This document shows positions 1 through 64,000 of a stretch of 64,000 nt of DNA, piece by piece. Position 1 is the first letter of the stretch. The number at the start of each line of letters is the position of its first letter. The stretch is from an uncultured beta proteobacterium. Lineage in GTDB: Bacteria; Pseudomonadota; Gammaproteobacteria; Burkholderiales; Burkholderiaceae_E. The stretch is from the NCBI GenBank assembly GCA_903934295.1, contig CAIZNI010000016.1, positions 62,001-126,000 of the forward strand, given 5' to 3'. The notes beneath the pieces are model-generated. The model did no database searches, was not told the origin of the DNA, and saw only the letters and a program-made list of their open reading frames with translations. Position numbers and translations under genes: made by a program.

Positions 1-685
1 CGCCGCTGAGGTCCCGGGCGGTCAGCGCCGTCGGCGTGGAACCGATGCTGACCACCGGTGCCGGGTAACCGGCGGCGCGCAGCCGCTGCGCGGCCAGCAC
101 CGCACCGGCCCGCTCCTGCTCGGCCATGGCCTCGAGCGCGCCAGTCGAGCGGCAGTTGTACGACTCGCCCGCGTGCGTAAGCACGCCCTGCAGGCGCACC
201 GACGGCGAGCGCAGCGCGTCGGCCACCACCAGCAGTTCGGGGGCGGCCGGGGCGATTCCCCCGCGATGCCCGTCGGTGTCGATCTCGATCAGCACATCGA
301 GACGTTCGGGGCGGCCCTGCATGAAAGCGGTCAGTGCCGAGGCCGCCTCCACCGAGTCGAGAATGACCGACAACTGCACGCCGCTGGCCAGCAGCGCCAT
401 CGCATGGGTCAGCTTGTTCGGGGAAATGCCCACCGCATAGACGATGTCGCGAAAGCCGGCCTGCGCGAACCGGTCGGCCTCTCGCAGCGTGGACACGGTG
501 ATCGGGCCCGGGACCCCGCCGCTCATGGCCAGGGCCACCTCGAGGCACTTGGCGGTCTTCACATGCGGTCGCAGGAACGGGCCTGGCGCGGGCAGGCGAT
601 CGCGCAGGCGCGTGATGTTCGCGTGCATGCGCGCTTCGTCAAGCAGGAGCGCCGGGGTCTCCAGCGCAGTCAGTTCGATCGCCAT
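1..685 (-). CDS. D-threonine aldolase / DSD1-like PLP enzyme (3' part cut by window edge)
   Basis: This is a fold-type III PLP enzyme of the alanine racemase N-terminal / DSD1 family, whose members act on D-threonine, D-serine or 3-hydroxy-D-aspartate. The visible N-terminal 228 residues begin MAIELTALETPALLLDEARM. The predicted PLP lysine is K43 in RPHVKTAKC, and the barrel motif LIEIDTDGHRGG and the conserved THAGESYN segment are both present. The gene runs off the left edge, so the C-terminal metal-binding domain is not visible. The start lies 8 nt after the GST stop, so the two are probably co-transcribed. The substrate cannot be settled from this fragment. Confidence 0.8.
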   Translation of the reverse strand, partial: MAIELTALETPALLLDEARMHANITRLRDRLPAPGPFLRPHVKTAKCLEVALAMSGGVPGPITVSTLREADRFAQAGFRDIVYAVGISPNKLTHAMALLASGVQLSVILDSVEAASALTAFMQGRPERLDVLIEIDTDGHRGGIAPAAPELLVVADALRSPSVRLQGVLTHAGESYNCRSTGALEAMAEQERAGAVLAAQRLRAAGYPAPVVSIGSTPTALTARDLSG

Positions 686-693
686 CGGCGTGC

Positions 694-1332
694 TCAGGCC
701 TGACGGGCGAAGCGGTAGGGCCCGCCCACCGCCAGCGCACGCTGATAGGCCGGGCGCGACTGGATGCGGGTCAGGAAGGCGTCCATGTTCGGATAGTCGG
801 ACAGCGGGCCGCGCAGGCTGCCCGCTTCGAACACGAAGGACATCTGGATGTCGGCGCCGGTGAGCGCGTCACCGACGAAATACTCGCGACCCTGCAGCGC
901 GGCCTCGATGTAGGCGAAATGATTGTGCAGTTCGCCCTCGATCCGGGGCGCCAGCGGTGCGCCGGCCTCGCCGAGCCGCCCGACATAGAGCTTGAGCATC
1001 AGCGGCAGCATCGCCGAGCCTTCGGCGAAATGCAGCCAGTGCTGGTAGGCGACGAAATCGGGCGAAGCCATGTCGGACGCCGGCGCGAAGCGGCCGTCGC
1101 CGTGACGGCGGATCAGGTAGTCGATGATCAGGCCCGATTCGGCCACCACCAGCCCGTCGTCGGTGATCACCGGCGACTTGCCCAGCGGATGCACCGCCTT
1201 GAGCGCCGGCGGCGCGAGATTGGTGACGGCATCGCGCTGGTAGTTGACCACCTCGTAAGGCTTGCCGATTTCCTCGAGCAGCCAGAGCACGCGCTGCGAG
1301 CGGGAGTGATTCAGGTGATGCAGGGTGATCAT
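694..1332 (-). CDS. Glutathione S-transferase family protein
   Basis: A soluble 212-residue GST. The N-terminal thioredoxin-like domain starts MITLHHLNHSRSQRVLWLLEE, and S13 in HSRSQR fits a catalytic serine. Conserved SPVITDDGLVVAES supplies the cis-Pro and glutathione-binding residues, and the alpha-helical C-terminal domain carries GDALTGADIQMSFV. I chose the internal ATG because homology begins there; an upstream in-frame start would add 12 unrelated residues. The substrate is unknown. It sits just upstream of the D-threonine-aldolase-like gene on the same strand. Confidence 0.88.
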   Translation of the reverse strand: MITLHHLNHSRSQRVLWLLEEIGKPYEVVNYQRDAVTNLAPPALKAVHPLGKSPVITDDGLVVAESGLIIDYLIRRHGDGRFAPASDMASPDFVAYQHWLHFAEGSAMLPLMLKLYVGRLGEAGAPLAPRIEGELHNHFAYIEAALQGREYFVGDALTGADIQMSFVFEAGSLRGPLSDYPNMDAFLTRIQSRPAYQRALAVGGPYRFARQA

Positions 1333-1410
1333 GGCGCGGCCTCGGGAAAAAACCGCAGGTTGCCACAAGGGCGCCAGCGCGCCAAAGGCGCCGTCGTCCG
1401 AGCGGACCGC

Positions 1411-1505
1411 TCAGGCAGCGCCGAGTTGACCGGTCAGGCGGCGCCGAGCACCCCCGGTCAAGCGGCGCCGAGCACCCCCAGTCAAGCGGCGCCGAGCACC
1501 CCGAG
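1411..1505. repeat. 24-bp tandem repeat made from the 3' end of the esterase gene
   Basis: There are four head-to-tail units, each beginning TCA (TGA on the minus strand): 23 bp at 1411-1433, then three of 24 bp at 1434, 1458 and 1482. Read on the minus strand each unit resembles the terminal esterase codons (GVLGAA-stop). The last unit is inside the gene and the others lie past its stop. Units two to four differ at one or two positions; the outermost is more diverged. Confidence 0.85.
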
Positions 1506-2156
1506 CAGCCAGCGGTTCAGATCGACGATCTCGTCCTGGCACACGCTGTGCTCGATCGGGTACTCATGCCAGTCCACCGGATAGCCGAGCGCGCGCAGGC
1601 GATCGCGCGAGCTGCAGGCGCGTGCGAGCACCACCATCGGGTCGAACAGGCCGTGCGCCATGAACACCGGCACGCCGGCATTGGCGGGATGCGCCTCGGC
1701 CTCGGTCGTGGCGGCCAGCGGCAGATAGCCCGACAGGGCCACGATGCCGGCCAGGCGCTGCGGATGGCGCAGCCCGGTCATCAGCGCCATCGCGCAGCCC
1801 TGCGAGAACCCGGCGAGCACGATCCGCTGCGCGGGCACCCCGCGCTCGATTTCGCGCTCGATCAGACCCTGCACCGTCGCCTGCGACGCCCGCAGCCCAG
1901 CCTCGTCCTCGCGCCGCACGCCGCCGGGCGACGGCTGCGAGATGTCGTACCAGGCGCGCATCACATGGCCGGCATTGAGCGACACCGGGCGCGGCGGTGC
2001 GCTCGGGAACACGAACCGAACCGCACCGGCGGCCGACAGGTCGAGCTCCTCGCAGATCGGCACGAAATCATGGCCATCGGCACCCAGCCCGTGCAGCACG
2101 ATCAGGCTGGCCCGCGGATCGGGAGCGGATTCGAATTCGATGATTTCGAGCGACAT
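1482..2156 (-). CDS. Carboxylesterase / phospholipase family alpha-beta hydrolase
   Basis: A 224-residue cytosolic serine hydrolase of the carboxylesterase/lysophospholipase (YpfH/EstB-like) family. The oxyanion segment is LIVLHGLGADGHDF, the nucleophile motif is GFSQG (in VLAGFSQGCAMAL), the acid lies in HGLFDPMV and the catalytic histidine in YPIEHSVCQDE. The start chosen is MSLEIIEFESAPDPR, which matches the family; 30 extra upstream codons have no family resemblance. It is divergent from the DapA-family gene. The 3' end coincides with one unit of a 24-bp tandem repeat. The substrate is unknown. Confidence 0.85.
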   Translation of the reverse strand: MSLEIIEFESAPDPRASLIVLHGLGADGHDFVPICEELDLSAAGAVRFVFPSAPPRPVSLNAGHVMRAWYDISQPSPGGVRREDEAGLRASQATVQGLIEREIERGVPAQRIVLAGFSQGCAMALMTGLRHPQRLAGIVALSGYLPLAATTEAEAHPANAGVPVFMAHGLFDPMVVLARACSSRDRLRALGYPVDWHEYPIEHSVCQDEIVDLNRWLLGVLGAA

Positions 2157-2244
2157 GACAAGGCCTGCGGCAGTGATGGAGCGCCGATGGTAACCGCGCC
2201 CGCAGGCATACTGGCGCCTTCGTTCACCCGCCGGACCGTTCACC

Positions 2245-3180
2245 ATGAAACTGTCTCCCGACGCCCGCGGCGTCTATGCGATCGCCCCCACGCCGTTCGC
2301 CTCCGACGGCGCGATCGACCACGACTCGCTGCACCGGATGTGCGACTTCTATCTGAAGGCGGGGGTCACCGGGATCACCGTGCTCGGCCAGCTCGGCGAG
2401 GCCCCGAAGCTGGAGGCCGCCGAAAGCCTGACGATCGTCGCCGAGGTGGTCCGGCGCATGCCGGTGCCGGTGGTCGTCGGCGTCACCGCGCCCGGGTTTG
2501 CGGCGATGCGGGCGCTGGCGCGCGATTCGATGGCCGCCGGGGCAGCCGGGGTGATGATCGCCCCGCCCAACACCCTGCGCACCGATGACCAGATCGTGGG
2601 CTACTACCGCCAGGCGGTCGAGGCGATCGGGGCCGACATCCCGTTCGTGATCCAGGACTACCCGCTGACCTTCAGCGTGGTGATGAGCCCGGGTGTGATC
2701 GGGCGCATCATCACCGAGAACCCGTCGTGCGTGATGCTCAAGCACGAGGACTGGCCGGGGCTGGAGAAGATCTCGGCGCTGCGCGCCCGCGAGCGCGAGG
2801 GCACGCTGCGCCATGTGTCGATCCTGTGCGGCAATGGCGGGCTGTTCCTCGACTTCGAAACCGAGCGCGGCGCCGACGGCGCGATGACCGGCTACTGCTT
2901 CCCCGAGATGCTGGTCGGGGTGGCCGAGCTGACTGCCGCCGGGCAGCGCGACGCGGCGCATGACCTGTTCGATGCGCACCTGCCGCTGGTTCGCTACGAG
3001 CAGCAGCCCGGCGTCGGTCTGGCGGTGCGCAAGTACGTGATGATGCGGCGCGGCGTGCTGGCCAGCGATGCCCAGCGGCGCCCGGCCGCCCCCCTGACCC
3101 CGGCCACCCGGACCGAGGTCGATTACCTGCTCGATCGCCTGGAAAAGCGCTACCCGTGGAAACACTCGACAGTGTGGTGA
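2245..3180 (+). CDS. Dihydrodipicolinate synthase / N-acetylneuraminate lyase family aldolase
   Basis: A class I (Schiff-base) aldolase/dehydratase of 311 residues. The catalytic tyrosine is Y139 in IQDYPL and the Schiff-base lysine is K166 in [11 protein letters not shown]. The usual GTTGE substrate loop reads GQLGE (residues 48-52), so the true substrate is probably not that of DapA. A second role in lysine synthesis is unlikely given the neighbours. The 3' end overlaps the next flavoprotein gene by 25 nt, which implies coupled translation and a shared catabolic pathway, perhaps of a 2-oxo or 2-hydroxy acid. That role is inference. Confidence 0.82.
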
Positions 3181-4280
3181 TCGGGGCCGGCGCGGTCGGT
3201 CTGGCGGTGGCGCGCGCGCTGGCGCGCAGCGGCCGCGAGGTGGTCATTCTCGAGGCGGCCGACGCCTTCGGCACCGAGACCAGCTCGCGCAACAGCGAGG
3301 TCATCCACGCCGGCATCTACTATCCGGCAGGCTCGCTGAAGGCGCGCCTGTGCGTGCAGGGGCGCCGCCAGCTCTACGCCTATTGCGAAGAGCGCGGCAT
3401 CGCCCATCGGCGCTGCGGCAAGCTGATCGTGGCCAACGGCGACGCGCAGATCGCGCAGCTGGCGGGCATCGAACGCCACGCCCTGGCCAATGGGGTGGAG
3501 GAACTGCAGATGCTCGACGCCGGGCAGGCGCGCGCGCTGGAGCCCGCCCTGCGCTGCGACGCGGCCCTGCTCTCCCCGGTCACCGGCATCATCGACAGTC
3601 ACTCGCTGATGCTCGCGCTGCTGGGCGATGCCCAGGACCACGGCGCGATGCTGGCCCTGCGCAGTCCGCTGCTGGGCGCGCGCGCGGTACCCGGCGGGTT
3701 CGTGCTGCGGGTGGGCGGCGACGAGCCGATGGAGCTCACCGCGCGCGAGCTCATCAACAGCGCCGGTCTGCACGCGCCGGCCCTGGCCGCGCGGATCGAG
3801 GGGCTGCCTGCGGCCAGTCTGCCCACCGGACGGCTGTGCAAGGGCAACTATTTCACGCTGGCCGGCCGTCCGCCCTTTTCGCGGCTGATCTATCCGGTGC
3901 CCGAAAGCGCCGGACTGGGCGTTCACCTGACGCTGGACCTGGCAGGCCAGGGACGCTTCGGGCCGGATGTGCAGTGGATCGACGAGATCGACTATGCGGT
4001 CGACCCACGGCGCAGCGAGGGCTTCGAGCAGGCGATCCGCAGTTACTGGCCGGGACTGCCCGACGGCGCGCTGGCGCCCGACTACAGCGGGATCCGACCC
4101 AAGATCAACGGCCCGACGGAAGCGGCGGCCGATTTCGCGATCCAGTCGAGCGCGGACCATTGCCTGCCGGGCCTGGTGAACCTGTTCGGCATCGAGTCGC
4201 CCGGCCTGACTTCCTGTCTGGCGATCGGCGCGGAAGTCCTCGCCCGGCTCGATGACCACCGCCCATCGGCTGCCCGCTGA
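3156..4280 (+). CDS. FAD-dependent oxidoreductase, L-2-hydroxyglutarate oxidase-like
   Basis: A 374-residue DAO-superfamily flavoprotein. The N-terminal dinucleotide-binding motif is [17 protein letters not shown], followed by [16 protein letters not shown] and [11 protein letters not shown], the pattern seen in L-2-hydroxyglutarate dehydrogenase/oxidase (LhgO/L2HGDH). The C-terminal part has SGIRPKI and [11 protein letters not shown], also typical. It probably oxidises a 2-hydroxyacid and passes electrons to quinone or O2. It starts 25 nt inside the DapA-family gene, so the two products very likely serve one pathway. The exact substrate is not fixed by the sequence. Confidence 0.82.
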
Positions 4281-4323
4281 ACACCCGGCGCCCGCTGACC
4301 ATCCACCACTCCTGAAAGAGCCG

Positions 4324-5304
4324 ATGGCCGCTGCCTCGCCGACCACCCGCGCACCGGCCTCACCGGCCGGCGTCGCCGCGCCACCGACGCTGACGCTGCG
4401 TCATGGGATCGAACTGCTGCTGCTGTCGCTGATCTGGGGCGCGGCCTACCTGTTCACCCGGTCAGCGGTGCCGGACTTCGGACCGGTCACCCTGATCACG
4501 CTGCGGATGGGGATCGCCGCGGCATTGCTGCTGCCGATCCTGATGATGCGCGGCGGCCTGCCGCTGCTGCGCGAGCACGCCGCCCTGTTCGCGATTCAGG
4601 GCACCGCGTTCACCGCGCTGTCGTTCGTGCTGATCGCCTGGTCGGCGCTCACGCTGAGCGCGGGACTGACCGCGATCCTCAACGCCACCGCCCCGATGTT
4701 CGGCGCGGTGGTTGCCTGGGTGTGGCTGCGCGAGCGCATCGGCCCCTGGCGCGTGGTCGGCCTGATGGTGGGCATGGCCGGGGTGGCGGTGCTGTTCTGG
4801 GGCAAGGTTTCGCTGCGCCTGGATGCGTCGTCGCTCACGCTGAGCCTGGCGGTGCTGGCCGGGCTCGGATCGTCGCTGGTCTGGGGGATGGCGGCGAACT
4901 TCTCGCGGGTGCGGATGGCGGGCATCGACCCGCTGGCGGTCACCACCGGCACGATGCTGGCCGCGTCGCTCGCGCTGGCGCCGCTGGCCTGGGCGGAGTG
5001 GCATGGCGCGTGGGGCCCGGTGCGCACCCAGGTGCCGGGCTTGCGTGCCTGGCTCGAGGCGCTGTTCCTGGGCGTGTTCAGCTCCGGTCTGGGGATGCTG
5101 ATGTATTTCCGGCTGCTGCGCGAAGTGGGCACCGTGCCGACGATGTCGGTGACCTTCCTGAACCCGGTGGTGGCGATCGTCTCGGGCGCCCTCTACCTGG
5201 GCGAAGCGATCACGCTCCAGATGATGATCGGCTGCGCGATCGTGCTGACCGGCACCGCGCTGGCGGTCGGGCTGGTGCCGCGACGCGCTGCGCAACTCAG
5301 CTGA
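4324..5304 (+). CDS. EamA/DMT-family transporter
   Basis: A 326-residue inner-membrane protein with two EamA repeats and about ten hydrophobic helices, from LLLLSLIWGAAYLFTRSA near the N-terminus to the last helix MMIGCAIVLTGTALAVGLV. Family members export amino acids or other metabolites. The chosen ATG has an AAAGAG ribosome-binding site 5 nt upstream. An earlier in-frame ATG at 4252 lies inside the flavoprotein gene and has no clear ribosome-binding site. The 3' end overlaps the convergent GNAT gene by 8 nt. The substrate is unknown. Confidence 0.87.
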   Translation: MAAASPTTRAPASPAGVAAPPTLTLRHGIELLLLSLIWGAAYLFTRSAVPDFGPVTLITLRMGIAAALLLPILMMRGGLPLLREHAALFAIQGTAFTALSFVLIAWSALTLSAGLTAILNATAPMFGAVVAWVWLRERIGPWRVVGLMVGMAGVAVLFWGKVSLRLDASSLTLSLAVLAGLGSSLVWGMAANFSRVRMAGIDPLAVTTGTMLAASLALAPLAWAEWHGAWGPVRTQVPGLRAWLEALFLGVFSSGLGMLMYFRLLREVGTVPTMSVTFLNPVVAIVSGALYLGEAITLQMMIGCAIVLTGTALAVGLVPRRAAQLS

Positions 5305-5611
5305 GCAGGCCGGTCACCTCGGGGTGGCGCCGCGCCCAGGCCCGGACATAGGAGCACAAGGGCGTCACCGTGAGGCCGGCTGCGCCAGCGTGGTCGAACA
5401 CCGCCCGGACCAGCACCGAGGCCAGACCACGGCCTTCGAGCGCCGGCGGCACTTCGGTGTGGTGGACGACCATCGCGCGCCCCACCATCCGGTAGTCGGC
5501 CCGGCACAGCCGGCCTTCCACCCGCAGCTCGAAGCAGTGGCGCTGCGGATCATGGCGCACATCCGCCGGTGACGGTGACGCGGGCACTGCGGCGGGCGGG
5601 TGCTCAGACAT
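5297..5611 (-). CDS. Small GNAT-family N-acetyltransferase (COG2388 type)
   Basis: A 104-residue single-domain acetyltransferase of the YjdJ/COG2388 class. The acetyl-CoA binding region is [20 protein letters not shown], followed by the family tail [14 protein letters not shown]. The chosen ATG (MSEHPP) overlaps the ispF stop by 8 nt, so it is the last gene of the ispD-ispF transcript. An ATG four codons upstream ([10 protein letters not shown]) is the alternative. The acceptor substrate is unknown. Confidence 0.8.
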
Positions 5612-6092
5612 GATCGAGTCCAATCAGCAGCACCACCGCCTGCGCCGCGATGCCTTCGGCGCGCCCCTCGAAGCCCAGGCGCTCGTTGGTCTTGGCCTTG
5701 ACATTGACCAGGCCGGGCGCGACCGCCAGGTCGGCGGCGATGTTGGCCACCATCGCCGGAATGTGCGGTGCCATCCGCGGCGCCTGCGCGATGACGGTGC
5801 AATCGAGATTGTTCACCGCCCAGCCGGCGGTACGCACCAGCGCCAGGGTCGCGCGCAGCAGGTGGCGGCTGTCGGCCCCGCGCCAGCGCTCGTCGGTGTC
5901 CGGAAAATGCCGGCCGATGTCGCCCAGTCCCGCTGCGCCAAGCAGCGCATCGGTGATCGCGTGCAGCAGCACATCGGCATCCGAGTGGCCCAGCAGACCG
6001 CGCGGATGGGGAATGGTCACCCCGCCCACGATCAGCTGGCGCCCGGGCACCAGCGCATGCACGTCGTAGCCCTGTCCGATTCGAAACATCAT
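5604..6092 (-). CDS. ispF: 2-C-methyl-D-erythritol 2,4-cyclodiphosphate synthase
   Basis: The fifth enzyme of the MEP isoprenoid pathway; it cyclises CDP-methylerythritol 2-phosphate to MEcPP and releases CMP. The 162 residues start [14 protein letters not shown], whose D10 and H12 bind the metal. The [20 protein letters not shown] and [11 protein letters not shown] motifs and the [14 protein letters not shown]-binding tail are all present. The start ATGATG overlaps the ispD stop by 4 nt and follows an AGGAG. The ispD-ispF adjacency is the usual betaproteobacterial arrangement. Confidence 0.97.
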
Positions 6093-6874
6093 TCGCTCCT
6101 GCCTTGCGCAGGCCCCGCGAAGGGCCTCGCGGCGGTGCCCTCGGCACCGTGATCGCCGTCGACAGCACCGCCGTCGCCACCCTCGGCCAGCGCCGACAGC
6201 CATGCACCCATCAGGCGCAGGTCATCGGCGGTGGTGACCTTGAAATTGTGCCGCTCGCCCTCGATCAGGCGCGGCACATGGCCGGCCGCCTCCATCGCCC
6301 CCGCCTCGTCGGTGACGCCGGGGTGGTCCGTCAGCGCCGCCAGCAACAGGCCATGGCGGAACATCTGCGGGGTCTGGGCCAGCCACAGCCCCTCGCGCGA
6401 GACGGTGCGCTCGACCCGCGGCTGGCCAGCCGGCGCCTGCTTGACGGTATCGCTCACCGGAAGCGCGAGCAGTCCGCCCACCGGATCGTCCTGCAGCCCG
6501 GCGCGCAGGCGGTTCAGCGCCGCCAGGCTCAGGGCCGGACGGGCCGCATCATGCACCAGCACCCAGTCACCGGGCTGCCAGCCGGCACCGGCCGCCCGCA
6601 GTCCCGCCAGCACCGAATCGCGGCGGCTGGCACCGCCCACCGCGTGCACCTGGACGCGCGGCCAGTGCCCGACCAGTTCACCGGCGAGCGTGTCGCCGGG
6701 AGCGACCACCACCACCACCGTCTCGATGAACGGGGCCGTCAGCAGCGCCCGCACCGACCACTGCAGCAGCGAGCGGCCGGCGAGTTCGAGGTACTGCTTG
6801 GGCACGGCGGCGCCGACCCGGGCGCCGATACCGGCGGCGGGGACCACTGCATGAAAACGATCGTAAGAGGCCAT
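6089..6874 (-). CDS. ispD: 2-C-methyl-D-erythritol 4-phosphate cytidylyltransferase
   Basis: The third enzyme of the MEP pathway, making CDP-methylerythritol from MEP and CTP. The nucleotidyltransferase N-terminus reads [20 protein letters not shown] (the CTP loop with its conserved lysine). VHDAARP and the later [15 protein letters not shown] are standard IspD motifs. At 261 residues it is about 25 longer than typical because of a Gly/Asp-rich tail. It is divergent from mfd across a short gap that holds a perfect palindrome. Confidence 0.96.
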
Positions 6875-6876
6875 CG

Positions 6877-6890
6877 GATAGAATTCTATC
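6877..6890. promoter_or_regulatory. Perfect 14-bp palindrome in the ispD/mfd divergent gap
   Basis: GATAGAATTCTATC is its own reverse complement and lies 3 bp upstream of the ispD ATG. On the plus strand it contains TAGAAT at 6879-6884, a 5/6 match to a -10 box that would place an mfd transcript start near 6891. On the minus strand the same TAGAAT would give an essentially leaderless ispD transcript. It could be a shared -10 region or an operator. No convincing -35 box was found. Confidence 0.4.
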
Positions 6891-6927
6891 TTTGCTGCCC
6901 CCGCGCAGCCTCGAGCACCGCCGCCCC

Positions 6928-9900
6928 TTGACCACCGCTGTCCCGCTGCCGGGTGCCCTGCTGGTTCCCGAAGACGCCCTCCCGCCGATCCCGACCCAGC
7001 CCCGGCCAGGCACCACGTTCGCCCTGGACGCCACTGCCGGTGTCGCAGACGCGCTGCTGCTCGCGCTGCTCGCGCGACGGCTCAATGCGCCTGCCCCTGC
7101 CGGCAAGGCCGACGGCGCGGTCGCCAGCATCCGCGTGCTGGCGGTACTGGCCGCCGGCGCCACCGATGCCCAGCGCCTGGCCATCGAGATCGCCTACTTC
7201 GATCCCGGCCTGCGGGTGCGGCTGCTGCCCGACTGGGAGACCCTGCCCTACGACAATTTCTCGCCGCACCAGGACCTGATCTCCGAGCGGCTGGACACGC
7301 TCTACAGCCTGCAGCAGGGCCACTGCGACGTGGTGGTGCTGGCCGCCACCTCGGCCTTGCAGCGCCTGGCGCCGGCCAGCTTCCTGGCCTCGCACACCTT
7401 CTTTTTCCAGAAGGGCCAGCGTCTGGACGAGGCGCAGCTGCGTGCGCAACTGGTGCTGGCGGGCTACGACCATGTCTCGCAAGTGGTCCGCCCGGGTGAA
7501 TACAGCGTGCGCGGCGGCCTCATCGACCTGTTCCCGATGGGCGCCACCCTGCCCTACCGGCTCGACCTGTTCGGCGACGAGGTCGAATCGATCCGCACCT
7601 TCGACCCCGACACCCAGCGCAGCCTGTACCCGATCGACCGGGTTCGGCTGCTGCCCGGACGCGAATTTCCAATGGACGAGGCGGCCCGCACCGAGTTCCG
7701 CGGACGCTGGCGCGAGCGCTTCGAAGGCGACCCCTCCCGATCGTCGGTGTACAAGGATGTCGGCAATGGCATCGCGCCGGCTGGCATCGAATACTGGCTG
7801 CCGCTCTTCTTCGAGGCCACCGCCACCTTCTTCGACTACCTGACCGAGGGGTCGGTGGTGCTCACCCACGGCGACGTACAGGAAGCGGTGCAGCGCTTCG
7901 GCCAGGAAACCGTGCAGCGCCACAAGTTCCTGGCCCACGACAATGAACGGCCGCTGCTGCGCCCCGATGAACTCTTCCTGTCGGGTGAACAGCTGTTCGT
8001 GCAGGCCTCCCGCTTCGGCCGTTTCAGCCTGTCCGGGGCGCGCGGGCGCGGCTGGGCACGGCCCCTGCCCGAGGTGGTGGTCAACCGGCGCGCCGAGCAG
8101 CCGCTGGCGGCGCTCGAGCGCCACCTGCTCGAATCGCCGCGGCGCAAGCTGATCGTCGCCGAGTCGCCCGGCCGGCGTGAAACGCTCTCGCAGATGTTCG
8201 CCGAGTACCAGCTGCTCGGTGGCATGGGTGCCAACCTGCCGATGATCGACGACTGGGCGGGATTCGCCCGCGGCGATGTCGAGATCGCGCTGGGCGTGGG
8301 GCCGCTGCACGACGGCTTCGTGCTCGAGGCCGCCGGCATCGACATCATCACTGAGGCCGAGCTGTTCGCCGGCGTCGCCCGGCGCACCGGTCGCGGCCGG
8401 CGCGAGGTGCAAAGCGATGTCGACGCGATCATCCGCGATCTCTCCGAGCTCAAGGTCGGCGATCCGGTGGTCCATGCGCATCACGGCATCGGCCGCTACC
8501 AGGGGCTGGTGAACCTCGATCTGGGCGATGGGCCGACCGAATTCCTGCACCTGGTCTACGCCAGCGACAGCACCCTCTATGTGCCGGTCTCGCAGCTGCA
8601 TGTGATCGGCCGCTACAGCGGCGCCTCGCCCGAAGACGCGCCACTGCACCAGCTCGGCTCCGGTCAGTGGGAAAAGGCGCGCCGGCGCGCGGCCCAGCAG
8701 GCCCGCGATGCCGCCGCCGAACTGCTCAACCTGTACGCACGCCGCGCGCTGCGCGAAGGACACGCCTTCCGGTTCAAGGCGCAGGACTACGAAGCCTTCG
8801 CCGAAGGCTTCGGCTTCGAGGAAACCCCCGATCAGCTGGCCGCCATCCACGCGGTGATGCAGGACATGGTGTCCGGCAAGCCGATGGACCGGCTGGTGTG
8901 CGGCGACGTCGGCTTCGGCAAGACCGAGGTCGCGCTGCGGGCCGCGTTCGTCGCGGCAGCCGACAGCCGCCAGGTGGCGGTGCTGGCGCCAACCACGCTG
9001 CTGGCCGAGCAGCATTTCCAGACCTTCTCCGACCGCTTCTCGAACTGGCCGATCCGCATCGCCGAGCTGTCGCGCTTCAAGTCGACCAAGGAAATCAAGT
9101 CGGCGATCGAAGGCATCAACGACGGTCGGGTCGACATCGTGATCGGCACCCACAAGCTGCTGTCGGCCGATGTGAAGTTCTCGCGGCTCGGACTGGTCAT
9201 CATCGACGAGGAGCACCGCTTCGGCGTGAAGCAGAAAGAGGCGCTGAAAGCCCTGCGCGCCGAGGTCGACGTGCTCACCCTGACCGCCACGCCGATCCCC
9301 CGCACGCTGGCCATGAGCCTGGAAGGCATCCGTGATTTCTCGGTGATCGCCACCGCGCCGCAAAAGCGCCTGGCGATCAAGACCTTCGTGCGGCGTGAGA
9401 CCGAAGGCACGATCCGCGAGGCGCTGCTGCGCGAGCTCAAGCGCGGCGGCCAGGTCTATTTCCTGCACAACGAGGTCGACACCATCCAGAACCGGCGCCA
9501 GATGCTCGAGGCGCTGGTGCCCGAGGCGCGAATCGCGGTGGCCCACGGCCAGATGCCCGAGCGCGAGCTCGAACGGGTGATGCGCGACTTCCACCAGCAG
9601 CGCTTCAACATCCTGCTGTGCACCACCATCATCGAGACCGGCATCGACGTGCCCAGCGCCAACACCATCGTGATGCACCGCGCCGACCGCTTCGGCCTGG
9701 CGCAGCTGCACCAGCTGCGCGGACGGGTCGGACGCTCGCACCACCAGGCCTACGCCTACCTGCTGATCCCCGACGAGACCGCGATCACCAAGGACGCCAC
9801 CAAGCGGCTCGAGGCGATCCAGATGATGGAAGAGCTCGGTTCGGGCTTCTACCTCGCGATGCACGACCTGGAAATCCGTGGTGCCGGCCAGGTGCTGGGC

Positions 9901-10449
9901 GACGATCAGTCGGGCGAGATGCAGGAGGTCGGCTTCGCGCTCTACACCGAGATGCTCAACGAGGCGGTGCGATCGCTGAAGGCCGGACGCGAGCCCGATC
10001 TTTCGTCGCCGCTGGGGGCCACCACCGAGATCAAGCTGCACCTGCCGGCCCTGCTGCCGGCCGACTACTGCGGCGATGTGCACGAGCGGCTCACGCTGTA
10101 CAAGCGGCTGGCCAGCTGCGAACGCGCCGACGCGCTCGAAGCGGTGCAGGAGGAACTCGTCGATCGCTTCGGCAAGCTGCCGGACCCGGCCCGCGCGCTG
10201 CTCGAAACGCACCGGCTGCGCATCCAGAGCCAGCCGATGGGCATCATGCGCATCGACGCGGCGGCCGAGGCCATCCAGTTCCAGTTCGTGCCGAAACCGC
10301 CGATTCCGCCCGAGCGAATCATCCGCTTCATCCAGAGCCGGCGCGATGCCAAGCTGGCCGGACCCGACCGGCTGCGGCTGACCGTCGCCTCCACTGATCT
10401 CGCTTCGCGGCTGCAGCGCATCCGCGAAGTGCTCAAGGCCTTGTCATGA
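6928..10449 (+). CDS. mfd: Transcription-repair coupling factor Mfd
   Basis: A DNA translocase that removes RNA polymerase stalled at lesions and recruits UvrA. It is about 1173 residues, close to E. coli Mfd. Visible parts in order: the UvrB-like N-terminal module (DWETLPYDNFSPHQDLISER; GEYSVRGGLIDLFPMG), the RNA-polymerase-interacting domain (HAHHGIGRYQGLV), SF2 helicase motifs GDVGFGKTEVALRAAF, DEEHRFGVKQKE and TLTATPIPRTL, the TRG-type motif HQLRGRVGRS, and the C-terminal UvrA-autoinhibitory domain. No ATG precedes the homologous region; TTG 6928 is chosen, with TTG 6892 as the alternative. It overlaps serB by 4 nt. Confidence 0.96.
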   Translation: MTTAVPLPGALLVPEDALPPIPTQPRPGTTFALDATAGVADALLLALLARRLNAPAPAGKADGAVASIRVLAVLAAGATDAQRLAIEIAYFDPGLRVRLLPDWETLPYDNFSPHQDLISERLDTLYSLQQGHCDVVVLAATSALQRLAPASFLASHTFFFQKGQRLDEAQLRAQLVLAGYDHVSQVVRPGEYSVRGGLIDLFPMGATLPYRLDLFGDEVESIRTFDPDTQRSLYPIDRVRLLPGREFPMDEAARTEFRGRWRERFEGDPSRSSVYKDVGNGIAPAGIEYWLPLFFEATATFFDYLTEGSVVLTHGDVQEAVQRFGQETVQRHKFLAHDNERPLLRPDELFLSGEQLFVQASRFGRFSLSGARGRGWARPLPEVVVNRRAEQPLAALERHLLESPRRKLIVAESPGRRETLSQMFAEYQLLGGMGANLPMIDDWAGFARGDVEIALGVGPLHDGFVLEAAGIDIITEAELFAGVARRTGRGRREVQSDVDAIIRDLSELKVGDPVVHAHHGIGRYQGLVNLDLGDGPTEFLHLVYASDSTLYVPVSQLHVIGRYSGASPEDAPLHQLGSGQWEKARRRAAQQARDAAAELLNLYARRALREGHAFRFKAQDYEAFAEGFGFEETPDQLAAIHAVMQDMVSGKPMDRLVCGDVGFGKTEVALRAAFVAAADSRQVAVLAPTTLLAEQHFQTFSDRFSNWPIRIAELSRFKSTKEIKSAIEGINDGRVDIVIGTHKLLSADVKFSRLGLVIIDEEHRFGVKQKEALKALRAEVDVLTLTATPIPRTLAMSLEGIRDFSVIATAPQKRLAIKTFVRRETEGTIREALLRELKRGGQVYFLHNEVDTIQNRRQMLEALVPEARIAVAHGQMPERELERVMRDFHQQRFNILLCTTIIETGIDVPSANTIVMHRADRFGLAQLHQLRGRVGRSHHQAYAYLLIPDETAITKDATKRLEAIQMMEELGSGFYLAMHDLEIRGAGQVLGDDQSGEMQEVGFALYTEMLNEAVRSLKAGREPDLSSPLGATTEIKLHLPALLPADYCGDVHERLTLYKRLASCERADALEAVQEELVDRFGKLPDPARALLETHRLRIQSQPMGIMRIDAAAEAIQFQFVPKPPIPPERIIRFIQSRRDAKLAGPDRLRLTVASTDLASRLQRIREVLKALS

Positions 10450-11312
10450 ATCTCGTCATCCAGCATCCGGCCCTCGCGGCGACCACCATCGCGGCGGTGG
10501 CTGCCGACCTCGGCGAGCAGCCCATCCGCACATCGGCGCACAGCGCCTGGTTTGCGGCACCCGCGTCATTCGATCGCGCGCGCCTGGACGCACTGCGCAG
10601 CGCGCACCCGGTCGACGCCGCGCTGGTGCCAGACGGCCGGCGGCTGTCCGACTACCGGCTGCTCGCGTTCGACATGGACTCGACGCTGATCAACATCGAA
10701 TGCGTCGACGAGATCGCCGACTTCGCCGGGCGCAAGGCCGAGGTCGCGGCGATCACCGAGGCCGCGATGCGCGGCGAGATCACCGACTATGCCGAGAGCC
10801 TGCGCCGACGGGTCGCGCTGCTGGCGGGGCTGCCCGAGCGCGCCCTGCTCGAGGTCTACGAGAAGCGCCTGCAGATCACCCCGGGCGCGCCGGCCCTCAT
10901 CGACCGGGCGCACGCCGCGGGGCTGAAGGTGCTGCTGGTGTCCGGCGGATTCACCTTCTTCACCGAGCGGCTGCGCCCGCGGCTGTCGCTCGATTTCACC
11001 CGGGCCAACCAGCTGGTGGTGGCCAACGGCTGCCTCACCGGCGAGTTGTCCGGACCGATCGTCGATGCCAGCGTCAAGCAGGCCACCGTCGAGGCCCTGT
11101 GCGCCGAGCTCGGCTGCGCGCCGGCGCAGGCGATCGTGGTGGGCGACGGCGCCAACGACCTGAAGATGATGGCGATCGCCGGCGTCTCGGTCGCCTATCG
11201 GGCCAAGCCGGTGGTGCGCGCGCAGACCACCCACGCGCTCGACCACTGCGGACTCGACGCGCTGCTGAACTGTTTCGAGGACAGTTGCGGCGCGGCGGTA
11301 TCGGCCCCCTGA
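10446..11312 (+). CDS. serB: Phosphoserine phosphatase
   Basis: The last step of serine synthesis, hydrolysing O-phosphoserine. This HAD-superfamily enzyme of 288 residues has an N-terminal regulatory region (1-70) and the catalytic motif FDMDSTLINIECVDEIADFA with nucleophile D76 and acid/base D78. VLLVSGGFTFFTERL (motif II) and VGDGANDLKMM (motif III) follow. The ATG overlaps the mfd stop (ATGA), so it is translationally coupled to mfd. The next gene, an MFS transporter, starts 1 nt after its stop. Confidence 0.95.
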   Translation: MNLVIQHPALAATTIAAVAADLGEQPIRTSAHSAWFAAPASFDRARLDALRSAHPVDAALVPDGRRLSDYRLLAFDMDSTLINIECVDEIADFAGRKAEVAAITEAAMRGEITDYAESLRRRVALLAGLPERALLEVYEKRLQITPGAPALIDRAHAAGLKVLLVSGGFTFFTERLRPRLSLDFTRANQLVVANGCLTGELSGPIVDASVKQATVEALCAELGCAPAQAIVVGDGANDLKMMAIAGVSVAYRAKPVVRAQTTHALDHCGLDALLNCFEDSCGAAVSAP

Positions 11313-11313
11313 C

Positions 11314-12507
11314 ATGATCGGCGCGCCCCGCGCTGCCCTGGCCGGCATGGCCGCGCTGGCGCTGGGCATGGGCATCGGGCGCTTCGCCTACACGCCGCTG
11401 CTGCCGGCCCTGATGCAGGAAACAGGGCTGTCGCTGCAGGTGGCCGGCTATCTCGCCTCGGCCAACTTCGCCGGTTACCTGATCGGCGCGCTGGCCTCGA
11501 TGCGCCTGCCGCGCGCGCGCCGACGCACCGCTTTCGTCACCGCCATCGCGCTCTCGGTCCTCACCACCCTGTCGATGGCGGTGCTCACCCAGCCCTGGCC
11601 ACTGGCCCTGTCGCGACTGCTGTCCGGGGCCGCCAGCGCCTTCATCATGGTGCAGGGTTCGGCCATGGTGCTCGATGTGCTGACCGCGCATCGCCGGCCG
11701 CAGCTGTTTGCCGCCCTCTACGCCGGCGTCGGGGCCGGGATCGCGCTCACCGCGCTGGCCATCGAGATCCTGTCGCGGGCCGGCGTCCCGGGCGCCACCG
11801 CCTGGGCCGCGCTGGGCGCCCTGTCGGCCCTGCTCGCGATCCCGGCGCTCGGCTTGAGCGACGCCGGCCTGCCCGTCACCCGGCCTACTGACAGCGCGAG
11901 CGCTTCGCAGCCGCCCGCCGCTGCCCGAGCGAAGGCGCTGCGCGCCCTGACGCTGGCCTACGGCGGACTGGGCTTCGGCTATGTGATCACCGCCACCTTC
12001 ATCGTGGTGATGGTGCGCTCACGCGCCGACTGGCGGGCCTGGGAGATGATGGTCTGGTGCCTGGTCGGCCTGGCAGCGGTGCCGTCGAACTGGCTGTGGC
12101 AGCGCGCCGCCCGGCGCTTCGGGCCGTGGCGGGCGATGATCGCGGCCTATCTCCTGGAGGCCTTCGGCGTGGCGGTGGCGGCGGCCGGCCAGCACCTGGT
12201 GCTGGTGATGCTGGGCGCTGCGCTGCTGGGCGGGACCTTCATGGCGATCACCGCGCTCGGGCTCACCACCGCGCGCAGCCTCACGGACACCGACAGCGCG
12301 CGCGTGGTCGGCCGGATGACCGCGGCCTTCGGTCTGGGCCAGATCCTGGGGCCGGCGGCGGGCGGCTGGCTGGCCGAGCACAGCGGCTCGTTCATCGCAC
12401 CCTCAGCCCTCGCCGGCGCGGTGCTGGTGGCCAGTGCCCTGCTGCTGGCAGTGGCCGCCCGCCGTCTCGCCGATCAGACCGGCGGCGCCATCGTCGGATT
12501 GCGCTGA
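11314..12507 (+). CDS. YbfB/YjiJ-family MFS transporter
   Basis: A 397-residue inner-membrane permease with about 12 hydrophobic helices. The N-terminal signature ALGMGIGRFAYTPLLPALMQ and ANFAGYLIGAL identify the YbfB/YjiJ (DUF1228) branch of the major facilitator superfamily. A hydrophilic loop of about 25 residues (TDSASASQPPAAARAKA) separates the two six-helix halves. It starts 1 nt after serB, so it is co-transcribed with mfd-serB. The 3' 34 nt overlap the convergent SDR gene. The substrate is unknown. Confidence 0.88.
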   Translation: MIGAPRAALAGMAALALGMGIGRFAYTPLLPALMQETGLSLQVAGYLASANFAGYLIGALASMRLPRARRRTAFVTAIALSVLTTLSMAVLTQPWPLALSRLLSGAASAFIMVQGSAMVLDVLTAHRRPQLFAALYAGVGAGIALTALAIEILSRAGVPGATAWAALGALSALLAIPALGLSDAGLPVTRPTDSASASQPPAAARAKALRALTLAYGGLGFGYVITATFIVVMVRSRADWRAWEMMVWCLVGLAAVPSNWLWQRAARRFGPWRAMIAAYLLEAFGVAVAAAGQHLVLVMLGAALLGGTFMAITALGLTTARSLTDTDSARVVGRMTAAFGLGQILGPAAGGWLAEHSGSFIAPSALAGAVLVASALLLAVAARRLADQTGGAIVGLR

Positions 12508-13331
12508 TCGATGATGTCCTGCATGCGGGTGCGGATCAGCTCGAGCAGGAAAGGCTGCGCAGGCACGATGTAATAGCGATCCTCCAGGATGGCCTGCGCG
12601 ACTGCGTCGGCCACCTGCGAGGGCTCGTAGCCGCCGGCCAGCGCGCTGCGAAAGCCGCTCGCCCAGGCCTGCACATCCGGGGCCAGCGCGCCCAGATCGG
12701 TGGCCGGACCGAACTCGACCGGCCGGTTGCGCTCGGCGTCCAGGATGCCGGTCTTGATCAGCCCCGGGCACAGCACCGATGCCGACACCCGCGCGCCCAG
12801 CGTTCTCAGGTCCTTGTACAAGCCCTCGGTGAGACACGACACCGCGTGCTTGGACACGTGATAGGGATTGGCGCCGGTCAGCAGACCGGCCACCGACGCG
12901 GTGTTCACGATGTGTCCCTCATCGCCGGCCGCCAGCATCCGGGGGACGAACGCCCGAACCCCGTGCAGCACGCCCATGAAGTTCACGTTGTGAATCCACT
13001 GCCAGTCGGCGATGGTCGACTCCCAGGCGCGGGTGCGCAGGGCCGGCGCCGCCACACCGGCGTTGTTGCACACCACATGAACCGCGCCGAAGCGCGCGTA
13101 AGCCGCGTCGGCGAGTTCGCCGACCTGGGCCTCGGACATCACATCGACCTTCATCGCCATCGCCTGCGCGCCGGTGGCAAGAATCTCGTCGCGCGCGCGG
13201 TTCAGCGGCGCCTCCTCGATGTCGGCCAGCACCATGTGCATGCCGGCGCCGGCAAAGCGCCGCGCCATCGCCAGCCCGATGCCGCTGGCTGCGCCGGTGA
13301 CCACCGCCACCCGTCCCTGAAGCTGTTTCAT
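12474..13331 (-). CDS. Short-chain dehydrogenase/reductase (SDR)
   Basis: A 285-residue classical SDR. The cofactor motif is TGAASGIG (12-19) with D37 in LADIEE, which suggests NAD(H) preference; NNAG is at 89-92 and the catalytic residues S146, Y157 and K161 are all present. The C-terminal stretch is longer than a minimal SDR and ends in a proline-rich tail. GGGAG precedes the ATG. It is divergent from the ior/sox operon and converges on the MFS gene with a 34-nt overlap. The substrate is unknown. Confidence 0.87.
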   Translation of the reverse strand: MKQLQGRVAVVTGAASGIGLAMARRFAGAGMHMVLADIEEAPLNRARDEILATGAQAMAMKVDVMSEAQVGELADAAYARFGAVHVVCNNAGVAAPALRTRAWESTIADWQWIHNVNFMGVLHGVRAFVPRMLAAGDEGHIVNTASVAGLLTGANPYHVSKHAVSCLTEGLYKDLRTLGARVSASVLCPGLIKTGILDAERNRPVEFGPATDLGALAPDVQAWASGFRSALAGGYEPSQVADAVAQAILEDRYYIVPAQPFLLELIRTRMQDIIDQRNPTMAPPV

Positions 13332-13384
13332 CCCGTCTCCCTGTTTGTCCGGCGACAGTCTGCCAGATCGTGCAGATCCCTTCG

Positions 13385-13401
13385 GTGCGCTGATGGCGCA
13401 C
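13385..13401. promoter_or_regulatory. Inverted repeat upstream of the ior/sox operon
   Basis: GTGCGC-TGATG-GCGCAC is a perfect 6-bp inverted repeat in the 125-bp gap between the divergent SDR gene and iorA. It could be an operator for either transcript. No clear -35/-10 pair could be placed with confidence, and short GC-rich repeats like this arise easily by chance. Confidence 0.25.
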
Positions 13402-13456
13402 GACCCGGGGCTGGTGTAGATCGCCCCGCATCCCGCACCCTCGTTCTGGAAATTCC

Positions 13457-13924
13457 ATGCGCAAGCTCACCGTGAATGGCCGCATCGTCGATGTCGATGC
13501 AGATGACAACACACCGCTGCTGTGGGCCCTGCGCGAGCAACTCGGACTGACCGGCACCAAGTACGGATGCGGCGTGGCCCAGTGCGGCGCGTGCACCATC
13601 CATCTGGACGGCGCGCCGGTGCGCGCCTGCGTGCTGCCGCTGAGCGCAGTCGGCCCGAACCAGAAGATCGTGACCATCGAAGGGCTGTCGCCCAACGGCT
13701 CGCACCCGGTCCAGAAGGCCTGGCTCGCACTCGACGTACCCCAGTGTGGCTACTGCCAGGCGGGCATGATCATGAGCGCGGCTGCCCTGCTGGCCGAGAA
13801 GCCCAAACCCACCGACGCCGACATCGACGCGGGCATCACCAACATCTGCCGCTGCGGCACCTACAACAAGGTGCGGGCTGCGATCCATCAGGTGGCCGGC
13901 AGCACCACCGGGCGCAAAGCCTGA
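13457..13924 (+). CDS. iorA: (2Fe-2S) subunit of an isoquinoline 1-oxidoreductase-type molybdenum hydroxylase
   Basis: The small electron-transfer subunit of a xanthine-oxidase-family enzyme that lacks a separate FAD subunit. In 155 residues it carries both expected clusters: C38, C43, C46 and C58 ([14 protein letters not shown]) for the plant-type 2Fe-2S centre, and C97, C100, C131 and C133 ([18 protein letters not shown]) for the second. The product has no signal peptide and is presumably carried out with the Tat-dependent large subunit. It is the first gene of a six-gene run that continues through iorB into soxXYZA. Confidence 0.92.
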
Positions 13925-13941
13925 GCCCCGCGGAGCCCGAC

Positions 13942-16158
13942 ATGCGCACCCCCTCGATGAACCGCCAGACTGCCCCCCAAGACGGCCGCACGCGAACCCT
14001 GAAGACGGGCCGACGCCGCTTCCTCGTCGACACCGCCGCCACCGTCGGCGCGATGAGCCTTGGCTTTCACATCCCCATGGCCGGCGCGCAGCCGGTGGGC
14101 CAGCCGCCGGAAATCAACGCCTGGGTGGTGATCCGCCCCGACGAGACGGTGGTGATCCGGATCGCGCGCTCGGAAATGGGCCAGGGCACGCTGACCGGCC
14201 TGGCCCAACTGGTGGCCGAGGAGCTCGAATGCGACTGGGCGCGGGTCACCACCGAATACCCGACGCCCGGGCAGAACCTGGCCCGCAATCGGGTCTGGGG
14301 CAATTTCTCGACCGGCGGCAGCCGCGGCATCCGGGAGTCGCAGGAATACGTGCGCAAGGGCGGCGCCGCGGCCCGGATGATGCTGGTCCAGGCCGCTGCC
14401 AATGAATGGCAGGTCGCCGCGAGCGATTGCTCGGTGGCCAACGGTGTGATCCGTCACGCCGCCAGCGGACGCACGCTGAGCTACGGCAAGGTGGCCGGCG
14501 CCGCCGGCTTGCTCACCCCGCCCAAGGACATCCCGCTCAAGGACCCCTCGACCTGGAAGATCGCCGGCAAGTCGATGAAGCGGCTGGACACGGCCGACAA
14601 GCTCACCGGCCGGCTGGTCTACGGCATCGACCTGCAACTGCCCGGCATGCTCAATGCCGCCATCCGCGACTGCCCGGTGTTCGGCGGCAAACTGGTGAGT
14701 TTCGACGCCGCGCGGGTGAGTTCGATGCCCGGCGTGAAGGCGGTGCTGCGTGTCGACGCGAGCACCGTCGCTGTTGTAGCCGGTACCTGGTGGCAGGCGA
14801 AGACCGCACTGGATGCGCTGCCGATCGTCTGGGACGAAGGTCAGCACGCCAAGGCCTCGAGTGCCGGCTTCGCCGAAATCCTCAAAGCCGGCCTGGACGC
14901 GCCCGACGCCTTCGTCGGCAACAAGGTCGGTGACGCCGCCGCCGCCATCGCAGGCGCCGCGCGCCGTGTCGAAGCGGTGTATGCCTACCCGCACCAGAAC
15001 CACGCCACGATGGAGCCGATGAACGCGACGGTGCGCTTCACGCCCGAGCGCTGCGAGGTGTGGACGCCGACCCAGAATGGCGAGGCGGCGCTGGCCGCGA
15101 CGGCCGCGGCCAGCGGCTTGCCGCCAAGCCGCTGCGAGGTCTACAAGCTGCCCCTGGGCGGCGGCTTCGGCCGGCGCGGCGCGGTTCACGACTGGGTCCG
15201 TCAGGCGGTGCAGATCGCGCGCCAGTTGCCCGGCACGCCGGTCAAGCTCATCTGGTCGCGTGAAGAAGACATGATGCACGGGCTCTATCACCCGAACACC
15301 CAGGCCCGCCTGGTCGCCGGGCTCGATGCCGCCGGCAAGGTCACCGGTCTGCACATGCGGATCTCGGGTCAGTCGATCCTGGCCAGCGTGGCGCCGCAGA
15401 ACCTGCAGAAAGGGGCGGATCCGGTCGCCTTCCAGGGTCTGACCGCCTCGGGCGACGGCGAAATCGGCTACACCATCCCGAACCTGCTGGTCGATCACGC
15501 GATCCGCAACCCCCACGTGCCGGCGGGTTTCTGGCGCGGGGTGAATCACAACCAGAACGCGGTCTATCTCGAGTGCTTCATCGATGAACTGGCCCATGCA
15601 GCGGGCAAGGATCCGCTGGCGTTTCGGCGCGAGATGATGAGCCGGCATCCGAAGCACCTGGCGGTCCTCGAGGCGGCTGCCCGGCGGGCCGGCTGGGGCA
15701 CCCCGGCGCCCAAAGGCGTCTTCCGCGGTCTGGCCCAGCACAAGGGCTTCGGCAGCTTCACCGCGGCGGTGGCGGAAGTCTCGGTCAGCGCCGCCGGCGA
15801 ACTGAAGATCCATCGCATCGTGGCCGCCACCGATCCCGGGCATGCGGTCAATCCCACCCAGATCGCCCATCAGATCGAGGGCTCGTTCGCCTACGGCCTG
15901 TCGGCCTGTCTGTTCGGCGAATGCACGGTCAAGGACGGGCGCATCGAGCAGCGCAACTTCGACACGTATCCGGTGGTGCGGATGGTCGACATGCCGGCGG
16001 TCGAATCGATCGTGATGCCTTCGGGTGGCTTCTGGGGCGGCGTTGGTGAACCGACGATCGCAGTGGCGGCGCCGGCGGTGCTCAATGCCGTCTTTGCGGC
16101 CACCGGCAAGCGCGTGCGCACCCTGCCGCTGAAACACACCGACCTGCGCAGGACCTGA
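13942..16158 (+). CDS. iorB: Molybdopterin-binding subunit, IorB-type aldehyde/N-heterocycle oxidoreductase, Tat-exported
   Basis: The 738-residue catalytic subunit of a xanthine-oxidase-family hydroxylase. A twin-arginine signal (TGRRRFLVDTAATVGAMSLG, arginines 24-26) predicts periplasmic location. LPLGGGFGRRG is the molybdopterin-contacting loop and the proposed catalytic glutamate is E703 in GGVGEPT. The ATG follows a GGAG; a longer reading frame upstream would overlap iorA and is not needed. IorA/IorB enzymes hydroxylate N-heterocycles or aldehydes and usually donate to a cytochrome c. Here soxX, a cytochrome c, begins 2 nt after the stop, so the two are probably functionally linked. The substrate is unknown. 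Confidence 0.9.
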   Translation: MRTPSMNRQTAPQDGRTRTLKTGRRRFLVDTAATVGAMSLGFHIPMAGAQPVGQPPEINAWVVIRPDETVVIRIARSEMGQGTLTGLAQLVAEELECDWARVTTEYPTPGQNLARNRVWGNFSTGGSRGIRESQEYVRKGGAAARMMLVQAAANEWQVAASDCSVANGVIRHAASGRTLSYGKVAGAAGLLTPPKDIPLKDPSTWKIAGKSMKRLDTADKLTGRLVYGIDLQLPGMLNAAIRDCPVFGGKLVSFDAARVSSMPGVKAVLRVDASTVAVVAGTWWQAKTALDALPIVWDEGQHAKASSAGFAEILKAGLDAPDAFVGNKVGDAAAAIAGAARRVEAVYAYPHQNHATMEPMNATVRFTPERCEVWTPTQNGEAALAATAAASGLPPSRCEVYKLPLGGGFGRRGAVHDWVRQAVQIARQLPGTPVKLIWSREEDMMHGLYHPNTQARLVAGLDAAGKVTGLHMRISGQSILASVAPQNLQKGADPVAFQGLTASGDGEIGYTIPNLLVDHAIRNPHVPAGFWRGVNHNQNAVYLECFIDELAHAAGKDPLAFRREMMSRHPKHLAVLEAAARRAGWGTPAPKGVFRGLAQHKGFGSFTAAVAEVSVSAAGELKIHRIVAATDPGHAVNPTQIAHQIEGSFAYGLSACLFGECTVKDGRIEQRNFDTYPVVRMVDMPAVESIVMPSGGFWGGVGEPTIAVAAPAVLNAVFAATGKRVRTLPLKHTDLRRT

Positions 16159-16160
16159 GC

Positions 16161-16631
16161 ATGGCGGGGCTGGGCGGGCGGCTGGCGCTGGGCGGCTGCG
16201 CCGTGCTGCTGGCGACCACCGCTCCGGCGCAGGCATCGGGCGCCGACCGCCTCGAGACGCCGCTCACGCAAACCGCGGCGGATGCAGCGCGCGGTCGGGC
16301 GATCGTTGCCAATCGGCAAAAGGGTCTGTGCCTGCTGTGCCACAGCGCACCCATCCCCGAGGAGCGCTTCCAGGGCAACATCGCGCCCGACCTGGCGGGG
16401 GTCGGCGCGCGGCTGGACGCGGCGCAGCTGCGACTGCGGCTGGTCGACCCACAGCGCCTCAATCCCGACACCATCATGCCCTCGTACCGGCGCACCGAAT
16501 CGCTGCGGCAGGTGGCGCCTGCCTGGAAGGGGCGTCCGATCCTGAGCGATACCGAGATCGAGGACGTGATCGCCTACCTGGGCAGCCTGGGCGAACCCGC
16601 CAGCCGCAATGTCGCCGGGCCTGGACGATGA
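16161..16631 (+). CDS. soxX: Sulfur-oxidation c-type cytochrome SoxX
   Basis: The monoheme subunit of SoxXA, which attaches sulfur substrates oxidatively to the SoxY cysteine. The 156 residues begin with a signal peptide (about 1-25, cleavage after PAQA). The haem c motif CLLCH is at 57-61 and the axial methionine M106 lies in DTIMPSYRR. EERFQGNIAPDLAGVG is a recognisable SoxX segment. It follows iorB by 2 nt and overlaps soxY by 4 nt (ATGA), so it belongs to the same operon as the molybdenum enzyme. Confidence 0.9.
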   Translation: MAGLGGRLALGGCAVLLATTAPAQASGADRLETPLTQTAADAARGRAIVANRQKGLCLLCHSAPIPEERFQGNIAPDLAGVGARLDAAQLRLRLVDPQRLNPDTIMPSYRRTESLRQVAPAWKGRPILSDTEIEDVIAYLGSLGEPASRNVAGPGR

Positions 16632-17131
16632 GCGCCCGAACGAAGCCGGGCTCGGCGACGGACGTCTTGACGCCGGGCGATGCGTCGCCGCTCGACGGCC
16701 GACGACGCTGGCTGGGCCGGTGCGGCGCGCTCGCCTGGCTGGTGATCGCCAGGCCGTTGCTGGCCACGCCGGCCAGCCTGCAGGCCGAGATCGACCGCTT
16801 CACCGGCGGCGCCGTGGCGCGGACCGGACAGGTTCAGATCGATCTTCCCGAAATCGTGGAGAACGGAAATTCGGTGCCGGTGACGGTGCTGGTTCCCAGC
16901 CCGATGTCCGAACGCGAGCATGTCAGACGGATCGCGGTCTTCACCGAGAAGAATCCCTCGCCGAATGTGCTGATCGCCCGCTTCGGGCCAGCGGCCGGCC
17001 TGGCTCGCCTCTCTTTCCGGATGCGCATGGCCGATTCACAGGCCATTGTGGCAGTGGCGGAATTGAGCGATGGCAGTTTCTGGTCCGGCAAGGTCGATGT
17101 CATCGTCGCCCTGGCGGCCTGTCTGGAATGA
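16628..17131 (+). CDS. soxY: Sulfur carrier SoxY, atypical C-terminus
   Basis: The covalent substrate-carrier subunit of SoxYZ. The 167 residues have a twin-arginine signal (GRRRWLGRCGALAWLVIA, arginines 25-27) and an Ig-like SoxY domain with NSVPVTVLVPSPMSE and FTEKNPSPNVLIARF. Classical SoxY ends in a flexible GGCGG arm bearing the sulfur-carrying cysteine. This protein instead ends VALAACLE, keeping one cysteine (C165) two residues from the end without the flanking glycines. The start overlaps the soxX stop by 4 nt. The family call is firm, but carriage of the usual substrate is not assured. Confidence 0.85.
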   Translation: MSARTKPGSATDVLTPGDASPLDGRRRWLGRCGALAWLVIARPLLATPASLQAEIDRFTGGAVARTGQVQIDLPEIVENGNSVPVTVLVPSPMSEREHVRRIAVFTEKNPSPNVLIARFGPAAGLARLSFRMRMADSQAIVAVAELSDGSFWSGKVDVIVALAACLE

Positions 17132-17138
17132 GTCGCCG

Positions 17139-17459
17139 ATGACCCAGGCACTGCTCAGCCTGCCCAGCCGGGTGCGGCCCGGCGAGATCGTCGAGGTGCG
17201 GGCCCTGATCGCGCATCCGATGGAGACGGGGCTGCGCACCGCCGATGCGGGCGGCCGGGTGCCGCGCCACATCATCGAGCAGTTCCACTGCACCTACAAC
17301 GGCGTCGATGTCTGCCGCATCGAGCTCTTCATCGCGATCACCGCCAACCCGTATCTGGCGTTTCATCTGCGAGCGGGCGACAGCGGACTCGTCGAATGCA
17401 CCTGGACCGATGACCGGGGCGCGCGCCAGCGCGCAAGCGCGCGCCTGACCGTCGGATGA
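17139..17459 (+). CDS. soxZ: Sulfur carrier partner SoxZ
   Basis: A 106-residue Ig-like protein that pairs with SoxY in the periplasm. The N-terminus LPSRVRPGEIVEVRALIAHP and METGLR followed by RHIIEQFHCTYNGVDV are characteristic. It has no signal peptide, as is normal because SoxZ is co-exported with Tat-targeted SoxY. The ATG lies 7 nt after soxY. An in-frame earlier ATG inside soxY was rejected because homology starts at MTQALLSLP. The stop overlaps soxA (ATGA). Confidence 0.92.
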   Translation: MTQALLSLPSRVRPGEIVEVRALIAHPMETGLRTADAGGRVPRHIIEQFHCTYNGVDVCRIELFIAITANPYLAFHLRAGDSGLVECTWTDDRGARQRASARLTVG

Positions 17460-18469
17460 CGACGGCGACGGCCCGGGGACGCAGGGCGGGCAACGCAGCG
17501 ACCGCTGCACCCGCTGCATCCGCTGCTCTCCCTGCACCCGCCACACCCGCCGCACCCGCTGCCCCCCTCACCGTGCCCGCCCGCGCCCTGCTGCTGAGCG
17601 GCCTGCTCGTCTGGGCGATCCTGATCGTCAGCGCACCGGCGCGTGCCGCGCCCGATCACGCCCGGCCTGAGAATACCCGGCCCGATCAGGCCCGGCCTGA
17701 GAACGCCCTGCCCGACCGCCCCGGCGCCGATCGCGGCGCGACCATCGGCAGGAGCGACCCGAGCGCTGGTGACACGCGCCGCTCCGGCTTCGCCGACATG
17801 CGCCCCGACAGCCAGGCGATGCAGCGCGACGACGATGCCAATCCCGGCATGCTCGGGGTCATGGCCGGCGCGGCACTGTGGGCCGCCCCCGCCGGTACAG
17901 CCAATCGTTCCTGCGCCGACTGCCACGGCGAGCCCGCCCGGCTGCGCGGTGTCGCGGCGCGCTATCCGGCCGTCGATTCGCGCACGCGCAGCCCCATCGG
18001 CCTCGAGCAGCGGATCAACGCCTGCCGGATCGATCACCAGCGGGCCGCGCCGCTGGGCCGGGAGAGCGGCGATCTGCTCTCGCTGACCGCACTCGTCGCG
18101 CACCAGTCGCGCGGCCTGCCGATCGCGCCACGCGACGACCCCCGCCTGGCCGACCTGCGCGCGCGCGGCCAGGCGCGGTTCGAACAGCGGATCGGGCAGC
18201 TGAACTTCTCCTGCCGCGACTGTCACGACACACTCGCCGGCCGGCGTCTGGCGGGCAGCACGATCCCGCAGGGCCACCCGACCGGCTATCCGATCTACCG
18301 GCTCGAATGGCAGGGCCTGGGCTCGTTGCAAAGGCGCCTGCGCAACTGCATGACTGGCGTGCGCGCCGAGCCCTTCGCCTACGGCGCGCCGGAATACCTC
18401 GAACTCGAGGCCTACCTGCAGTGGCGCGCGCGCGGGATGGTGCTGGAAACGCCCGCTGTGCGGCCCTGA
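17456..18469 (+). CDS. soxA: Sulfur-oxidation diheme cytochrome SoxA, extended N-terminus
   Basis: The diheme subunit of SoxXA. The 337 residues have haem motifs CADCH (153-157) and CRDCH (253-257). C298 in RNCMTGVRAEPFAYG matches the cysteine that becomes the persulfide ligand of the active haem, and GMVLETPAVRP is the normal SoxA end. The mature start is near residue 64, after the hydrophobic segment 42-62. The first 40 residues are an unusual Ala/Pro-rich leader; GTG at 17573 is a possible later start, but the 4-nt overlap with soxZ favours the ATG used. No soxB or soxCD follows. Confidence 0.9.
   Translation: MTTATARGRRAGNAATAAPAASAALPAPATPAAPAAPLTVPARALLLSGLLVWAILIVSAPARAAPDHARPENTRPDQARPENALPDRPGADRGATIGRSDPSAGDTRRSGFADMRPDSQAMQRDDDANPGMLGVMAGAALWAAPAGTANRSCADCHGEPARLRGVAARYPAVDSRTRSPIGLEQRINACRIDHQRAAPLGRESGDLLSLTALVAHQSRGLPIAPRDDPRLADLRARGQARFEQRIGQLNFSCRDCHDTLAGRRLAGSTIPQGHPTGYPIYRLEWQGLGSLQRRLRNCMTGVRAEPFAYGAPEYLELEAYLQWRARGMVLETPAVRP
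17651..17710. repeat. 30-bp direct repeat inside soxA
   Basis: Two tandem 30-bp units encode PDHARPENTR and PDQARPENAL just after the predicted SoxA signal peptide, and a partial third unit (LPDRPGADR) follows. It looks like an expanding low-complexity linker between the signal and the catalytic domain. Confidence 0.75.
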
Positions 18470-18571
18470 ACGGTGCCGGCGCCCGCCGCTCGGCGCGCAC
18501 CCGGCGACGATGCATTCCCCTCCCCGGCCCCGGCGCGGGTTACCCTTGCGCCCTTCTTGAAAGGAAACCCG

Positions 18572-18949
18572 ATGACCCTCGCCATCGCCTGCATTATCGT
18601 GGCCGGCCTTCTGCCCATCGTCAGTGCCGGCATCGCCAAAGCCGGCTTCCGCGGCTATGACAACCGCAATCCGCGGGAATGGCTTGCCCGGCAGACCGGA
18701 TTCCGGGCGCGCGCCAATGCCGCCCAGGCCAATGCCTGGGAAGCGTTTCCGTTCTTTGCGGCGGGCGTGCTGGCTGCGCAGTGGATGGGCGCGCCCCAGG
18801 ACCGGATCGACCAGCTGGCCGTCCTCTTCATCGCCGCACGGCTCGCCTATCTGGGCCTTTACCTGGCCGACAAGGCGACGCTGCGCAGCGTGGTCTGGGC
18901 GGTGGGCCTGGGCGCGAGCATCGCGCTGTATCTGGCCAAGTCCTTCTGA
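18572..18949 (+). CDS. MAPEG-family membrane protein
   Basis: A 125-residue inner-membrane protein of the MAPEG (membrane-associated eicosanoid/glutathione metabolism) family. About four hydrophobic helices are visible, and NPREWLARQTGFRARANAAQ followed by NAWEAFPFFAAGVL is the bacterial MAPEG signature. The ATG follows AAGGA with good spacing; a longer upstream frame has no homology. It lies 102 nt after soxA, so co-transcription with the sox genes is possible but not shown. It converges on rimO. The function is unknown. Confidence 0.87.
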   Translation: MTLAIACIIVAGLLPIVSAGIAKAGFRGYDNRNPREWLARQTGFRARANAAQANAWEAFPFFAAGVLAAQWMGAPQDRIDQLAVLFIAARLAYLGLYLADKATLRSVVWAVGLGASIALYLAKSF

Positions 18950-18975
18950 CGGTGACCTGACGGGCCCGTCACCGC

Positions 18976-18997
18976 GGCCTGGGCCTGCGCCCGGGCC
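18976..18997. terminator. GC-rich stem-loop between convergent genes
   Basis: GGCCTGGGC-loop CTGC-GCCCGGGCC gives a 9-bp stem with one mismatch between the MAPEG stop and the rimO stop. A 12-bp palindrome (GACGGGCCCGTC) lies just before it. There is no U-tract on either strand, so it is at best a weak bidirectional 3'-end structure. Confidence 0.35.
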
Positions 18998-19007
18998 AGA
19001 CCCGGTT

Positions 19008-20402
19008 TCAGCGGGTCACCGACCCGTAGAGATCGTGTTCGTCGGCACGGGTGATCCGCACGCGGGAAAACTCGCCCACCCGCAGCGACGCGTGGGGGCG
19101 CACGATCACGCGACCATCGATCTCGGGGGCGTCGGCGGCGCTGCGGCCCACCGCCTGCACCAGCGATCCGTCATCGGCCACGTGAATCTCGTCGATCAGC
19201 ACATCGATCGTGCGCTTGACGAAGCGCCGGATACGCCGGCGGCTGATCTCGGCCTGCACCTGCATGAATCGGTCACGCCGCTCTTCACGGACCTCGACCG
19301 GCAGCGCCCCGGGCAGCTCGTTGGCGCTCGCACCGTCCACCGGCGAGTAAGCGAAGCAGCCGACCCGGTCGAGCTCCGCCTCGCGCAGAAAGTCGAGCAG
19401 ATACTCGAACTCGGCCTCGGTCTCGCCCGGGAAGCCGGCGATGAAGGTACTGCGGATCGTAAGGTCGGGACAGGCCTCGCGCCACGCGCGGATGCGCTCG
19501 ATGTTGCGCTCGCCGGAGGCCGGCCGCTTCATCGCCTTGAGGACCCGCGGATGGGCGTGCTGGAAGGGCACGTCCAGGTACGGCAGCACCTTGCCTTGCG
19601 CCATCAGGCCGATCACCTCGTCGACGCTGGGATAGGGATACACGTAGTGCAGCCGGATCCACACGCCGAGCTCGCCCAGCTCGCGTGCGAGTTCAACCAT
19701 GCGGGTACGAACCGGACGGCCGTTGACGAAGTCGGTCCGGTACTTCAGGTCCACGCCATAGGCACTGGTGTCCTGCGAGATCACCAGCAGCTCACGGGCG
19801 CCACCATTGACCAGCGCCTCGGCCTCGCGCATCACCTCGCCGATCGGCCGGCTGACCAGATCACCGCGCATCGAGGGAATGATGCAGAAAGCGCAGCGGT
19901 GATTGCAGCCCTCCGAGATCTTCAGGTAGGCGTAGTGCCGGGGCGTGAGCTTCACGCCGGCCTCGGGCACCAGATCGGTGAAGGGATCGTGGGGCTTGGG
20001 CAAGTGATGGTGGACATGACCCATCACTTCCTCGAGCGCGTGCGGCCCGGTGACCGCCAGCACCTTGGGATGAATCGAGGCGACCAGATTCCCGCCGTCA
20101 CCGCCCGTCTTGGCGCCCAGGCAGCCGGTGACGATCACCTTGCCGTTATCGGCCAGCGCTTCGCCGATCGCGTCCAGCGACTCGGCGACCGCGTCGTCGA
20201 TGAACCCGCAGGTGTTCACCACCACCAGATCCGAGTCCGCGTAGCTCGGCGAGATGTCGTAGCCCTCGGCCCGCAGCTGGGTGATGATGCGCTCGGAATC
20301 GACCAGCGCCTTGGGGCAGCCGAGCGAGACGAAGCCCACGCGGGGGGCGCGCGTTGCACCGGCAGGAAGGCGGCGCAGCGGCATGATGCTTTTCTGGGTC
20401 AT
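19008..20402 (-). CDS. rimO: Ribosomal protein S12 methylthiotransferase RimO
   Basis: A radical-SAM enzyme that methylthiolates an aspartate of ribosomal protein S12. The 464 residues contain the UPF0004 domain with auxiliary-cluster cysteines C29, C65 and C94, the radical-SAM motif C166-x3-C170-x2-C173 (GCNHRCAFC), and a C-terminal TRAM domain ending near DEHDLYGSV. The first ATG lies only a few nt after the U-tract of the phaR terminator, so the second methionine (MPLRRLPAG, start at 20384) is also plausible. Transcription past the terminator or a local promoter is then needed. Confidence 0.94.
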
Positions 20403-20405
20403 GTG

Positions 20406-20427
20406 AAAACGCCGCCCGGAGGCGGCG
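20406..20427 (-). terminator. Rho-independent terminator after phaR
   Basis: On the minus strand CGCCGCC-TCCG-GGCGGCG forms a perfect 7-bp stem with a 4-nt loop, followed directly by TTTT. It lies 37 nt past the phaR stop and ends only 3 nt before the first rimO ATG, so it should separate pha transcription from rimO. Confidence 0.75.
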
Positions 20428-20463
20428 CGAAATCGTTCAGGAGGCCGGATTCTATCGGTCGCG

Positions 20464-21012
20464 CTACTTCTTGTCGCCCGGATTTCCCGGGAACGGGAAG
20501 GTCTGGAACATCGAGCGGGCCTGCGACTGCATCTGATCCTGCATCTGCACGAACAGATTCTTGCTCTGCTCGATGTAGTTGCTCATCATCGTCTGCATCA
20601 TCGGCGTCTGCACCGACATGAACTGGGTCCACATCTCGGGACTGGGCAGCCCTTTGGCGTCATAGAAGGTCTTGGACTGATCCTGCATCTTGCCCTGGAT
20701 CTCGACGAACGCACCCATCGTCTTCTCGAGATACGAGCCCATCATGCCCTGCATGGCGTGCCCGTAGAAGCGGATGATCTGCGACAGCATGACCGATGAA
20801 AAAAGCGGCGCACCGCCCGCCTCCTCCTCGAGGATGATCTGCAACAGGATGCTGCGGGTCAGATCCTCCCCGCTCTTGGCGTCGAGAACCTTGAACTCCT
20901 CGGTCTCGAGCACCAGAAGCTTGACGTCGGCCAGCGTGATGTACGCGCTGGTCTGGGTGTCGTAGAGACGCCGGTTCGGATATTTCTTGATCAGCCGTGT
21001 GGTACTCGCCAT
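20464..21012 (-). CDS. phaR: Polyhydroxyalkanoate synthesis repressor PhaR
   Basis: A DNA- and PHB-binding repressor of phasin and PHA genes. The 182 residues start with the PhaR DNA-binding domain ([40 protein letters not shown]) and continue with the PHB-accumulation domain, including [20 protein letters not shown] and methionine/glutamine-rich helices ([14 protein letters not shown]) that fit binding to granule surface. It is the third gene of the phaC-phaB-phaR series and has its own terminator. Confidence 0.95.
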
Positions 21013-21099
21013 AAGCCGTGTCTCCGCTTGCGCTGTCGTTGTTCGGTGGCTGCTTCGCCCGCTCTGCGCTCAGTACTGTGCCGCTCGGTTCCGTGACGC

Positions 21100-21837
21100 T
21101 CAACCCATGTGCAGGCCGCCGTTGCAGGAGAAGTCCGCGCCGGTGGTGAAGCCGGCATCCGCGGTGGTCAGCCATCCGCAGATCGACCCGATCTCCTCGG
21201 CCCGGCCCAGTCGGCGAACCGGGATCGTCTGGATGATCTTCTCGCGCACGTCCTCGCGCACCGCCATCACCATGTCGGTGCCGATGTAGCCCGGCGACAC
21301 CGTGTTCACCGTCACGCCCTTGCTCGCCACTTCCTGCGCCAGGGCCATGGTGAAGCCGTGCATGCCGGCCTTGGCGGCGGAGTAGTTGGTCTGACCGAAC
21401 TGGCCCTTTTCGCCGTTGACCGAGGAGATGTTGATGATGCGCCCCCAGCCGGCGTCGAGCATCCCGTCAATCACCTGCTTGGTGACGTTGAACAGGGAGT
21501 TCAGATTGGTGTTGATGACCGCGTTCCAGTCATCCAGCGACATCTTGCGAAACACGCCGTCGCGGGTGATGCCGGCGTTGTTCACCAGGATCGAGGGGAT
21601 ACCCAGTTCGCCGCGGATCTTCTCGAAGGCGGCGCGGGTCGACTCCCAGTCGGCCACGTTGCCCACCGAGGCGTGAAAGTGATAACCCTCGGCTTTCTGC
21701 TCACCCAGCCATTTGGCGTGATCGCGGGTCGGGCCGCAGCCGGCCACCACGGTGTATCCCATGTCATGGAACTTGCGGCAGATCGCGGTACCGATGCCAC
21801 CCATTCCACCCGTCACATATGCCAGTTTGCTGTCCAT
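21100..21837 (-). CDS. phaB: Acetoacetyl-CoA reductase PhaB
   Basis: NADPH-dependent reduction of acetoacetyl-CoA to (R)-3-hydroxybutyryl-CoA, the monomer for PHB. This 245-residue SDR has TGGMGGIG near the N-terminus, NNAGITRDGVFRKMS, and the SSVNGEKGQFGQTNYSAAKA stretch holding catalytic Ser, Tyr and Lys. The PhaB substrate segment HGFTMALAQEVASKGVTVN is present. A strong GGAGGAG precedes the ATG. The usual thiolase gene phaA is absent from this cluster. Confidence 0.96.
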   Translation of the reverse strand: MDSKLAYVTGGMGGIGTAICRKFHDMGYTVVAGCGPTRDHAKWLGEQKAEGYHFHASVGNVADWESTRAAFEKIRGELGIPSILVNNAGITRDGVFRKMSLDDWNAVINTNLNSLFNVTKQVIDGMLDAGWGRIINISSVNGEKGQFGQTNYSAAKAGMHGFTMALAQEVASKGVTVNTVSPGYIGTDMVMAVREDVREKIIQTIPVRRLGRAEEIGSICGWLTTADAGFTTGADFSCNGGLHMG

Positions 21838-21928
21838 CTGATCGTCTCCTCCATTGATTGAATCGTTTGATCGCCAGGGCGCCGCGCGCGAACCGGTCGA
21901 TGATGCAGGGCGGGACCTCCGCCTTCAC

Positions 21929-23932
21929 TCACTCTGGCGCACGCGCCTTCACATAGCTCCCCGGTGCGGGTTCGAGAACCGGATGGTGGCGGCTGCCCAG
22001 TTTCGCGGGCGCCGGCTTGTCGGGACCGCGGTGTTCCTGCAACCAGGCCGACCAGTCGCGCCACCAGCTGCCCGGCTGTTCGGTCGCGGTGTCGAACCAG
22101 GCCTGCGGATCGGCGGGGTAGTCGCCCTGCCCCACCCAGTAGCTGCGGCGATTCTTGGAGACCGGATTGATCGCCCCCGCAATGTGACCACTGGCGCCGA
22201 GCACGAAGCGCACCGGTCCGGCGAGTGCCTGCGTGTTCGCGTAGGCAGCGCGCCACGGCACGATGTGGTCTTCACGCGCACCGAACACGAAGGTCGGTAC
22301 CGCGATGCGGTGCAGGTCGACCGGCTGACCCGCGCAGGTCAGGCGATCGGGAATCACCAGTTCGTTCTGCAGGTACATGTGACGCAGATACCAGCAGTAC
22401 ATCGGACCGGGCAGGTTCGTGCTGTCGGCGTTCCAGTAGAGCAGATCGAACGCCGGCGGGCGATCCCCCTTCAGGTAGTTGCTCACCACGTAGTTCCAGA
22501 CCAGATCGTTGGGTCGCAGGAACGAAAAAGTGGTGGCGAGCTCCTGGCCTTTGAGGATGCCGCCCTTGCCCATCGACTGTTCGCGATACTGGACGAAGGC
22601 CTCATCGACGAAGATGCCGAGCACGCCGGGCTCGGCGAAATCGAGCAGCGTGGTCATCAGGGTCAGCGACTGCACCGGCCGCTCGCCGCGCGCGGCCAGC
22701 ACCGCCAGCGCGCACGCCAGCAGGGTTCCGCCAACGCAAAAGCCCAGCGCATTGATCGTCGGGGCACCGGTGATCTCGCGCACCACGCGGATGCACTCGA
22801 AGACCCCCTGCTCGAGGTAGTCGTCCCATCCCAGCTGGCTCGACTCGGCGCCGACATTGCGCCAGCTGAGCATGAACACCGTGTGGCCCTGCGACACCGC
22901 GTAGGCCACCAGCGAGTTGTCCGGCTGCAGGTCCATGATGTAGAACTTGTTGATGCACGGCGGCACCAGCAGCAGCGGACGCGCGCCAACCGTGGGCGTC
23001 GACGGCTCGTACTGGATCAGCTGCACCAGCTCGTTCTGGAACACCACCGACCCGGGGCTGGTGGCGACATTGCGGCCGACCTCGAACGCCGCTTCATCGG
23101 TCTGCGAGATGCGGCCTTTGCCCAGATCCGACATCAGATTCTCGATCCCCACCCGCAGGCTCTCGCCGCCGGTCTCGATCATTTTGCGTTGCGCTTCGGG
23201 ATTGGTGCCCAGGAAGTTCGACGGCGAGAGCATGTCGACCCATTGCTGGGTGGCGAAACGGATGCGCTCGCGGGTCCGGTCGTCGGACTGGACCGAATCG
23301 GCCATCTTCTGCAGGAACTCGGCGTTGAGCAGATAAAGCGCCGCCGTCCACGAGAAAGGGTTGTTGCCCTGCCAGCTCTCATGGCCGAAGCGGCGATCGT
23401 TCAGGGGCGGTGCGGACTGATGACCGGCTGACGACAGCAGCGTCTGCCACCGCTCGGCATACTCGGCCTGCAGTTCGGCGAGCCGTTCGGGGGAGATTCG
23501 GGCGTCGGGCAGATCGGGCGGCTTGCCGCCGGGCAGCGTGAACGAGGGCTGTGCGAACGGCAGTTGTGCAAACGCCTGAGCAAACGGGGATGTCGCCGGA
23601 TCCGGCTTGGCGGACGGGGGAACGGTCGATGCCTTCGCGGTCGATGCCTTCGCGGTCGATGCCTTCGCGGTCGATGCCTTTTCGGCTGCTGGCATCGGGG
23701 CAGATCGCCTGGCCGATGTCCGCCGGGCCGCCGGCGACGCAGCGGATGCCGGACCCGACGACGCGGACTTGACGACCGACGGGGATGACACCGCACGGCC
23801 GACGGCGGCGACCGCGGGCTTCGTCGAGCTTGCGGCGACCGCGGGCTTCGTCGAGCGTTCGGCCACGGGGGGCTTCTTCGAGCGTGCGGCCACCGGCGGC
23901 TTCGCCTGCCCGGCTCCTTTGGCGGTTGCCAT
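21929..23932 (-). CDS. phaC: Class I poly(3-hydroxyalkanoate) synthase with repeat-rich N-terminus
   Basis: Polymerises (R)-3-hydroxyacyl-CoA into PHA granules. In the chosen 667-residue product the triad is C399 in the lipase-like box GFCVGG, D555 in FGAREDHIVPW and H583 in GASGHIAGAIN. Their spacing matches the Cupriavidus enzyme (C319/D480/H508). PhaC is normally about 590 residues; the extra length is an N-terminal Lys/Ala/Pro-rich region built from two tandem repeats. AGGAAGGGG precedes the ATG at 23932; a frame start 23 codons upstream has no homology. phaB follows 91 nt downstream. Confidence 0.95.
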   Translation of the reverse strand: MATAKGAGQAKPPVAARSKKPPVAERSTKPAVAASSTKPAVAAVGRAVSSPSVVKSASSGPASAASPAARRTSARRSAPMPAAEKASTAKASTAKASTAKASTVPPSAKPDPATSPFAQAFAQLPFAQPSFTLPGGKPPDLPDARISPERLAELQAEYAERWQTLLSSAGHQSAPPLNDRRFGHESWQGNNPFSWTAALYLLNAEFLQKMADSVQSDDRTRERIRFATQQWVDMLSPSNFLGTNPEAQRKMIETGGESLRVGIENLMSDLGKGRISQTDEAAFEVGRNVATSPGSVVFQNELVQLIQYEPSTPTVGARPLLLVPPCINKFYIMDLQPDNSLVAYAVSQGHTVFMLSWRNVGAESSQLGWDDYLEQGVFECIRVVREITGAPTINALGFCVGGTLLACALAVLAARGERPVQSLTLMTTLLDFAEPGVLGIFVDEAFVQYREQSMGKGGILKGQELATTFSFLRPNDLVWNYVVSNYLKGDRPPAFDLLYWNADSTNLPGPMYCWYLRHMYLQNELVIPDRLTCAGQPVDLHRIAVPTFVFGAREDHIVPWRAAYANTQALAGPVRFVLGASGHIAGAINPVSKNRRSYWVGQGDYPADPQAWFDTATEQPGSWWRDWSAWLQEHRGPDKPAPAKLGSRHHPVLEPAPGSYVKARAPE
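23625..23684. repeat. 15-bp x 4 tandem repeat in phaC N-terminal coding
   Basis: Four 15-bp units (GTCGATGCCTTCGCG, the last with two changes) encode the repeating pentapeptide KASTA on the minus strand. Being a multiple of 3, the repeat can change copy number without a frameshift. Confidence 0.85.
23805..23885. repeat. 27-bp x 3 tandem repeat in phaC N-terminal coding
   Basis: Three 27-bp units, with a partial fourth, encode the 9-residue repeat of the type ERSTKPAVA on the minus strand. The units at 23805 and 23832 are nearly identical and the third is diverged. The encoded region is basic and disordered-looking. Confidence 0.8.
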
Positions 23933-23992
23933 GATTCCCCTTCCTCTGAAGCGCCCATCGGGCGCTGCCGAAATGCTTGTTAGACTCGTTTC

Positions 23993-24020
23993 ATTCTGCA
24001 CCGCGCATGCGTTTTGTCAA
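23993..24020 (-). promoter_or_regulatory. phaC: Predicted sigma-70 promoter of phaC
   Basis: On the minus strand a perfect -35 box TTGACA (24020-24015) is followed after 16 nt by CAGAAT (23998-23993). The predicted transcript start near 23986 leaves a leader of about 54 nt before the phaC ATG. It lies in the 202-bp gap between phaC and the divergent small membrane protein. Confidence 0.6.
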
Positions 24021-24134
24021 ACCATCATCCGCCGCCGGATCGGGGCACTTTCCGGCCGGATCTGCAGTGCATGACGCAACTTACGTGCTCCCCCTTACTT
24101 CCTGCTTTCGTCTCCCATCGGATTGCCGAACGCC

Positions 24135-24374
24135 ATGTACATTGTTGCCATCGCCTGGCTCTACGTGCTGATGCTGGTCTCGATCATGCAGCCCACCGTC
24201 TTTCGCGGCGTGGTCACCTTCCTGGGTGCGGGGCTTCTGCCGCTGGCCCTGCTGCTGTATCTGATGGGAACCCCGCAGCGCCGGCGCGTGCGCGCGCTCG
24301 CCGAGCAGGCGGAACCACCAGCCCAGTCGCCGGCACCCGGCATCGTCACGCCGCCGTCGGACGAATCCAGATAA
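24135..24374 (+). CDS. Small conserved membrane protein of unknown function
   Basis: A 79-residue protein with two hydrophobic segments, roughly residues 1-18 (MYIVAIAWLYVLMLVSIM) and 25-45 (VVTFLGAGLLPLALLLYLMG), followed by an Arg-rich patch (PQRRRVRALAEQ) and a proline-rich tail, so it is probably an inner-membrane hairpin. The ATG is preferred over a TTG four codons upstream. I do not recognise a function. The last 29 nt overlap the convergent pgeF gene. Confidence 0.65.
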   Translation: MYIVAIAWLYVLMLVSIMQPTVFRGVVTFLGAGLLPLALLLYLMGTPQRRRVRALAEQAEPPAQSPAPGIVTPPSDESR

Positions 24375-25182
24375 GGCTGGCGAGCCGCCCGGTGGTTCGG
24401 TCGCGGCGGTAGGAATAGAGGCGGTACGGATTGGATACCGTGCAGATCCCGCCGCCATGAATCTGTGCCACGCCCGCCTGCGTCAGGCGGCGTCGGGCGA
24501 GCCCGAACAGATCGGCCTGCCATTTGCCCGCCACCGCGCCCGGCACAAAAAACACGCTTGCGCCCGGGTCGATCCGCTCGAAAGCGTCCAGCACGTCCTC
24601 GCCGACTTCGAACGCGGCCGGTCCGATCGCCGGTCCGAGCCAGGCCATCCACTCCGTCGCCCCGGGCGACAGTCGGCGCGCGGCGGCCACCGCGTTTTCG
24701 ATGACACCGCCCGCCAGCCCGCGCCAGCCGGCATGAACCGCTGCGACGACGCTGGCTTGCCGATTCGTCAGCAGGACCGGCAGGCAATCGGCCGACAGCA
24801 CCGCCAGCACCACGCCGGGTTGCGCCGTCACCGCGGCGTCGGCCACCGGCGGCACTGCGCCGGGCACCGCAGGTCCTTCGACCGCCTGGACCCGAACGCC
24901 ATGGACCTGATCGAGCCAGAGCGGCTCGGCGGGCAGATGCGCCGCGAGTCGGGCGCGATTCACCCCGACCGCGGCGGGATCGTCACCGCAGGCCGCGCCC
25001 AGATTCAGGCCGCCATCCGCGCCCTCCCCCCTGCCGCCTTCACCGCGGACCGCCACTGCGCCGCCAGGCGCGCCCCAGGGCCCCCGGCTGACCCCACCGC
25101 CGCGCAGCGTGTGCCCGGCCACCACGCCCGGCGGGGCCGGCCAGTCGGCTGGCTGCCAGCTCGACCAGTCGGCCAGCGTCAT
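24346..25182 (-). CDS. pgeF: Peptidoglycan editing factor / YfiH-family (polyphenol oxidase, PgeF)
   Basis: A 278-residue YfiH/DUF152 protein. Family members are zinc enzymes reported as purine nucleoside phosphorylase/adenosine deaminase and as factors that remove mis-incorporated peptidoglycan stem peptides. Metal-site motifs are visible: LWLDQVHG, SADCLPVLL and AAVHAGWRGL. A glycine-rich insertion (AVRGEGGRGEGADGG) near the N-terminus is unusual. The start MTLADWSSWQ overlaps the rluD stop by 4 nt, the typical rluD-pgeF pairing; earlier frame starts lie inside rluD. Confidence 0.92.
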   Translation of the reverse strand: MTLADWSSWQPADWPAPPGVVAGHTLRGGGVSRGPWGAPGGAVAVRGEGGRGEGADGGLNLGAACGDDPAAVGVNRARLAAHLPAEPLWLDQVHGVRVQAVEGPAVPGAVPPVADAAVTAQPGVVLAVLSADCLPVLLTNRQASVVAAVHAGWRGLAGGVIENAVAAARRLSPGATEWMAWLGPAIGPAAFEVGEDVLDAFERIDPGASVFFVPGAVAGKWQADLFGLARRRLTQAGVAQIHGGGICTVSNPYRLYSYRRDRTTGRLASLIWIRPTAA

Positions 25183-26195
25183 GGCGTTTTCGCCTGCTCG
25201 AAGGCCAGCGCGGCGTCGATGCCGCAGGCCTGAACCGCAGCCACGAAATCGGCCGCCGGCTCGGTGGTCCATTCGACCGCCTCGCCCGTCGCCGGATGCC
25301 GGAAAGCCAGGCGCCAAGCGTGCAGCGCCTGACGGTCGATCGTTCCGCCCGCGCCACCATAGATCGGATCACCGAGCAGGGGCTGGCCGACATGGCCGAG
25401 GTGCACGCGAATCTGGTGGGTGCGGCCGGACTCGAGCCGACACTCGACCAGGGTCATCGGCGAACCGCGCGCCATGCCATAGGCCAACGGCCGGACATGG
25501 GTGCGCGCCGGCTTGCCCTGCGCAGCCGACACGACCGCCATGCGGGTGCGCACCCGCGGATCGCGACCGATCGGGGCGTCGATGGTGATCGGCGCCTCGA
25601 GATGCCCACCGGCCAGGGCCAGATAACGCCGCGACATCGAGCGATCGGCCAGTTGGGCGGACAGGCTGGCCAGCGCGCGCTCGCTGGTTGCCACGACGAG
25701 CAACCCGCTGGTGTCCTTGTCCAGGCGGTGGACGATACCGGCCCGCGGCAGGGCGGCAAGCGCCGGGCGATGGTGCAGCAGGCCGTTGAGCAGGGTGTGG
25801 CGCCAGTTCCCCGGCGCGGGATGCGCCACCAGACCGACGTGCTTGTCGATGACGATCACATCATCGTCCTCGTGCAGGATGACGAGCGGCACCGGATCGG
25901 GCTCGAAGCTGCGGTCAGCCTCACGGGGCAGCACCTGGACATTGATGGTCTCGAATCCGCCCAGGCGGGTGGCCGGCAGCAGCGCGCGCTCGTCGCTCCA
26001 GACCGCGCCCAGCGCAAGCCAGTGCTGCAGACGCGTGCGCGACACGCCCGGCACGCGGCCGGCCAGCGCCGTCGCCAGGAACCGATCGACCCGCTGTCCG
26101 GCGCCAGCCGCCGCCGCAATGCGCAGCGTCGGCTCCGGCGCAGCATCGTCCAGATCGGGCGTCGGCACCCCTTGGCTATAATCGGTGTCGCTCAT
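25179..26195 (-). CDS. rluD: 23S rRNA pseudouridine synthase RluD
   Basis: Makes pseudouridines 1911/1915/1917 in helix 69 of 23S rRNA. The 338 residues have an N-terminal S4 RNA-binding domain (about 30-90, GQRVDRFLATAL) and a catalytic domain with D159 in VHRLDKDTSGLLVV. RMAVVSAAQGKPARTHV and SGRTHQIRVHLGHVGQPLLG are further RluD motifs. The start MSDTDYSQG matches homologs. It is divergent from bamD, a common proteobacterial arrangement, and overlaps pgeF by 4 nt. Confidence 0.95.
   Translation of the reverse strand: MSDTDYSQGVPTPDLDDAAPEPTLRIAAAAGAGQRVDRFLATALAGRVPGVSRTRLQHWLALGAVWSDERALLPATRLGGFETINVQVLPREADRSFEPDPVPLVILHEDDDVIVIDKHVGLVAHPAPGNWRHTLLNGLLHHRPALAALPRAGIVHRLDKDTSGLLVVATSERALASLSAQLADRSMSRRYLALAGGHLEAPITIDAPIGRDPRVRTRMAVVSAAQGKPARTHVRPLAYGMARGSPMTLVECRLESGRTHQIRVHLGHVGQPLLGDPIYGGAGGTIDRQALHAWRLAFRHPATGEAVEWTTEPAADFVAAVQACGIDAALAFEQAKTP
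26177..26182 (+). promoter_or_regulatory. bamD: -10 box of a predicted bamD promoter
   Basis: A consensus TATAAT, preceded by TTGGC, lies within the first codons of rluD and points toward bamD. The predicted start near 26189 gives a leader of about 95 nt. No good -35 box is seen. Confidence 0.5.
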
Positions 26196-26284
26196 GGTCG
26201 AACAGGCCGGCCGACCGCCGCCTGACGGGAAACCGGCAGCACACCGCAACGCCGTCGCGGCGGATTCATCGAAAGAAGATCGCA

Positions 26285-27127
26285 ATGCACCGGACAGGCA
26301 GCCTGATAGGCAAATGGATGCGCAACGCACTGATGCGCGGAGTGGCGACGGGTTTCGCCGCGTTGGCTCTGCTGGTGTCGGGATGCACCACCACCGAGAA
26401 ACGCGATCCCACCCTGGGGTGGTCAGCCGAAAAATTATACGCGGACGCCAAGGACGAGATGAGTTCGGGGCGCTACGGCGCCGCGATCAAGGTGCTCGAG
26501 CGGCTCGAGGCCCGTTATCCGTTCGGCCGCTGGGCCCAGCAGGCCCAGATCGACACCGCCTATGCGCAGTACAAGGACAACGACCGCGCCCTCGCGCTGG
26601 CCACCACCGACCGATTCCTGAAGCAGTTTCCCGCCCACGCCTCGCTCGACTACATCTACTACCTGCGCGGCCTGATCAACTTCAACGAACAACAGGGCTG
26701 GCTCGCCAGCCTTGGCGGTCAGGACCTCTCGGAGCGGGATCTGCAGGCGGCGCGCGAGGCCTTCGACGCCTTTCGCGAGGTCGTCACCCGGTTCCCGGAG
26801 AGCAAGTACGCGCCCGATGCCGAAGCGCGGATGAAGTACCTGGTCAACTCGATGGCCGCCGGCGAAGTGCACATCGCCCGTTACTACTTCAAGCGCGGTG
26901 CCTATGTCGCAGCGATCAACCGTGCGCAGGCGGCGGTGCGCCAGTACCAGCAGGCGCCGGCCATCGAGGAGGCGCTGTACATCATGCTGATGTCCTACGA
27001 GAAGCTCGGGTTGACCGATCTGCGCGGCGACACCGAACGGGTGATGCGCGCCAATTTTCCGCGCAGCGACCTGCTCAGCCGGGGCTATCAGTCGGCGGAT
27101 CGGCGCTGGTGGCAGGTGTGGAAATGA
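26285..27127 (+). CDS. bamD: Outer membrane assembly lipoprotein BamD
   Basis: The essential lipoprotein of the BAM complex, which folds beta-barrel proteins into the outer membrane. The 280 residues carry a lipoprotein signal with lipobox LVSGC (acylated C34), then five TPR-like repeats, for example AEKLYADAKDEMSSGRYGAA, SLDYIYYLRGLINF and EEALYIMLMSYEKLGL. It lacks an aspartate at +2, which fits outer-membrane sorting. The last 53 nt overlap the convergent helicase gene. Confidence 0.96.
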   Translation: MHRTGSLIGKWMRNALMRGVATGFAALALLVSGCTTTEKRDPTLGWSAEKLYADAKDEMSSGRYGAAIKVLERLEARYPFGRWAQQAQIDTAYAQYKDNDRALALATTDRFLKQFPAHASLDYIYYLRGLINFNEQQGWLASLGGQDLSERDLQAAREAFDAFREVVTRFPESKYAPDAEARMKYLVNSMAAGEVHIARYYFKRGAYVAAINRAQAAVRQYQQAPAIEEALYIMLMSYEKLGLTDLRGDTERVMRANFPRSDLLSRGYQSADRRWWQVWK

Positions 27128-29282
27128 GCGCGACCTGATCGTCGAGCGAGTGCACGAAGGCCAGCGCCTGTTCGCCTGAGCGGGTGCGGCTGAACGGCGG
27201 CAGGCTGCGCAGGAGCTGGCGGCCGTACGGCTTGTCGGCGAGCCGGGAATCGCACACCACCAACAGGCCGCGATCGGTCTCCGAACGAATCATCCGGCCC
27301 GCTCCCTGCTTGAGCGCCATCGCGGCTGCCGGCATCTGCAGCTGACGAAAGGGATCGACGCCCTCGCGGCGGGCCGCCTCGATCCGGGCCCGCAGCACCG
27401 GGTCGTCGGGCGGCGCGAACGGCAGCTTGTCGATGACCACCAGCGACAACTGACGGCCGCGGACATCCACACCCTCCCAGAAACTGGCGCTGCCCACCAG
27501 CACCGGGGCGGGGGCCGCCCGGAAGCGCTCGAGCAGTTCGGCGCGCGGCGCCGTGCCCTGAACCAGCAGGGTGATCGGACTGGCGTGGGCTTCGATGCGC
27601 GCGCTCAGGCTGCGCGCCAGCTGTTCGACCATGCGCAGGGTCGTGCACAGCACGAAGGCGCGGCCGTGGTTGGCCGCCAGCAGCGGCCAGATCGTCTCGT
27701 GCACCCGCTGCGCGAAGTCGCTGCCCGACGGCTCGCCAATGCCCTGGGGCACATAGAGCAACCCGTTCGCGGCAAAGTCGAACGGGCTTTCCCAGGCGTG
27801 GGTGACCGCGTCCTCCATGCCGATCGCCCGCGCGAAGTGGTTGAAGGTACCGCTGACCGCCAGAGTCGCCGAGACGAAGACCCAGGCGCGCGGACGCTGG
27901 GCACGATGCCGGCGGAAGGTGCCCGCCACCGACAGCGGCGTGGCGTGCAGCGTGACGCCGTGGCTGCTGATCTCGGCCCAGGCGACCCGCAGCCCGTCGC
28001 CGGCGGTTTCTTCCAGGGCGGCCGCGGAAACGCCGATCAGCGCGCCCCCGGTGTCCGGATCGGCGACCGCCGGCGGGCCGCTGACAACGGGTACCGCGGG
28101 ACGGTTCGGCTCGCCGTAGGCATCCTCGCCGCAGACGTCCGGGTCGGCGGCCAGCGCGATCGCGCGGGTGCCGGGTGCGCGTTCGAGCACCGCATCGAGC
28201 CAGCGCTCGATCTGCAGGACGAGCTCGGCGGCCCGCAGCGCACAGCGGGCGATCTCGCGTCCCCGCTCGGCCGCGCCGGCGAGCTGCAGCCCGGTCTGCG
28301 TCAGGATGTCGGCGCAACGGGCCACTGCATCGAGCAGCGGCTGGCGCCCGCGCAGCGCGCCCGCGTCGAGCCGTGAGGGCTCGCCGGCGTGCAGTCGCAG
28401 TTCGCGGATCGCCTGCTCGAGCTCGCGCGACACCGTCGTCCAGTCGGCCGCATCGCGTGCCTCGGCCAGACCGGCGCGCAGCACATCGCGGGCGAACTCG
28501 ACGAGTCGACGGGTCGCGATCGAGCTGCCGAAGAAGGCGGTGGCCACTTCGGGCAGCTGGTGGGCCTCGTCGAAGATCAGCGCGTCGGCGGTGGGCAGCA
28601 GGTCGGCCACACCCTCGTCGCGCAGGGCCAGATCGGCACAGAAGAGATGGTGGTTGACGACGATGACGTCGGCGCGCTGCGCGGCCTGGCGCGCCTTCAC
28701 CACGAAGCAGTCGCCATAGTCGGCGCACTCCTGACCGAGGCAGTTCTCGCGAGTCGAGGTGGCGAGAATCCAGGCGGGCGCGTCCTCGGAGACATCCGGC
28801 GCCCCGGCGCGATCACCGCTTCGGGTGACCGACGCGTAGCGATCGATGCGGCGCAGGTCGACGATGTCCTCGCGCCGGGCGAACCGGCCGTCCGCGAGGT
28901 TGCGCCGCAGATGATGGCGGCAGATGTAGTTGGAGCGACCCTTGAGCAGCGCGCACTCGGCCCGCACGCCCAGCGCGCGCACCACTTCCGGCAGATCGCG
29001 ATCGAACAGCTGATCCTGCAGGGTGCGGGTGCCGGTGGAAATGATGACCCGCCCGCCCGACAGCAGGGCCGGGGTCAGATAGGCGAAGGTCTTGCCGGTG
29101 CCGGTGCCCGCCTCGGCGATGAGGGCGCCGCGCGATTCGATCGCGCCGGCGATCGCGCGGGCCAGCCCGAGCTGGCCTTCCCGGGTACGGTAGCCCTCAT
29201 GGGCGCGGGCGAACGGTCCCTCGGGTCCGAGCGCCTGGATCGCCGCCTGCGCCAGCACGCCGTCTTCGGCCGGTTGCGTCAC
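27075..29282 (-). CDS. DinG/YoaA-family 5'-3' ATP-dependent DNA helicase with Fe-S cluster
   Basis: A 735-residue XPD-like SF2 helicase. The Walker A motif AGTGTGKT is at 58-65, the DEAH box lies in ALIFDEAHQLPE, and four cysteines C121, C181, C186 and C192 fit the 4Fe-4S cluster of XPD/DinG. The C-terminal helicase domain has SASFWEGVDVRG and the final motif QGAGRMIRSETDRG. Such helicases unwind R-loops and forked DNA and aid replication-transcription conflicts. Its stop lies 53 nt inside bamD on the other strand. YoaA is the closer label, but DinG is not excluded. Confidence 0.9.
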   Translation of the reverse strand: MTQPAEDGVLAQAAIQALGPEGPFARAHEGYRTREGQLGLARAIAGAIESRGALIAEAGTGTGKTFAYLTPALLSGGRVIISTGTRTLQDQLFDRDLPEVVRALGVRAECALLKGRSNYICRHHLRRNLADGRFARREDIVDLRRIDRYASVTRSGDRAGAPDVSEDAPAWILATSTRENCLGQECADYGDCFVVKARQAAQRADVIVVNHHLFCADLALRDEGVADLLPTADALIFDEAHQLPEVATAFFGSSIATRRLVEFARDVLRAGLAEARDAADWTTVSRELEQAIRELRLHAGEPSRLDAGALRGRQPLLDAVARCADILTQTGLQLAGAAERGREIARCALRAAELVLQIERWLDAVLERAPGTRAIALAADPDVCGEDAYGEPNRPAVPVVSGPPAVADPDTGGALIGVSAAALEETAGDGLRVAWAEISSHGVTLHATPLSVAGTFRRHRAQRPRAWVFVSATLAVSGTFNHFARAIGMEDAVTHAWESPFDFAANGLLYVPQGIGEPSGSDFAQRVHETIWPLLAANHGRAFVLCTTLRMVEQLARSLSARIEAHASPITLLVQGTAPRAELLERFRAAPAPVLVGSASFWEGVDVRGRQLSLVVIDKLPFAPPDDPVLRARIEAARREGVDPFRQLQMPAAAMALKQGAGRMIRSETDRGLLVVCDSRLADKPYGRQLLRSLPPFSRTRSGEQALAFVHSLDDQVALISTPATSADPPTDSPG

Positions 29283-29285
29283 GGG

Positions 29286-29486
29286 TCAGGCGGGCAGATC
29301 GGGCATGAGCTGCATCTGCAGCAGCGTGATCGAGTCCTTGATCTGAAGCTTGCGCTTTTTCAGGCGACGCAGCTGCAACTCATCGAACCGGGTCTGCTGA
29401 GCAATCGCCTCGATCATGGCGTCGAGCCCTCGGTGCTCGAGCTGCAGTTCAGAAAGCCGGCGCTGGATCGCTTCGAGGTCGGTCAT
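29286..29486 (-). CDS. YdcH/DUF465-family small coiled-coil protein
   Basis: A 66-residue helical protein (IQRRLSELQLEHRGLDAMIE; LQLRRLKKRKLQIKDSITLL) matching the DUF465/YdcH family, which has no established function. The basic LRRLKKRKLQIKD segment is the family hallmark. The start MTDLEAIQ was chosen over a longer frame with no homology. It lies 3 nt upstream of the DinG-like helicase gene on the same strand and probably shares its transcript. The roughly 170 bp upstream of its start contain no gene that I can see. Confidence 0.85.
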   Translation of the reverse strand: MTDLEAIQRRLSELQLEHRGLDAMIEAIAQQTRFDELQLRRLKKRKLQIKDSITLLQMQLMPDLPA

Positions 29487-29653
29487 TGTCGGGTGGGGTC
29501 CGCCACGCGGGGCGCGACTGGGAGAGCAGTGATCACAGCCCGGCATCATAGTCTTGGACCTGCTGCGGGTACAGTGCAACGAAAGGATCGGCCATTTGGC
29601 CGGCCGTGGCACGGGTCCGGCAGGGGTCTGCCGGGTGCACATCAGCGCCAGTC

Positions 29654-30361
29654 TCAGCGGGACGGCCGATCCTTGCCGGCGTTCGGCGGCGCGACCGGCG
29701 CGACCGGCGTGACCGGCGCGACCGGCGCGACCGGCGTGCCCAGGCGCTCATCGCGAGCCCGCACCCGCTCATCGTACCGGGCCCGGTTGGCGGGCGCCGC
29801 CTGCTCGCGGGCCTGCGCGTCGCGTTCGCGCTGCTCGCGCTCGGCCTGGCGATCGCGCTCCCGCTGGCGCGCCGCGCTCTCGCGTTGCGGCGCCTGCGTG
29901 GCCCGTTCGCGCTGATCGCGCTCGCGCTGCGCCTGTTCCTCGGCCCGCTGCCGGTTGCGGTCCTCCCGGATAACTTCATCGGCCTTGCGCTCGAGCCCGT
30001 TCAGACGCTGTGTCGCGAGTCGAAACTGCCGCTGGACATCGTCGCTGCAGCGATTGACAAGGAAGCGGGTCGCGCACTCGGCCAGCGCCGCACGCTGGCG
30101 GGATTCGAGCTGTCCCCTGGCCTGCCGGGACTGCAGCAGCACCGACTGGGCTTGCGCCGCGTCGGCGATGCCCTCTGGCGGCGGCAGATCGGTCAGGACC
30201 TGTGCGAGCGGCTGCGCCCGGGCCGGCTCCGCCCACATCAGCGCGCCAGCAGCCGCCGCCAGCCAGAGCCCCACCAGCCACCCGGTGGCCGTTCGAGGTC
30301 TGCCGGCGGCAGACCTCGCCTGGCGCCGTCGCGGCAGGCCCGCAGGCTGATCTCCTCTCAT
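29654..30361 (-). CDS. Hypothetical exported coiled-coil protein
   Basis: A 235-residue protein with an N-terminal signal peptide (hydrophobic WLVGLWLAAAAGALMWA, cleavage near ARAQ). A short conserved-looking domain holds two cysteines (ALAECATRFLVNRCSDDVQR). A long Arg/Glu/Gln-rich coiled coil follows (QAQRERDQRERATQAPQRES), then a VAP repeat tail. I do not recognise the family; it is probably periplasmic. The ATG used overlaps the viaA stop by 1 nt (TGATG); a GTG one codon earlier is possible. It is therefore probably translated together with viaA. Confidence 0.65.
   Translation of the reverse strand: MRGDQPAGLPRRRQARSAAGRPRTATGWLVGLWLAAAAGALMWAEPARAQPLAQVLTDLPPPEGIADAAQAQSVLLQSRQARGQLESRQRAALAECATRFLVNRCSDDVQRQFRLATQRLNGLERKADEVIREDRNRQRAEEQAQRERDQRERATQAPQRESAARQRERDRQAEREQRERDAQAREQAAPANRARYDERVRARDERLGTPVAPVAPVTPVAPVAPPNAGKDRPSR
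29691..29735. repeat. 9-bp x 5 tandem repeat in the hypothetical gene's 3' end
   Basis: Five 9-bp units of GCGACCGGC, one with a C-to-T change, encode the repeated tripeptide AP-V (TPVAPVAPVTPVAPVAP) at the C-terminus of the exported coiled-coil protein. Confidence 0.8.
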
Positions 30362-31851
30362 CACGCCCCCCCTGCAGAAGGAAAATACAGGTCGGTCAGC
30401 CGCGAGCTGTGCACCGGGGAATCCTCCTGTCCATGCCGGCCGTGTCGGCGCCAGTCACGAACCCAGAAGACGTCGTCGCAGACCCGGCTCATGCCAATGG
30501 TCTGCCGATCGCCGATCAGCACCCCCTGGATGCGCAGGCCGATGGCGGTGCGCTGCGCCTGCAGGCGCGCCAGCAAGGCCGCCGGCACACCGAACTCGCC
30601 GTCGGAGGCCACCAGCAGATCGGCCTGCCGCCAGAGCGCCTGATCGAGATCGTCCAGCACGCGTTCGAAGAGGTCGGCGACATCGGTGCCGCCATGGAAG
30701 CTGGCCGCCAGAAAACCGGCGATCTCGAACAAACCGTCTTCGTCGCCGAGCACCCGTCGCGCCAGATTGCCGGGGCCGCTCCAGGCGTACAGCAGGCAGG
30801 CCCGCTGCTCGGCCCGCGCCACTCGCGCGGCTTCCAGGACGATGGCCTTGGCGACCTGTTCGGGGGCGCCTGCCATCGAGGCCGAGGTGTCCACACAAAC
30901 GATCAGCGGGCCGCGGACCAGCCGCGGCTGCGCTCTGGGCTGCGACGCCTGGGGAACGCCAGGCTGGCGCACCCAGGCGGTCTCGGTGGTGAACTGCCGG
31001 AAGTGGTAGGTCAGCAGCGTCTGCTCGGCCAGACGCGCCGCCAGAAGGCGTCGGCGGCCGCGCCACTGCACCAGCTCGCTGGACAGCAGGCGGGCGAGTT
31101 CGCCGGAACGTCTGACCCCCTCGGTCTCGATCGGCACACCCGGGGTCTCGACCGACCGCACCCGGCGCACCCAGCGCGGCGTCGGCTGCGCCGTGTCGGG
31201 ACGGCGCGCGGTGTCCTGCAGCACCGCTTCGTCGAGCGGGCGGCTGCGGCCCAGGCGCTCGATGAGCGCGGCCAGCCCGGGCATGCCGGCGATGCGCTCG
31301 CGGGCGCGCAGCATCGCCTGCCAGCCCTCCGAGCGCAACAGCCCGCTGATCTCGCTCCAGCGGGCGAAATTGACCACGCCGTCGAGCGATTCGAACAGCC
31401 GCAACACCTGGCGAAGCTCCTCGCCGCGCAACAGCCAGTCATCGCGAAACGCCTGCGCGCCCGCCGCCACCGCCCGCTCGCGCCCCATCGTGCCAGCCAT
31501 GCCTGCCAGCCGATCCAGGTGCCAGAGCACCGTGCGCTGGACCTGCTCGGCGATGCCTGCCTGCGCCCGCGCAATCGACACCAGCCCGAGCTGCTCGAAG
31601 ACCCGGTTGAAGGCCTCGGCGACGTCGGCCCCCGGCCAACCATCGGCGGCGTCCAGACGGGCATCGCCCGCCAGCAGCCGCACGCGCCACTGCGCCAGCG
31701 CCGCCACCCGGGCCAGCACCGCGCCTTCGGAGTTGACGATCGCGGGTAGCCACAGTCCGCGGCCGAGCGCGTCCAGCGGCTGCAGGCGACGCTCGATCTC
31801 GGCGCTGTCGAAGCCCGCGCCGATGCCCTGCGTGCGGTTCTCAGCGCCCAT
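30361..31851 (-). CDS. viaA: VWA-domain protein, ViaA-like partner of the MoxR-type ATPase
   Basis: A 496-residue protein with a long helical N-terminal region and a C-terminal von Willebrand A domain. The metal-ion-dependent adhesion site is D321-T-S-A-S (VCVDTSASM), with the distal threonine T389 in FHGGTD. It matches the ViaA/CoxE class, which acts with a MoxR-family AAA+ ATPase encoded beside it. The start MGAENRTQG overlaps the ATPase stop by 11 nt, so the two are made together. In E. coli, RavA-ViaA is linked to Fe-S and respiratory enzyme maturation and to aminoglycoside sensitivity. Confidence 0.82.
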   Translation of the reverse strand: MGAENRTQGIGAGFDSAEIERRLQPLDALGRGLWLPAIVNSEGAVLARVAALAQWRVRLLAGDARLDAADGWPGADVAEAFNRVFEQLGLVSIARAQAGIAEQVQRTVLWHLDRLAGMAGTMGRERAVAAGAQAFRDDWLLRGEELRQVLRLFESLDGVVNFARWSEISGLLRSEGWQAMLRARERIAGMPGLAALIERLGRSRPLDEAVLQDTARRPDTAQPTPRWVRRVRSVETPGVPIETEGVRRSGELARLLSSELVQWRGRRRLLAARLAEQTLLTYHFRQFTTETAWVRQPGVPQASQPRAQPRLVRGPLIVCVDTSASMAGAPEQVAKAIVLEAARVARAEQRACLLYAWSGPGNLARRVLGDEDGLFEIAGFLAASFHGGTDVADLFERVLDDLDQALWRQADLLVASDGEFGVPAALLARLQAQRTAIGLRIQGVLIGDRQTIGMSRVCDDVFWVRDWRRHGRHGQEDSPVHSSRLTDLYFPSAGGA

Positions 31852-33241
31852 CGACCGCCATCGGATCGGGCACCCGCCCGTCGTCGGTCGGCGCGCGCGG
31901 CAGCGCATCGATCGCTGCCCGCACCCGCCGCAACTGGGCCTGCAGCAACGCCACCCGGTCGCGGTTCAGGGTCATCACCTCGAGCACCCGCCGCGCGAAA
32001 TCCGGTGGCACCCAGAGGTTCGCGGCCAGGTCACCGGCCACCGCTTCCCGATGGGCCGAGCCTCGGGCCAGGAAATCATCGACCTCGGCGATCACGCCGT
32101 CGATCTGGGCCAACCGGGCCGCGAGGTGGGTTGCGCTGTAGTGGCGACGTCGGCTGAACGCCGACAGCCGGGGCGCCGAACCCGGCATCGCCTGCTCATC
32201 GGCGCCGCCCAGGTTGCGCATCAGGGCCAGCTTGCCCGAGTCATCGAAGGCGACCTCCGCCGCGCTGGCCTCCAGTTCGATCTGCTTGTCGAACGCCTGG
32301 ACGACCCGCCCCAGCCATTGCGGATCGACCGCATCGCGCCCGCCCAGCAACCCGGCCACCCAGTCGCGAACCACCACCACCTGCTCGTCGCGCTCGCACA
32401 CCATGAAGGGCAGCACGAACAGGTCGGTGAGCGACACCTCGGCGCGCTGATTGGCCCAGGCCGCCACCCGCAGCGCCCGCACGATGCGCACCCAGCGTCG
32501 GTCGGACACGGTGATCGAGGCATCCGCCAGCACCGCGCGCAGGACCAGCAGCGCCGAGACGATGCCGCCGGGCACCACGACCGCCCTCGCCTGCGCCTGG
32601 GACACCGCGAGCTGCTCCGGTGTGAACCCCGGGGGCGCCGGCGTGTCGCAGGGCTCGCTGGCGAGCAGCGCCACGAAAGCGGCCTCGGACACCGGCGCCA
32701 CCGGACAGCGCAGCAGGAAGCGATCGTAGAAGGCCAGCAGCGCCTCGTCGTCGGGCACCTCGTTGCTGGCCGCCACCACCGAGATCAGCGGGGTCTTCAG
32801 GCGGATCGCGCCCTGATCGAACTCGCGCTCGTGCAAGAGGGTGAGCAGCGCATTGAGGATCGCGGAATTCGCCTTGAACACCTCGTCGAGGAAGGCGATC
32901 GTCGCGGTGGGCAGATAGCCTTGAACATCACGCTCGTAGCGGCCCTGATCGAGCGCGGCCAGCGACAGGGGGCCGAACAGTTCCTCGGGCACGGTGAAGC
33001 GGGTGAGCAGGCGCTCGAAGAACAGGCCGCCGGCCACCGAGTGGAGACGACGCGCGAGCTCGCTCTTGGCAGTGCCGGGCGGCCCGATGAACAGCGCGTG
33101 TTCGCCGCAAAGCACCGCGAGCACCAGGCATCGCGCCTGGGCGTCCCGCTCGACGAGCCCGGCGTGCACATGGTCGATGATGTCGCGCAGTCGCGACCGG
33201 TCGATCGCGGCAGCGGCCAACCCGGCTCGGACACTGGTCAT
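31841..33241 (-). CDS. ravA: MoxR-type AAA+ ATPase RavA
   Basis: A 466-residue hexameric AAA+ ATPase of the RavA branch. Walker A is GPPGTAKS (53-60), Walker B lies in IAFLDEVFKAN, sensor 1 in VVAASNEVPDD, and FYDRFLLRCPV supplies the arginine finger region. The C-terminal third is helical, as in RavA. With viaA directly downstream, a RavA-ViaA chaperone-like pair is the best reading. A generic MoxR/VWA pair of another subfamily is the alternative. zapE ends 9 nt upstream of the start. Confidence 0.82.
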   Translation of the reverse strand: MTSVRAGLAAAAIDRSRLRDIIDHVHAGLVERDAQARCLVLAVLCGEHALFIGPPGTAKSELARRLHSVAGGLFFERLLTRFTVPEELFGPLSLAALDQGRYERDVQGYLPTATIAFLDEVFKANSAILNALLTLLHEREFDQGAIRLKTPLISVVAASNEVPDDEALLAFYDRFLLRCPVAPVSEAAFVALLASEPCDTPAPPGFTPEQLAVSQAQARAVVVPGGIVSALLVLRAVLADASITVSDRRWVRIVRALRVAAWANQRAEVSLTDLFVLPFMVCERDEQVVVVRDWVAGLLGGRDAVDPQWLGRVVQAFDKQIELEASAAEVAFDDSGKLALMRNLGGADEQAMPGSAPRLSAFSRRRHYSATHLAARLAQIDGVIAEVDDFLARGSAHREAVAGDLAANLWVPPDFARRVLEVMTLNRDRVALLQAQLRRVRAAIDALPRAPTDDGRVPDPMAVDGR

Positions 33242-33250
33242 GAATCTATC

Positions 33251-34366
33251 TTACGTCAGCGCGCCCGCCGCACCGCGCCGCGGCGCATCCAGGTACTCGC
33301 GCGACTGCATCTCGACGATCCGGCTCACGGTGCGGTGAAACTCGCCGGCCATCGCGCCCGCGGTGTAGAGCTCCTCGGGCGGGCACTGCGCCGACATCAG
33401 CAGCTTCACCCGCTGGTCATAGAGCACGTCGATCAGCCACACGAAACGCCGCGCCTCCGAGGCCATGCCCGCGCTCATCCGGGGAATGTCGGAGAGGATG
33501 ACGGTGTGGAACTGCTGGGACAGCTCCAGGTAGTCGTTCTGGGACCGCGGACCGCCGCACAGCGTGCGGAAGTCGAACCAGACGACGCCGCCGGCGCGAC
33601 GCAGCGCCCGGATCTCCCGGTTCTCGATCATCAGCCGGGGCTCATCCTCGCGGGTGTCGGCCAGCGCCTCGAATGCACCGCGCAACGCGGCATCGGCCGG
33701 CGCGCCCAACGGGCAGTGATAGGCCTGCACCTGTTCCATCGAGCGACGGCGGTAGTCGATCCCGACGTCGACCGAGAGCACATCAAGCTCGGTTTGCAGG
33801 AGGTCGATGGCCGGCAGCATGCGGTCGCGATGCAGCCCGTCGGGATACAACGCCGAGGGCGCGTAGTTCGAGGTGATGACGAAGGTCACCCCATGGGCGA
33901 AGAGGCCGCGCATCAGGCGCTCGAGAATCATCGCGTCGGCGATGTCCGAGACATGGAATTCATCGAAGCACAGCAGCCGGTAGCGCCGCGCGATGCGCCG
34001 CGCCACTTCATCGAGGGGGTTGGCGGCGCCCTTGATGTCGTCGAGTTCGCGGTGCACGCCGCGCATGAACTCATGGAAGTGGACGCGGTTCTTTCGCACC
34101 ACCGGCACCGCGGCATAGAAGCAGTCCATCAGGAAGCTCTTGCCGCGACCCACACCGCCGTGCAGCCACACGCCGCGCGGCACCGACGGTCGCCGGATCA
34201 TCTTCAGGAACGCGTTCGAGCGGCTGGCCTTGAAGGCCACCAGCTCATCGTGCATGCGCTGCAAGCGCTCGACGGCAGCGGTCTGGGCGCTGTCGGACTC
34301 GTAGCCGCGCTCAGCGAGCGCGGCCTGGTAGGCCTGGCGTACGTCCAATCCGCTGCTCCGGCTCAC
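33251..34366 (-). CDS. zapE: Cell division protein ZapE (AFG1-like ATPase)
   Basis: A 371-residue P-loop ATPase of the AFG1/ZapE family, which in E. coli associates with the Z-ring. Walker A is GGVGRGKS (70-77) after RGVWLHGG, the Walker B segment is [17 protein letters not shown], and FVITSNYAP follows. The C-terminal [20 protein letters not shown] is a family signature. The chosen GTG overlaps the lpdA stop (GTGA). A TTG six codons further on (LDVRQAYQ), with GGAG before it, is the alternative. Confidence 0.92.
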
Positions 34367-35799
34367 ATGTTCAGCGCGCGCCGGTCGGTGGCGAGCGCCG
34401 CCTCGCGCATTACCTCCGACATCGACGGGTGCGGGTGACAAACCCGCGCGATGTCCTCGGCCGACGCCTTGAACTCCATCGCCACCGCGGCCTCGGCGAT
34501 CAGGTCGGACGCCGTGGCGGCGATGATGTGCACCCCCAGCACCTCATCGGTGCGGGCATCGGCAAGCACCTTCACGAAGCCCTCGGTCGCCTGCATGCCC
34601 AGCGCCCGCCCATTGGCGGCGAAGGGGAACTGGCCGGTCTTGTACTCGCGACCCTCGGCCTTGAGCTGCTGTTCGGTACGCCCCACCCACGCGATTTCGG
34701 GCGAGGTGTAGATGACCCAGGGAATGCAGTTGTAGTCGATGTGCGGCTGCTGGCCGGCGATCAGTTCGGCCACCATCACGCCTTCGTCCTCGCCCTTGTG
34801 GGCGAGCATCGGGCCGCGGACCACATCGCCGATCGCGAACACGCCGGGCAGACGGGTTCGGCAATGGTCGTCGACCTCGATGAAACCGCGCTCATCGGGC
34901 ACGAGTCCGAGGGTCTCCAGTCCCAGGTCGGTGGTGTTGGGCACGCGCCCGACAGAGACGATCAGCCGATCGACCTCCAGGACGGCGGCCGCCCCCTTGG
35001 CATCGACATAGGGCAGCTTGATGGTGGTGCCCGAGGTGTCCACTTCGCCGATCTTGACGCCGAGCTGGATGTCGAGCCCCTGACGCGTGAAGATCTTCCA
35101 GCATTCCTTGGCGACCGCCTCGTCGCAGGCCGCCAGGAAGCCGGGCATCGCCTCGAGCACCGTCACCCGCGAGCCCAGGCGCCGCCAGACCGAGCCAAGC
35201 TCCAGTCCGATCACGCCGGCGCCGATCACACCCAGTCGCGCCGGCACCTCGGTGAAGGCCAGCGCACCCTCGTTGTCGCAGATCCGCTGGTTGTCCACCG
35301 GCAGCGCAGGAAGGTGGCGCGCCTTGGAACCGGTCGCGATGATCAGGTTGCGGGTCTCGCTGACCTCGACCTCGGCGGGCGCGGACCCGGTGACTTCCAC
35401 CCGGTACCAGCCATCGGCAGAACCGGCCACGCGTCCGTGACCCTTGAGCCAGGTGATCTTGTTCTTGCGGAACAGGAACTCGATTCCCTTGGTCATCTTG
35501 GACACGATGCCGTCCTTGCGGGCCACCATCCGGGCCACATCGACCGACACGCCCTGCACGGTGATGCCGTGCTCGTGCAGGTGATGCGACGCCTTGTCGA
35601 ACTCTTCCGAGGAAGCGAGCAGGGCCTTGGACGGAATGCAGCCGACGTTCAGGCAGGTACCACCCAGCGCAGGCTCGCCGGCGGGCGAGATCCACTTCTC
35701 GACGCAGGCGACCTTGAAACCGAGCTGCGCCGCCCGGATCGCGGCAATGTAGCCGGCCGGTCCCGCGCCGATCACGATCACGTCATAACGTTGGCTCAT
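34363..35799 (-). CDS. lpdA: Dihydrolipoyl dehydrogenase (E3)
   Basis: Reoxidises dihydrolipoamide on the E2 subunit with NAD+. The 478 residues have the FAD motif [13 protein letters not shown], the redox-active disulfide C49/C54 in [13 protein letters not shown], the NAD motif [17 protein letters not shown] and the dimer-interface HPHPSMSE carrying the catalytic histidine. It is the last of the sucA-sucB-lpd genes, 14 nt after sucB, and overlaps zapE by 4 nt. This placement indicates an E3 dedicated to the 2-oxoglutarate complex, possibly shared with others. Confidence 0.96.
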
Positions 35800-35813
35800 G
35801 GGTTCTCCCGGGA

Positions 35814-37109
35814 TCAGAGATCGAGCAGGAGGCGAGCCGGATCTTCCAGCACCTCCTTGATGGCGACCAGGAACAGCACCGCCTCGCGGCCATCGATGAT
35901 CCGATGGTCATACGACAGCGCCAGGTAGTTGATCGGTCGGACCACCACCTGCCCGTTCTCGACCACCGCCCGATCCTTGGTGGCATGCACCCCGAGAATC
36001 GCCGACTGCGGCGGATTGATGATCGGGGTCGAGAGCATCGATCCGAAGACACCGCCGTTGGAAATGGAGAAGGTGCCGCCGGTGAGGTCCTCGAGTCCGA
36101 GCTTGCCTTCCGAGGCCCGCTTGCCGTACTCGGCGATCTGCTTTTCGACCTGGGCGAAGTTCATCTGGTCGGCGTTGCGGACCACCGGCACCACCAGGCC
36201 GCGCGGCGAACCGACCGCGACACCGATGTCGAAGTAGCCGTGATAGACGATGTCGGTCCCGTCGACCGAGGCATTGACCACCGGGAACTTCTTGAGCGCG
36301 TGCACCGCCGCCTTCACGAAGAAGGACATGAAGCCCAGGCGCGCGCCATGCTCCTTCTCGAAGCGCTCGAGATACTTCTTGCGCAGGTCCATGACCGGCT
36401 GCATGTTCACTTCGTTGAAGGTGGTGAGGATCGCGTTGCTGGCCTGCGACTGCAGCAGCCGCTCGGCGACCCGCTGGCGCAGTCGCGACATCGCGACCCG
36501 CTGCTCGGGGCGGCCCTGCAGCAGCTTGCCGGCATCGATCGGCGCACGAACCTGCGGCAGGCTCGGTGCGGCCGATGCGGCCGGGATCGGCGCGGGCGCC
36601 ACCGACACCGCCGGCGCACGCGCGCCTGCCTCGAGTGCCGACAGCACGTCGCCCTTGGTGATGCGCCCGTCGCGACCGGTGCCCTGCACCTGGGCGGTGC
36701 CCAGGCTGTTCTCGGCCATCAGCTTGGCCGCTGACGGCATCGCGATGTCGCCCTTCAGGCCGGACGGCGCGGGAGCGGGGGCCGCCAGCGAACCCGGGGA
36801 AGCCTGCGCCGGGGCAGGCGCCGGCACGGGCGCCGCGGCGGGCGCGGCGGCGACTGCACCGGCCGACGCCTCGGTGTCGATGATCGCGATCACTTCACCG
36901 GCGACCACGGTGGCACCGTCAGGGCGCACCAGGCGGGCGATCACGCCGGCCTCGGGGGCCGGCAGCTCCAGCACCACTTTGTCAGTCTCGATGTCGATCA
37001 GGTTCTCGTCGCGGGCCACGGCGTCGCCGGGTTTCTTGTGCCACTGCAGCAGGGTCGCCTCGGCGACGGATTCCGACAGTTGCGGAACCTTTACTTCAAT
37101 CAATGCCAT
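35814..37109 (-). CDS. sucB: 2-oxoglutarate dehydrogenase E2, dihydrolipoyl succinyltransferase
   Basis: The core of the 2-oxoglutarate dehydrogenase complex, forming succinyl-CoA. The 431 residues show a lipoyl domain with lipoylated lysine in [18 protein letters not shown], an Ala/Pro-rich linker (about 80-115), a peripheral-subunit-binding domain ([20 protein letters not shown]) and the catalytic acyltransferase domain with the His/Asp pair in [12 protein letters not shown]. It sits 174 nt downstream of sucA, with a stem-loop in the gap, and 14 nt upstream of lpdA. Confidence 0.97.
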
Positions 37110-37160
37110 GGTTGACTCCGAATCGTTTGGTGCGTGTTCAGTGATCGGACGGACCGACGC

Positions 37161-37177
37161 CGGGCGCCGTGCGCCCG
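37161..37177. promoter_or_regulatory. Stem-loop in the sucA-sucB intercistronic gap
   Basis: CGGGCGC-CGT-GCGCCCG is a perfect 7-bp stem with a 3-nt loop. It lies in the 174-bp gap between the sucA stop and the sucB start. With no U-tract it may stabilise or process the transcript rather than end it. Confidence 0.4.
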
Positions 37178-37283
37178 CTCAGGTCCGAGCGGATTAAATG
37201 CGGGTTCGCGGATGCTCGCCGCCGGGGAAACCTGGGAGGCGACCGCGCGGCCGTGCAGCCCGCGCAGGCATCGCCCTCCCCGT

Positions 37284-40142
37284 TCAGGCCTTCCGGGTAC
37301 GCGGCTTGAGCTCGCCCAGTGCCGCAGCAATCAGTTCCTTCTGCTGCGCATAGTGCTTGTCGTAGTAACCCACCGCCGGCGAGGCCGAGGCGGGACGACC
37401 CGCGTATGACAGCTTCTGGCCCTCTTTGAGCGCCTCCTGGATGTGGTGCTGAACGTAGAACCAGCAACCCTGGTTCTGCGGCTCGTCCTGGCACCACACC
37501 ACCTGAGTGATGTTGGGGTAGCGCTTGAGCTCGTTCTCGAAGGTCTTGTGCGCGAACGGGTAGATCTGTTCCAGGCGCAGCAGGACCACATCGTCGAGCT
37601 CGCGCTCGCGGCGCGCCGCCAGCAGGTCGTAGTAGACCTTGCCGGTGCACAGCACCATCTTGCGGATCTTCTTGGGGTCGCTGACGGGCTGCGACTCACC
37701 GATGATGGTCTGGAAGCCGCCGCGGGAGAACTCCTCCAGGCTGGAGGTGGCCTCCTTGTTGCGCAGCAGCGATTTCGGCGTGAGGATCACCAGCGGCTTG
37801 CGGAACAGCCGGATCATCTGGCGACGCAGCAGGTGGAAGATCTGGGCCGGCGTGGTGGGCTGGCAGACCTGCATGTTGTGCTCGGCGCACAGTTGCAGGA
37901 AACGCTCGACGCGGGCCGACGAATGCTCGGGTCCCTGCCCTTCATAGCCGTGAGGCAGCATCATCGTCAGGCCGGACACCCGGCCCCACTTGGTCTCGCC
38001 GGAACTGATGAACTGATCGATCACCACCTGGGCGCCGTTGACGAAGTCGCCGAACTGCGCCTCCCAGATCACCAGCACATTGGGCTCGGCGGTCGCGTAC
38101 CCGTACTCGAAGCCCAGCACCGCCTCTTCCGAGAGCACCGAGTCGATGACGGTGAACTGCCCCTGGTTGTCCGCGACGTGCTCCAGCGGCACGTAGTAGC
38201 CGGAGTCCCACTTCTCGCGGTTCTGGTCGTGCAGCACCGCGTGGCGGTGGGTGAAGGTGCCGCGCCCGGAGTCCTGCCCCGACAGGCGCACCCCGTAACC
38301 GGAGGACAGCAGCGTGGCGAACGCCAGGTGTTCGCCCATCCCCCAGTCGAGCGGCAGGTCGCCCGCGGCCATCGCCCGGCGGTCGGCCAGGACCTTTTCG
38401 ACCAGCGGATGGATCTTCAGGGTGGCCGGCACGCTGGTGATGCGGGCGGCGATGCGCTTGAGCTCGGCCTTGGGCACCGCGGTGTCGGCGGCGTCGGTCC
38501 ACTTGCGGTTCAGGAAGGGCATCCAGTCGACCGCGAACTTGCTCTTGAAGTTCGAGAGCACCGGGTCGGAGGTGTGGCGCCCCTCGTCCATGGCGGCGCG
38601 GAAACGCCGGACCAGTTCATCACCGAAGTCGGCGGGAATCAGGCCCTGCGCGGCGAGCTTGTCGGCGTAGAGCTTGCGGGTACCCGGGTGCTGGGCGATC
38701 TTCTTGTACATCAGCGGCTGGGTGACGGCCGGCGTGTCCTGCTCGTTGTGGCCGAGCTTGCGGAAACAGATGATGTCGACCACCACGTCCTTGGCGAACT
38801 TCTGGCGGAACTCCAGCGCGATCTTGGTCGCGTAGACCACCGCGTCGGGATCGTCGCCGTTCACATGCAGCACCGGCGCCTCGATCATCTTGACCACGTC
38901 CGAGCAGTAGGTGGTCGAGCCCTTGTCGCGCGGATCGGAGGTGGTGAAGCCGATCTGGTTGTTGATGACGATGTGGACGGTGCCGAAGGTGCCGTAACCG
39001 CGCGTCTGCGCCAGGTTCAGGGTCTCCATGACCACACCCTGGCCGGCAAAGGCGGCGTCGCCGTGCACGATCACCGGAAGGACTTCGCTGCCGTTCTTGT
39101 CGCCGCGGCGGTCCATCCGCGCCTTGCACGATCCCTCGACCACCGGGTTGACGATCTCGAGGTGCGAGGGGTTGAACGCCAGCGACAGGTGAACCGGGCC
39201 GCCCGGCGTCGAGATGTCGCTGGAGAATCCCTGGTGGTACTTGACGTCACCGGCCGGCAGGTCGTCGGCATGACGGCCTTCGAATTCCGCGAACAGGTCG
39301 GCGGGCATCTTGCCCAGCGTGTTGACCAGCACGTTAAGCCGGCCCCGGTGGGCCATGCCGATCACGATTTCCTGGATGCCCGACTCGCCGGCGCGCTGGA
39401 TGAGGTCGTCCATCGCGGCAATGAAGCTCTCGCCGCCTTCCAGCGAAAAGCGCTTCTGGCCGACGTACTTGGTGTGCAGGTATTTCTCGATGCCCTCGGC
39501 GGCGGTCAGGCGATCGAGGATGCGACGGCGCTTCTCGGGGGTGAAGGCGGGACGCGCCCGCGTCGATTCGAGCTGCTCCTGGAGCCAGCGCTTTTGCGCG
39601 GGGTCGGAGATGTACATGAACTCGGCGCCGATGGTGCCGCAGTAGGTTTCGCGCAGCGCCCGCAGGATGTCGCGCAGCGTGGCCTGCTCGAAGCCGAAAT
39701 AGGTGTTGCTGGCGGAGTAGAGGTTGGCGTGATCGCCTTCGCTGAAATCATAGAAGGTGGGCTCGAGCTCGGGGATCTGCGGGCGCTCCTGGCGCTTGAG
39801 CGGGTCGAGGTCGGCCCACAGCGAGCCCATGAACCGGTAGGCCGCGACCAGCTGCTGGACGTAGACCTGCTTGCGCGCGGTGGTCGCGTCGCCGCCGATC
39901 ACCTGCGGCAGCAGCCGGCCGTCCTTGGCGCGTTCGGCGAAGCTCTGGACGATCGGCGCGTGGGCGACGTCGCGGGTCTGCGGATTGCCGTCGGACGCCG
40001 GGACATGCTGCAGGTTGTCGAAGTATTCGCGCCAGCGCTCGGGAACCGAGCCGGGGTTGTTGAGATAACTCTCGTAGAGTTCCTCGACGTAGGGGGCGTT
40101 GCCCCCAAAGAGGTAGGAATTCGCCTCGAAGGACTTCATCAT
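37284..40142 (-). CDS. sucA: 2-oxoglutarate dehydrogenase E1
   Basis: A thiamine-diphosphate enzyme that decarboxylates 2-oxoglutarate and succinylates the E2 lipoyl group. The 952 residues start MMKSFEANSYLFGGNAPYVE, the E2-binding N-terminus. IVIGMAHRGRLNVLVNTLGK and HGDAAFAGQGVVMETLNLAQ contain the ThDP-site histidine and GDAAF metal motif. FLQLCAEHNMQVCQPTTPAQ and the C-terminal WCQDEPQNQGCWFYVQHH are standard. AAGGAA precedes the ATG pair. A longer frame upstream runs through the structured leader and is not used. Confidence 0.97.
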   Translation of the reverse strand: MMKSFEANSYLFGGNAPYVEELYESYLNNPGSVPERWREYFDNLQHVPASDGNPQTRDVAHAPIVQSFAERAKDGRLLPQVIGGDATTARKQVYVQQLVAAYRFMGSLWADLDPLKRQERPQIPELEPTFYDFSEGDHANLYSASNTYFGFEQATLRDILRALRETYCGTIGAEFMYISDPAQKRWLQEQLESTRARPAFTPEKRRRILDRLTAAEGIEKYLHTKYVGQKRFSLEGGESFIAAMDDLIQRAGESGIQEIVIGMAHRGRLNVLVNTLGKMPADLFAEFEGRHADDLPAGDVKYHQGFSSDISTPGGPVHLSLAFNPSHLEIVNPVVEGSCKARMDRRGDKNGSEVLPVIVHGDAAFAGQGVVMETLNLAQTRGYGTFGTVHIVINNQIGFTTSDPRDKGSTTYCSDVVKMIEAPVLHVNGDDPDAVVYATKIALEFRQKFAKDVVVDIICFRKLGHNEQDTPAVTQPLMYKKIAQHPGTRKLYADKLAAQGLIPADFGDELVRRFRAAMDEGRHTSDPVLSNFKSKFAVDWMPFLNRKWTDAADTAVPKAELKRIAARITSVPATLKIHPLVEKVLADRRAMAAGDLPLDWGMGEHLAFATLLSSGYGVRLSGQDSGRGTFTHRHAVLHDQNREKWDSGYYVPLEHVADNQGQFTVIDSVLSEEAVLGFEYGYATAEPNVLVIWEAQFGDFVNGAQVVIDQFISSGETKWGRVSGLTMMLPHGYEGQGPEHSSARVERFLQLCAEHNMQVCQPTTPAQIFHLLRRQMIRLFRKPLVILTPKSLLRNKEATSSLEEFSRGGFQTIIGESQPVSDPKKIRKMVLCTGKVYYDLLAARRERELDDVVLLRLEQIYPFAHKTFENELKRYPNITQVVWCQDEPQNQGCWFYVQHHIQEALKEGQKLSYAGRPASASPAVGYYDKHYAQQKELIAAALGELKPRTRKA

Positions 40143-40160
40143 GATGTCAGTTTCCTTTCC

Positions 40161-40177
40161 CGACGAGTTTCTCGTCG
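40161..40177. promoter_or_regulatory. Hairpin just upstream of the sucA ribosome-binding site
   Basis: CGACGAG-TTT-CTCGTCG forms a perfect 7-bp stem. On the sucA transcript it ends a few nt before GGAAAGGAAA, the ribosome-binding site, so it could affect translation. Confidence 0.5.
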
Positions 40178-40263
40178 AAGGGGCTTGAACGCCCGCCGGG
40201 CGATACCCGGTTCGAAGACGCTCGGCCACCGCTTTCCGGCTTCCGGACAGGCGGCTTTTTCTC

Positions 40264-40291
40264 CCGGCGCGACACGCTTGAAACGCGCCGG
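40264..40291. promoter_or_regulatory. Second inverted repeat in the sucA leader
   Basis: CCGGCGCG and CGCGCCGG form a perfect 8-bp stem around a 12-nt loop. It lies immediately downstream of the predicted sucA transcript start and is followed on the minus strand by GAGAAAAAG. It may be an operator or an RNA stem. Confidence 0.4.
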
Positions 40292-40302
40292 AAAACCCCC
40301 TG

Positions 40303-40311
40303 ATTCTACCA
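40303..40311 (-). promoter_or_regulatory. sucA: Extended -10 promoter of sucA
   Basis: On the minus strand TGGTAGAAT is an extended -10 box (TGn + TAGAAT). The predicted start is near 40296, about 154 nt upstream of the sucA ATG. No -35 box is needed for such promoters and none is seen. Confidence 0.5.
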
Positions 40312-40522
40312 TCCGGGCCTGCCCGCCAAAGGCCGCTCATCAGCTTGCCGCGATGCAGCAACACAGCGGCTGCCCCCTGCTTGCCATTCCAACAATCGCC
40401 CGAAGCGACGATCGACTCGCGCCCACTGCTTTCGCCGCTGGGTCGAGCAGGCTAGACTCACCGAAGAGCTGGGCCAAGAGACCTGCCCCATACCCGCGCC
40501 ATCAGGCACTGGAGGAGATTCG

Positions 40523-42343
40523 TTGCACGCCACCGATATCCGCAATCCCGACTATTTCCACAAGGTCGTCGATTGCCAATGGGCCTGCCCGGCCCACACC
40601 CCCGTTCCCGAGTACATCCGCATGATCGCCGCCGGGCGTTATTCGGACGCCTACATGGTGAACTGGAAGTCCAATGTGTTTCCCGGCGTGCTCGGACGCA
40701 CCTGCGACCGGCCCTGCGAACCCGCCTGTCGGCGCGGTCGTGTCGAAGAGGAGCAGGCCGACAAGCCCGAACCGGTGGCGATCTGCCGCCTGAAACGGGT
40801 CACCGCCGACTTCAAGGACGACATCACCCACCTGCTGCCGCGGCCTGCCCTGCAGAAGAACGGCCGGCGCATCGCCTGCATCGGAGCCGGGCCCGCCTCG
40901 CTCACCGTGGCCCGCGATCTCGCCCCCCTGGGCTATGAGGTGACGGTCTTCGATCGCGACGCCCGCGCCGGCGGCTTTATCCGGTCCCAGATTCCACGGT
41001 TTCGCCTCCCAGAGGAAGTCATCGACGAGGAAACCGGCTACATCCTGAAGCTGGGCGTCGACTTCCGCGGCGGGGTCGAGATCACCTCGATGAACGCACT
41101 GCTCGCCCAGGGCTTCGACGCGGTCTTCGTCGGATCCGGCGCGCCGCGCGGACGCGACCTCGACCTGCCCGGACGCCAGGAGGGCAGCGCCAACATCAAG
41201 GTCGGCATCGACTGGCTTTCGTCGGTGTCGTTCGGCCATGTCGAGAAGATCGGCCGGCGCGTGATCGTGCTGGGCGGGGGCAACACCGCGATGGACTGCT
41301 GCCGCACCGCCATGCGCCTGGGCGGCGAGGATGTGAAGGTCGTGGTGCGCTCCGGCTTCGAGGAAATGAAGGCCTCGCCGTGGGAGAAGGAGGACGCCGT
41401 CCACGAGGGCATCCCGATCCTGAACTACCTGGTGCCCAAGGCATTCCTGCACACCGACGGTCGCCTGAGCGCGATGGCGTTCGAAAAGGTCAAGGCGGTC
41501 TACGACGACCAGGGCCGGCGCAGCCTGGTCTCCACCGGCGAGCCCGATCAGATCCTGGAATGCGACGATGTGCTGATCGCGGTCGGCCAGGAAAACGCCT
41601 TCCCCTGGATCGAAGCCGACAGCGGCATCGACTTCGACAAGTGGGGCATGCCGGTTCTGGACAAGGTCACCCTGCAATCGACCCAGCCGCGCGTGTTCTT
41701 CGGCGGCGATTCGGCGCTCGGTCCCAAGAACATCATCTGGGCGGTCGCCCACGGTCACGATGCCGCGGTGTCGATCGACAAGTTCCTCAATGGCGAGGAC
41801 ATCCGCCAGCGGCCGGCCCCCGGGGTCAACCTCGTGTCCCAGAAGATGGGCATCCACGAGTGGAGCTACGACAACGAGGTGGCGCCGGACGCCCGCAACA
41901 AGGTGCCCTGGCGGGATGTGAACAAGGCGCTGCGCGACATCAAGATCGAAGTGGAACTGGGCTTCGATGTCGCCACCGCCTGGAAGGAAGCGCAGCGCTG
42001 CCTGAACTGCGACATCCAGACGGTGTTCAACTCGGCCCAGTGCATCGAGTGCGATGCCTGCGTCGACATCTGTCCGACCGACTGCATCACCTTCACCGCC
42101 AACGCAGACGAGCCCGAACTGCGCCAGCATCTGCGCGCGCCGGCCACCAACCTCACCCAGGACCTGTATGTGTCCACCACCCTGAAGACCGGGCGGGTGA
42201 TGGTCAAGGACGAAGACGTCTGCCTGCACTGCGGCCTGTGCGCCGAGCGCTGCCCGACCGGCGCCTGGGACATGCACAAGTTCCTGCTCAACGTGACCCA
42301 TGCGGGGCCCGCCGCGCGCAGCCCCCAGCGAAAGGCCGCCTGA
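40523..42343 (+). CDS. korC: GltD-like FAD/Fe-S subunit of a 2-oxoacid oxidoreductase (NADP-linking subunit)
   Basis: A 606-residue iron-sulfur flavoprotein. The N-terminal GltD-type cluster domain has C18, C22, C61, C65 and C69, followed by FAD (RRIACIGAGPASLTVARDL) and NAD(P) (RRVIVLGGGNTAMDCCRTAM) domains. The C-terminal ferredoxin-like part has two 4Fe-4S motifs (CIECDACVDICPTDC; CLHCGLCAERCP). Size and gene order match the large subunit of the 2-oxoglutarate:NADP+ oxidoreductase known from Azoarcus evansii. The start is TTG after a strong GGAGGAG. korA begins 3 nt after the stop. Confidence 0.85.
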   Translation: MHATDIRNPDYFHKVVDCQWACPAHTPVPEYIRMIAAGRYSDAYMVNWKSNVFPGVLGRTCDRPCEPACRRGRVEEEQADKPEPVAICRLKRVTADFKDDITHLLPRPALQKNGRRIACIGAGPASLTVARDLAPLGYEVTVFDRDARAGGFIRSQIPRFRLPEEVIDEETGYILKLGVDFRGGVEITSMNALLAQGFDAVFVGSGAPRGRDLDLPGRQEGSANIKVGIDWLSSVSFGHVEKIGRRVIVLGGGNTAMDCCRTAMRLGGEDVKVVVRSGFEEMKASPWEKEDAVHEGIPILNYLVPKAFLHTDGRLSAMAFEKVKAVYDDQGRRSLVSTGEPDQILECDDVLIAVGQENAFPWIEADSGIDFDKWGMPVLDKVTLQSTQPRVFFGGDSALGPKNIIWAVAHGHDAAVSIDKFLNGEDIRQRPAPGVNLVSQKMGIHEWSYDNEVAPDARNKVPWRDVNKALRDIKIEVELGFDVATAWKEAQRCLNCDIQTVFNSAQCIECDACVDICPTDCITFTANADEPELRQHLRAPATNLTQDLYVSTTLKTGRVMVKDEDVCLHCGLCAERCPTGAWDMHKFLLNVTHAGPAARSPQRKAA

Positions 42344-42346
42344 CCC

Positions 42347-44203
42347 ATGAGCGCCACCGCCCAGAGCCGCGTGAGCGGCCTCAATGATTTCGTCATCAAG
42401 TTCGCCAACGTCAACGGGTCGGGCTCGGCCTCGGCCAACGAGATGTTCGCCAAGAGCTTCCTGCGCATGGGCGTGCCGGTCAGCCCGCGCAACATCTTTC
42501 CCTCGAACATCCAGGGGCTGCCGACCTGGTACGAGGTCCGGGTCACCGAACAGGGCTACCTGGGACGGCGCGGCGGCGTCGACCTGATGGTCGCGATGAA
42601 CCCCCAGACCTGGGATAAGGACATCGCCGAGATCGAGCACGGCGGCTACCTGCTGTACGACAGCAGCAAGCCGCTGGCGCCTGGCCGGGTGCGCCCCGAC
42701 ATTCACCTGATCGGCGTGCCGCTCACCGAGATGTGCGCCGCCGCCTACCAGGATCCGCGGGAACGGCAGCTGCTCAAGAACATCATGTACGTCGGGGCGC
42801 TCGCGGCAATGCTCGGGATCGAGCCGGAAGTGGTGCCCCAGCTGCTGGGCGAGCAGTACAAGGGCAAGCAGAAGCTGATGGCGCCCAACCTGGACGCCTA
42901 CCAGAAGGGTTATGACTATGCCCGCCAGCACCTGGCCGACGCCTGCGACCTGAAGGTGCGCCGCGCCGACAACGTCGGCGATCGCATCTTCATCGACGGC
43001 AACGCCGCTGCCGCGCTGGGTTGCGTCTACGGCGGCGCAAGCGTCTGCGCCTGGTATCCGATCACGCCCTCGTCCTCGGTGGCCGAAGCCTTCCAGAACT
43101 ACTGCTCGCAACTGCGGGTCGACCGCGAAACCGGCGAGAACCGGTTTGCGATCGTCCAGGCCGAAGACGAGCTCGCCTCGGTGGGCATGGTGGTCGGTGC
43201 CGGATGGAACGGCGCACGCGCCTTTACCGCCACCTCGGGCCCCGGCATCTCGCTGATGACCGAGTTCATCGGACTGGCCTACTTTGCCGAGATCCCGATC
43301 ACCATCATCGATGTGCAGCGCGGCGGGCCCTCCACCGGCATGCCGACGCGCACCCAGCAGGCCGACCTGTTCGCCTGCGCCTATGCCTCGCACGGCGACA
43401 CCAAGCATGTGCTGCTGTTGCCGGAAGATCCGCACGAGTGCTTCGAGTTCTCGGCGCAGGCACTCGATCTTGCCGATCGCCTGCAGACCCCGGTCTTCGT
43501 GATGACCGACCTGGACATCGGCATGAACCAGCGCCTGAGCCAGCCGTTCGACTGGGACGATTCGCGCCAGTACGACCGCGGCAAGGTGATGACCGCCGAG
43601 CAATTGGAGGCCGGACGCGACTTCGGCCGCTACAACGATGTGGACGGCGACGGCATCGCCTACCGGACCTATCCCGGCACGCACGCCACCAAGGGCGCTT
43701 ACTTCACCCGGGGGACCACCAAGGACCGTTACGCCCGCTACTCCGAGGCCGGACCCGACTATGTCGAGAACGTCACCCGGCTGCTGCGCAAGTTCGAGAC
43801 CGCCCGCACGCTGGTGCCGCCGTCGATCCTGCGCGCCGCGCCGCAAAAGACCCGCTTCGGCGTGATCTATTTCGGGTCGACCAGCCCGGCGATGGGCGAG
43901 GCCAGCGATGTGTTCGAGCGCAGCGACATCAACGCCGACACGCTGCGGGTTCGGGCTTTCCCCTTCGATGCGGCCGTCGAGCGCTTCATCGCGGACCACG
44001 ACACGGTGTTCGTGGTCGAGCAGAACCGCGACGGGCAGTTGCGCTCGATGCTGATCAACGAGCTCGACGCCTCGCCCTCACAGCTGGTCGCGATCCTGCA
44101 CTTCGACGGCACGCCGATCACCGCGCGCTTCATCGTGCGTGAAATCGGTGATCGCATCCGCGGCAGCAATGTCGCGCCGCTCCAGCGCGGCAAGGCCGCC
44201 TGA
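42347..44203 (+). CDS. korA: 2-oxoacid:acceptor oxidoreductase subunit alpha (gamma-alpha fusion)
   Basis: The 618-residue fused gamma-alpha subunit of a ferredoxin-type 2-oxoacid oxidoreductase. The gamma domain (about 1-190) starts DFVIKFANVNGSGSASANEM. The alpha pyrimidine-binding domain has CVYGGASVCAWYPITPSSSV and RFAIVQAEDELASVGMVVGA, followed by TSGPGISLMTEFIGLAYFAE. The order gamma then alpha is normal for the two-subunit KorAB/VorAB class. It sits between the FAD/Fe-S subunit and the beta subunit, 37 nt before the latter. 2-oxoglutarate is the likely substrate but this is inference. Confidence 0.88.
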   Translation: MSATAQSRVSGLNDFVIKFANVNGSGSASANEMFAKSFLRMGVPVSPRNIFPSNIQGLPTWYEVRVTEQGYLGRRGGVDLMVAMNPQTWDKDIAEIEHGGYLLYDSSKPLAPGRVRPDIHLIGVPLTEMCAAAYQDPRERQLLKNIMYVGALAAMLGIEPEVVPQLLGEQYKGKQKLMAPNLDAYQKGYDYARQHLADACDLKVRRADNVGDRIFIDGNAAAALGCVYGGASVCAWYPITPSSSVAEAFQNYCSQLRVDRETGENRFAIVQAEDELASVGMVVGAGWNGARAFTATSGPGISLMTEFIGLAYFAEIPITIIDVQRGGPSTGMPTRTQQADLFACAYASHGDTKHVLLLPEDPHECFEFSAQALDLADRLQTPVFVMTDLDIGMNQRLSQPFDWDDSRQYDRGKVMTAEQLEAGRDFGRYNDVDGDGIAYRTYPGTHATKGAYFTRGTTKDRYARYSEAGPDYVENVTRLLRKFETARTLVPPSILRAAPQKTRFGVIYFGSTSPAMGEASDVFERSDINADTLRVRAFPFDAAVERFIADHDTVFVVEQNRDGQLRSMLINELDASPSQLVAILHFDGTPITARFIVREIGDRIRGSNVAPLQRGKAA

Positions 44204-44240
44204 GTCCCGAACGCCCGCAGCGCACCTGAAAGTTCGAGCG

Positions 44241-45296
44241 ATGACCTACATCACCAAACCGAAACTGCACCACCCCACCCTGCCGCTGAACGCGCTGGGC
44301 TACACGCGGCGCGACTATGAGGGGAAAGTCTCGACCCTGTGCGCCGGCTGCGGCCACGACTCGATCTCGGCGGCCATCATCCAGGCCTGCTGGGACCTGA
44401 GCATCGAGCCCCATCGCGTGGCCAAGCTGTCGGGCATCGGCTGCTCGTCCAAGACGCCCGACTACTTCCTGGGCAACTCGCACGGCTTCAACACGGTGCA
44501 CGGGCGCATGCCCTCGGTGCTCACCGGCGCGAACCTGGCCAATCGTGAACTCATCTATCTCGGGGTCTCGGGCGACGGCGACTCGGCCTCCATCGGCATG
44601 GGGCAGTTCGCCCATGTGATGCGTCGCGGGGTCAACATGACCTACATCGTCGAGAACAACGGCGTCTATGGTCTGACCAAGGGCCAGTTCTCGGCGACCG
44701 CCGACCAGGGTTCGAAATCCAAGCGGGGCGCGGTCAACAACGACACCGCCATCGACATGGTGTCGATCGCCCTGCAGCTCGGCGCGACCTTCGTCGGTCG
44801 TGGCTTCTCGGGCGACAAGGATCAGCTGGTGCCGCTGATCAAGGCAGCGCTGGCGCATCCGGGCGCTGCGTTCCTGGATGTGGTGAGCCCGTGCGTGGCC
44901 TTCAACAACCACCCCGGCAGCACCAAGAGCTACGACTATGTCCGCGAGCACAACGAAGCGGTCAACCGCATCGACTTCATGCCCCGGCAAAGCGAAATCA
45001 CCGCCCAGTACGCGCCGGGCGAGGTGACCGAGATCGCGCAGCCCGATGGCACGCTGATGCGCCTGCGCAAGATCGCCGCCGACTACGATGCCACCAACCG
45101 GCTGGCTGCCATGTCCTTCATCCAGTCCCATCAGGCACGCGGCGAAGTCGTGACCGGCCTGCTGTATGTCGACAACGATGCCGCCGACATGCACGAGCAC
45201 CTCGGCACACCGAAGCAGCCGTTCAACACCATGGGCGCTGCGCAACTGTGCCCGGGGTCCGCGGCGCTGGCGAAGATCAACGCATCGCTGCGCTGA
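44241..45296 (+). CDS. korB: 2-oxoacid:acceptor oxidoreductase subunit beta (ThDP-binding)
   Basis: The 351-residue catalytic beta subunit. CAGCGHDS with C34 and C37, plus C68 in GIGCSSKTPDYF and a later cysteine in VVSPCVAFNNH, ligate a 4Fe-4S cluster. The thiamine-diphosphate motif runs from GDGD (111-114) to N140 in VENNGVYGLTKGQ. GNSHGFNTVHGRMPSVLTGA is typical of 2-oxoglutarate-type beta subunits. The start MTYITKPKL matches homologs; an earlier frame start lies inside korA. A strong terminator follows. Confidence 0.92.
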   Translation: MTYITKPKLHHPTLPLNALGYTRRDYEGKVSTLCAGCGHDSISAAIIQACWDLSIEPHRVAKLSGIGCSSKTPDYFLGNSHGFNTVHGRMPSVLTGANLANRELIYLGVSGDGDSASIGMGQFAHVMRRGVNMTYIVENNGVYGLTKGQFSATADQGSKSKRGAVNNDTAIDMVSIALQLGATFVGRGFSGDKDQLVPLIKAALAHPGAAFLDVVSPCVAFNNHPGSTKSYDYVREHNEAVNRIDFMPRQSEITAQYAPGEVTEIAQPDGTLMRLRKIAADYDATNRLAAMSFIQSHQARGEVVTGLLYVDNDAADMHEHLGTPKQPFNTMGAAQLCPGSAALAKINASLR

Positions 45297-45316
45297 TCCG
45301 TTTGCGACACCCCAAG

Positions 45317-45343
45317 AAAAAGGCGCCTTGCGGCGCCTTTTTT
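45317..45343. terminator. Bidirectional rho-independent terminator between korB and gltA
   Basis: AAAAAGGCGCC-TTGC-GGCGCCTTTTTT makes a GC-rich stem of 6 bp extended by A-U pairs, with a T-run on both strands. It ends both the korCAB transcript and the convergent sdh-gltA transcript. Confidence 0.9.
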
Positions 45344-45363
45344 CATGCCGTGCGAACCCGGTC

Positions 45364-46671
45364 TCAGCGATTGCCGATCGGCTTCACGTCGCGGCGCACC
45401 GGACCGCTGAACAGCTGGCGCGGGCGGCCGATCTTCTGGTCCGGCTCGGAGATCATCTCGTTCCACTGCGCGATCCAGCCGACGGTGCGGGCCAGCGCGA
45501 AGATGCAGGTGAACATCGAGGTCGGGATCCCGAGCGCCTTTTGCACGATGCCCGAGTAGAAGTCGACGTTCGGGTAGAGCTTGCGCTGCACGAAATAGTC
45601 GTCCTCAAGGGCGATTTTCTCCAGGGCCATCGCCAGCGCGAACGACGGATCATTCTCCAGACCGAGTTCCGCCAGAACCTCGTAGCAGGTCTCGCGCATC
45701 AACTTGGCGCGGGGATCGTAGTTCTTGTAGACCCGGTGTCCGAAACCCATCAGCTTCACGCTGGAGTTCTTGTCTTTCACCTGGGCGACAAACTCGCCGA
45801 TCTTGGCAACACCGCCGCGCGCCTGGATGCCGTCGAGCATCTGCAGGCAGGCTTCGTTGGCGCCACCGTGCGCCGGGCCCCACAGCGTGGCGATGCCGGC
45901 GGCGATGCAGGCGAACGGATTCGCACCCGAGGATCCGGCCAGGCGAACCGTCGAGGTCGAGGCGTTCTGCTCATGGTCGGCGTGCAGGATCAGGATGCGA
46001 TCGAGCGCGCGCACCAGCACCTCGTTCGGCTTGTATTCCTCGCAGGGCGTGCCGAACATCATCCGCATGAAATTGGCGGAATACGACAGGTCGTTCTTCG
46101 GATACATGAAGGGCTGACCGGCCGAGTACTTGTAGGCCATCGCCACCAGGGTCGGCATCTTGGCGACCAGCCGGATGGCGGAGATGAAGCGGTGCTCGGG
46201 GTTCTGGATGTCGAGGGAGTCGTGATAGAAGGCCGACAGCGCGCCGACGCAACCGACCAGGATCGCCATCGGATGCGCATCGCGACGGAAGCCTTGGAAG
46301 AAGCGCGACATCTGCTCGTGCACCATGGTGTGCATGGTCACCCGGTGCTCGAAGTCCTTCTTCTGCGACGGGTTCGGCAGGTCGCCGTTGAGCAGCAGGT
46401 AGCAGCTTTCCAGGTAATCGCAGTTCACCGCGATCTGCTCGATCGGGTACCCGCGATAGAGCAGTTCGCCCACATCGCCATCGATGTAGGTGATCTTCGA
46501 TTCGCAGGCGGCAGTCGACAGGAAACCGGGGTCGAAGGTGAACTTGCCGCTGGCACCGTAAAGCTTGCGGATGTCGACCACATCGGGCCCGATCGTGCCC
46601 TTGTAGACCGGAAAATCGACGGAAGGGGTGCCGTCGGAGAACGACATCGTGGCCTTGTGCGGCGTTGTCAT
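45364..46671 (-). CDS. gltA: Citrate synthase
   Basis: Condenses acetyl-CoA and oxaloacetate, the entry step of the TCA cycle. At 435 residues it is the large, hexameric, NADH-sensitive type of Gram-negative bacteria. Motifs include [31 protein letters not shown] (catalytic His), [12 protein letters not shown] and [15 protein letters not shown] with catalytic His, plus the aspartate in [12 protein letters not shown]. It is the last gene of the sdhCDAB-sdhE-gltA series, 44 nt after sdhE, and ends at the shared terminator. Confidence 0.97.
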
Positions 46672-46715
46672 CTTGCTGATCCTTGTGTTCGGTCGTTGAG
46701 AAGGGCCTGCGGGGC

Positions 46716-47018
46716 TCAGACCTGCCGCAGCATCGCGAGCACACGGGCGGCAGCCGCCGTATCGGCTGCCCCCTGCAACTGCACGCGATCGAGAATGAGA
46801 TCGAGAAGTTCGTTGTCCTGGGCCTCGAGCAACTGATCGAGACCCACCACATCATCGTCGGAAAGCGTGTCCTCGTGGCGATCGAGAAAACGGGTGAGAA
46901 GCAGGTCGTTTTCAAGAAGACCGCGCCGCGAGCGCCAGCGCAGGCGCCGCCGGCGCGCCGGATCGGACTGATGCGCCAGCGCGACGGCGTCGGGAGAACC
47001 GGACACAGGGGTGTTCAT
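46716..47018 (-). CDS. sdhE: Succinate dehydrogenase flavinylation factor SdhE
   Basis: A 100-residue YgfY/SdhE protein that helps attach FAD covalently to SdhA. The family signature RGxxE appears as [20 protein letters not shown], and the helical C-terminus [17 protein letters not shown] matches. The start [10 protein letters not shown] leaves 2 nt after sdhB, placing it in the sdh operon. An earlier frame start inside sdhB was not used. Confidence 0.9.
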
Positions 47019-47020
47019 GG

Positions 47021-47782
47021 TCAGACGGAGCGACGCACCATCAGTTCCTTGATCTTGCCGATCGCCCGGGTCGGGTTCAGTCCCTTCGGGCACACATCGA
47101 CGCAATTCATGATGGTGTGGCAGCGGAACAGGCGATAGGGATCCTCGAGATCATCGAGCCGCTCGCTGGTGGCCTGGTCGCGACTGTCGGCGATGAAGCG
47201 ATACGCCTGCAACAGACCGGCCGGACCGACGAACTTGTCGGGGTTCCACCAGAACGACGGGCAGGAGGTCGAGCAGCAGGCGCACAGGATGCACTCGTAC
47301 AGCCCGTCGAGTTCCTCGCGCTCTTCCGGGCTTTGCAGCCGCTCTTTTTCCGGCGGGGGCGAATCGTTGATCAGGAAGGGCTTGATCGAGTGGTACTGCT
47401 TGAAGAACTGGGTCATGTCGACGATCAAGTCGCGCACCACCGGCAGACCGGGCAAGGGCTTGAGCACGATCGGCTGCTTCAGGTCACGCAGGTTCGTGAT
47501 GCAGGCCAGCCCGTTCTTGCCGTTGATGTTCATCGCGTCCGACCCGCAGACGCCTTCGCGGCAGGAGCGACGATAGGCGATGGAGTCGTCGGTGGTCTGC
47601 TTGATGCGCATCAGCGCGTCGAGCAGCATCTTGTCGGTGGGCAGCAGCTCCACCTCGAGATCCTGCATGTAGGGCCGCGCATCCTTGTCCGGATCGTAGC
47701 GATAGATCGAGAACTTCACGACCTGGCGGACGGCTGCGGCCGAGGTCGGGGGCGAGACGGTGGATTCGATGGTTGCGCTCAT
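47021..47782 (-). CDS. sdhB: Succinate dehydrogenase iron-sulfur subunit
   Basis: Transfers electrons from SdhA to quinone through three clusters. In 253 residues the 2Fe-2S site is C74, C79, D82 and C94 ([18 protein letters not shown]), with the aspartate substitution normal for SdhB. The 4Fe-4S/3Fe-4S motifs are [17 protein letters not shown] and [17 protein letters not shown]. It is encoded between sdhA and sdhE on the same strand. Confidence 0.97.
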
Positions 47783-47803
47783 GACTTCTCCGTGACACCT
47801 GTA

Positions 47804-49594
47804 TCAGAACGTGCGGACTTTGGGCTCGAAGGAATCGACCGTCAGCGGCTTCAGGTTGACCGACTTGTAGTCGAGGCGATTGCCTTCGGAGTACCACAAC
47901 GAGTGCTTGATCCACTGGACATCGTCGCGCTCCGGGAAGTCGCGGTGCGCGTGGGCGCCGCGGCTTTCCTTGCGCGCTTCGGCCGACACGATGGTGGCCT
48001 TGGCGGTTTCGGTGAGATTGGCCAGTTCCAGCGCCTCGACCCGGGCGGTGTTGAACACCTTGCTCTTGTCCTTGATGTGAACATCAAGGCTGCGCTTGTC
48101 GAGCTCCATGATCTGCGAGACACCCTCCTTGAGCAGATCCGCGGTGCGGAACACGCCGCAGTGCGCCTGCATCGAGCGGCGGATGTCGTTGGCGATTTCC
48201 TGGGTATTCTCGCCGCTGGTCGACCCATCGAGGCGTGCCAGGCGCGCGAGCGTGGCGTCACCGGTGTTGTCGGGAAGACGCTTGTGGCCTTCATCCTTGA
48301 ACCGGCTGGCAATGATGTGGTTGCCGGCCGCACGACCGAAGACGATCAGGTCGAGCAGCGAATTGGTGCCCAGACGGTTCGCGCCGTGCACCGACACGCA
48401 GGCGCACTCGCCGATGGCGTACAGACCGCTGACCACCGAGTTCGAGTTGCCGTTCTTGGGAACGACCACCTGGCCATGGAAGTTGGTCGGAATGCCGCCC
48501 ATCTGGTAGTGGATCGTCGGCACAACCGGGATCGGATCCTTGATCGGGTCGACGTTGGAGAACTTGATCGCGATCTCGCGGATCGAGGGCAGCCGCTTCA
48601 TGATCGTTTCAGCGCCCAGGTGGTCAAGCTTGAGCAGCACGTAGTCGCCATCGGGACCGGCGCCGCGCCCTTCCTTGATCTCCTGATCCATGCAGCGCGA
48701 CACGAAGTCGCGCGGGGCGAGGTCCTTGAGCGTCGGGGCATAGCGCTCCATGAAACGCTCGCCGTGCTTGTTCAGCAGGATGCCGCCTTCGCCGCGCACC
48801 CCCTCGGTGATCAGCACACCCGCGCCGGCCACGCCGGTCGGGTGGAACTGCCAGAACTCCATGTCCTCGAGCGGAATGCCCGCCCGCGCGGCGATGCCCA
48901 TGCCGTCGCCGGTGTTGATGAAGGCATTGGTCGAGGCGGCCCAGATGCGCCCGGCCCCGCCGGTGGCGAACACGGTGACCTTGGCCTCGAGGATCATCAC
49001 CTCGCCGGTTTCCATCTCGAGCGCGATCACACCAACGCAATCGCCATCGGCATTGCGCAGGATGTCCAGCGCCATCCACTCGACAAAGAACTGGGTGCGG
49101 GCCCGCACATTGCGCTGGTAGAGCGTGTGCAGCAGCGCGTGCCCGGTCCGGTCGGCCGCCGCGCAGGCGCGCTGAACGGGCTTCTCGCCGAAGTTCGCGG
49201 TGTGGCCACCGAAGGGACGCTGATAGATCGTGCCGTCGGGGTTTCGGTCGAACGGCATACCGAAGTGCTCGAGCTCGTACACGACCTTGGGCGCCTCGCG
49301 GCACATGAACTCGATCGCGTCCTGGTCGCCCAGGTAATCCGACCCCTTGACGGTGTCGAACATGTGCCAGTACCAGTTGTCCTCGCTCATGTTGCCCAGC
49401 GAGGCGCCGATCCCGCCCTGGGCGGCGACGGTGTGCGAACGGGTGGGAAAGACCTTGGACAGGACGGCGACGTTGTAGCCCGCCTCGGCGAGCTGCAACG
49501 AGCATCGCATGCCGGCGCCACCGGCGCCGATGATCACCGCGTCGAACTTGCGGCGCGGCAGGTTGTTAGCCAGATGGTTGAGGATATCGGCCAT
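47804..49594 (-). CDS. sdhA: Succinate dehydrogenase flavoprotein subunit
   Basis: Oxidises succinate to fumarate at the inner face of the cytoplasmic membrane. The 596 residues have the FAD motif AVIIGAGGAGMRCSLQLA and H54 in RSHTVAAQGG for covalent FAD. The active site lies in HPTGVAGAGVLITEGVRGEG. The conserved C-terminal RKESRGAHAHRDFPERDD is intact. The start lies 1 nt after the sdhD stop. Confidence 0.97.
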   Translation of the reverse strand: MADILNHLANNLPRRKFDAVIIGAGGAGMRCSLQLAEAGYNVAVLSKVFPTRSHTVAAQGGIGASLGNMSEDNWYWHMFDTVKGSDYLGDQDAIEFMCREAPKVVYELEHFGMPFDRNPDGTIYQRPFGGHTANFGEKPVQRACAAADRTGHALLHTLYQRNVRARTQFFVEWMALDILRNADGDCVGVIALEMETGEVMILEAKVTVFATGGAGRIWAASTNAFINTGDGMGIAARAGIPLEDMEFWQFHPTGVAGAGVLITEGVRGEGGILLNKHGERFMERYAPTLKDLAPRDFVSRCMDQEIKEGRGAGPDGDYVLLKLDHLGAETIMKRLPSIREIAIKFSNVDPIKDPIPVVPTIHYQMGGIPTNFHGQVVVPKNGNSNSVVSGLYAIGECACVSVHGANRLGTNSLLDLIVFGRAAGNHIIASRFKDEGHKRLPDNTGDATLARLARLDGSTSGENTQEIANDIRRSMQAHCGVFRTADLLKEGVSQIMELDKRSLDVHIKDKSKVFNTARVEALELANLTETAKATIVSAEARKESRGAHAHRDFPERDDVQWIKHSLWYSEGNRLDYKSVNLKPLTVDSFEPKVRTF

Positions 49595-49595
49595 C

Positions 49596-49946
49596 TCAGA
49601 CCCTCCAGAGAATGATAACCGCCCAGCAGGCGTATGCGATCAGCGCGACGATGGTGCAGACCTGCAGCAGCAGGCGCAGCCCCGTGGCCTTGACGTAATC
49701 CATGAAGATGTCGCGCACGCCGATCCAGGCGTGATACGTGAGCGAGAGGATGGCCATCAGCGTGAGGACCTTCATCCAGCTGCTGGCGAACAGACCCGCC
49801 CAGGTGCCGTAGGTGAGCTGAGGCGTGAGCAGCAGCGACACCAGCAGCACCAGTGTGTAGATGGCCAGCAGCACCGCGCTCACGCGCTGGGCGAGCCAGT
49901 CGCGCATGCCGTAGTGCGCGCCGACGACGATTCGCTTGGTGGTCAT
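49596..49946 (-). CDS. sdhD: Succinate dehydrogenase membrane anchor SdhD
   Basis: A 116-residue protein with three hydrophobic helices (VSAVLLAIYTLVLLVSLLL; WMKVLTLMAILSLTYHAWIG; VCTIVALIAYACWAVII). SLTYHAWIGVRDIFMDYVK contains the conserved haem/quinone-region residues and the motif typical of SdhD. With SdhC it anchors SdhAB in the membrane and binds haem b and ubiquinone. It starts 1 nt after sdhC. Confidence 0.92.
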   Translation of the reverse strand: MTTKRIVVGAHYGMRDWLAQRVSAVLLAIYTLVLLVSLLLTPQLTYGTWAGLFASSWMKVLTLMAILSLTYHAWIGVRDIFMDYVKATGLRLLLQVCTIVALIAYACWAVIILWRV

Positions 49947-49947
49947 G

Positions 49948-50373
49948 TCAGAACGCTCCGAAAAGCTTCAGGGCGATGAGCGCAGTCAGGGTCAGGCTGA
50001 CCCCGAGCACCACACCGGCCGAGGATTTGGCCTGGTCCTTGTCGGTGCCGACATGGATGTCGAGCAGCAGGTAGCGGATGCCGGCGCAGAAGTGATGCAG
50101 ATAGGCCCAGATGAACACCAGCAGGACCAGCTTGCCCAGCGGCGAACCGACCACCGCGCGATAGCTGTCGAAACTGAGTTCGGAGGTGATGCTCTGCTGA
50201 AACAGGTAGAGCATGAAGGGCAAACCGAACAGGAACATCAGCGCGCCGCTGACCCGGTGCAGGATCGACACCACACCGGCCAGGGGAAGGCGGTAGTGAA
50301 GGATCTGGGAAACGTGGATGTTGCGGTGCTGGGGTCGGACGCGCGGTCCGGATTTCAAAGCAGGATCAGCCAT
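49948..50373 (-). CDS. sdhC: Succinate dehydrogenase cytochrome b556 subunit SdhC
   Basis: A 141-residue membrane protein with three helices. RPQHRNIHVSQILHYRLP and SILHRVSGALMFLFGLPFML carry the SdhC signature (HRxSG), and YLHHFCAGIRYLLLDIHVG has the haem-ligand histidine region. It is the first structural gene of the sdh operon, 108 nt after gntR on the same strand. Confidence 0.94.
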   Translation of the reverse strand: MADPALKSGPRVRPQHRNIHVSQILHYRLPLAGVVSILHRVSGALMFLFGLPFMLYLFQQSITSELSFDSYRAVVGSPLGKLVLLVFIWAYLHHFCAGIRYLLLDIHVGTDKDQAKSSAGVVLGVSLTLTALIALKLFGAF

Positions 50374-50421
50374 GTGTGCCTCTGCGGCGTGGGTTCACTC
50401 GGAGCGATGGAAAACGGACGC

Positions 50422-50451
50422 ATTCTGAATCATTTTGGCGCGGCGCACCAA
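50422..50451 (-). promoter_or_regulatory. Possible promoter of the sdh operon
   Basis: On the minus strand TTGGTG (50451-50446) is followed after 18 nt by CAGAAT (50427-50422). The predicted start is about 40 nt upstream of the sdhC ATG, in the gntR-sdhC gap. It is a weak match, and read-through from gntR is also possible. Confidence 0.35.
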
Positions 50452-50481
50452 TGCACCCACGGGCACATGGGTCCATATGCG

Positions 50482-51243
50482 CTACCCCAGTTCATTGAAG
50501 TAATGGAACTGTTCGGTCACGTAGAGACCGCGCCGAACTTCGACCGGCCGGTCTTCGTAGGTGAAGGTGACGCGCTCGACCTGCAGCAGGGGTCGGCCCG
50601 GTATCACCGACAGACGCACGGCCACCTCCGGGTCGGCCGCGACCGCGCGAATGCTTTCGCTGGCCCGGATCATCCGCACACCGAACTCGGATTCGAACAG
50701 TCCATAGAGCGGGCCCACCGATGCCGCCAGCCGCTCGGCGGTCAGGCCCCGAAACAGCGCACCCGGCAGCCAGATGTCGTCGAGCACCGTCGGACGGCTC
50801 TCGAAGGAGAGCAGGCGACGGATGAAGACCACCGCCTCGCCGGCGCGCAACTGCAGCAGGCGGGCGACCTCGACCGGGGCGCGCAGTCGACGGCATTCCA
50901 GAATCCGGCTGTCCATCGGACCGGGATCGCCACCGCCATCGCGGCGCAGACGCAGAAAGCGGAACTGGGCGCGCTCCTCGTGATGGGTGGCGACGAAGGT
51001 GCCACGGCCCTGCCGACGAACCACCAGGTTCTCGGCCGCCAGTTCATCGATCGCCTTGCGAACCGTTCCCTGGCTGACCCCGAAGCGTGCCGCGAGCTCG
51101 GTCTCACTGGGAATCGCCTCACCGGGCTTCCAGTCGCCCGCCTGCAGACCGCGGGTGATCAGGCCCTTGATCTGGCGATACAGGGGGCTGAAGGTCGGCG
51201 CATCGCCGCGGGTCGGGTCGGCATCTCGGCCGTTGTCGTTCAT
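50482..51243 (-). CDS. GntR-family regulator, HutC subfamily (UTRA domain)
   Basis: A 253-residue repressor-type protein. The N-terminal winged helix reads SETELAARFGVSQGTVRKAI and AAENLVVRRQGRGTFVA. The C-terminal UTRA ligand domain spans about 95-245 (FIRRLLSFESRPTVLDDIWL; RPLLQVERVTFTYEDRPVEV). It sits between sdhCDAB-gltA and divergent mdh, a conserved placement in Burkholderiales, and probably controls these TCA genes in response to an organic acid. The 12-bp palindrome in its upstream gap is the likely operator. The effector is unknown. Confidence 0.9.
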   Translation of the reverse strand: MNDNGRDADPTRGDAPTFSPLYRQIKGLITRGLQAGDWKPGEAIPSETELAARFGVSQGTVRKAIDELAAENLVVRRQGRGTFVATHHEERAQFRFLRLRRDGGGDPGPMDSRILECRRLRAPVEVARLLQLRAGEAVVFIRRLLSFESRPTVLDDIWLPGALFRGLTAERLAASVGPLYGLFESEFGVRMIRASESIRAVAADPEVAVRLSVIPGRPLLQVERVTFTYEDRPVEVRRGLYVTEQFHYFNELG

Positions 51244-51288
51244 TCTCGAATTGAATCACGGCCCCCGACCTTCTGGCAATAACTTATG

Positions 51289-51300
51289 TCTTATATAAGA
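51289..51300. promoter_or_regulatory. Palindromic operator candidate for the GntR regulator
   Basis: TCTTATATAAGA is a perfect 12-bp palindrome, strikingly AT-rich in this GC-rich window. A direct copy of its half (CTTAT) lies 6 bp upstream. It sits 45 bp from the gntR ATG and just upstream of the mdh -35 box, where it could act on both divergent transcripts. Confidence 0.65.
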
Positions 51301-51312
51301 TAGCTTTTCGGT

Positions 51313-51342
51313 TTGACATGAAGCACTGCCGCCGACTAGACT
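51313..51342 (+). promoter_or_regulatory. mdh: Predicted sigma-70 promoter of mdh
   Basis: TTGACA (51313-51318) is followed after 18 nt by TAGACT (51337-51342). The predicted start near 51349 leaves a leader of about 70 nt before mdh. The GntR palindrome lies 12 bp upstream of the -35 box. Confidence 0.6.
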
Positions 51343-51418
51343 TTCCCGATGGTCGGGCGACCTTGGCCGCCTCGACGCTTTCCGGATTCAACCGTCAACC
51401 ACTCACAAGGTTTTCCAG

Positions 51419-52402
51419 ATGACCAAACCCGTCAAGCGCGTCGCCATCACCGGCGCAGCAGGCCAGATCGGCTACAGCCTCCTGTTCCGCATCGCCAATG
51501 GCGACATGCTCGGCAAGGACCAGCCCGTCATCCTGCAACTGCTCGACATCACCGCCGCGCTGCCGGCGGTGCGCGGTGTCGTGATGGAGCTCGAAGACTG
51601 CGCCTTCCCGCTGCTGGCCGGCGTGGTGGTCACCGACGACCCCAAGACCGCCTTCCGCGACGCCGATTGTGCGGTGCTGGTCGGCGCCCGTCCCCGCAGC
51701 AAGGGCATGGAGCGCAAGGATCTTCTGGAAGCCAACGGTGCGATCTTCACCGTCCAGGGCCGGGCGCTTGACGAGGCGGCCAGCCGCGACTGCCGCATCC
51801 TGGTCGTCGGCAACCCGGCGAACACGAACGCCTACATCGCGATGAAATCGGCGCCGGGGCTGCCCCGCAAGAACTTCACCGCGATGCTGCGGCTGGACCA
51901 CAACCGCGCCCTGTCGCAGATCGCGGCCAAGACCGGCAAACCGGTGAGCAGCATCCAGAAGCTGGCGGTGTGGGGCAATCACTCGCCCACCATGTACGCC
52001 GACTACCGGTTCGCCACGATCGACGGCCAGTCGGTCAAGACCCTGATCAACGACGAAGCCTGGAACCGCGACGTGTTCCTGCCCACCGTGGGCAAGCGCG
52101 GCGCCGCGATCATCGAGGCTCGCGGCCTGTCGTCGGCCGCCTCGGCGGCCAACGCCGCGATCGATCACATGCACGACTGGATGCTCGGCACCGACGGGCG
52201 CTGGGTCACCATGGGCCTGCCGTCCGACGGCGCCTACGGGATTCCGCAGGATGTGATGTTCGGCTACCCGGTCACCTGCGCCAACGGCGAGTACAGCCTG
52301 GTGCAGGGCCTGGAGATCGACGAGTTCTCGCGCTCGCGGATCGACATCACCCTCAAGGAGCTTCTTGAGGAGCGTGAGGGCGTCAAGCACCTGCTGGGCT
52401 GA
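51419..52402 (+). CDS. mdh: Malate dehydrogenase
   Basis: NAD-dependent oxidation of malate to oxaloacetate. At 327 residues it belongs to the cytosolic-type group (MDH type 2) common in beta- and gammaproteobacteria. The NAD motif is [18 protein letters not shown], the substrate arginine loop is [17 protein letters not shown], and [12 protein letters not shown] carries the catalytic histidine. It is divergent from gntR-sdh. A long stem-loop lies about 45 nt after its stop. Confidence 0.97.
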
Positions 52403-52446
52403 GCGTCGCCACCGCCCGTCTGATGCACAAGGTGCACCCTGCCCTT

Positions 52447-52481
52447 GCCCTGGCCCCGGCAGCCCTCGCTGCCCCCAGGGC
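52447..52481. terminator. Long two-part stem-loop downstream of mdh
   Basis: An outer stem GCCCTGG/CCAGGGC encloses an inner stem GGCAGC-CCTC-GCTGCC. It has no U-tract, so it may be a 3'-end stabiliser or a rho-dependent end rather than an intrinsic terminator. The rest of the 165-bp mdh-prpB gap shows no gene. Confidence 0.4.
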
Positions 52482-52567
52482 GCTGGCGGCCGGTCTCAAC
52501 CGGATGAGCGCGCCGTCCACCAGGCATTCTTCGCCACGGACACCGACCCGACAATAAGGACATCGCC

Positions 52568-53449
52568 ATGACACCCGGACAGAGATTTCGCGCCGCCCTC
52601 GCCGAGGAACTGCCCCTGCAGATCCCCGGCGCCATCAACGCCAATCACGCGCTGCTGGCCAGGCGCGCCGGTTTCAAGGCGATCTACCTGTCGGGCGGCG
52701 GCGTCGCTGCCGGCTCGCTGGGCTTGCCCGACCTGGGCATCTCCGGGCTCGAGGACGTGCTGATCGACGTGCGTCGCATCACCGACGTCTGCGACCTGCC
52801 GCTGCTGGTCGATGTCGACACCGGCTTTGGCGCCTCGGCCTTCAACGTCGCCCGCACCACGCGCTCGTTGATCAAGGCCGGCGCCGCGGCGATGCACATC
52901 GAAGACCAGGTCGGCGCCAAGCGCTGCGGACATCGGCCGAACAAGGAAATCGTCTCGCGCGACGAGATGGCCGACCGCATCAAGGCGGCGGTTGATGCCC
53001 GCACCGATGACGCCTTCTTCGTGATGGCGCGCACCGACGCGCTCGCGGTCGAGGGCCTGGACTCGGCGATCGAACGGGCGGTCGCCTGCGTCGAGGCCGG
53101 GGCCGATGCGATCTTTCCCGAGGCAATGACCGACCTGTCGATGTACCGTCGCTTCGTCGACGCAGTCAAGGTGCCGGTGCTGGCCAACCTGACCGAGTTC
53201 GGCCAGACGCCGCTGTTCACCGTCGAGGAACTGCGTACCGTCGACATCGCGATGGCGCTCTATCCGCTGTCGGCCTTCCGGGCCATGAACAAGGCCGCCC
53301 AGTCGGTATACGAAACCGTGCGCCGCGAGGGCACCCAGGCCAGCGTCGTGCCGATGATGCAGACCCGCCAGGAGCTATACGACGCGATCGGCTACTGGGA
53401 CTACGAGAACAAGCTCGACAATCTGTTCGCCCAGACACGAAAGGGCTGA
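52568..53449 (+). CDS. prpB: Methylisocitrate lyase
   Basis: Splits 2-methylisocitrate into pyruvate and succinate in the methylcitrate cycle for propionate. The 293 residues belong to the PEP mutase/isocitrate lyase superfamily. [11 protein letters not shown] is the PrpB form of the catalytic cysteine loop, [11 protein letters not shown] and [10 protein letters not shown] bind the metal, and [12 protein letters not shown] and the C-terminal [18 protein letters not shown] match PrpB. prpC follows after an intervening acetyltransferase gene. Confidence 0.95.
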
Positions 53450-53549
53450 CGCCGCCGGTCCGGGGACTGTCCGCAGCCCCTGTGATCCCACGGTGCGCCG
53501 GCGACATCGCACCGCATCCGCCAGACGACCACCACCGAGCCTGCCCGCC

Positions 53550-54191
53550 GTGCCAGAGCGCCACGCCACCGAGCCGCTGCCCACCCCTGCTCCGCGCATT
53601 GCCCGGCTCAGTGGCGCGCGCGTCTCGCTGGGTCCCTGGGAGGCACCCGACCTGGCCGCTTTCGCGGCGCTCAACGCCGACACCGAGACCATGCGCTGGT
53701 TTCCCTCGGTGCTCGATCGCCGGCAGTCCGACGACGCGGCGCACCGGATGGCGCACGAGTTGCAGACCCGCGGCTGGGGGCTTTGGGCCGCCCGGCTGGA
53801 CGACGGCGCCTTCATCGGATTCGTCGGTCTGGCGATCCCGAAGTTCGAAGCCCGGTTCACCCCCACAGTGGAAATCGCCTGGCGCCTGGGCCGTCACTTC
53901 TGGGGACATGGCTACGCGACCGAGGCCGCCCGGCTGGCGCTGGACCACGCTTTCGGCGAACTCGCGCTGCCCGAGGTCGTTGCCCTCACCGCCACCGGCA
54001 ACGAGCGATCGCGGCGCGTGATGGACCGGCTGGGCATGACCCGCGACCCGGCCGATGATTTCGACCACCCGGCGCTCACGATCGACAGCCCGCTGCGCCG
54101 GCATGTGCTTTACCGGATCCGGCGCCCTGACCGCCTGGACAAGACCACCGAATCTGCTGAACGATCTCCTGAAAGGAAGGACACCCGATGA
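53550..54191 (+). CDS. RimJ/RimL-type GNAT acetyltransferase inside the methylcitrate cluster
   Basis: A protein of about 213 residues with one GNAT domain: [19 protein letters not shown] at the N-terminus, the acetyl-CoA loop [20 protein letters not shown], and [20 protein letters not shown]. It resembles the RimJ/RimL group that acetylates protein N-termini or small molecules. No ATG precedes the domain; GTG 53550 is chosen and GTG 53493 is the alternative. The stop overlaps prpC (ATGA), so the two are translationally coupled. The target is unknown. Confidence 0.8.
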
Positions 54192-55348
54192 GCCAAGAAA
54201 CCGCTGCCCCCACCGGCCCCAAGCCCAAGAAATCCGTCGCCCTGTCCGGCGTGACCGCCGGCAACACCGCCTTGTGCACCGTCGGGCGCACCGGCAATGA
54301 CCTGCACTACCGCGGCTACGACATCCTCGAATTCGCCGACAAGGCCGAGTTCGAGGAGATCGCGCATCTGCTGGTCCACGGCAAGCTGCCCAACATGGCC
54401 GAACTGCGGGCCTACAAGACGCGGCTGCGCGCGATGCGCGGACTGCCCGCCAACGTGAAGGCAGTGCTGGAGTGTCTGCCGGCCAGCACGCACGCGATGG
54501 ACGTGATGCGCACCGGCGCCTCGGCGCTGGGCTGCCAGTTGCCGGAAAAGGACGACCACAACGCCCCCGGCGCGCGTGACATCGCCGATCGGCTGATGGC
54601 TTCATTCGGCTCGATGCTGCTGTACTGGTATCACTTCAGTACCAATGGCCGGCGCGTCGATGTCGAGACCGACGACGACACCATCGGCGGCCATTTCCTG
54701 CACCTGCTGCACGGCAAGCCCCCCTCGGAGGCCTGGGTCAAGGCGATGCACATCTCGCTGATCCTCTACGCCGAGCATGAGTTCAACGCGTCGACCTTCG
54801 CGGCCCGCGTCATCGCCGGTACCGGCGCCGACATGCATTCGGCCATCACCGGTGCGATCGGCGCGCTGCGCGGTCCCAAGCACGGCGGTGCCAACGAGAT
54901 GGCCTTCGAAATCCAGAAGCGCTACGAGACGCCGGACGAGGCCGAGGCCGATGTGCGCCGCCGGGTCGAGAACAAGGAAGTGGTGATCGGTTTCGGACAC
55001 CCCGTCTACACCACCGGCGACCCGCGCAACAAGGTCATCAAGGAAGTCGCCCGCGACCTGTCGATCCAGGCGGGCAGCACCCGCATGTTCGACATCGCCG
55101 AGCGCCTCGAGACGGTGATGTGGGACGCGAAGAAGATGTTCCCGAACCTGGACTGGTTCAGCGCCGTCAGCTATCACATGCTCGACGTCCCGACCGCGAT
55201 GTTCACCCCGCTGTTCGTGATCTCGCGCACCTCGGGCTGGGCAGCCCACATCATCGAGCAGCGCATCGACAACAAGATCATTCGTCCGAGCGCGAACTAT
55301 GTCGGGCCGGAGAACCTGTCGTATGTCGCGCTGAAGGATCGTCCCTGA
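54188..55348 (+). CDS. prpC: 2-methylcitrate synthase
   Basis: Condenses propionyl-CoA with oxaloacetate. At 386 residues it is of the short citrate-synthase type, unlike the 435-residue GltA. N-terminal [20 protein letters not shown] and [13 protein letters not shown] mark PrpC; catalytic residues lie in [51 protein letters not shown] and [25 protein letters not shown] precedes the ATG, which overlaps the GNAT stop. No prpD or acnD follows. Confidence 0.94.
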
Positions 55349-55377
55349 ACGCGGCGCCCGCGCCGCAGGCCGACGGC

Positions 55378-55935
55378 ATGCGCACATCGCCAGTCCCGAC
55401 CCGACGCGCCGGCCGTTGGCTGCCGCTGCTGTCGGCCCTGGTGCTGACCGCCTGTGCGGGGCCGGCTCCTTCCGGCACCGACGCGCCCGCGGCGACCCGG
55501 CCGGCGACGGGCGTGGCGGCCCCGACCGCGAGCGTGCCAGTTACCGCGCCGGGGCCCTCGCCAACGCCAGCGCCAACGGCAGCCCCAACACCAGCGCCAG
55601 CCCGACCGGCATCGGTCGCCACGCCGGTTGCCGAACCGCCCGCAGTACTGCCTGGCCCGCCCTTCGCGGCGGGCGGCAGCCTCATCCTCGAGCCGGGACT
55701 GTACCGATGCGAACTCAATCGCCGGGTGGTGCTGCGCCGCATTGCCCCCGACGGTCAGTCACTGGTCATCAACTGGCTGGGCAAGGACGCCACGCTGCAG
55801 GCGGTCCAGGCCCGCACCGGCGCGCTGCGCTTCGAGAGCCCGCCCGCCGGGCTGGTGTGGCTGGTGATCGTGGGCAAGTCGATGCTGCTCGACTCGCGTC
55901 AGGGCCGGACCCTGGCCAATGAATGCCGGCTTTGA
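55378..55935 (+). CDS. Putative lipoprotein with proline-rich linker, possibly MliC-like
   Basis: A 185-residue protein with a lipoprotein signal (RRAGRWLPLLSALVLTAC, lipobox LTAC). A long Pro/Ala/Thr linker of about 75 residues follows, then a small C-terminal domain. That domain begins GLYRCELNRRVVLRRI and ends LANECRL, two cysteines about 70 residues apart. This resembles the layout of MliC lysozyme inhibitors, but similarity is too weak to assert function. The next gene starts 13 nt inside it, so the two are coupled. Confidence 0.6.
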   Translation: MRTSPVPTRRAGRWLPLLSALVLTACAGPAPSGTDAPAATRPATGVAAPTASVPVTAPGPSPTPAPTAAPTPAPARPASVATPVAEPPAVLPGPPFAAGGSLILEPGLYRCELNRRVVLRRIAPDGQSLVINWLGKDATLQAVQARTGALRFESPPAGLVWLVIVGKSMLLDSRQGRTLANECRL

Positions 55936-56549
55936 CCGCCCTGCCACGGCTCCTGGCGATCGCGACCCTGGTGGCGCCGCTCATGGCCACCGCCCAGCCC
56001 GCTTCGCCGCCATCGGGCGGCACGGGTGCGGTACCGGCCAGCACCGCGCCGTTTCCGAAGCGGCGCACCGGGCTGTGGGAAATCCGCAGCGTCGGTTCGC
56101 AGGCTGCCGGCCTGCCGGCGATGCAGCTGTGCGTCGGCGAGCTCACCGATACCGCGGCTTCTCACCTGGACCGAACGCCTGGCGTGCGCGGCGCCTGCAC
56201 GCTGGGCGCCTTCCAGCGGGCTGGCGAGGCGTGGCTGTCGGAGTCGGTCTGTCGCGAGGCCCGCACCACGGTCGCCAGCCGCGCGATCGCCACCGGCAAC
56301 TTCGACACCGACTACCGGATCGACACCCTCGTGACCTATGATCCACCGCTGGGCGGCATCCGTCGCGAGGACAAGGACGCCGTCGCCGCCCGCTGGATTG
56401 GCGCCTGCGCCAGTACCCAGCGACCCGGCGACATGATCGTGCCCGGCATGGGCACCCTGAACATGTCGGACGGCCACTTCAGGCCCGAGCCCGAAGCGCG
56501 TCCGGTACGCGGGCGCGCCGGCGTCGCGCCCCGGACCCCCGGACCCTGA
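55923..56549 (+). CDS. DUF3617-like exported protein
   Basis: A 208-residue protein with a signal peptide ([20 protein letters not shown]). The domain contains [20 protein letters not shown] and the cysteines of LCVGELT and RGACTLGAF, like DUF3617 (periplasmic, function unknown), where GLWEI near the N-terminus and paired cysteines are typical. The tail [16 protein letters not shown] is low complexity. It overlaps the lipoprotein gene by 13 nt and ends about 70 nt before acnA. Confidence 0.65.
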
Positions 56550-56616
56550 CCCGACGCGTCGCACCGAACCACCTTTCCCTCCCACACGAACCAACCCGAC
56601 CCCTCAAGAGGCCCTC

Positions 56617-59325
<2,709 letters not shown>

Positions 59326-59360
59326 CAACGGCCCCGGCGGCCTGGCCGCCCTCGTCCGGA

Positions 59361-59386
59361 AAGGCGCCCTGCGGGGCGCCTTTTTT
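59361..59386 (+). terminator. Rho-independent terminator of acnA
   Basis: AAGGCGCCC-TGCG-GGGCGCCTT forms a perfect 9-bp stem followed by more T residues (a six-T run in all), 35 nt after the acnA stop. The core AAGGCGCC / GGCGCCTTTTTT is the same as in the korB-gltA terminator. Confidence 0.92.
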
Positions 59387-59524
59387 CTGGGAATGCCGCC
59401 CGGATGAAGTGCCGGCCGTTCAACTGCCGGCCGTCAGGCGGTCGATGACGGGCGACGGTCCGCTCCCCTTCTGCCGGACGATCCTTTAAACTGACTTTTG
59501 TCACATTTTTCCACCAGATCACCC

Positions 59525-61831
59525 TTGCAGCCCTCCCCGCCCGCCACCGACAACCACCTGCCTACCACCGTGCGGGCTGTGCTCATCGTCGCGGGAACCT
59601 TCCTGTTCTGCGTGATCGCCCGCCTGCTTGCTTTCGACAGCCCGGTTCAACTGCTGATCTGGCCGGCCGGGGCAGCCGCGCTGGCCTGCGGCTGGCGTTA
59701 TGGCGTTGCCTGGGTGCTGCCGGCGGCCATCGGCGCCGCGGCGTGGGCCTTCTTCGAATTCGGCGGTCTGCGATTCGCGATCACCGCCTTCCTGTGCAGT
59801 GCCGCCGGTCCGGCCATCGCGATCGCCGCGATGCGGCGCCTGAACGCCTGGAAGCCGGCTGACTACCGGATGGAAGCGGTGCTTCGGTTCATGATGATGG
59901 CAGCGCTGGTCGCGGCGCCGATCGATGCCGCGATCGCCGCCGTGGGACTGTGGGCAGCCGACTTCATGCCGGTGGTGCATGGCGGCCACCTGTTCGTCGC
60001 CTGGTGGCTGATCGATGCGCTCGGAATGCTGCTGCTCGCGCCCGCGCTGCTGGCCTGGGCGCGCGATGGGCTCTCGCAGCTGGAGCCCAATGCCGAACCT
60101 GCCCGCGCCAGCGTCGATCTGACCGCGGTGATCCTGACGCTCGGCGTCGTCGCCGGCAGCCTGCTGCTGACCAGCGTCGGACAGCGCGAGTACGGCATGG
60201 CGCTGCTGTTTCTGTTCTTTCCGATCGCCGCCTGGACCTCGGTGCGCATGCCCGAGCGCACCACCGCGATCACCCTGTTCATCACCGCCTCGCTGCTGCT
60301 GTCGGCACGTGCCTTCGAGATCGGCGATGCCAGCGACAAGGTGGCACCCGCACTGGAGGGCACGATCCTGGTGCTGTGCGCGGTGGTGGTCGGTTTGCTG
60401 ATGCAGGCGGTGGCCACCGATCGTCGGCAGGCGCTCGCCCGCGTCGCCATGCAGGCTCGCCAGGACATGACCACCGGACTGCTCAACGACCGCGGCCTGC
60501 TGGCCGAGCTGGCCGAGCGGCTGGTGGCGGCCGATCGCGAGGGTTATGGTCTGGTGGGCATCAACATCGCCAACTTCGACACCATCAACGACCTGTGCGG
60601 GCCGATCCAGGCGCTACACCTGGAACAGAGCACCGCCATGCTGCTGATGCGTCAGCCTGGCGCGGTGCAGGCAGCCCGTCTGTCGTCGGGCCGCTTCGCG
60701 CTGCTGGTGTCGGCCGACACGGTGACGGCGGTGCGGGCGATGGCGCGCGACATCTACGCGCTGCTCAACGGACAGGTCTACAAGGCCAGCCACGGCAGCA
60801 TCCGCCTGCAGGCCAGCGTGGGCGGCCTGCTGATCGACCCGGGTGTGATGATCGACAGCGAGGACTGCCTGCTGTCGCTCTCCGATGCCATGGCGATCGC
60901 CGCCAGCGTGCGCGATCCGCAGTTGTTCGTGGAGCCGCTCTCGCAGACGATGATCGAGGCGCGCCGCTCGCATCAGGGCAAGCTCGAGCATGTGCGAGAA
61001 GCCATCCGCACCAAGCAGCTCGAGGTCTACGCGCAACCGATGATCGATCCGGATGCCCCGCTGGACATGGTTGCCTACGAGGTGCTGACGCGCCTGCGCG
61101 ACCCGCAGGGCCGGCTGGTCCGCCCGCCCGAGTTCCTGCCGCTCGCGGTGCAGGCGCAGATGACGGTGGCGCTGGACCGGGGCGTGATTGAAAAGGTTTT
61201 TGCCTGGCTGTCCGAGCGGCCGGATGCGTTGGCGCGCACCTGGAAATGCTCGATCAACCTGTCGGGCATGTCGATGAGCGACAGCATGATTGCCGGCTTC
61301 ATCCGCGAGCAGCGCGCGCTGTACGACATACCTGCCGCCAAGATCGTGTTCGAGATCACCGAGAGCGAGGCGATCCGCAACCCGGGTGCCGCCTCGCGTC
61401 TGGTCGACGAACTGCGTGCGGACGGATTCGGCATCGCGCTGGACGATTTCGGTACCGGACTGGCCACCTTCGAATACCTGAAGCGTTTCCCGATCGACTA
61501 CCTGAAGATCGACGGCTCGTTCATCCGCAACCTGGTGAACAATCCGATCGACGAGGAAATCGTGCTGTCGACGGTGCGGGTGGCGCGTCACCTGAACATC
61601 AAGACCATTGCCGAACACGTCCACAATCAGGCGATCTACGACCGCCTGAAGATCCTGGGCGTCGAGTATGTCCAGGGCGAGCTGGTCGGCATGGCCCTGC
61701 CGATCGCTGAAGTGTTCGAACAGGCGGCGCAGTTCCATGTGCGCAATGCCGAAGTGCTCGACAAGGCGCGGCGCGAGATCGACGCGCTGGCCCTGGGATT
61801 GCGCGAGCGCCAGATCAGCGAAAGCCGCTGA
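59525..61831 (+). CDS. MASE1-type membrane protein with degenerate GGDEF and EAL domain
   Basis: A sensor/phosphodiesterase-type protein of about 768 residues. An N-terminal block of about eight hydrophobic segments (to about residue 300, MASE1-like) precedes a GGDEF domain whose signature is replaced by SSGRF, so cyclase activity is unlikely. The C-terminal EAL domain reads YEVLTRLRD (EVL for EAL) but keeps INLSG, FEITESEA, LDDFGTGLATFEYLKRFP and LKIDGSF, so c-di-GMP hydrolysis is possible. No ATG is available: TTG 59525 is chosen, TTG 59498 is the alternative. TTTAAA at 59485-59490 may be the -10 box. Confidence 0.85.
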   Translation: MQPSPPATDNHLPTTVRAVLIVAGTFLFCVIARLLAFDSPVQLLIWPAGAAALACGWRYGVAWVLPAAIGAAAWAFFEFGGLRFAITAFLCSAAGPAIAIAAMRRLNAWKPADYRMEAVLRFMMMAALVAAPIDAAIAAVGLWAADFMPVVHGGHLFVAWWLIDALGMLLLAPALLAWARDGLSQLEPNAEPARASVDLTAVILTLGVVAGSLLLTSVGQREYGMALLFLFFPIAAWTSVRMPERTTAITLFITASLLLSARAFEIGDASDKVAPALEGTILVLCAVVVGLLMQAVATDRRQALARVAMQARQDMTTGLLNDRGLLAELAERLVAADREGYGLVGINIANFDTINDLCGPIQALHLEQSTAMLLMRQPGAVQAARLSSGRFALLVSADTVTAVRAMARDIYALLNGQVYKASHGSIRLQASVGGLLIDPGVMIDSEDCLLSLSDAMAIAASVRDPQLFVEPLSQTMIEARRSHQGKLEHVREAIRTKQLEVYAQPMIDPDAPLDMVAYEVLTRLRDPQGRLVRPPEFLPLAVQAQMTVALDRGVIEKVFAWLSERPDALARTWKCSINLSGMSMSDSMIAGFIREQRALYDIPAAKIVFEITESEAIRNPGAASRLVDELRADGFGIALDDFGTGLATFEYLKRFPIDYLKIDGSFIRNLVNNPIDEEIVLSTVRVARHLNIKTIAEHVHNQAIYDRLKILGVEYVQGELVGMALPIAEVFEQAAQFHVRNAEVLDKARREIDALALGLRERQISESR

Positions 61832-61843
61832 AGCCGGCTGATC

Positions 61844-62584
61844 TCAGCCGCCGACCGCGTCTTGGCCGACCGGGCCCCCGCGGCCCGGGTTCTCCCCGGT
61901 CTGCCCCCGTGCAGCCGACGTCTGCCGATCCCGCCAGTCCAGAAACCGCTGCCAGTCGGCGGGCTCGTCCACATCCCAGATCCGCGGCAGTTCGGCGACC
62001 GACAGGCCCGACTGACCAGCCCTTTCGCGCGTCTGCGCCATGACGCGATCGGTGCTCCAGTCGATCGCGCTGAAGATCGGGCCGGCATCGGTGCGCGCGC
62101 CGACCAGCGCATAGCCGCCGTCCTCGGTGGGCGCGAAGACGAGGTCGCGGTCGCGCAGTGCATCGAAGGCGGCGCGCAGCAACGGCGCGTCGATCGGCGG
62201 GCTGTCGCAGCCGATCAGCACGGCCCGCCGGCCGCGCGCCAGGCAATCGCGCAGCGCCACCCGCATCCGCCAGCCCAGATCGCCTGGCGCCTGCCGGCTC
62301 AGCCGCATCCGGTGGCGGCTCGCCAGCCGCTCCCCCTCCCCTTGGGGATCCTCGCCACTCAGGCACAGCCACCGGGTCACGCCCGTACAGGCGCTGGCCT
62401 GCGCCAGTGCATGGTCCAGCAACTCGCGATAGGCCGCGAGCGCGCCCTCGGCGCCCAGCCCGGCCGCCAGGCGCGTCTTGACCTCGCCCAGCCGGGGGAT
62501 GCGCGCGAAGACGATCAGGTGCTCGTCCCGGGTGTCGTCAGGCGTGGGGGATTCATCGGGCGGGTGTCGAGAAATGGATGTCAT
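61844..62584 (-). CDS. TIGR04282/DUF2064-family glycosyltransferase
   Basis: A 246-residue nucleotide-sugar-transferase-like protein. LIVFARIPRLGEVKTRLAAG is the N-terminal signature, VLIGCDSPPIDAPLLRAAFD carries the DxD-like motif and DLVFAPTEDGGYALVG is the most conserved stretch. The family is labelled arsenosugar-biosynthesis glycosyltransferase A in databases, though most members lack direct evidence. It follows the TIGR04283-type gene with a 36-nt gap. The convergent EAL gene ends 12 nt beyond its stop. Confidence 0.85.
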   Translation of the reverse strand: MTSISRHPPDESPTPDDTRDEHLIVFARIPRLGEVKTRLAAGLGAEGALAAYRELLDHALAQASACTGVTRWLCLSGEDPQGEGERLASRHRMRLSRQAPGDLGWRMRVALRDCLARGRRAVLIGCDSPPIDAPLLRAAFDALRDRDLVFAPTEDGGYALVGARTDAGPIFSAIDWSTDRVMAQTRERAGQSGLSVAELPRIWDVDEPADWQRFLDWRDRQTSAARGQTGENPGRGGPVGQDAVGG

Positions 62585-62620
62585 GCGCGGGCGAACGGCA
62601 GGATCGGGAGGCGGCGGGCT

Positions 62621-63289
62621 TCACGGCCGCCGGTAATAGCGCTGATGCAGACTGTCCGGCGACTCACCGAGAAAGTAGCGCAACCGAAGGCTCCACATCG
62701 TCCAGATGGTGCGCCAGACGCCGTGTGACTCCCAGCGGCGCGCGCTCACCCGCACCGGACCGCGCAGCGCCGCGGGCGCGCCGGCACAACGCTTGAGCCG
62801 GGCGCTGATCTCGACGTCCTCCATCAGGCGGATCGACGGATAGCCGCCGCTGTCACGCCAGGCGGCCGCGCGGATGAAGATCGCCTGGTCACCGGTGCAG
62901 ATGCCGCTCAGGCGCGAGCGCAGGTTCATCATCGCGCCCACCACCGCGAGCAGCGGGTGCTCAGACTGCAGCCGGACATCGAAACGGCCCCAGGCGGCAC
63001 CCGCGTGCAGGGCCTCGCGAACCGAGTCGGCCCAGTCGGGCGGCAGACGGGTGTCGGCGTGCAGGAACAGCACCGCCTGCCAGCCGGGCGCCAGCGCGTC
63101 CGCGCCGGCGTTCATCTGCAGCGCGCGCCCGCGGGGGCTGCGTACCACCGTCGCGCCGGCAGCGGTCGCGATCGCAACGCTGTCGTCGGTGCTGCCGCCA
63201 TCGACCACCACCACCTGGCAGGCGTGCCCGAGGACGGTGGCCAGCGCTTCTTCCAGCCGTCGCGCCTCGTCGAGCACCGGCATCACCAC
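62621..63289 (-). CDS. TIGR04283-family glycosyltransferase (GT2)
   Basis: A 222-residue family 2 glycosyltransferase. The N-terminal MPVLDEARRLEEALATVLG and VVVDGGSTDDS form the nucleotide-sugar site, FLHADTRLP holds the DxD motif, and GICTGDQAIFIRAAAWRDSG is the TIGR04283 acceptor region. The C-terminal WTMWSLRLRYFLGESPDSLH is also typical. The only available starts are GTG codons; homology suggests a few residues of the first strand may precede it. The partner TIGR04282-type gene lies directly downstream. Confidence 0.85.
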   Translation of the reverse strand: MVMPVLDEARRLEEALATVLGHACQVVVVDGGSTDDSVAIATAAGATVVRSPRGRALQMNAGADALAPGWQAVLFLHADTRLPPDWADSVREALHAGAAWGRFDVRLQSEHPLLAVVGAMMNLRSRLSGICTGDQAIFIRAAAWRDSGGYPSIRLMEDVEISARLKRCAGAPAALRGPVRVSARRWESHGVWRTIWTMWSLRLRYFLGESPDSLHQRYYRRP

Positions 63290-63361
63290 CGCAATGGCGA
63301 GCGGCTTGAGTGACGGTTCAGCAGCGATCGCACAGGCTCCTGATCTGATGATCCATCGCCA

Positions 63362-64000
63362 TCACAACTGCCAGCGGTGATAACGCCGCAACCAGCCCAG
63401 CACCCGCTGCGGCGCGTGCGCGCGCTTCCATTCGCCCGCCACGTACTTGTTCGCTTCAGCCATCGTCGGATAGATGTGCATGGTGCCCAGCACCCGGTTC
63501 AGTCCGATCCGGTTCTTCATGACCGCGACATACTCGGCGATCAGGTCGCCCGCGTGCTCGCCCACGATCGTGACGCCCAATACCCGGTCGCTGCCCGGCA
63601 CGGTCAGCACCTTGATGAAGCCATGCGCCGCCTCGTCGGCGATGGCGCGGTCGAGGTCGTCGATGCCGTACCGGGTCACCTCGACCGCAATGCCGGCGGC
63701 CTTCGCCTCGGTCTCGTTCAGGCCGACCCGCGCCACCTCCGGATCGGTGAAGGTGCACCAGGGCACCACCGACCAGTCGACCGGAAAGCGCCGCCAGCGC
63801 CCGAACAGCGCGTTGACCGCGGCATACCAGGCCATGTGCGCAGCGGTGTGGGTGAACTGGTAGGGCCCGGCCACATCGCCGCAGGCGAAGATGTTCGGAT
63901 AGCGGGTGCGCAGGAAACCGTCGACCTCGACGGTGCGCGCCGCGGTGGTGGCGATGCCCAGTTCCTCGAGACCGAAACCGGTGGTGTTCGGGCTGCGGCC
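63362..64000 (-). CDS. Mercuric-reductase-like FAD pyridine nucleotide-disulfide oxidoreductase (5' end outside window)
   Basis: The C-terminal 212 residues of a class I pyridine nucleotide-disulfide oxidoreductase. GRSPNTTGFGLEELGI and YPNIFACGDVAGPYQFTHTA are the NAD-domain exit and FAD GD motifs. The dimerisation domain follows (WCTFTDPEVARVGL; MHIYPTMAEANKYVAGEWKR). It lacks the C-terminal cysteine pair that defines true MerA, so mercury reduction is not supported. Homologs often carry an N-terminal TVP38 membrane domain, which would lie outside the window. It precedes the two glycosyltransferase genes. Confidence 0.85.
   Translation of the reverse strand, partial: GRSPNTTGFGLEELGIATTAARTVEVDGFLRTRYPNIFACGDVAGPYQFTHTAAHMAWYAAVNALFGRWRRFPVDWSVVPWCTFTDPEVARVGLNETEAKAAGIAVEVTRYGIDDLDRAIADEAAHGFIKVLTVPGSDRVLGVTIVGEHAGDLIAEYVAVMKNRIGLNRVLGTMHIYPTMAEANKYVAGEWKRAHAPQRVLGWLRRYHRWQL

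Follow-up and report, generated by a model that had tools for sequence, protein, structure and literature searches.

Molybdenum hydroxylase genes kept together with variant soxYZ and soxXA genes in three groups of bacteria

Genes for a xanthine-oxidase-family molybdenum hydroxylase (IorAB) and a set of sox genes are, as far as sequences can tell, kept together across Alphaproteobacteria, Betaproteobacteria and Rokuibacteriota, with the predicted catalytic residues of their products preserved. The window analysed here, a stretch of 64,000 nucleotides, holds one such cluster (Table 1), which recurs as a fixed gene set in many bacteria of soil and water and points to a periplasmic oxidation pathway. 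We consider it very probable that the association of IorAB with the Sox proteins is functional.

The six-gene operon of the window

Table 1. Genes of the operon, with their positions in the window and the basis of each assignment.
Gene	Position	Strand	Product	Basis
iorA	13457-13924	+	[2Fe-2S] subunit, xanthine-oxidase-family molybdenum hydroxylase	Fer2 and Fer2_2 (Pfam), ORF
iorB	13942-16158	+	Mo-binding catalytic subunit, twin-arginine signal	MoCoBD_1 and MoCoBD_2
soxX	16161-16631	+	Monohaem cytochrome c, SoxX family	TIGR04485, 76.6 bits (cut-off 61)
soxY variant	16628-17131	+	AACIE-arm paralogue, arm AACLE	TIGR04487, 175.6 bits (cut-off 172); SoxY fold
soxZ	17139-17459	+	SoxY partner	TIGR04490, 83.1 bits (cut-off 76)
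soxA	17456-18469	+	Two-haem cytochrome c; cysteine ligating the active-site haem	TIGR04484, 204.9 bits (cut-off 110)

An earlier note on this DNA had described six genes that are separated, or overlap, by no more than 17 nt, and the ORF coordinates bear this out: iorA and iorB lie 17 nt apart, iorB and soxX 2 nt, soxY and soxZ 7 nt, while soxX-soxY and soxZ-soxA overlap by 4 nt. All six ORFs start with ATG and stop with TGA. The gene names given there (iorA, iorB, soxX, soxY, soxZ, soxA) agree with Pfam and NCBIfam profiles, although the supposedly plain soxY, rightly placed as to family, proved to be a distinct paralogue that had been overlooked. Twin-arginine signals can be read from the sequence at the N-termini of both IorB and SoxY. 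Window IorAB combines a subunit for two [2Fe-2S] clusters with a Mo subunit bearing the catalytic Glu, as is typical of the xanthine oxidase family, and window SoxA aligns to the SoxA structures 1h31 and 2c1d across both CxxCH motifs and the region of the ligand Cys. Neither ORFs nor a profile search revealed soxB, soxC or soxD within the six-gene run, and a promoter scan returned no sigma-70-like site. No regulator was noticed beside the operon; on its 3' side (18572-24001), ORF reading alone suggests a small membrane protein, rimO and polyhydroxyalkanoate genes.

The closest solved chain to IorB is that of the membrane-bound aldehyde dehydrogenase of Gluconobacter oxydans (8gy3_C; TM-score 0.84 over 737 columns, 28% identity). 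The name "isoquinoline 1-oxidoreductase" is a generic one for the predicted IorAB type. Structure comparison recovered the SoxY fold for the window SoxY as well; the AlphaFold models are of single chains.

Among SoxY models, the window SoxY exceeds the cut-off of TIGR04487 ("SoxY-related AACIE arm protein") alone. Against the true-SoxY model TIGR04488 it scores 86.7 bits, below the cut-off of 125, and its C-terminus reads AACLE instead of GGCGG, the carrier cysteine being the third residue from the end. The possibility that it is a canonical carrier is thereby ruled out. TIGR04557, with a cut-off of 140, gives 62.3 for SoxY and 48.2 for SoxZ, which are here two separate genes, so that they fall outside that family.

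Conservation of the linkage and of its residues

Named genomes were searched with an alignment of SoxY alone (14 variant SoxY of the window's order, in which the carrier cysteine is invariant). Among the best 80 of 550 relatives, an uneven sample with 28 of 80 titles from Bradyrhizobium, 75 loci have an iorB in the same orientation as soxY and no more than 7 kb from it, so that the iorAB-soxXYZA linkage does not depend on the query. These 80 loci come from Alphaproteobacteria, Burkholderiales and MAGs of Rokuibacteriota. At four of the five exceptions among the best 80, the contig breaks off 0.6-2.4 kb before soxY; the fifth, L107, shows 9 kb on that side without iorAB. Within the order, TIGR04487 was searched in 399 genomes, and 60 of the 84 places listed were fetched. 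Seven were dropped for a GGCGG or SGCGM arm or as fused or off-family (L192, L194, L195, L196, L198, L200, L199). This leaves 53 variant-SoxY places: iorB is encoded in the same direction at 45 and adjoins on the opposite strand, with iorA, at three (L188, L190, L191), while the other five (L173, L177, L182, L189, L193) carry soxXYZA with no iorAB in the stretch. One of the 45, L166 (G747:C95), retains just a 3' remnant of iorB before soxX, from a deletion or an assembly join.

Three architectures occur in the order: iorAB-soxXYZA, the same with fccAB, and iorAB-soxYZ without soxXA (17 of 53 places). SoxYZ together with IorAB is the common core, as there are loci where soxXA is not next to iorAB-soxYZ. 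At 136 loci, the closest neighbouring ORFs on the same strand included no extra shared operon member that we could see; these ORFs differ by genus, and many are spurious frames. A tandem iorB pair precedes the fcc and sox genes in L105 and L132, the second copy falling on a deep branch of the IorB clade. Near relatives of the window genome (G605 and others of the family) mostly lack the cluster.

The gene for the flavoprotein of flavocytochrome c sulfide dehydrogenase (fccB) is part of the cluster at 64 of these 80 loci, the best of 550 relatives. In 59 of the 64 it precedes soxX and soxY, following iorB wherever the contig reaches that far, and in five it lies 3' of soxA, all five being Duganella or Noviherbaspirillum. 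The fccB product of L067 has the domains of this enzyme and is closest to its solved flavoproteins, and the adjoining small gene encodes a monohaem cytochrome c.

Co-occurrence in the order points the same way. The IorB query matches 79 of 399 genomes at E 1e-170 or better. When close IorB is taken as E below 1e-210 and seven genomes with off-type SoxY are set aside, variant SoxY is present in 65 of 71 close-IorB genomes, and close IorB in 65 of 69 variant-SoxY genomes; the 399 genomes represent a single draw from the order, in which relatives do not count as independent. Four variant-SoxY genomes are without close IorB: G563 has a linked but more distant IorB (L197), in G733 a short contig carries iorAB-soxYZ (L263), G747 has an iorB remnant, and G746 has no iorB in 19 kb (L319). 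In the remaining six of the 71, a close IorB occurs but no variant SoxY. Chance adjacency can thus be ruled out: to find this gene set in each of three bacterial groups is far beyond chance, and IorB and variant SoxY also co-occur. A lack of conservation among relatives, which the earlier note had named as evidence against its proposal, is the opposite of what we see, the linkage being strongly conserved.

A quick tree of 83 IorB rows placed 66 of them on one branch (62 linked and four labelled unlinked; SH-aLRT 100), and two of these four "unlinked" rows (L190, L191) in fact adjoin soxXYZA on the opposite strand. Other IorB paralogues of the same genomes lie outside the branch, as does the linked L186. 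After 17 rows had been added, mostly unlinked ones fetched as exceptions, the branch held 65 linked and 18 unlinked rows of 83, and the linkage label needs 12 changes. Judging from these trees, whose support values (like those of the SoxY tree below) come from a quick method, the IorB clade is typical of the Sox association but not exclusive to it. Such copies without SoxYZ within the clade, together with the six IorB-only genomes, show that IorAB can occur without this SoxY, so that it is able to work by itself or with partners of another kind.

All clade IorB rows, both linked (65/65) and unlinked (18/18), keep the catalytic Glu in their GGVGEP loop. A Trp precedes GGVGE in 83 of 83 clade rows and in none of 17 outside. 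We considered clade-specific IorB residues as a mark of SoxYZ docking and rejected the idea, as in-clade copies without SoxYZ share them. SoxA adjoining variant SoxY has two CxxCH motifs and the R-x-x-C site in 108 of 110 cases, the exceptions being L086, cut by a contig end, and L102, where one CxxCH was counted. SoxX has one CxxCH in 104 of 104 and a loose methionine motif in 91 of 104. The haem and cysteine sites of canonical SoxXA are thus conserved.

The variant carrier and the canonical sox genes

A class-wide search mainly returned true GGCGG SoxY, the window alone exceeding the TIGR04487 cut-off (1/369), and in the order 24 of 399 did so. Many linked SoxY relatives fall under this cut-off; in set A3 all 20 linked SoxY match the model. 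Across 135 SoxY, a near-terminal cysteine is found in every one, C-x-[DE] in 123 and GGCG in none; 119 of the 135 are ior-linked, and 110 of these 119 have C-x-[DE]. In the SoxY tree, 90 linked or variant rows fall on one branch with three SGCGM and two GGCGG rows (SH-aLRT 97), and the remaining GGCGG rows lie apart from it.

Other arms were met with in passing. In L196, L198 and L200 (G224, G507, G635), SoxYZ with an SGCGM arm lies 3' of two same-strand fccB-like genes, which may be a further SoxYZ association within the family and order of the window. L306 (G406:C9) is a soxXYZA locus whose arm reads GGCGT, and no SoxB of its genome reaches the cut-off. In L323 (G785:C28), from the Mesorhizobium genome that also has locus L123, fccAB stands beside SoxYZ with an arm of the DGCA type.

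The nine linked SoxY without C-x-[DE] (L164, L167, L168, L171, L174, L175, L179, L181, L206) all lack adjacent soxXA, and a canonical-like SoxXA locus is present in eight of those nine genomes (eight were fetched; the ninth is G522). Acid-arm SoxY without adjacent soxXA occurs in G687, G496, G628, G714 and G545, which carry variant-like soxXA elsewhere; G383 is an exception to this pattern, and G534 falls outside the comparison. SoxA was found in 18 of 18 genomes tested, those having iorAB-soxYZ without adjacent soxXA included. Numbers are small, yet arm type and SoxXA type seem to go together, which would fit SoxXA acting on the arm.

SoxB and SoxCD had been noted as absent, which holds for the locus but not for the genome. 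A genome-wide check, whose positive outcome the earlier note had named as counting against its interpretation, found both on another contig, in a canonical soxCDYZAXB locus. A profile search places SoxB at C59:15218-16894 (882 bits), and adjoining it are SoxC (613.5 bits), a true SoxY (152.2) with a GGCGG arm, and SoxZ, SoxA and SoxX, each scoring above its cut-off; SoxD is our reading of an open frame that carries two CxxCH motifs. The genome thus has two SoxY, one per locus, and the idea of an organism without SoxB is ruled out. An ArsR/SmtB-family regulator (L007 4735-5226) stands beside the canonical soxC. Overall, the linkage on which the earlier interpretation was built stands, and the absence of SoxB and SoxCD from the organism does not.

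We also looked for SoxB in 62 cluster-bearing genomes (that of the window, 31 from the order and 30 that carry loci of the named set of 80), leaving the common weaker nucleotidase-like hits out of the count. SoxB exceeds the cut-off in 44 and none does so in 18, although most of the latter are drafts, where absence is not proof. Nine of the 18 have exactly one SoxY, the ior-linked one (the genomes of L068, L074, L095, L099, L104, L115, L118, L124, L125). From these 18 genomes, and the nine with variant SoxY only, we conclude at the level of gene content that the Ior-Sox set does not need SoxB. The presence of soxXYZA is often used to score genomes as thiosulfate oxidisers, and for those nine such a call would be doubtful.

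Possible function and comparison with known systems

The best reading, in our view, is the main one of the earlier note, namely that IorAB would oxidise a substrate carried by SoxYZ; we advance it, as a self-contained periplasmic oxidation module, only tentatively. SoxXA would oxidatively join a sulfur-containing substrate to the SoxY cysteine, as canonical SoxXA is established to do with thiosulfate (accessible parts of PMC5748708 and PMC11582611). Candidates for this substrate might be a thiol, or sulfide or thiosulfate together with an organic part, such as an aldehyde adduct. Loaded SoxYZ would present it to IorAB, which would oxidise the carbon part by the usual water-derived hydroxylation; electrons would pass through the [2Fe-2S] subunit, with a cytochrome c, perhaps SoxXA, as acceptor, and flavocytochrome c sulfide dehydrogenase, where present, might dispose of freed sulfide. 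The order of the steps, the substrate and the meeting of SoxXA and IorAB on it are what we infer from the genomic association. It can be argued that the conserved SoxA and SoxY cysteines indicate that covalent loading has been kept, and carbon oxidation by IorB is likely, its closest solved relative being an aldehyde dehydrogenase. We know of no xanthine-oxidase-family enzyme acting on a carrier-bound substrate. In a more specific version, which we regard as rather improbable, SoxXA would load an organosulfur compound so that a disulfide ties it to the AACxE arm of SoxYZ; IorAB would oxidise its carbon there, and the sulfide dehydrogenase or a cytochrome would take the rest. If true, organosulfur compounds would have a new oxidation route in the periplasm, and the xanthine oxidase family a member that depends on a carrier.

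Some of the same evidence also speaks for a protective role, where IorAB would oxidise free aldehydes or N-heterocycles while SoxXA, SoxYZ and the sulfide dehydrogenase clear away sulfur compounds (sulfide, sulfite or thiosulfate) that would harm the Mo centre or react with the aldehyde. Variant SoxYZ depends more on IorAB than IorAB on variant SoxYZ, fccAB joins the cluster, and fused SoxYZ-like carriers adjoin PQQ alcohol dehydrogenases, for which protection of the cofactor has been proposed (in the accessible parts of PMC12997753 and PMC11237559). We nevertheless find this role rather improbable, for IorB relatives without SoxYZ in the same genomes imply that the enzyme type is not generally in need of it. 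It seems unlikely, too, that a SoxYZ persulfide restores the labile terminal Mo=S ligand of periplasmic IorAB, beyond reach of cytoplasmic sulfuration. SoxYZ, a sulfur carrier, stays in the iorAB-soxYZ core even without adjacent soxXA, but the sulfido requirement is a putative one, other exported members of the family go without SoxYZ, and a dedicated SoxXA appears elaborate for repair.

Two further readings stay closer to the canonical Sox pathway. A thiosulfate-related one, where SoxXA and variant SoxYZ would be accessory isoforms feeding canonical SoxB and SoxCD and IorAB merely co-regulated, gains from the genomes with SoxB, that of the window included; it is weakened, to the point of appearing quite unlikely, by those without it, by an arm other than GGCGG, by the placement of IorB in a supported clade and by Bradyrhizobium diazoefficiens, whose thiosulfate oxidation needs soxY1 and not soxY2, a putative variant (accessible part of PMC5748708). 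Were IorAB to replace SoxCD and oxidise sulfane sulfur on SoxYZ, a molybdenum enzyme in the same position of a Sox-type cluster would be expected, as would genomes where SoxB and SoxCD are not needed, and both are seen. We still judge this very unlikely, given the aldehyde dehydrogenase as closest solved relative of IorB and no hydrolase for product release; enzymes of the xanthine oxidase family are known to act on carbon.

If the carrier mechanism is true, sulfur carriers would be tied to molybdenum hydroxylases, abundant soil genera such as Bradyrhizobium would hold an unexplored oxidation pathway, and the function of the AACIE-arm SoxY family would be directly testable with simple deletions. 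Among open papers, to which our search extended (subscription papers lying outside its scope), none describing the iorAB-sox linkage was found. The accessible part of PMC4782131 reports isoquinoline 1-oxidoreductase and, separately, soxYZ in SAR324 genomes, that of PMC12997753 PQQ-linked SoxYZ, and that of PMC11237559 SoxY variants adjoining other dehydrogenases, where a word search for "molybd" gave no match.

Finally, we would like to compare the cluster with known systems. The window SoxY exceeds the TIGR04487 cut-off, but the name of that model covers the arm only, and we found no text linking it to IorAB. IorB resembles the Gluconobacter oxydans aldehyde dehydrogenase in fold, with the loop PTGLGEP there and WGGVGEP in the IorB clade; to our knowledge, no sox genes stand beside enzymes of that type or of the isoquinoline 1-oxidoreductase type. 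FccAB, a frequent companion at the 80 named loci, was not found in the window locus. The quinoprotein dehydrogenase-associated SoxYZ (TIGR04557) likewise pairs a SoxYZ-type carrier with a periplasmic dehydrogenase outside thiosulfate oxidation (accessible parts of PMC12997753 and PMC11237559); there, SoxY and SoxZ are fused and accompanied by a PQQ partner, SoxH and a rhodanese, whereas here they are separate genes with SoxXA. With canonical Sox (SoxXA, SoxYZ, SoxB and SoxCD), the window cluster shares SoxX, SoxZ and SoxA that exceed the true-Sox cut-offs, with the SoxA haems and active-site cysteine kept, and it differs in having no SoxB or SoxCD, an AACLE arm on SoxY and a molybdenum enzyme of the xanthine oxidase family in front.
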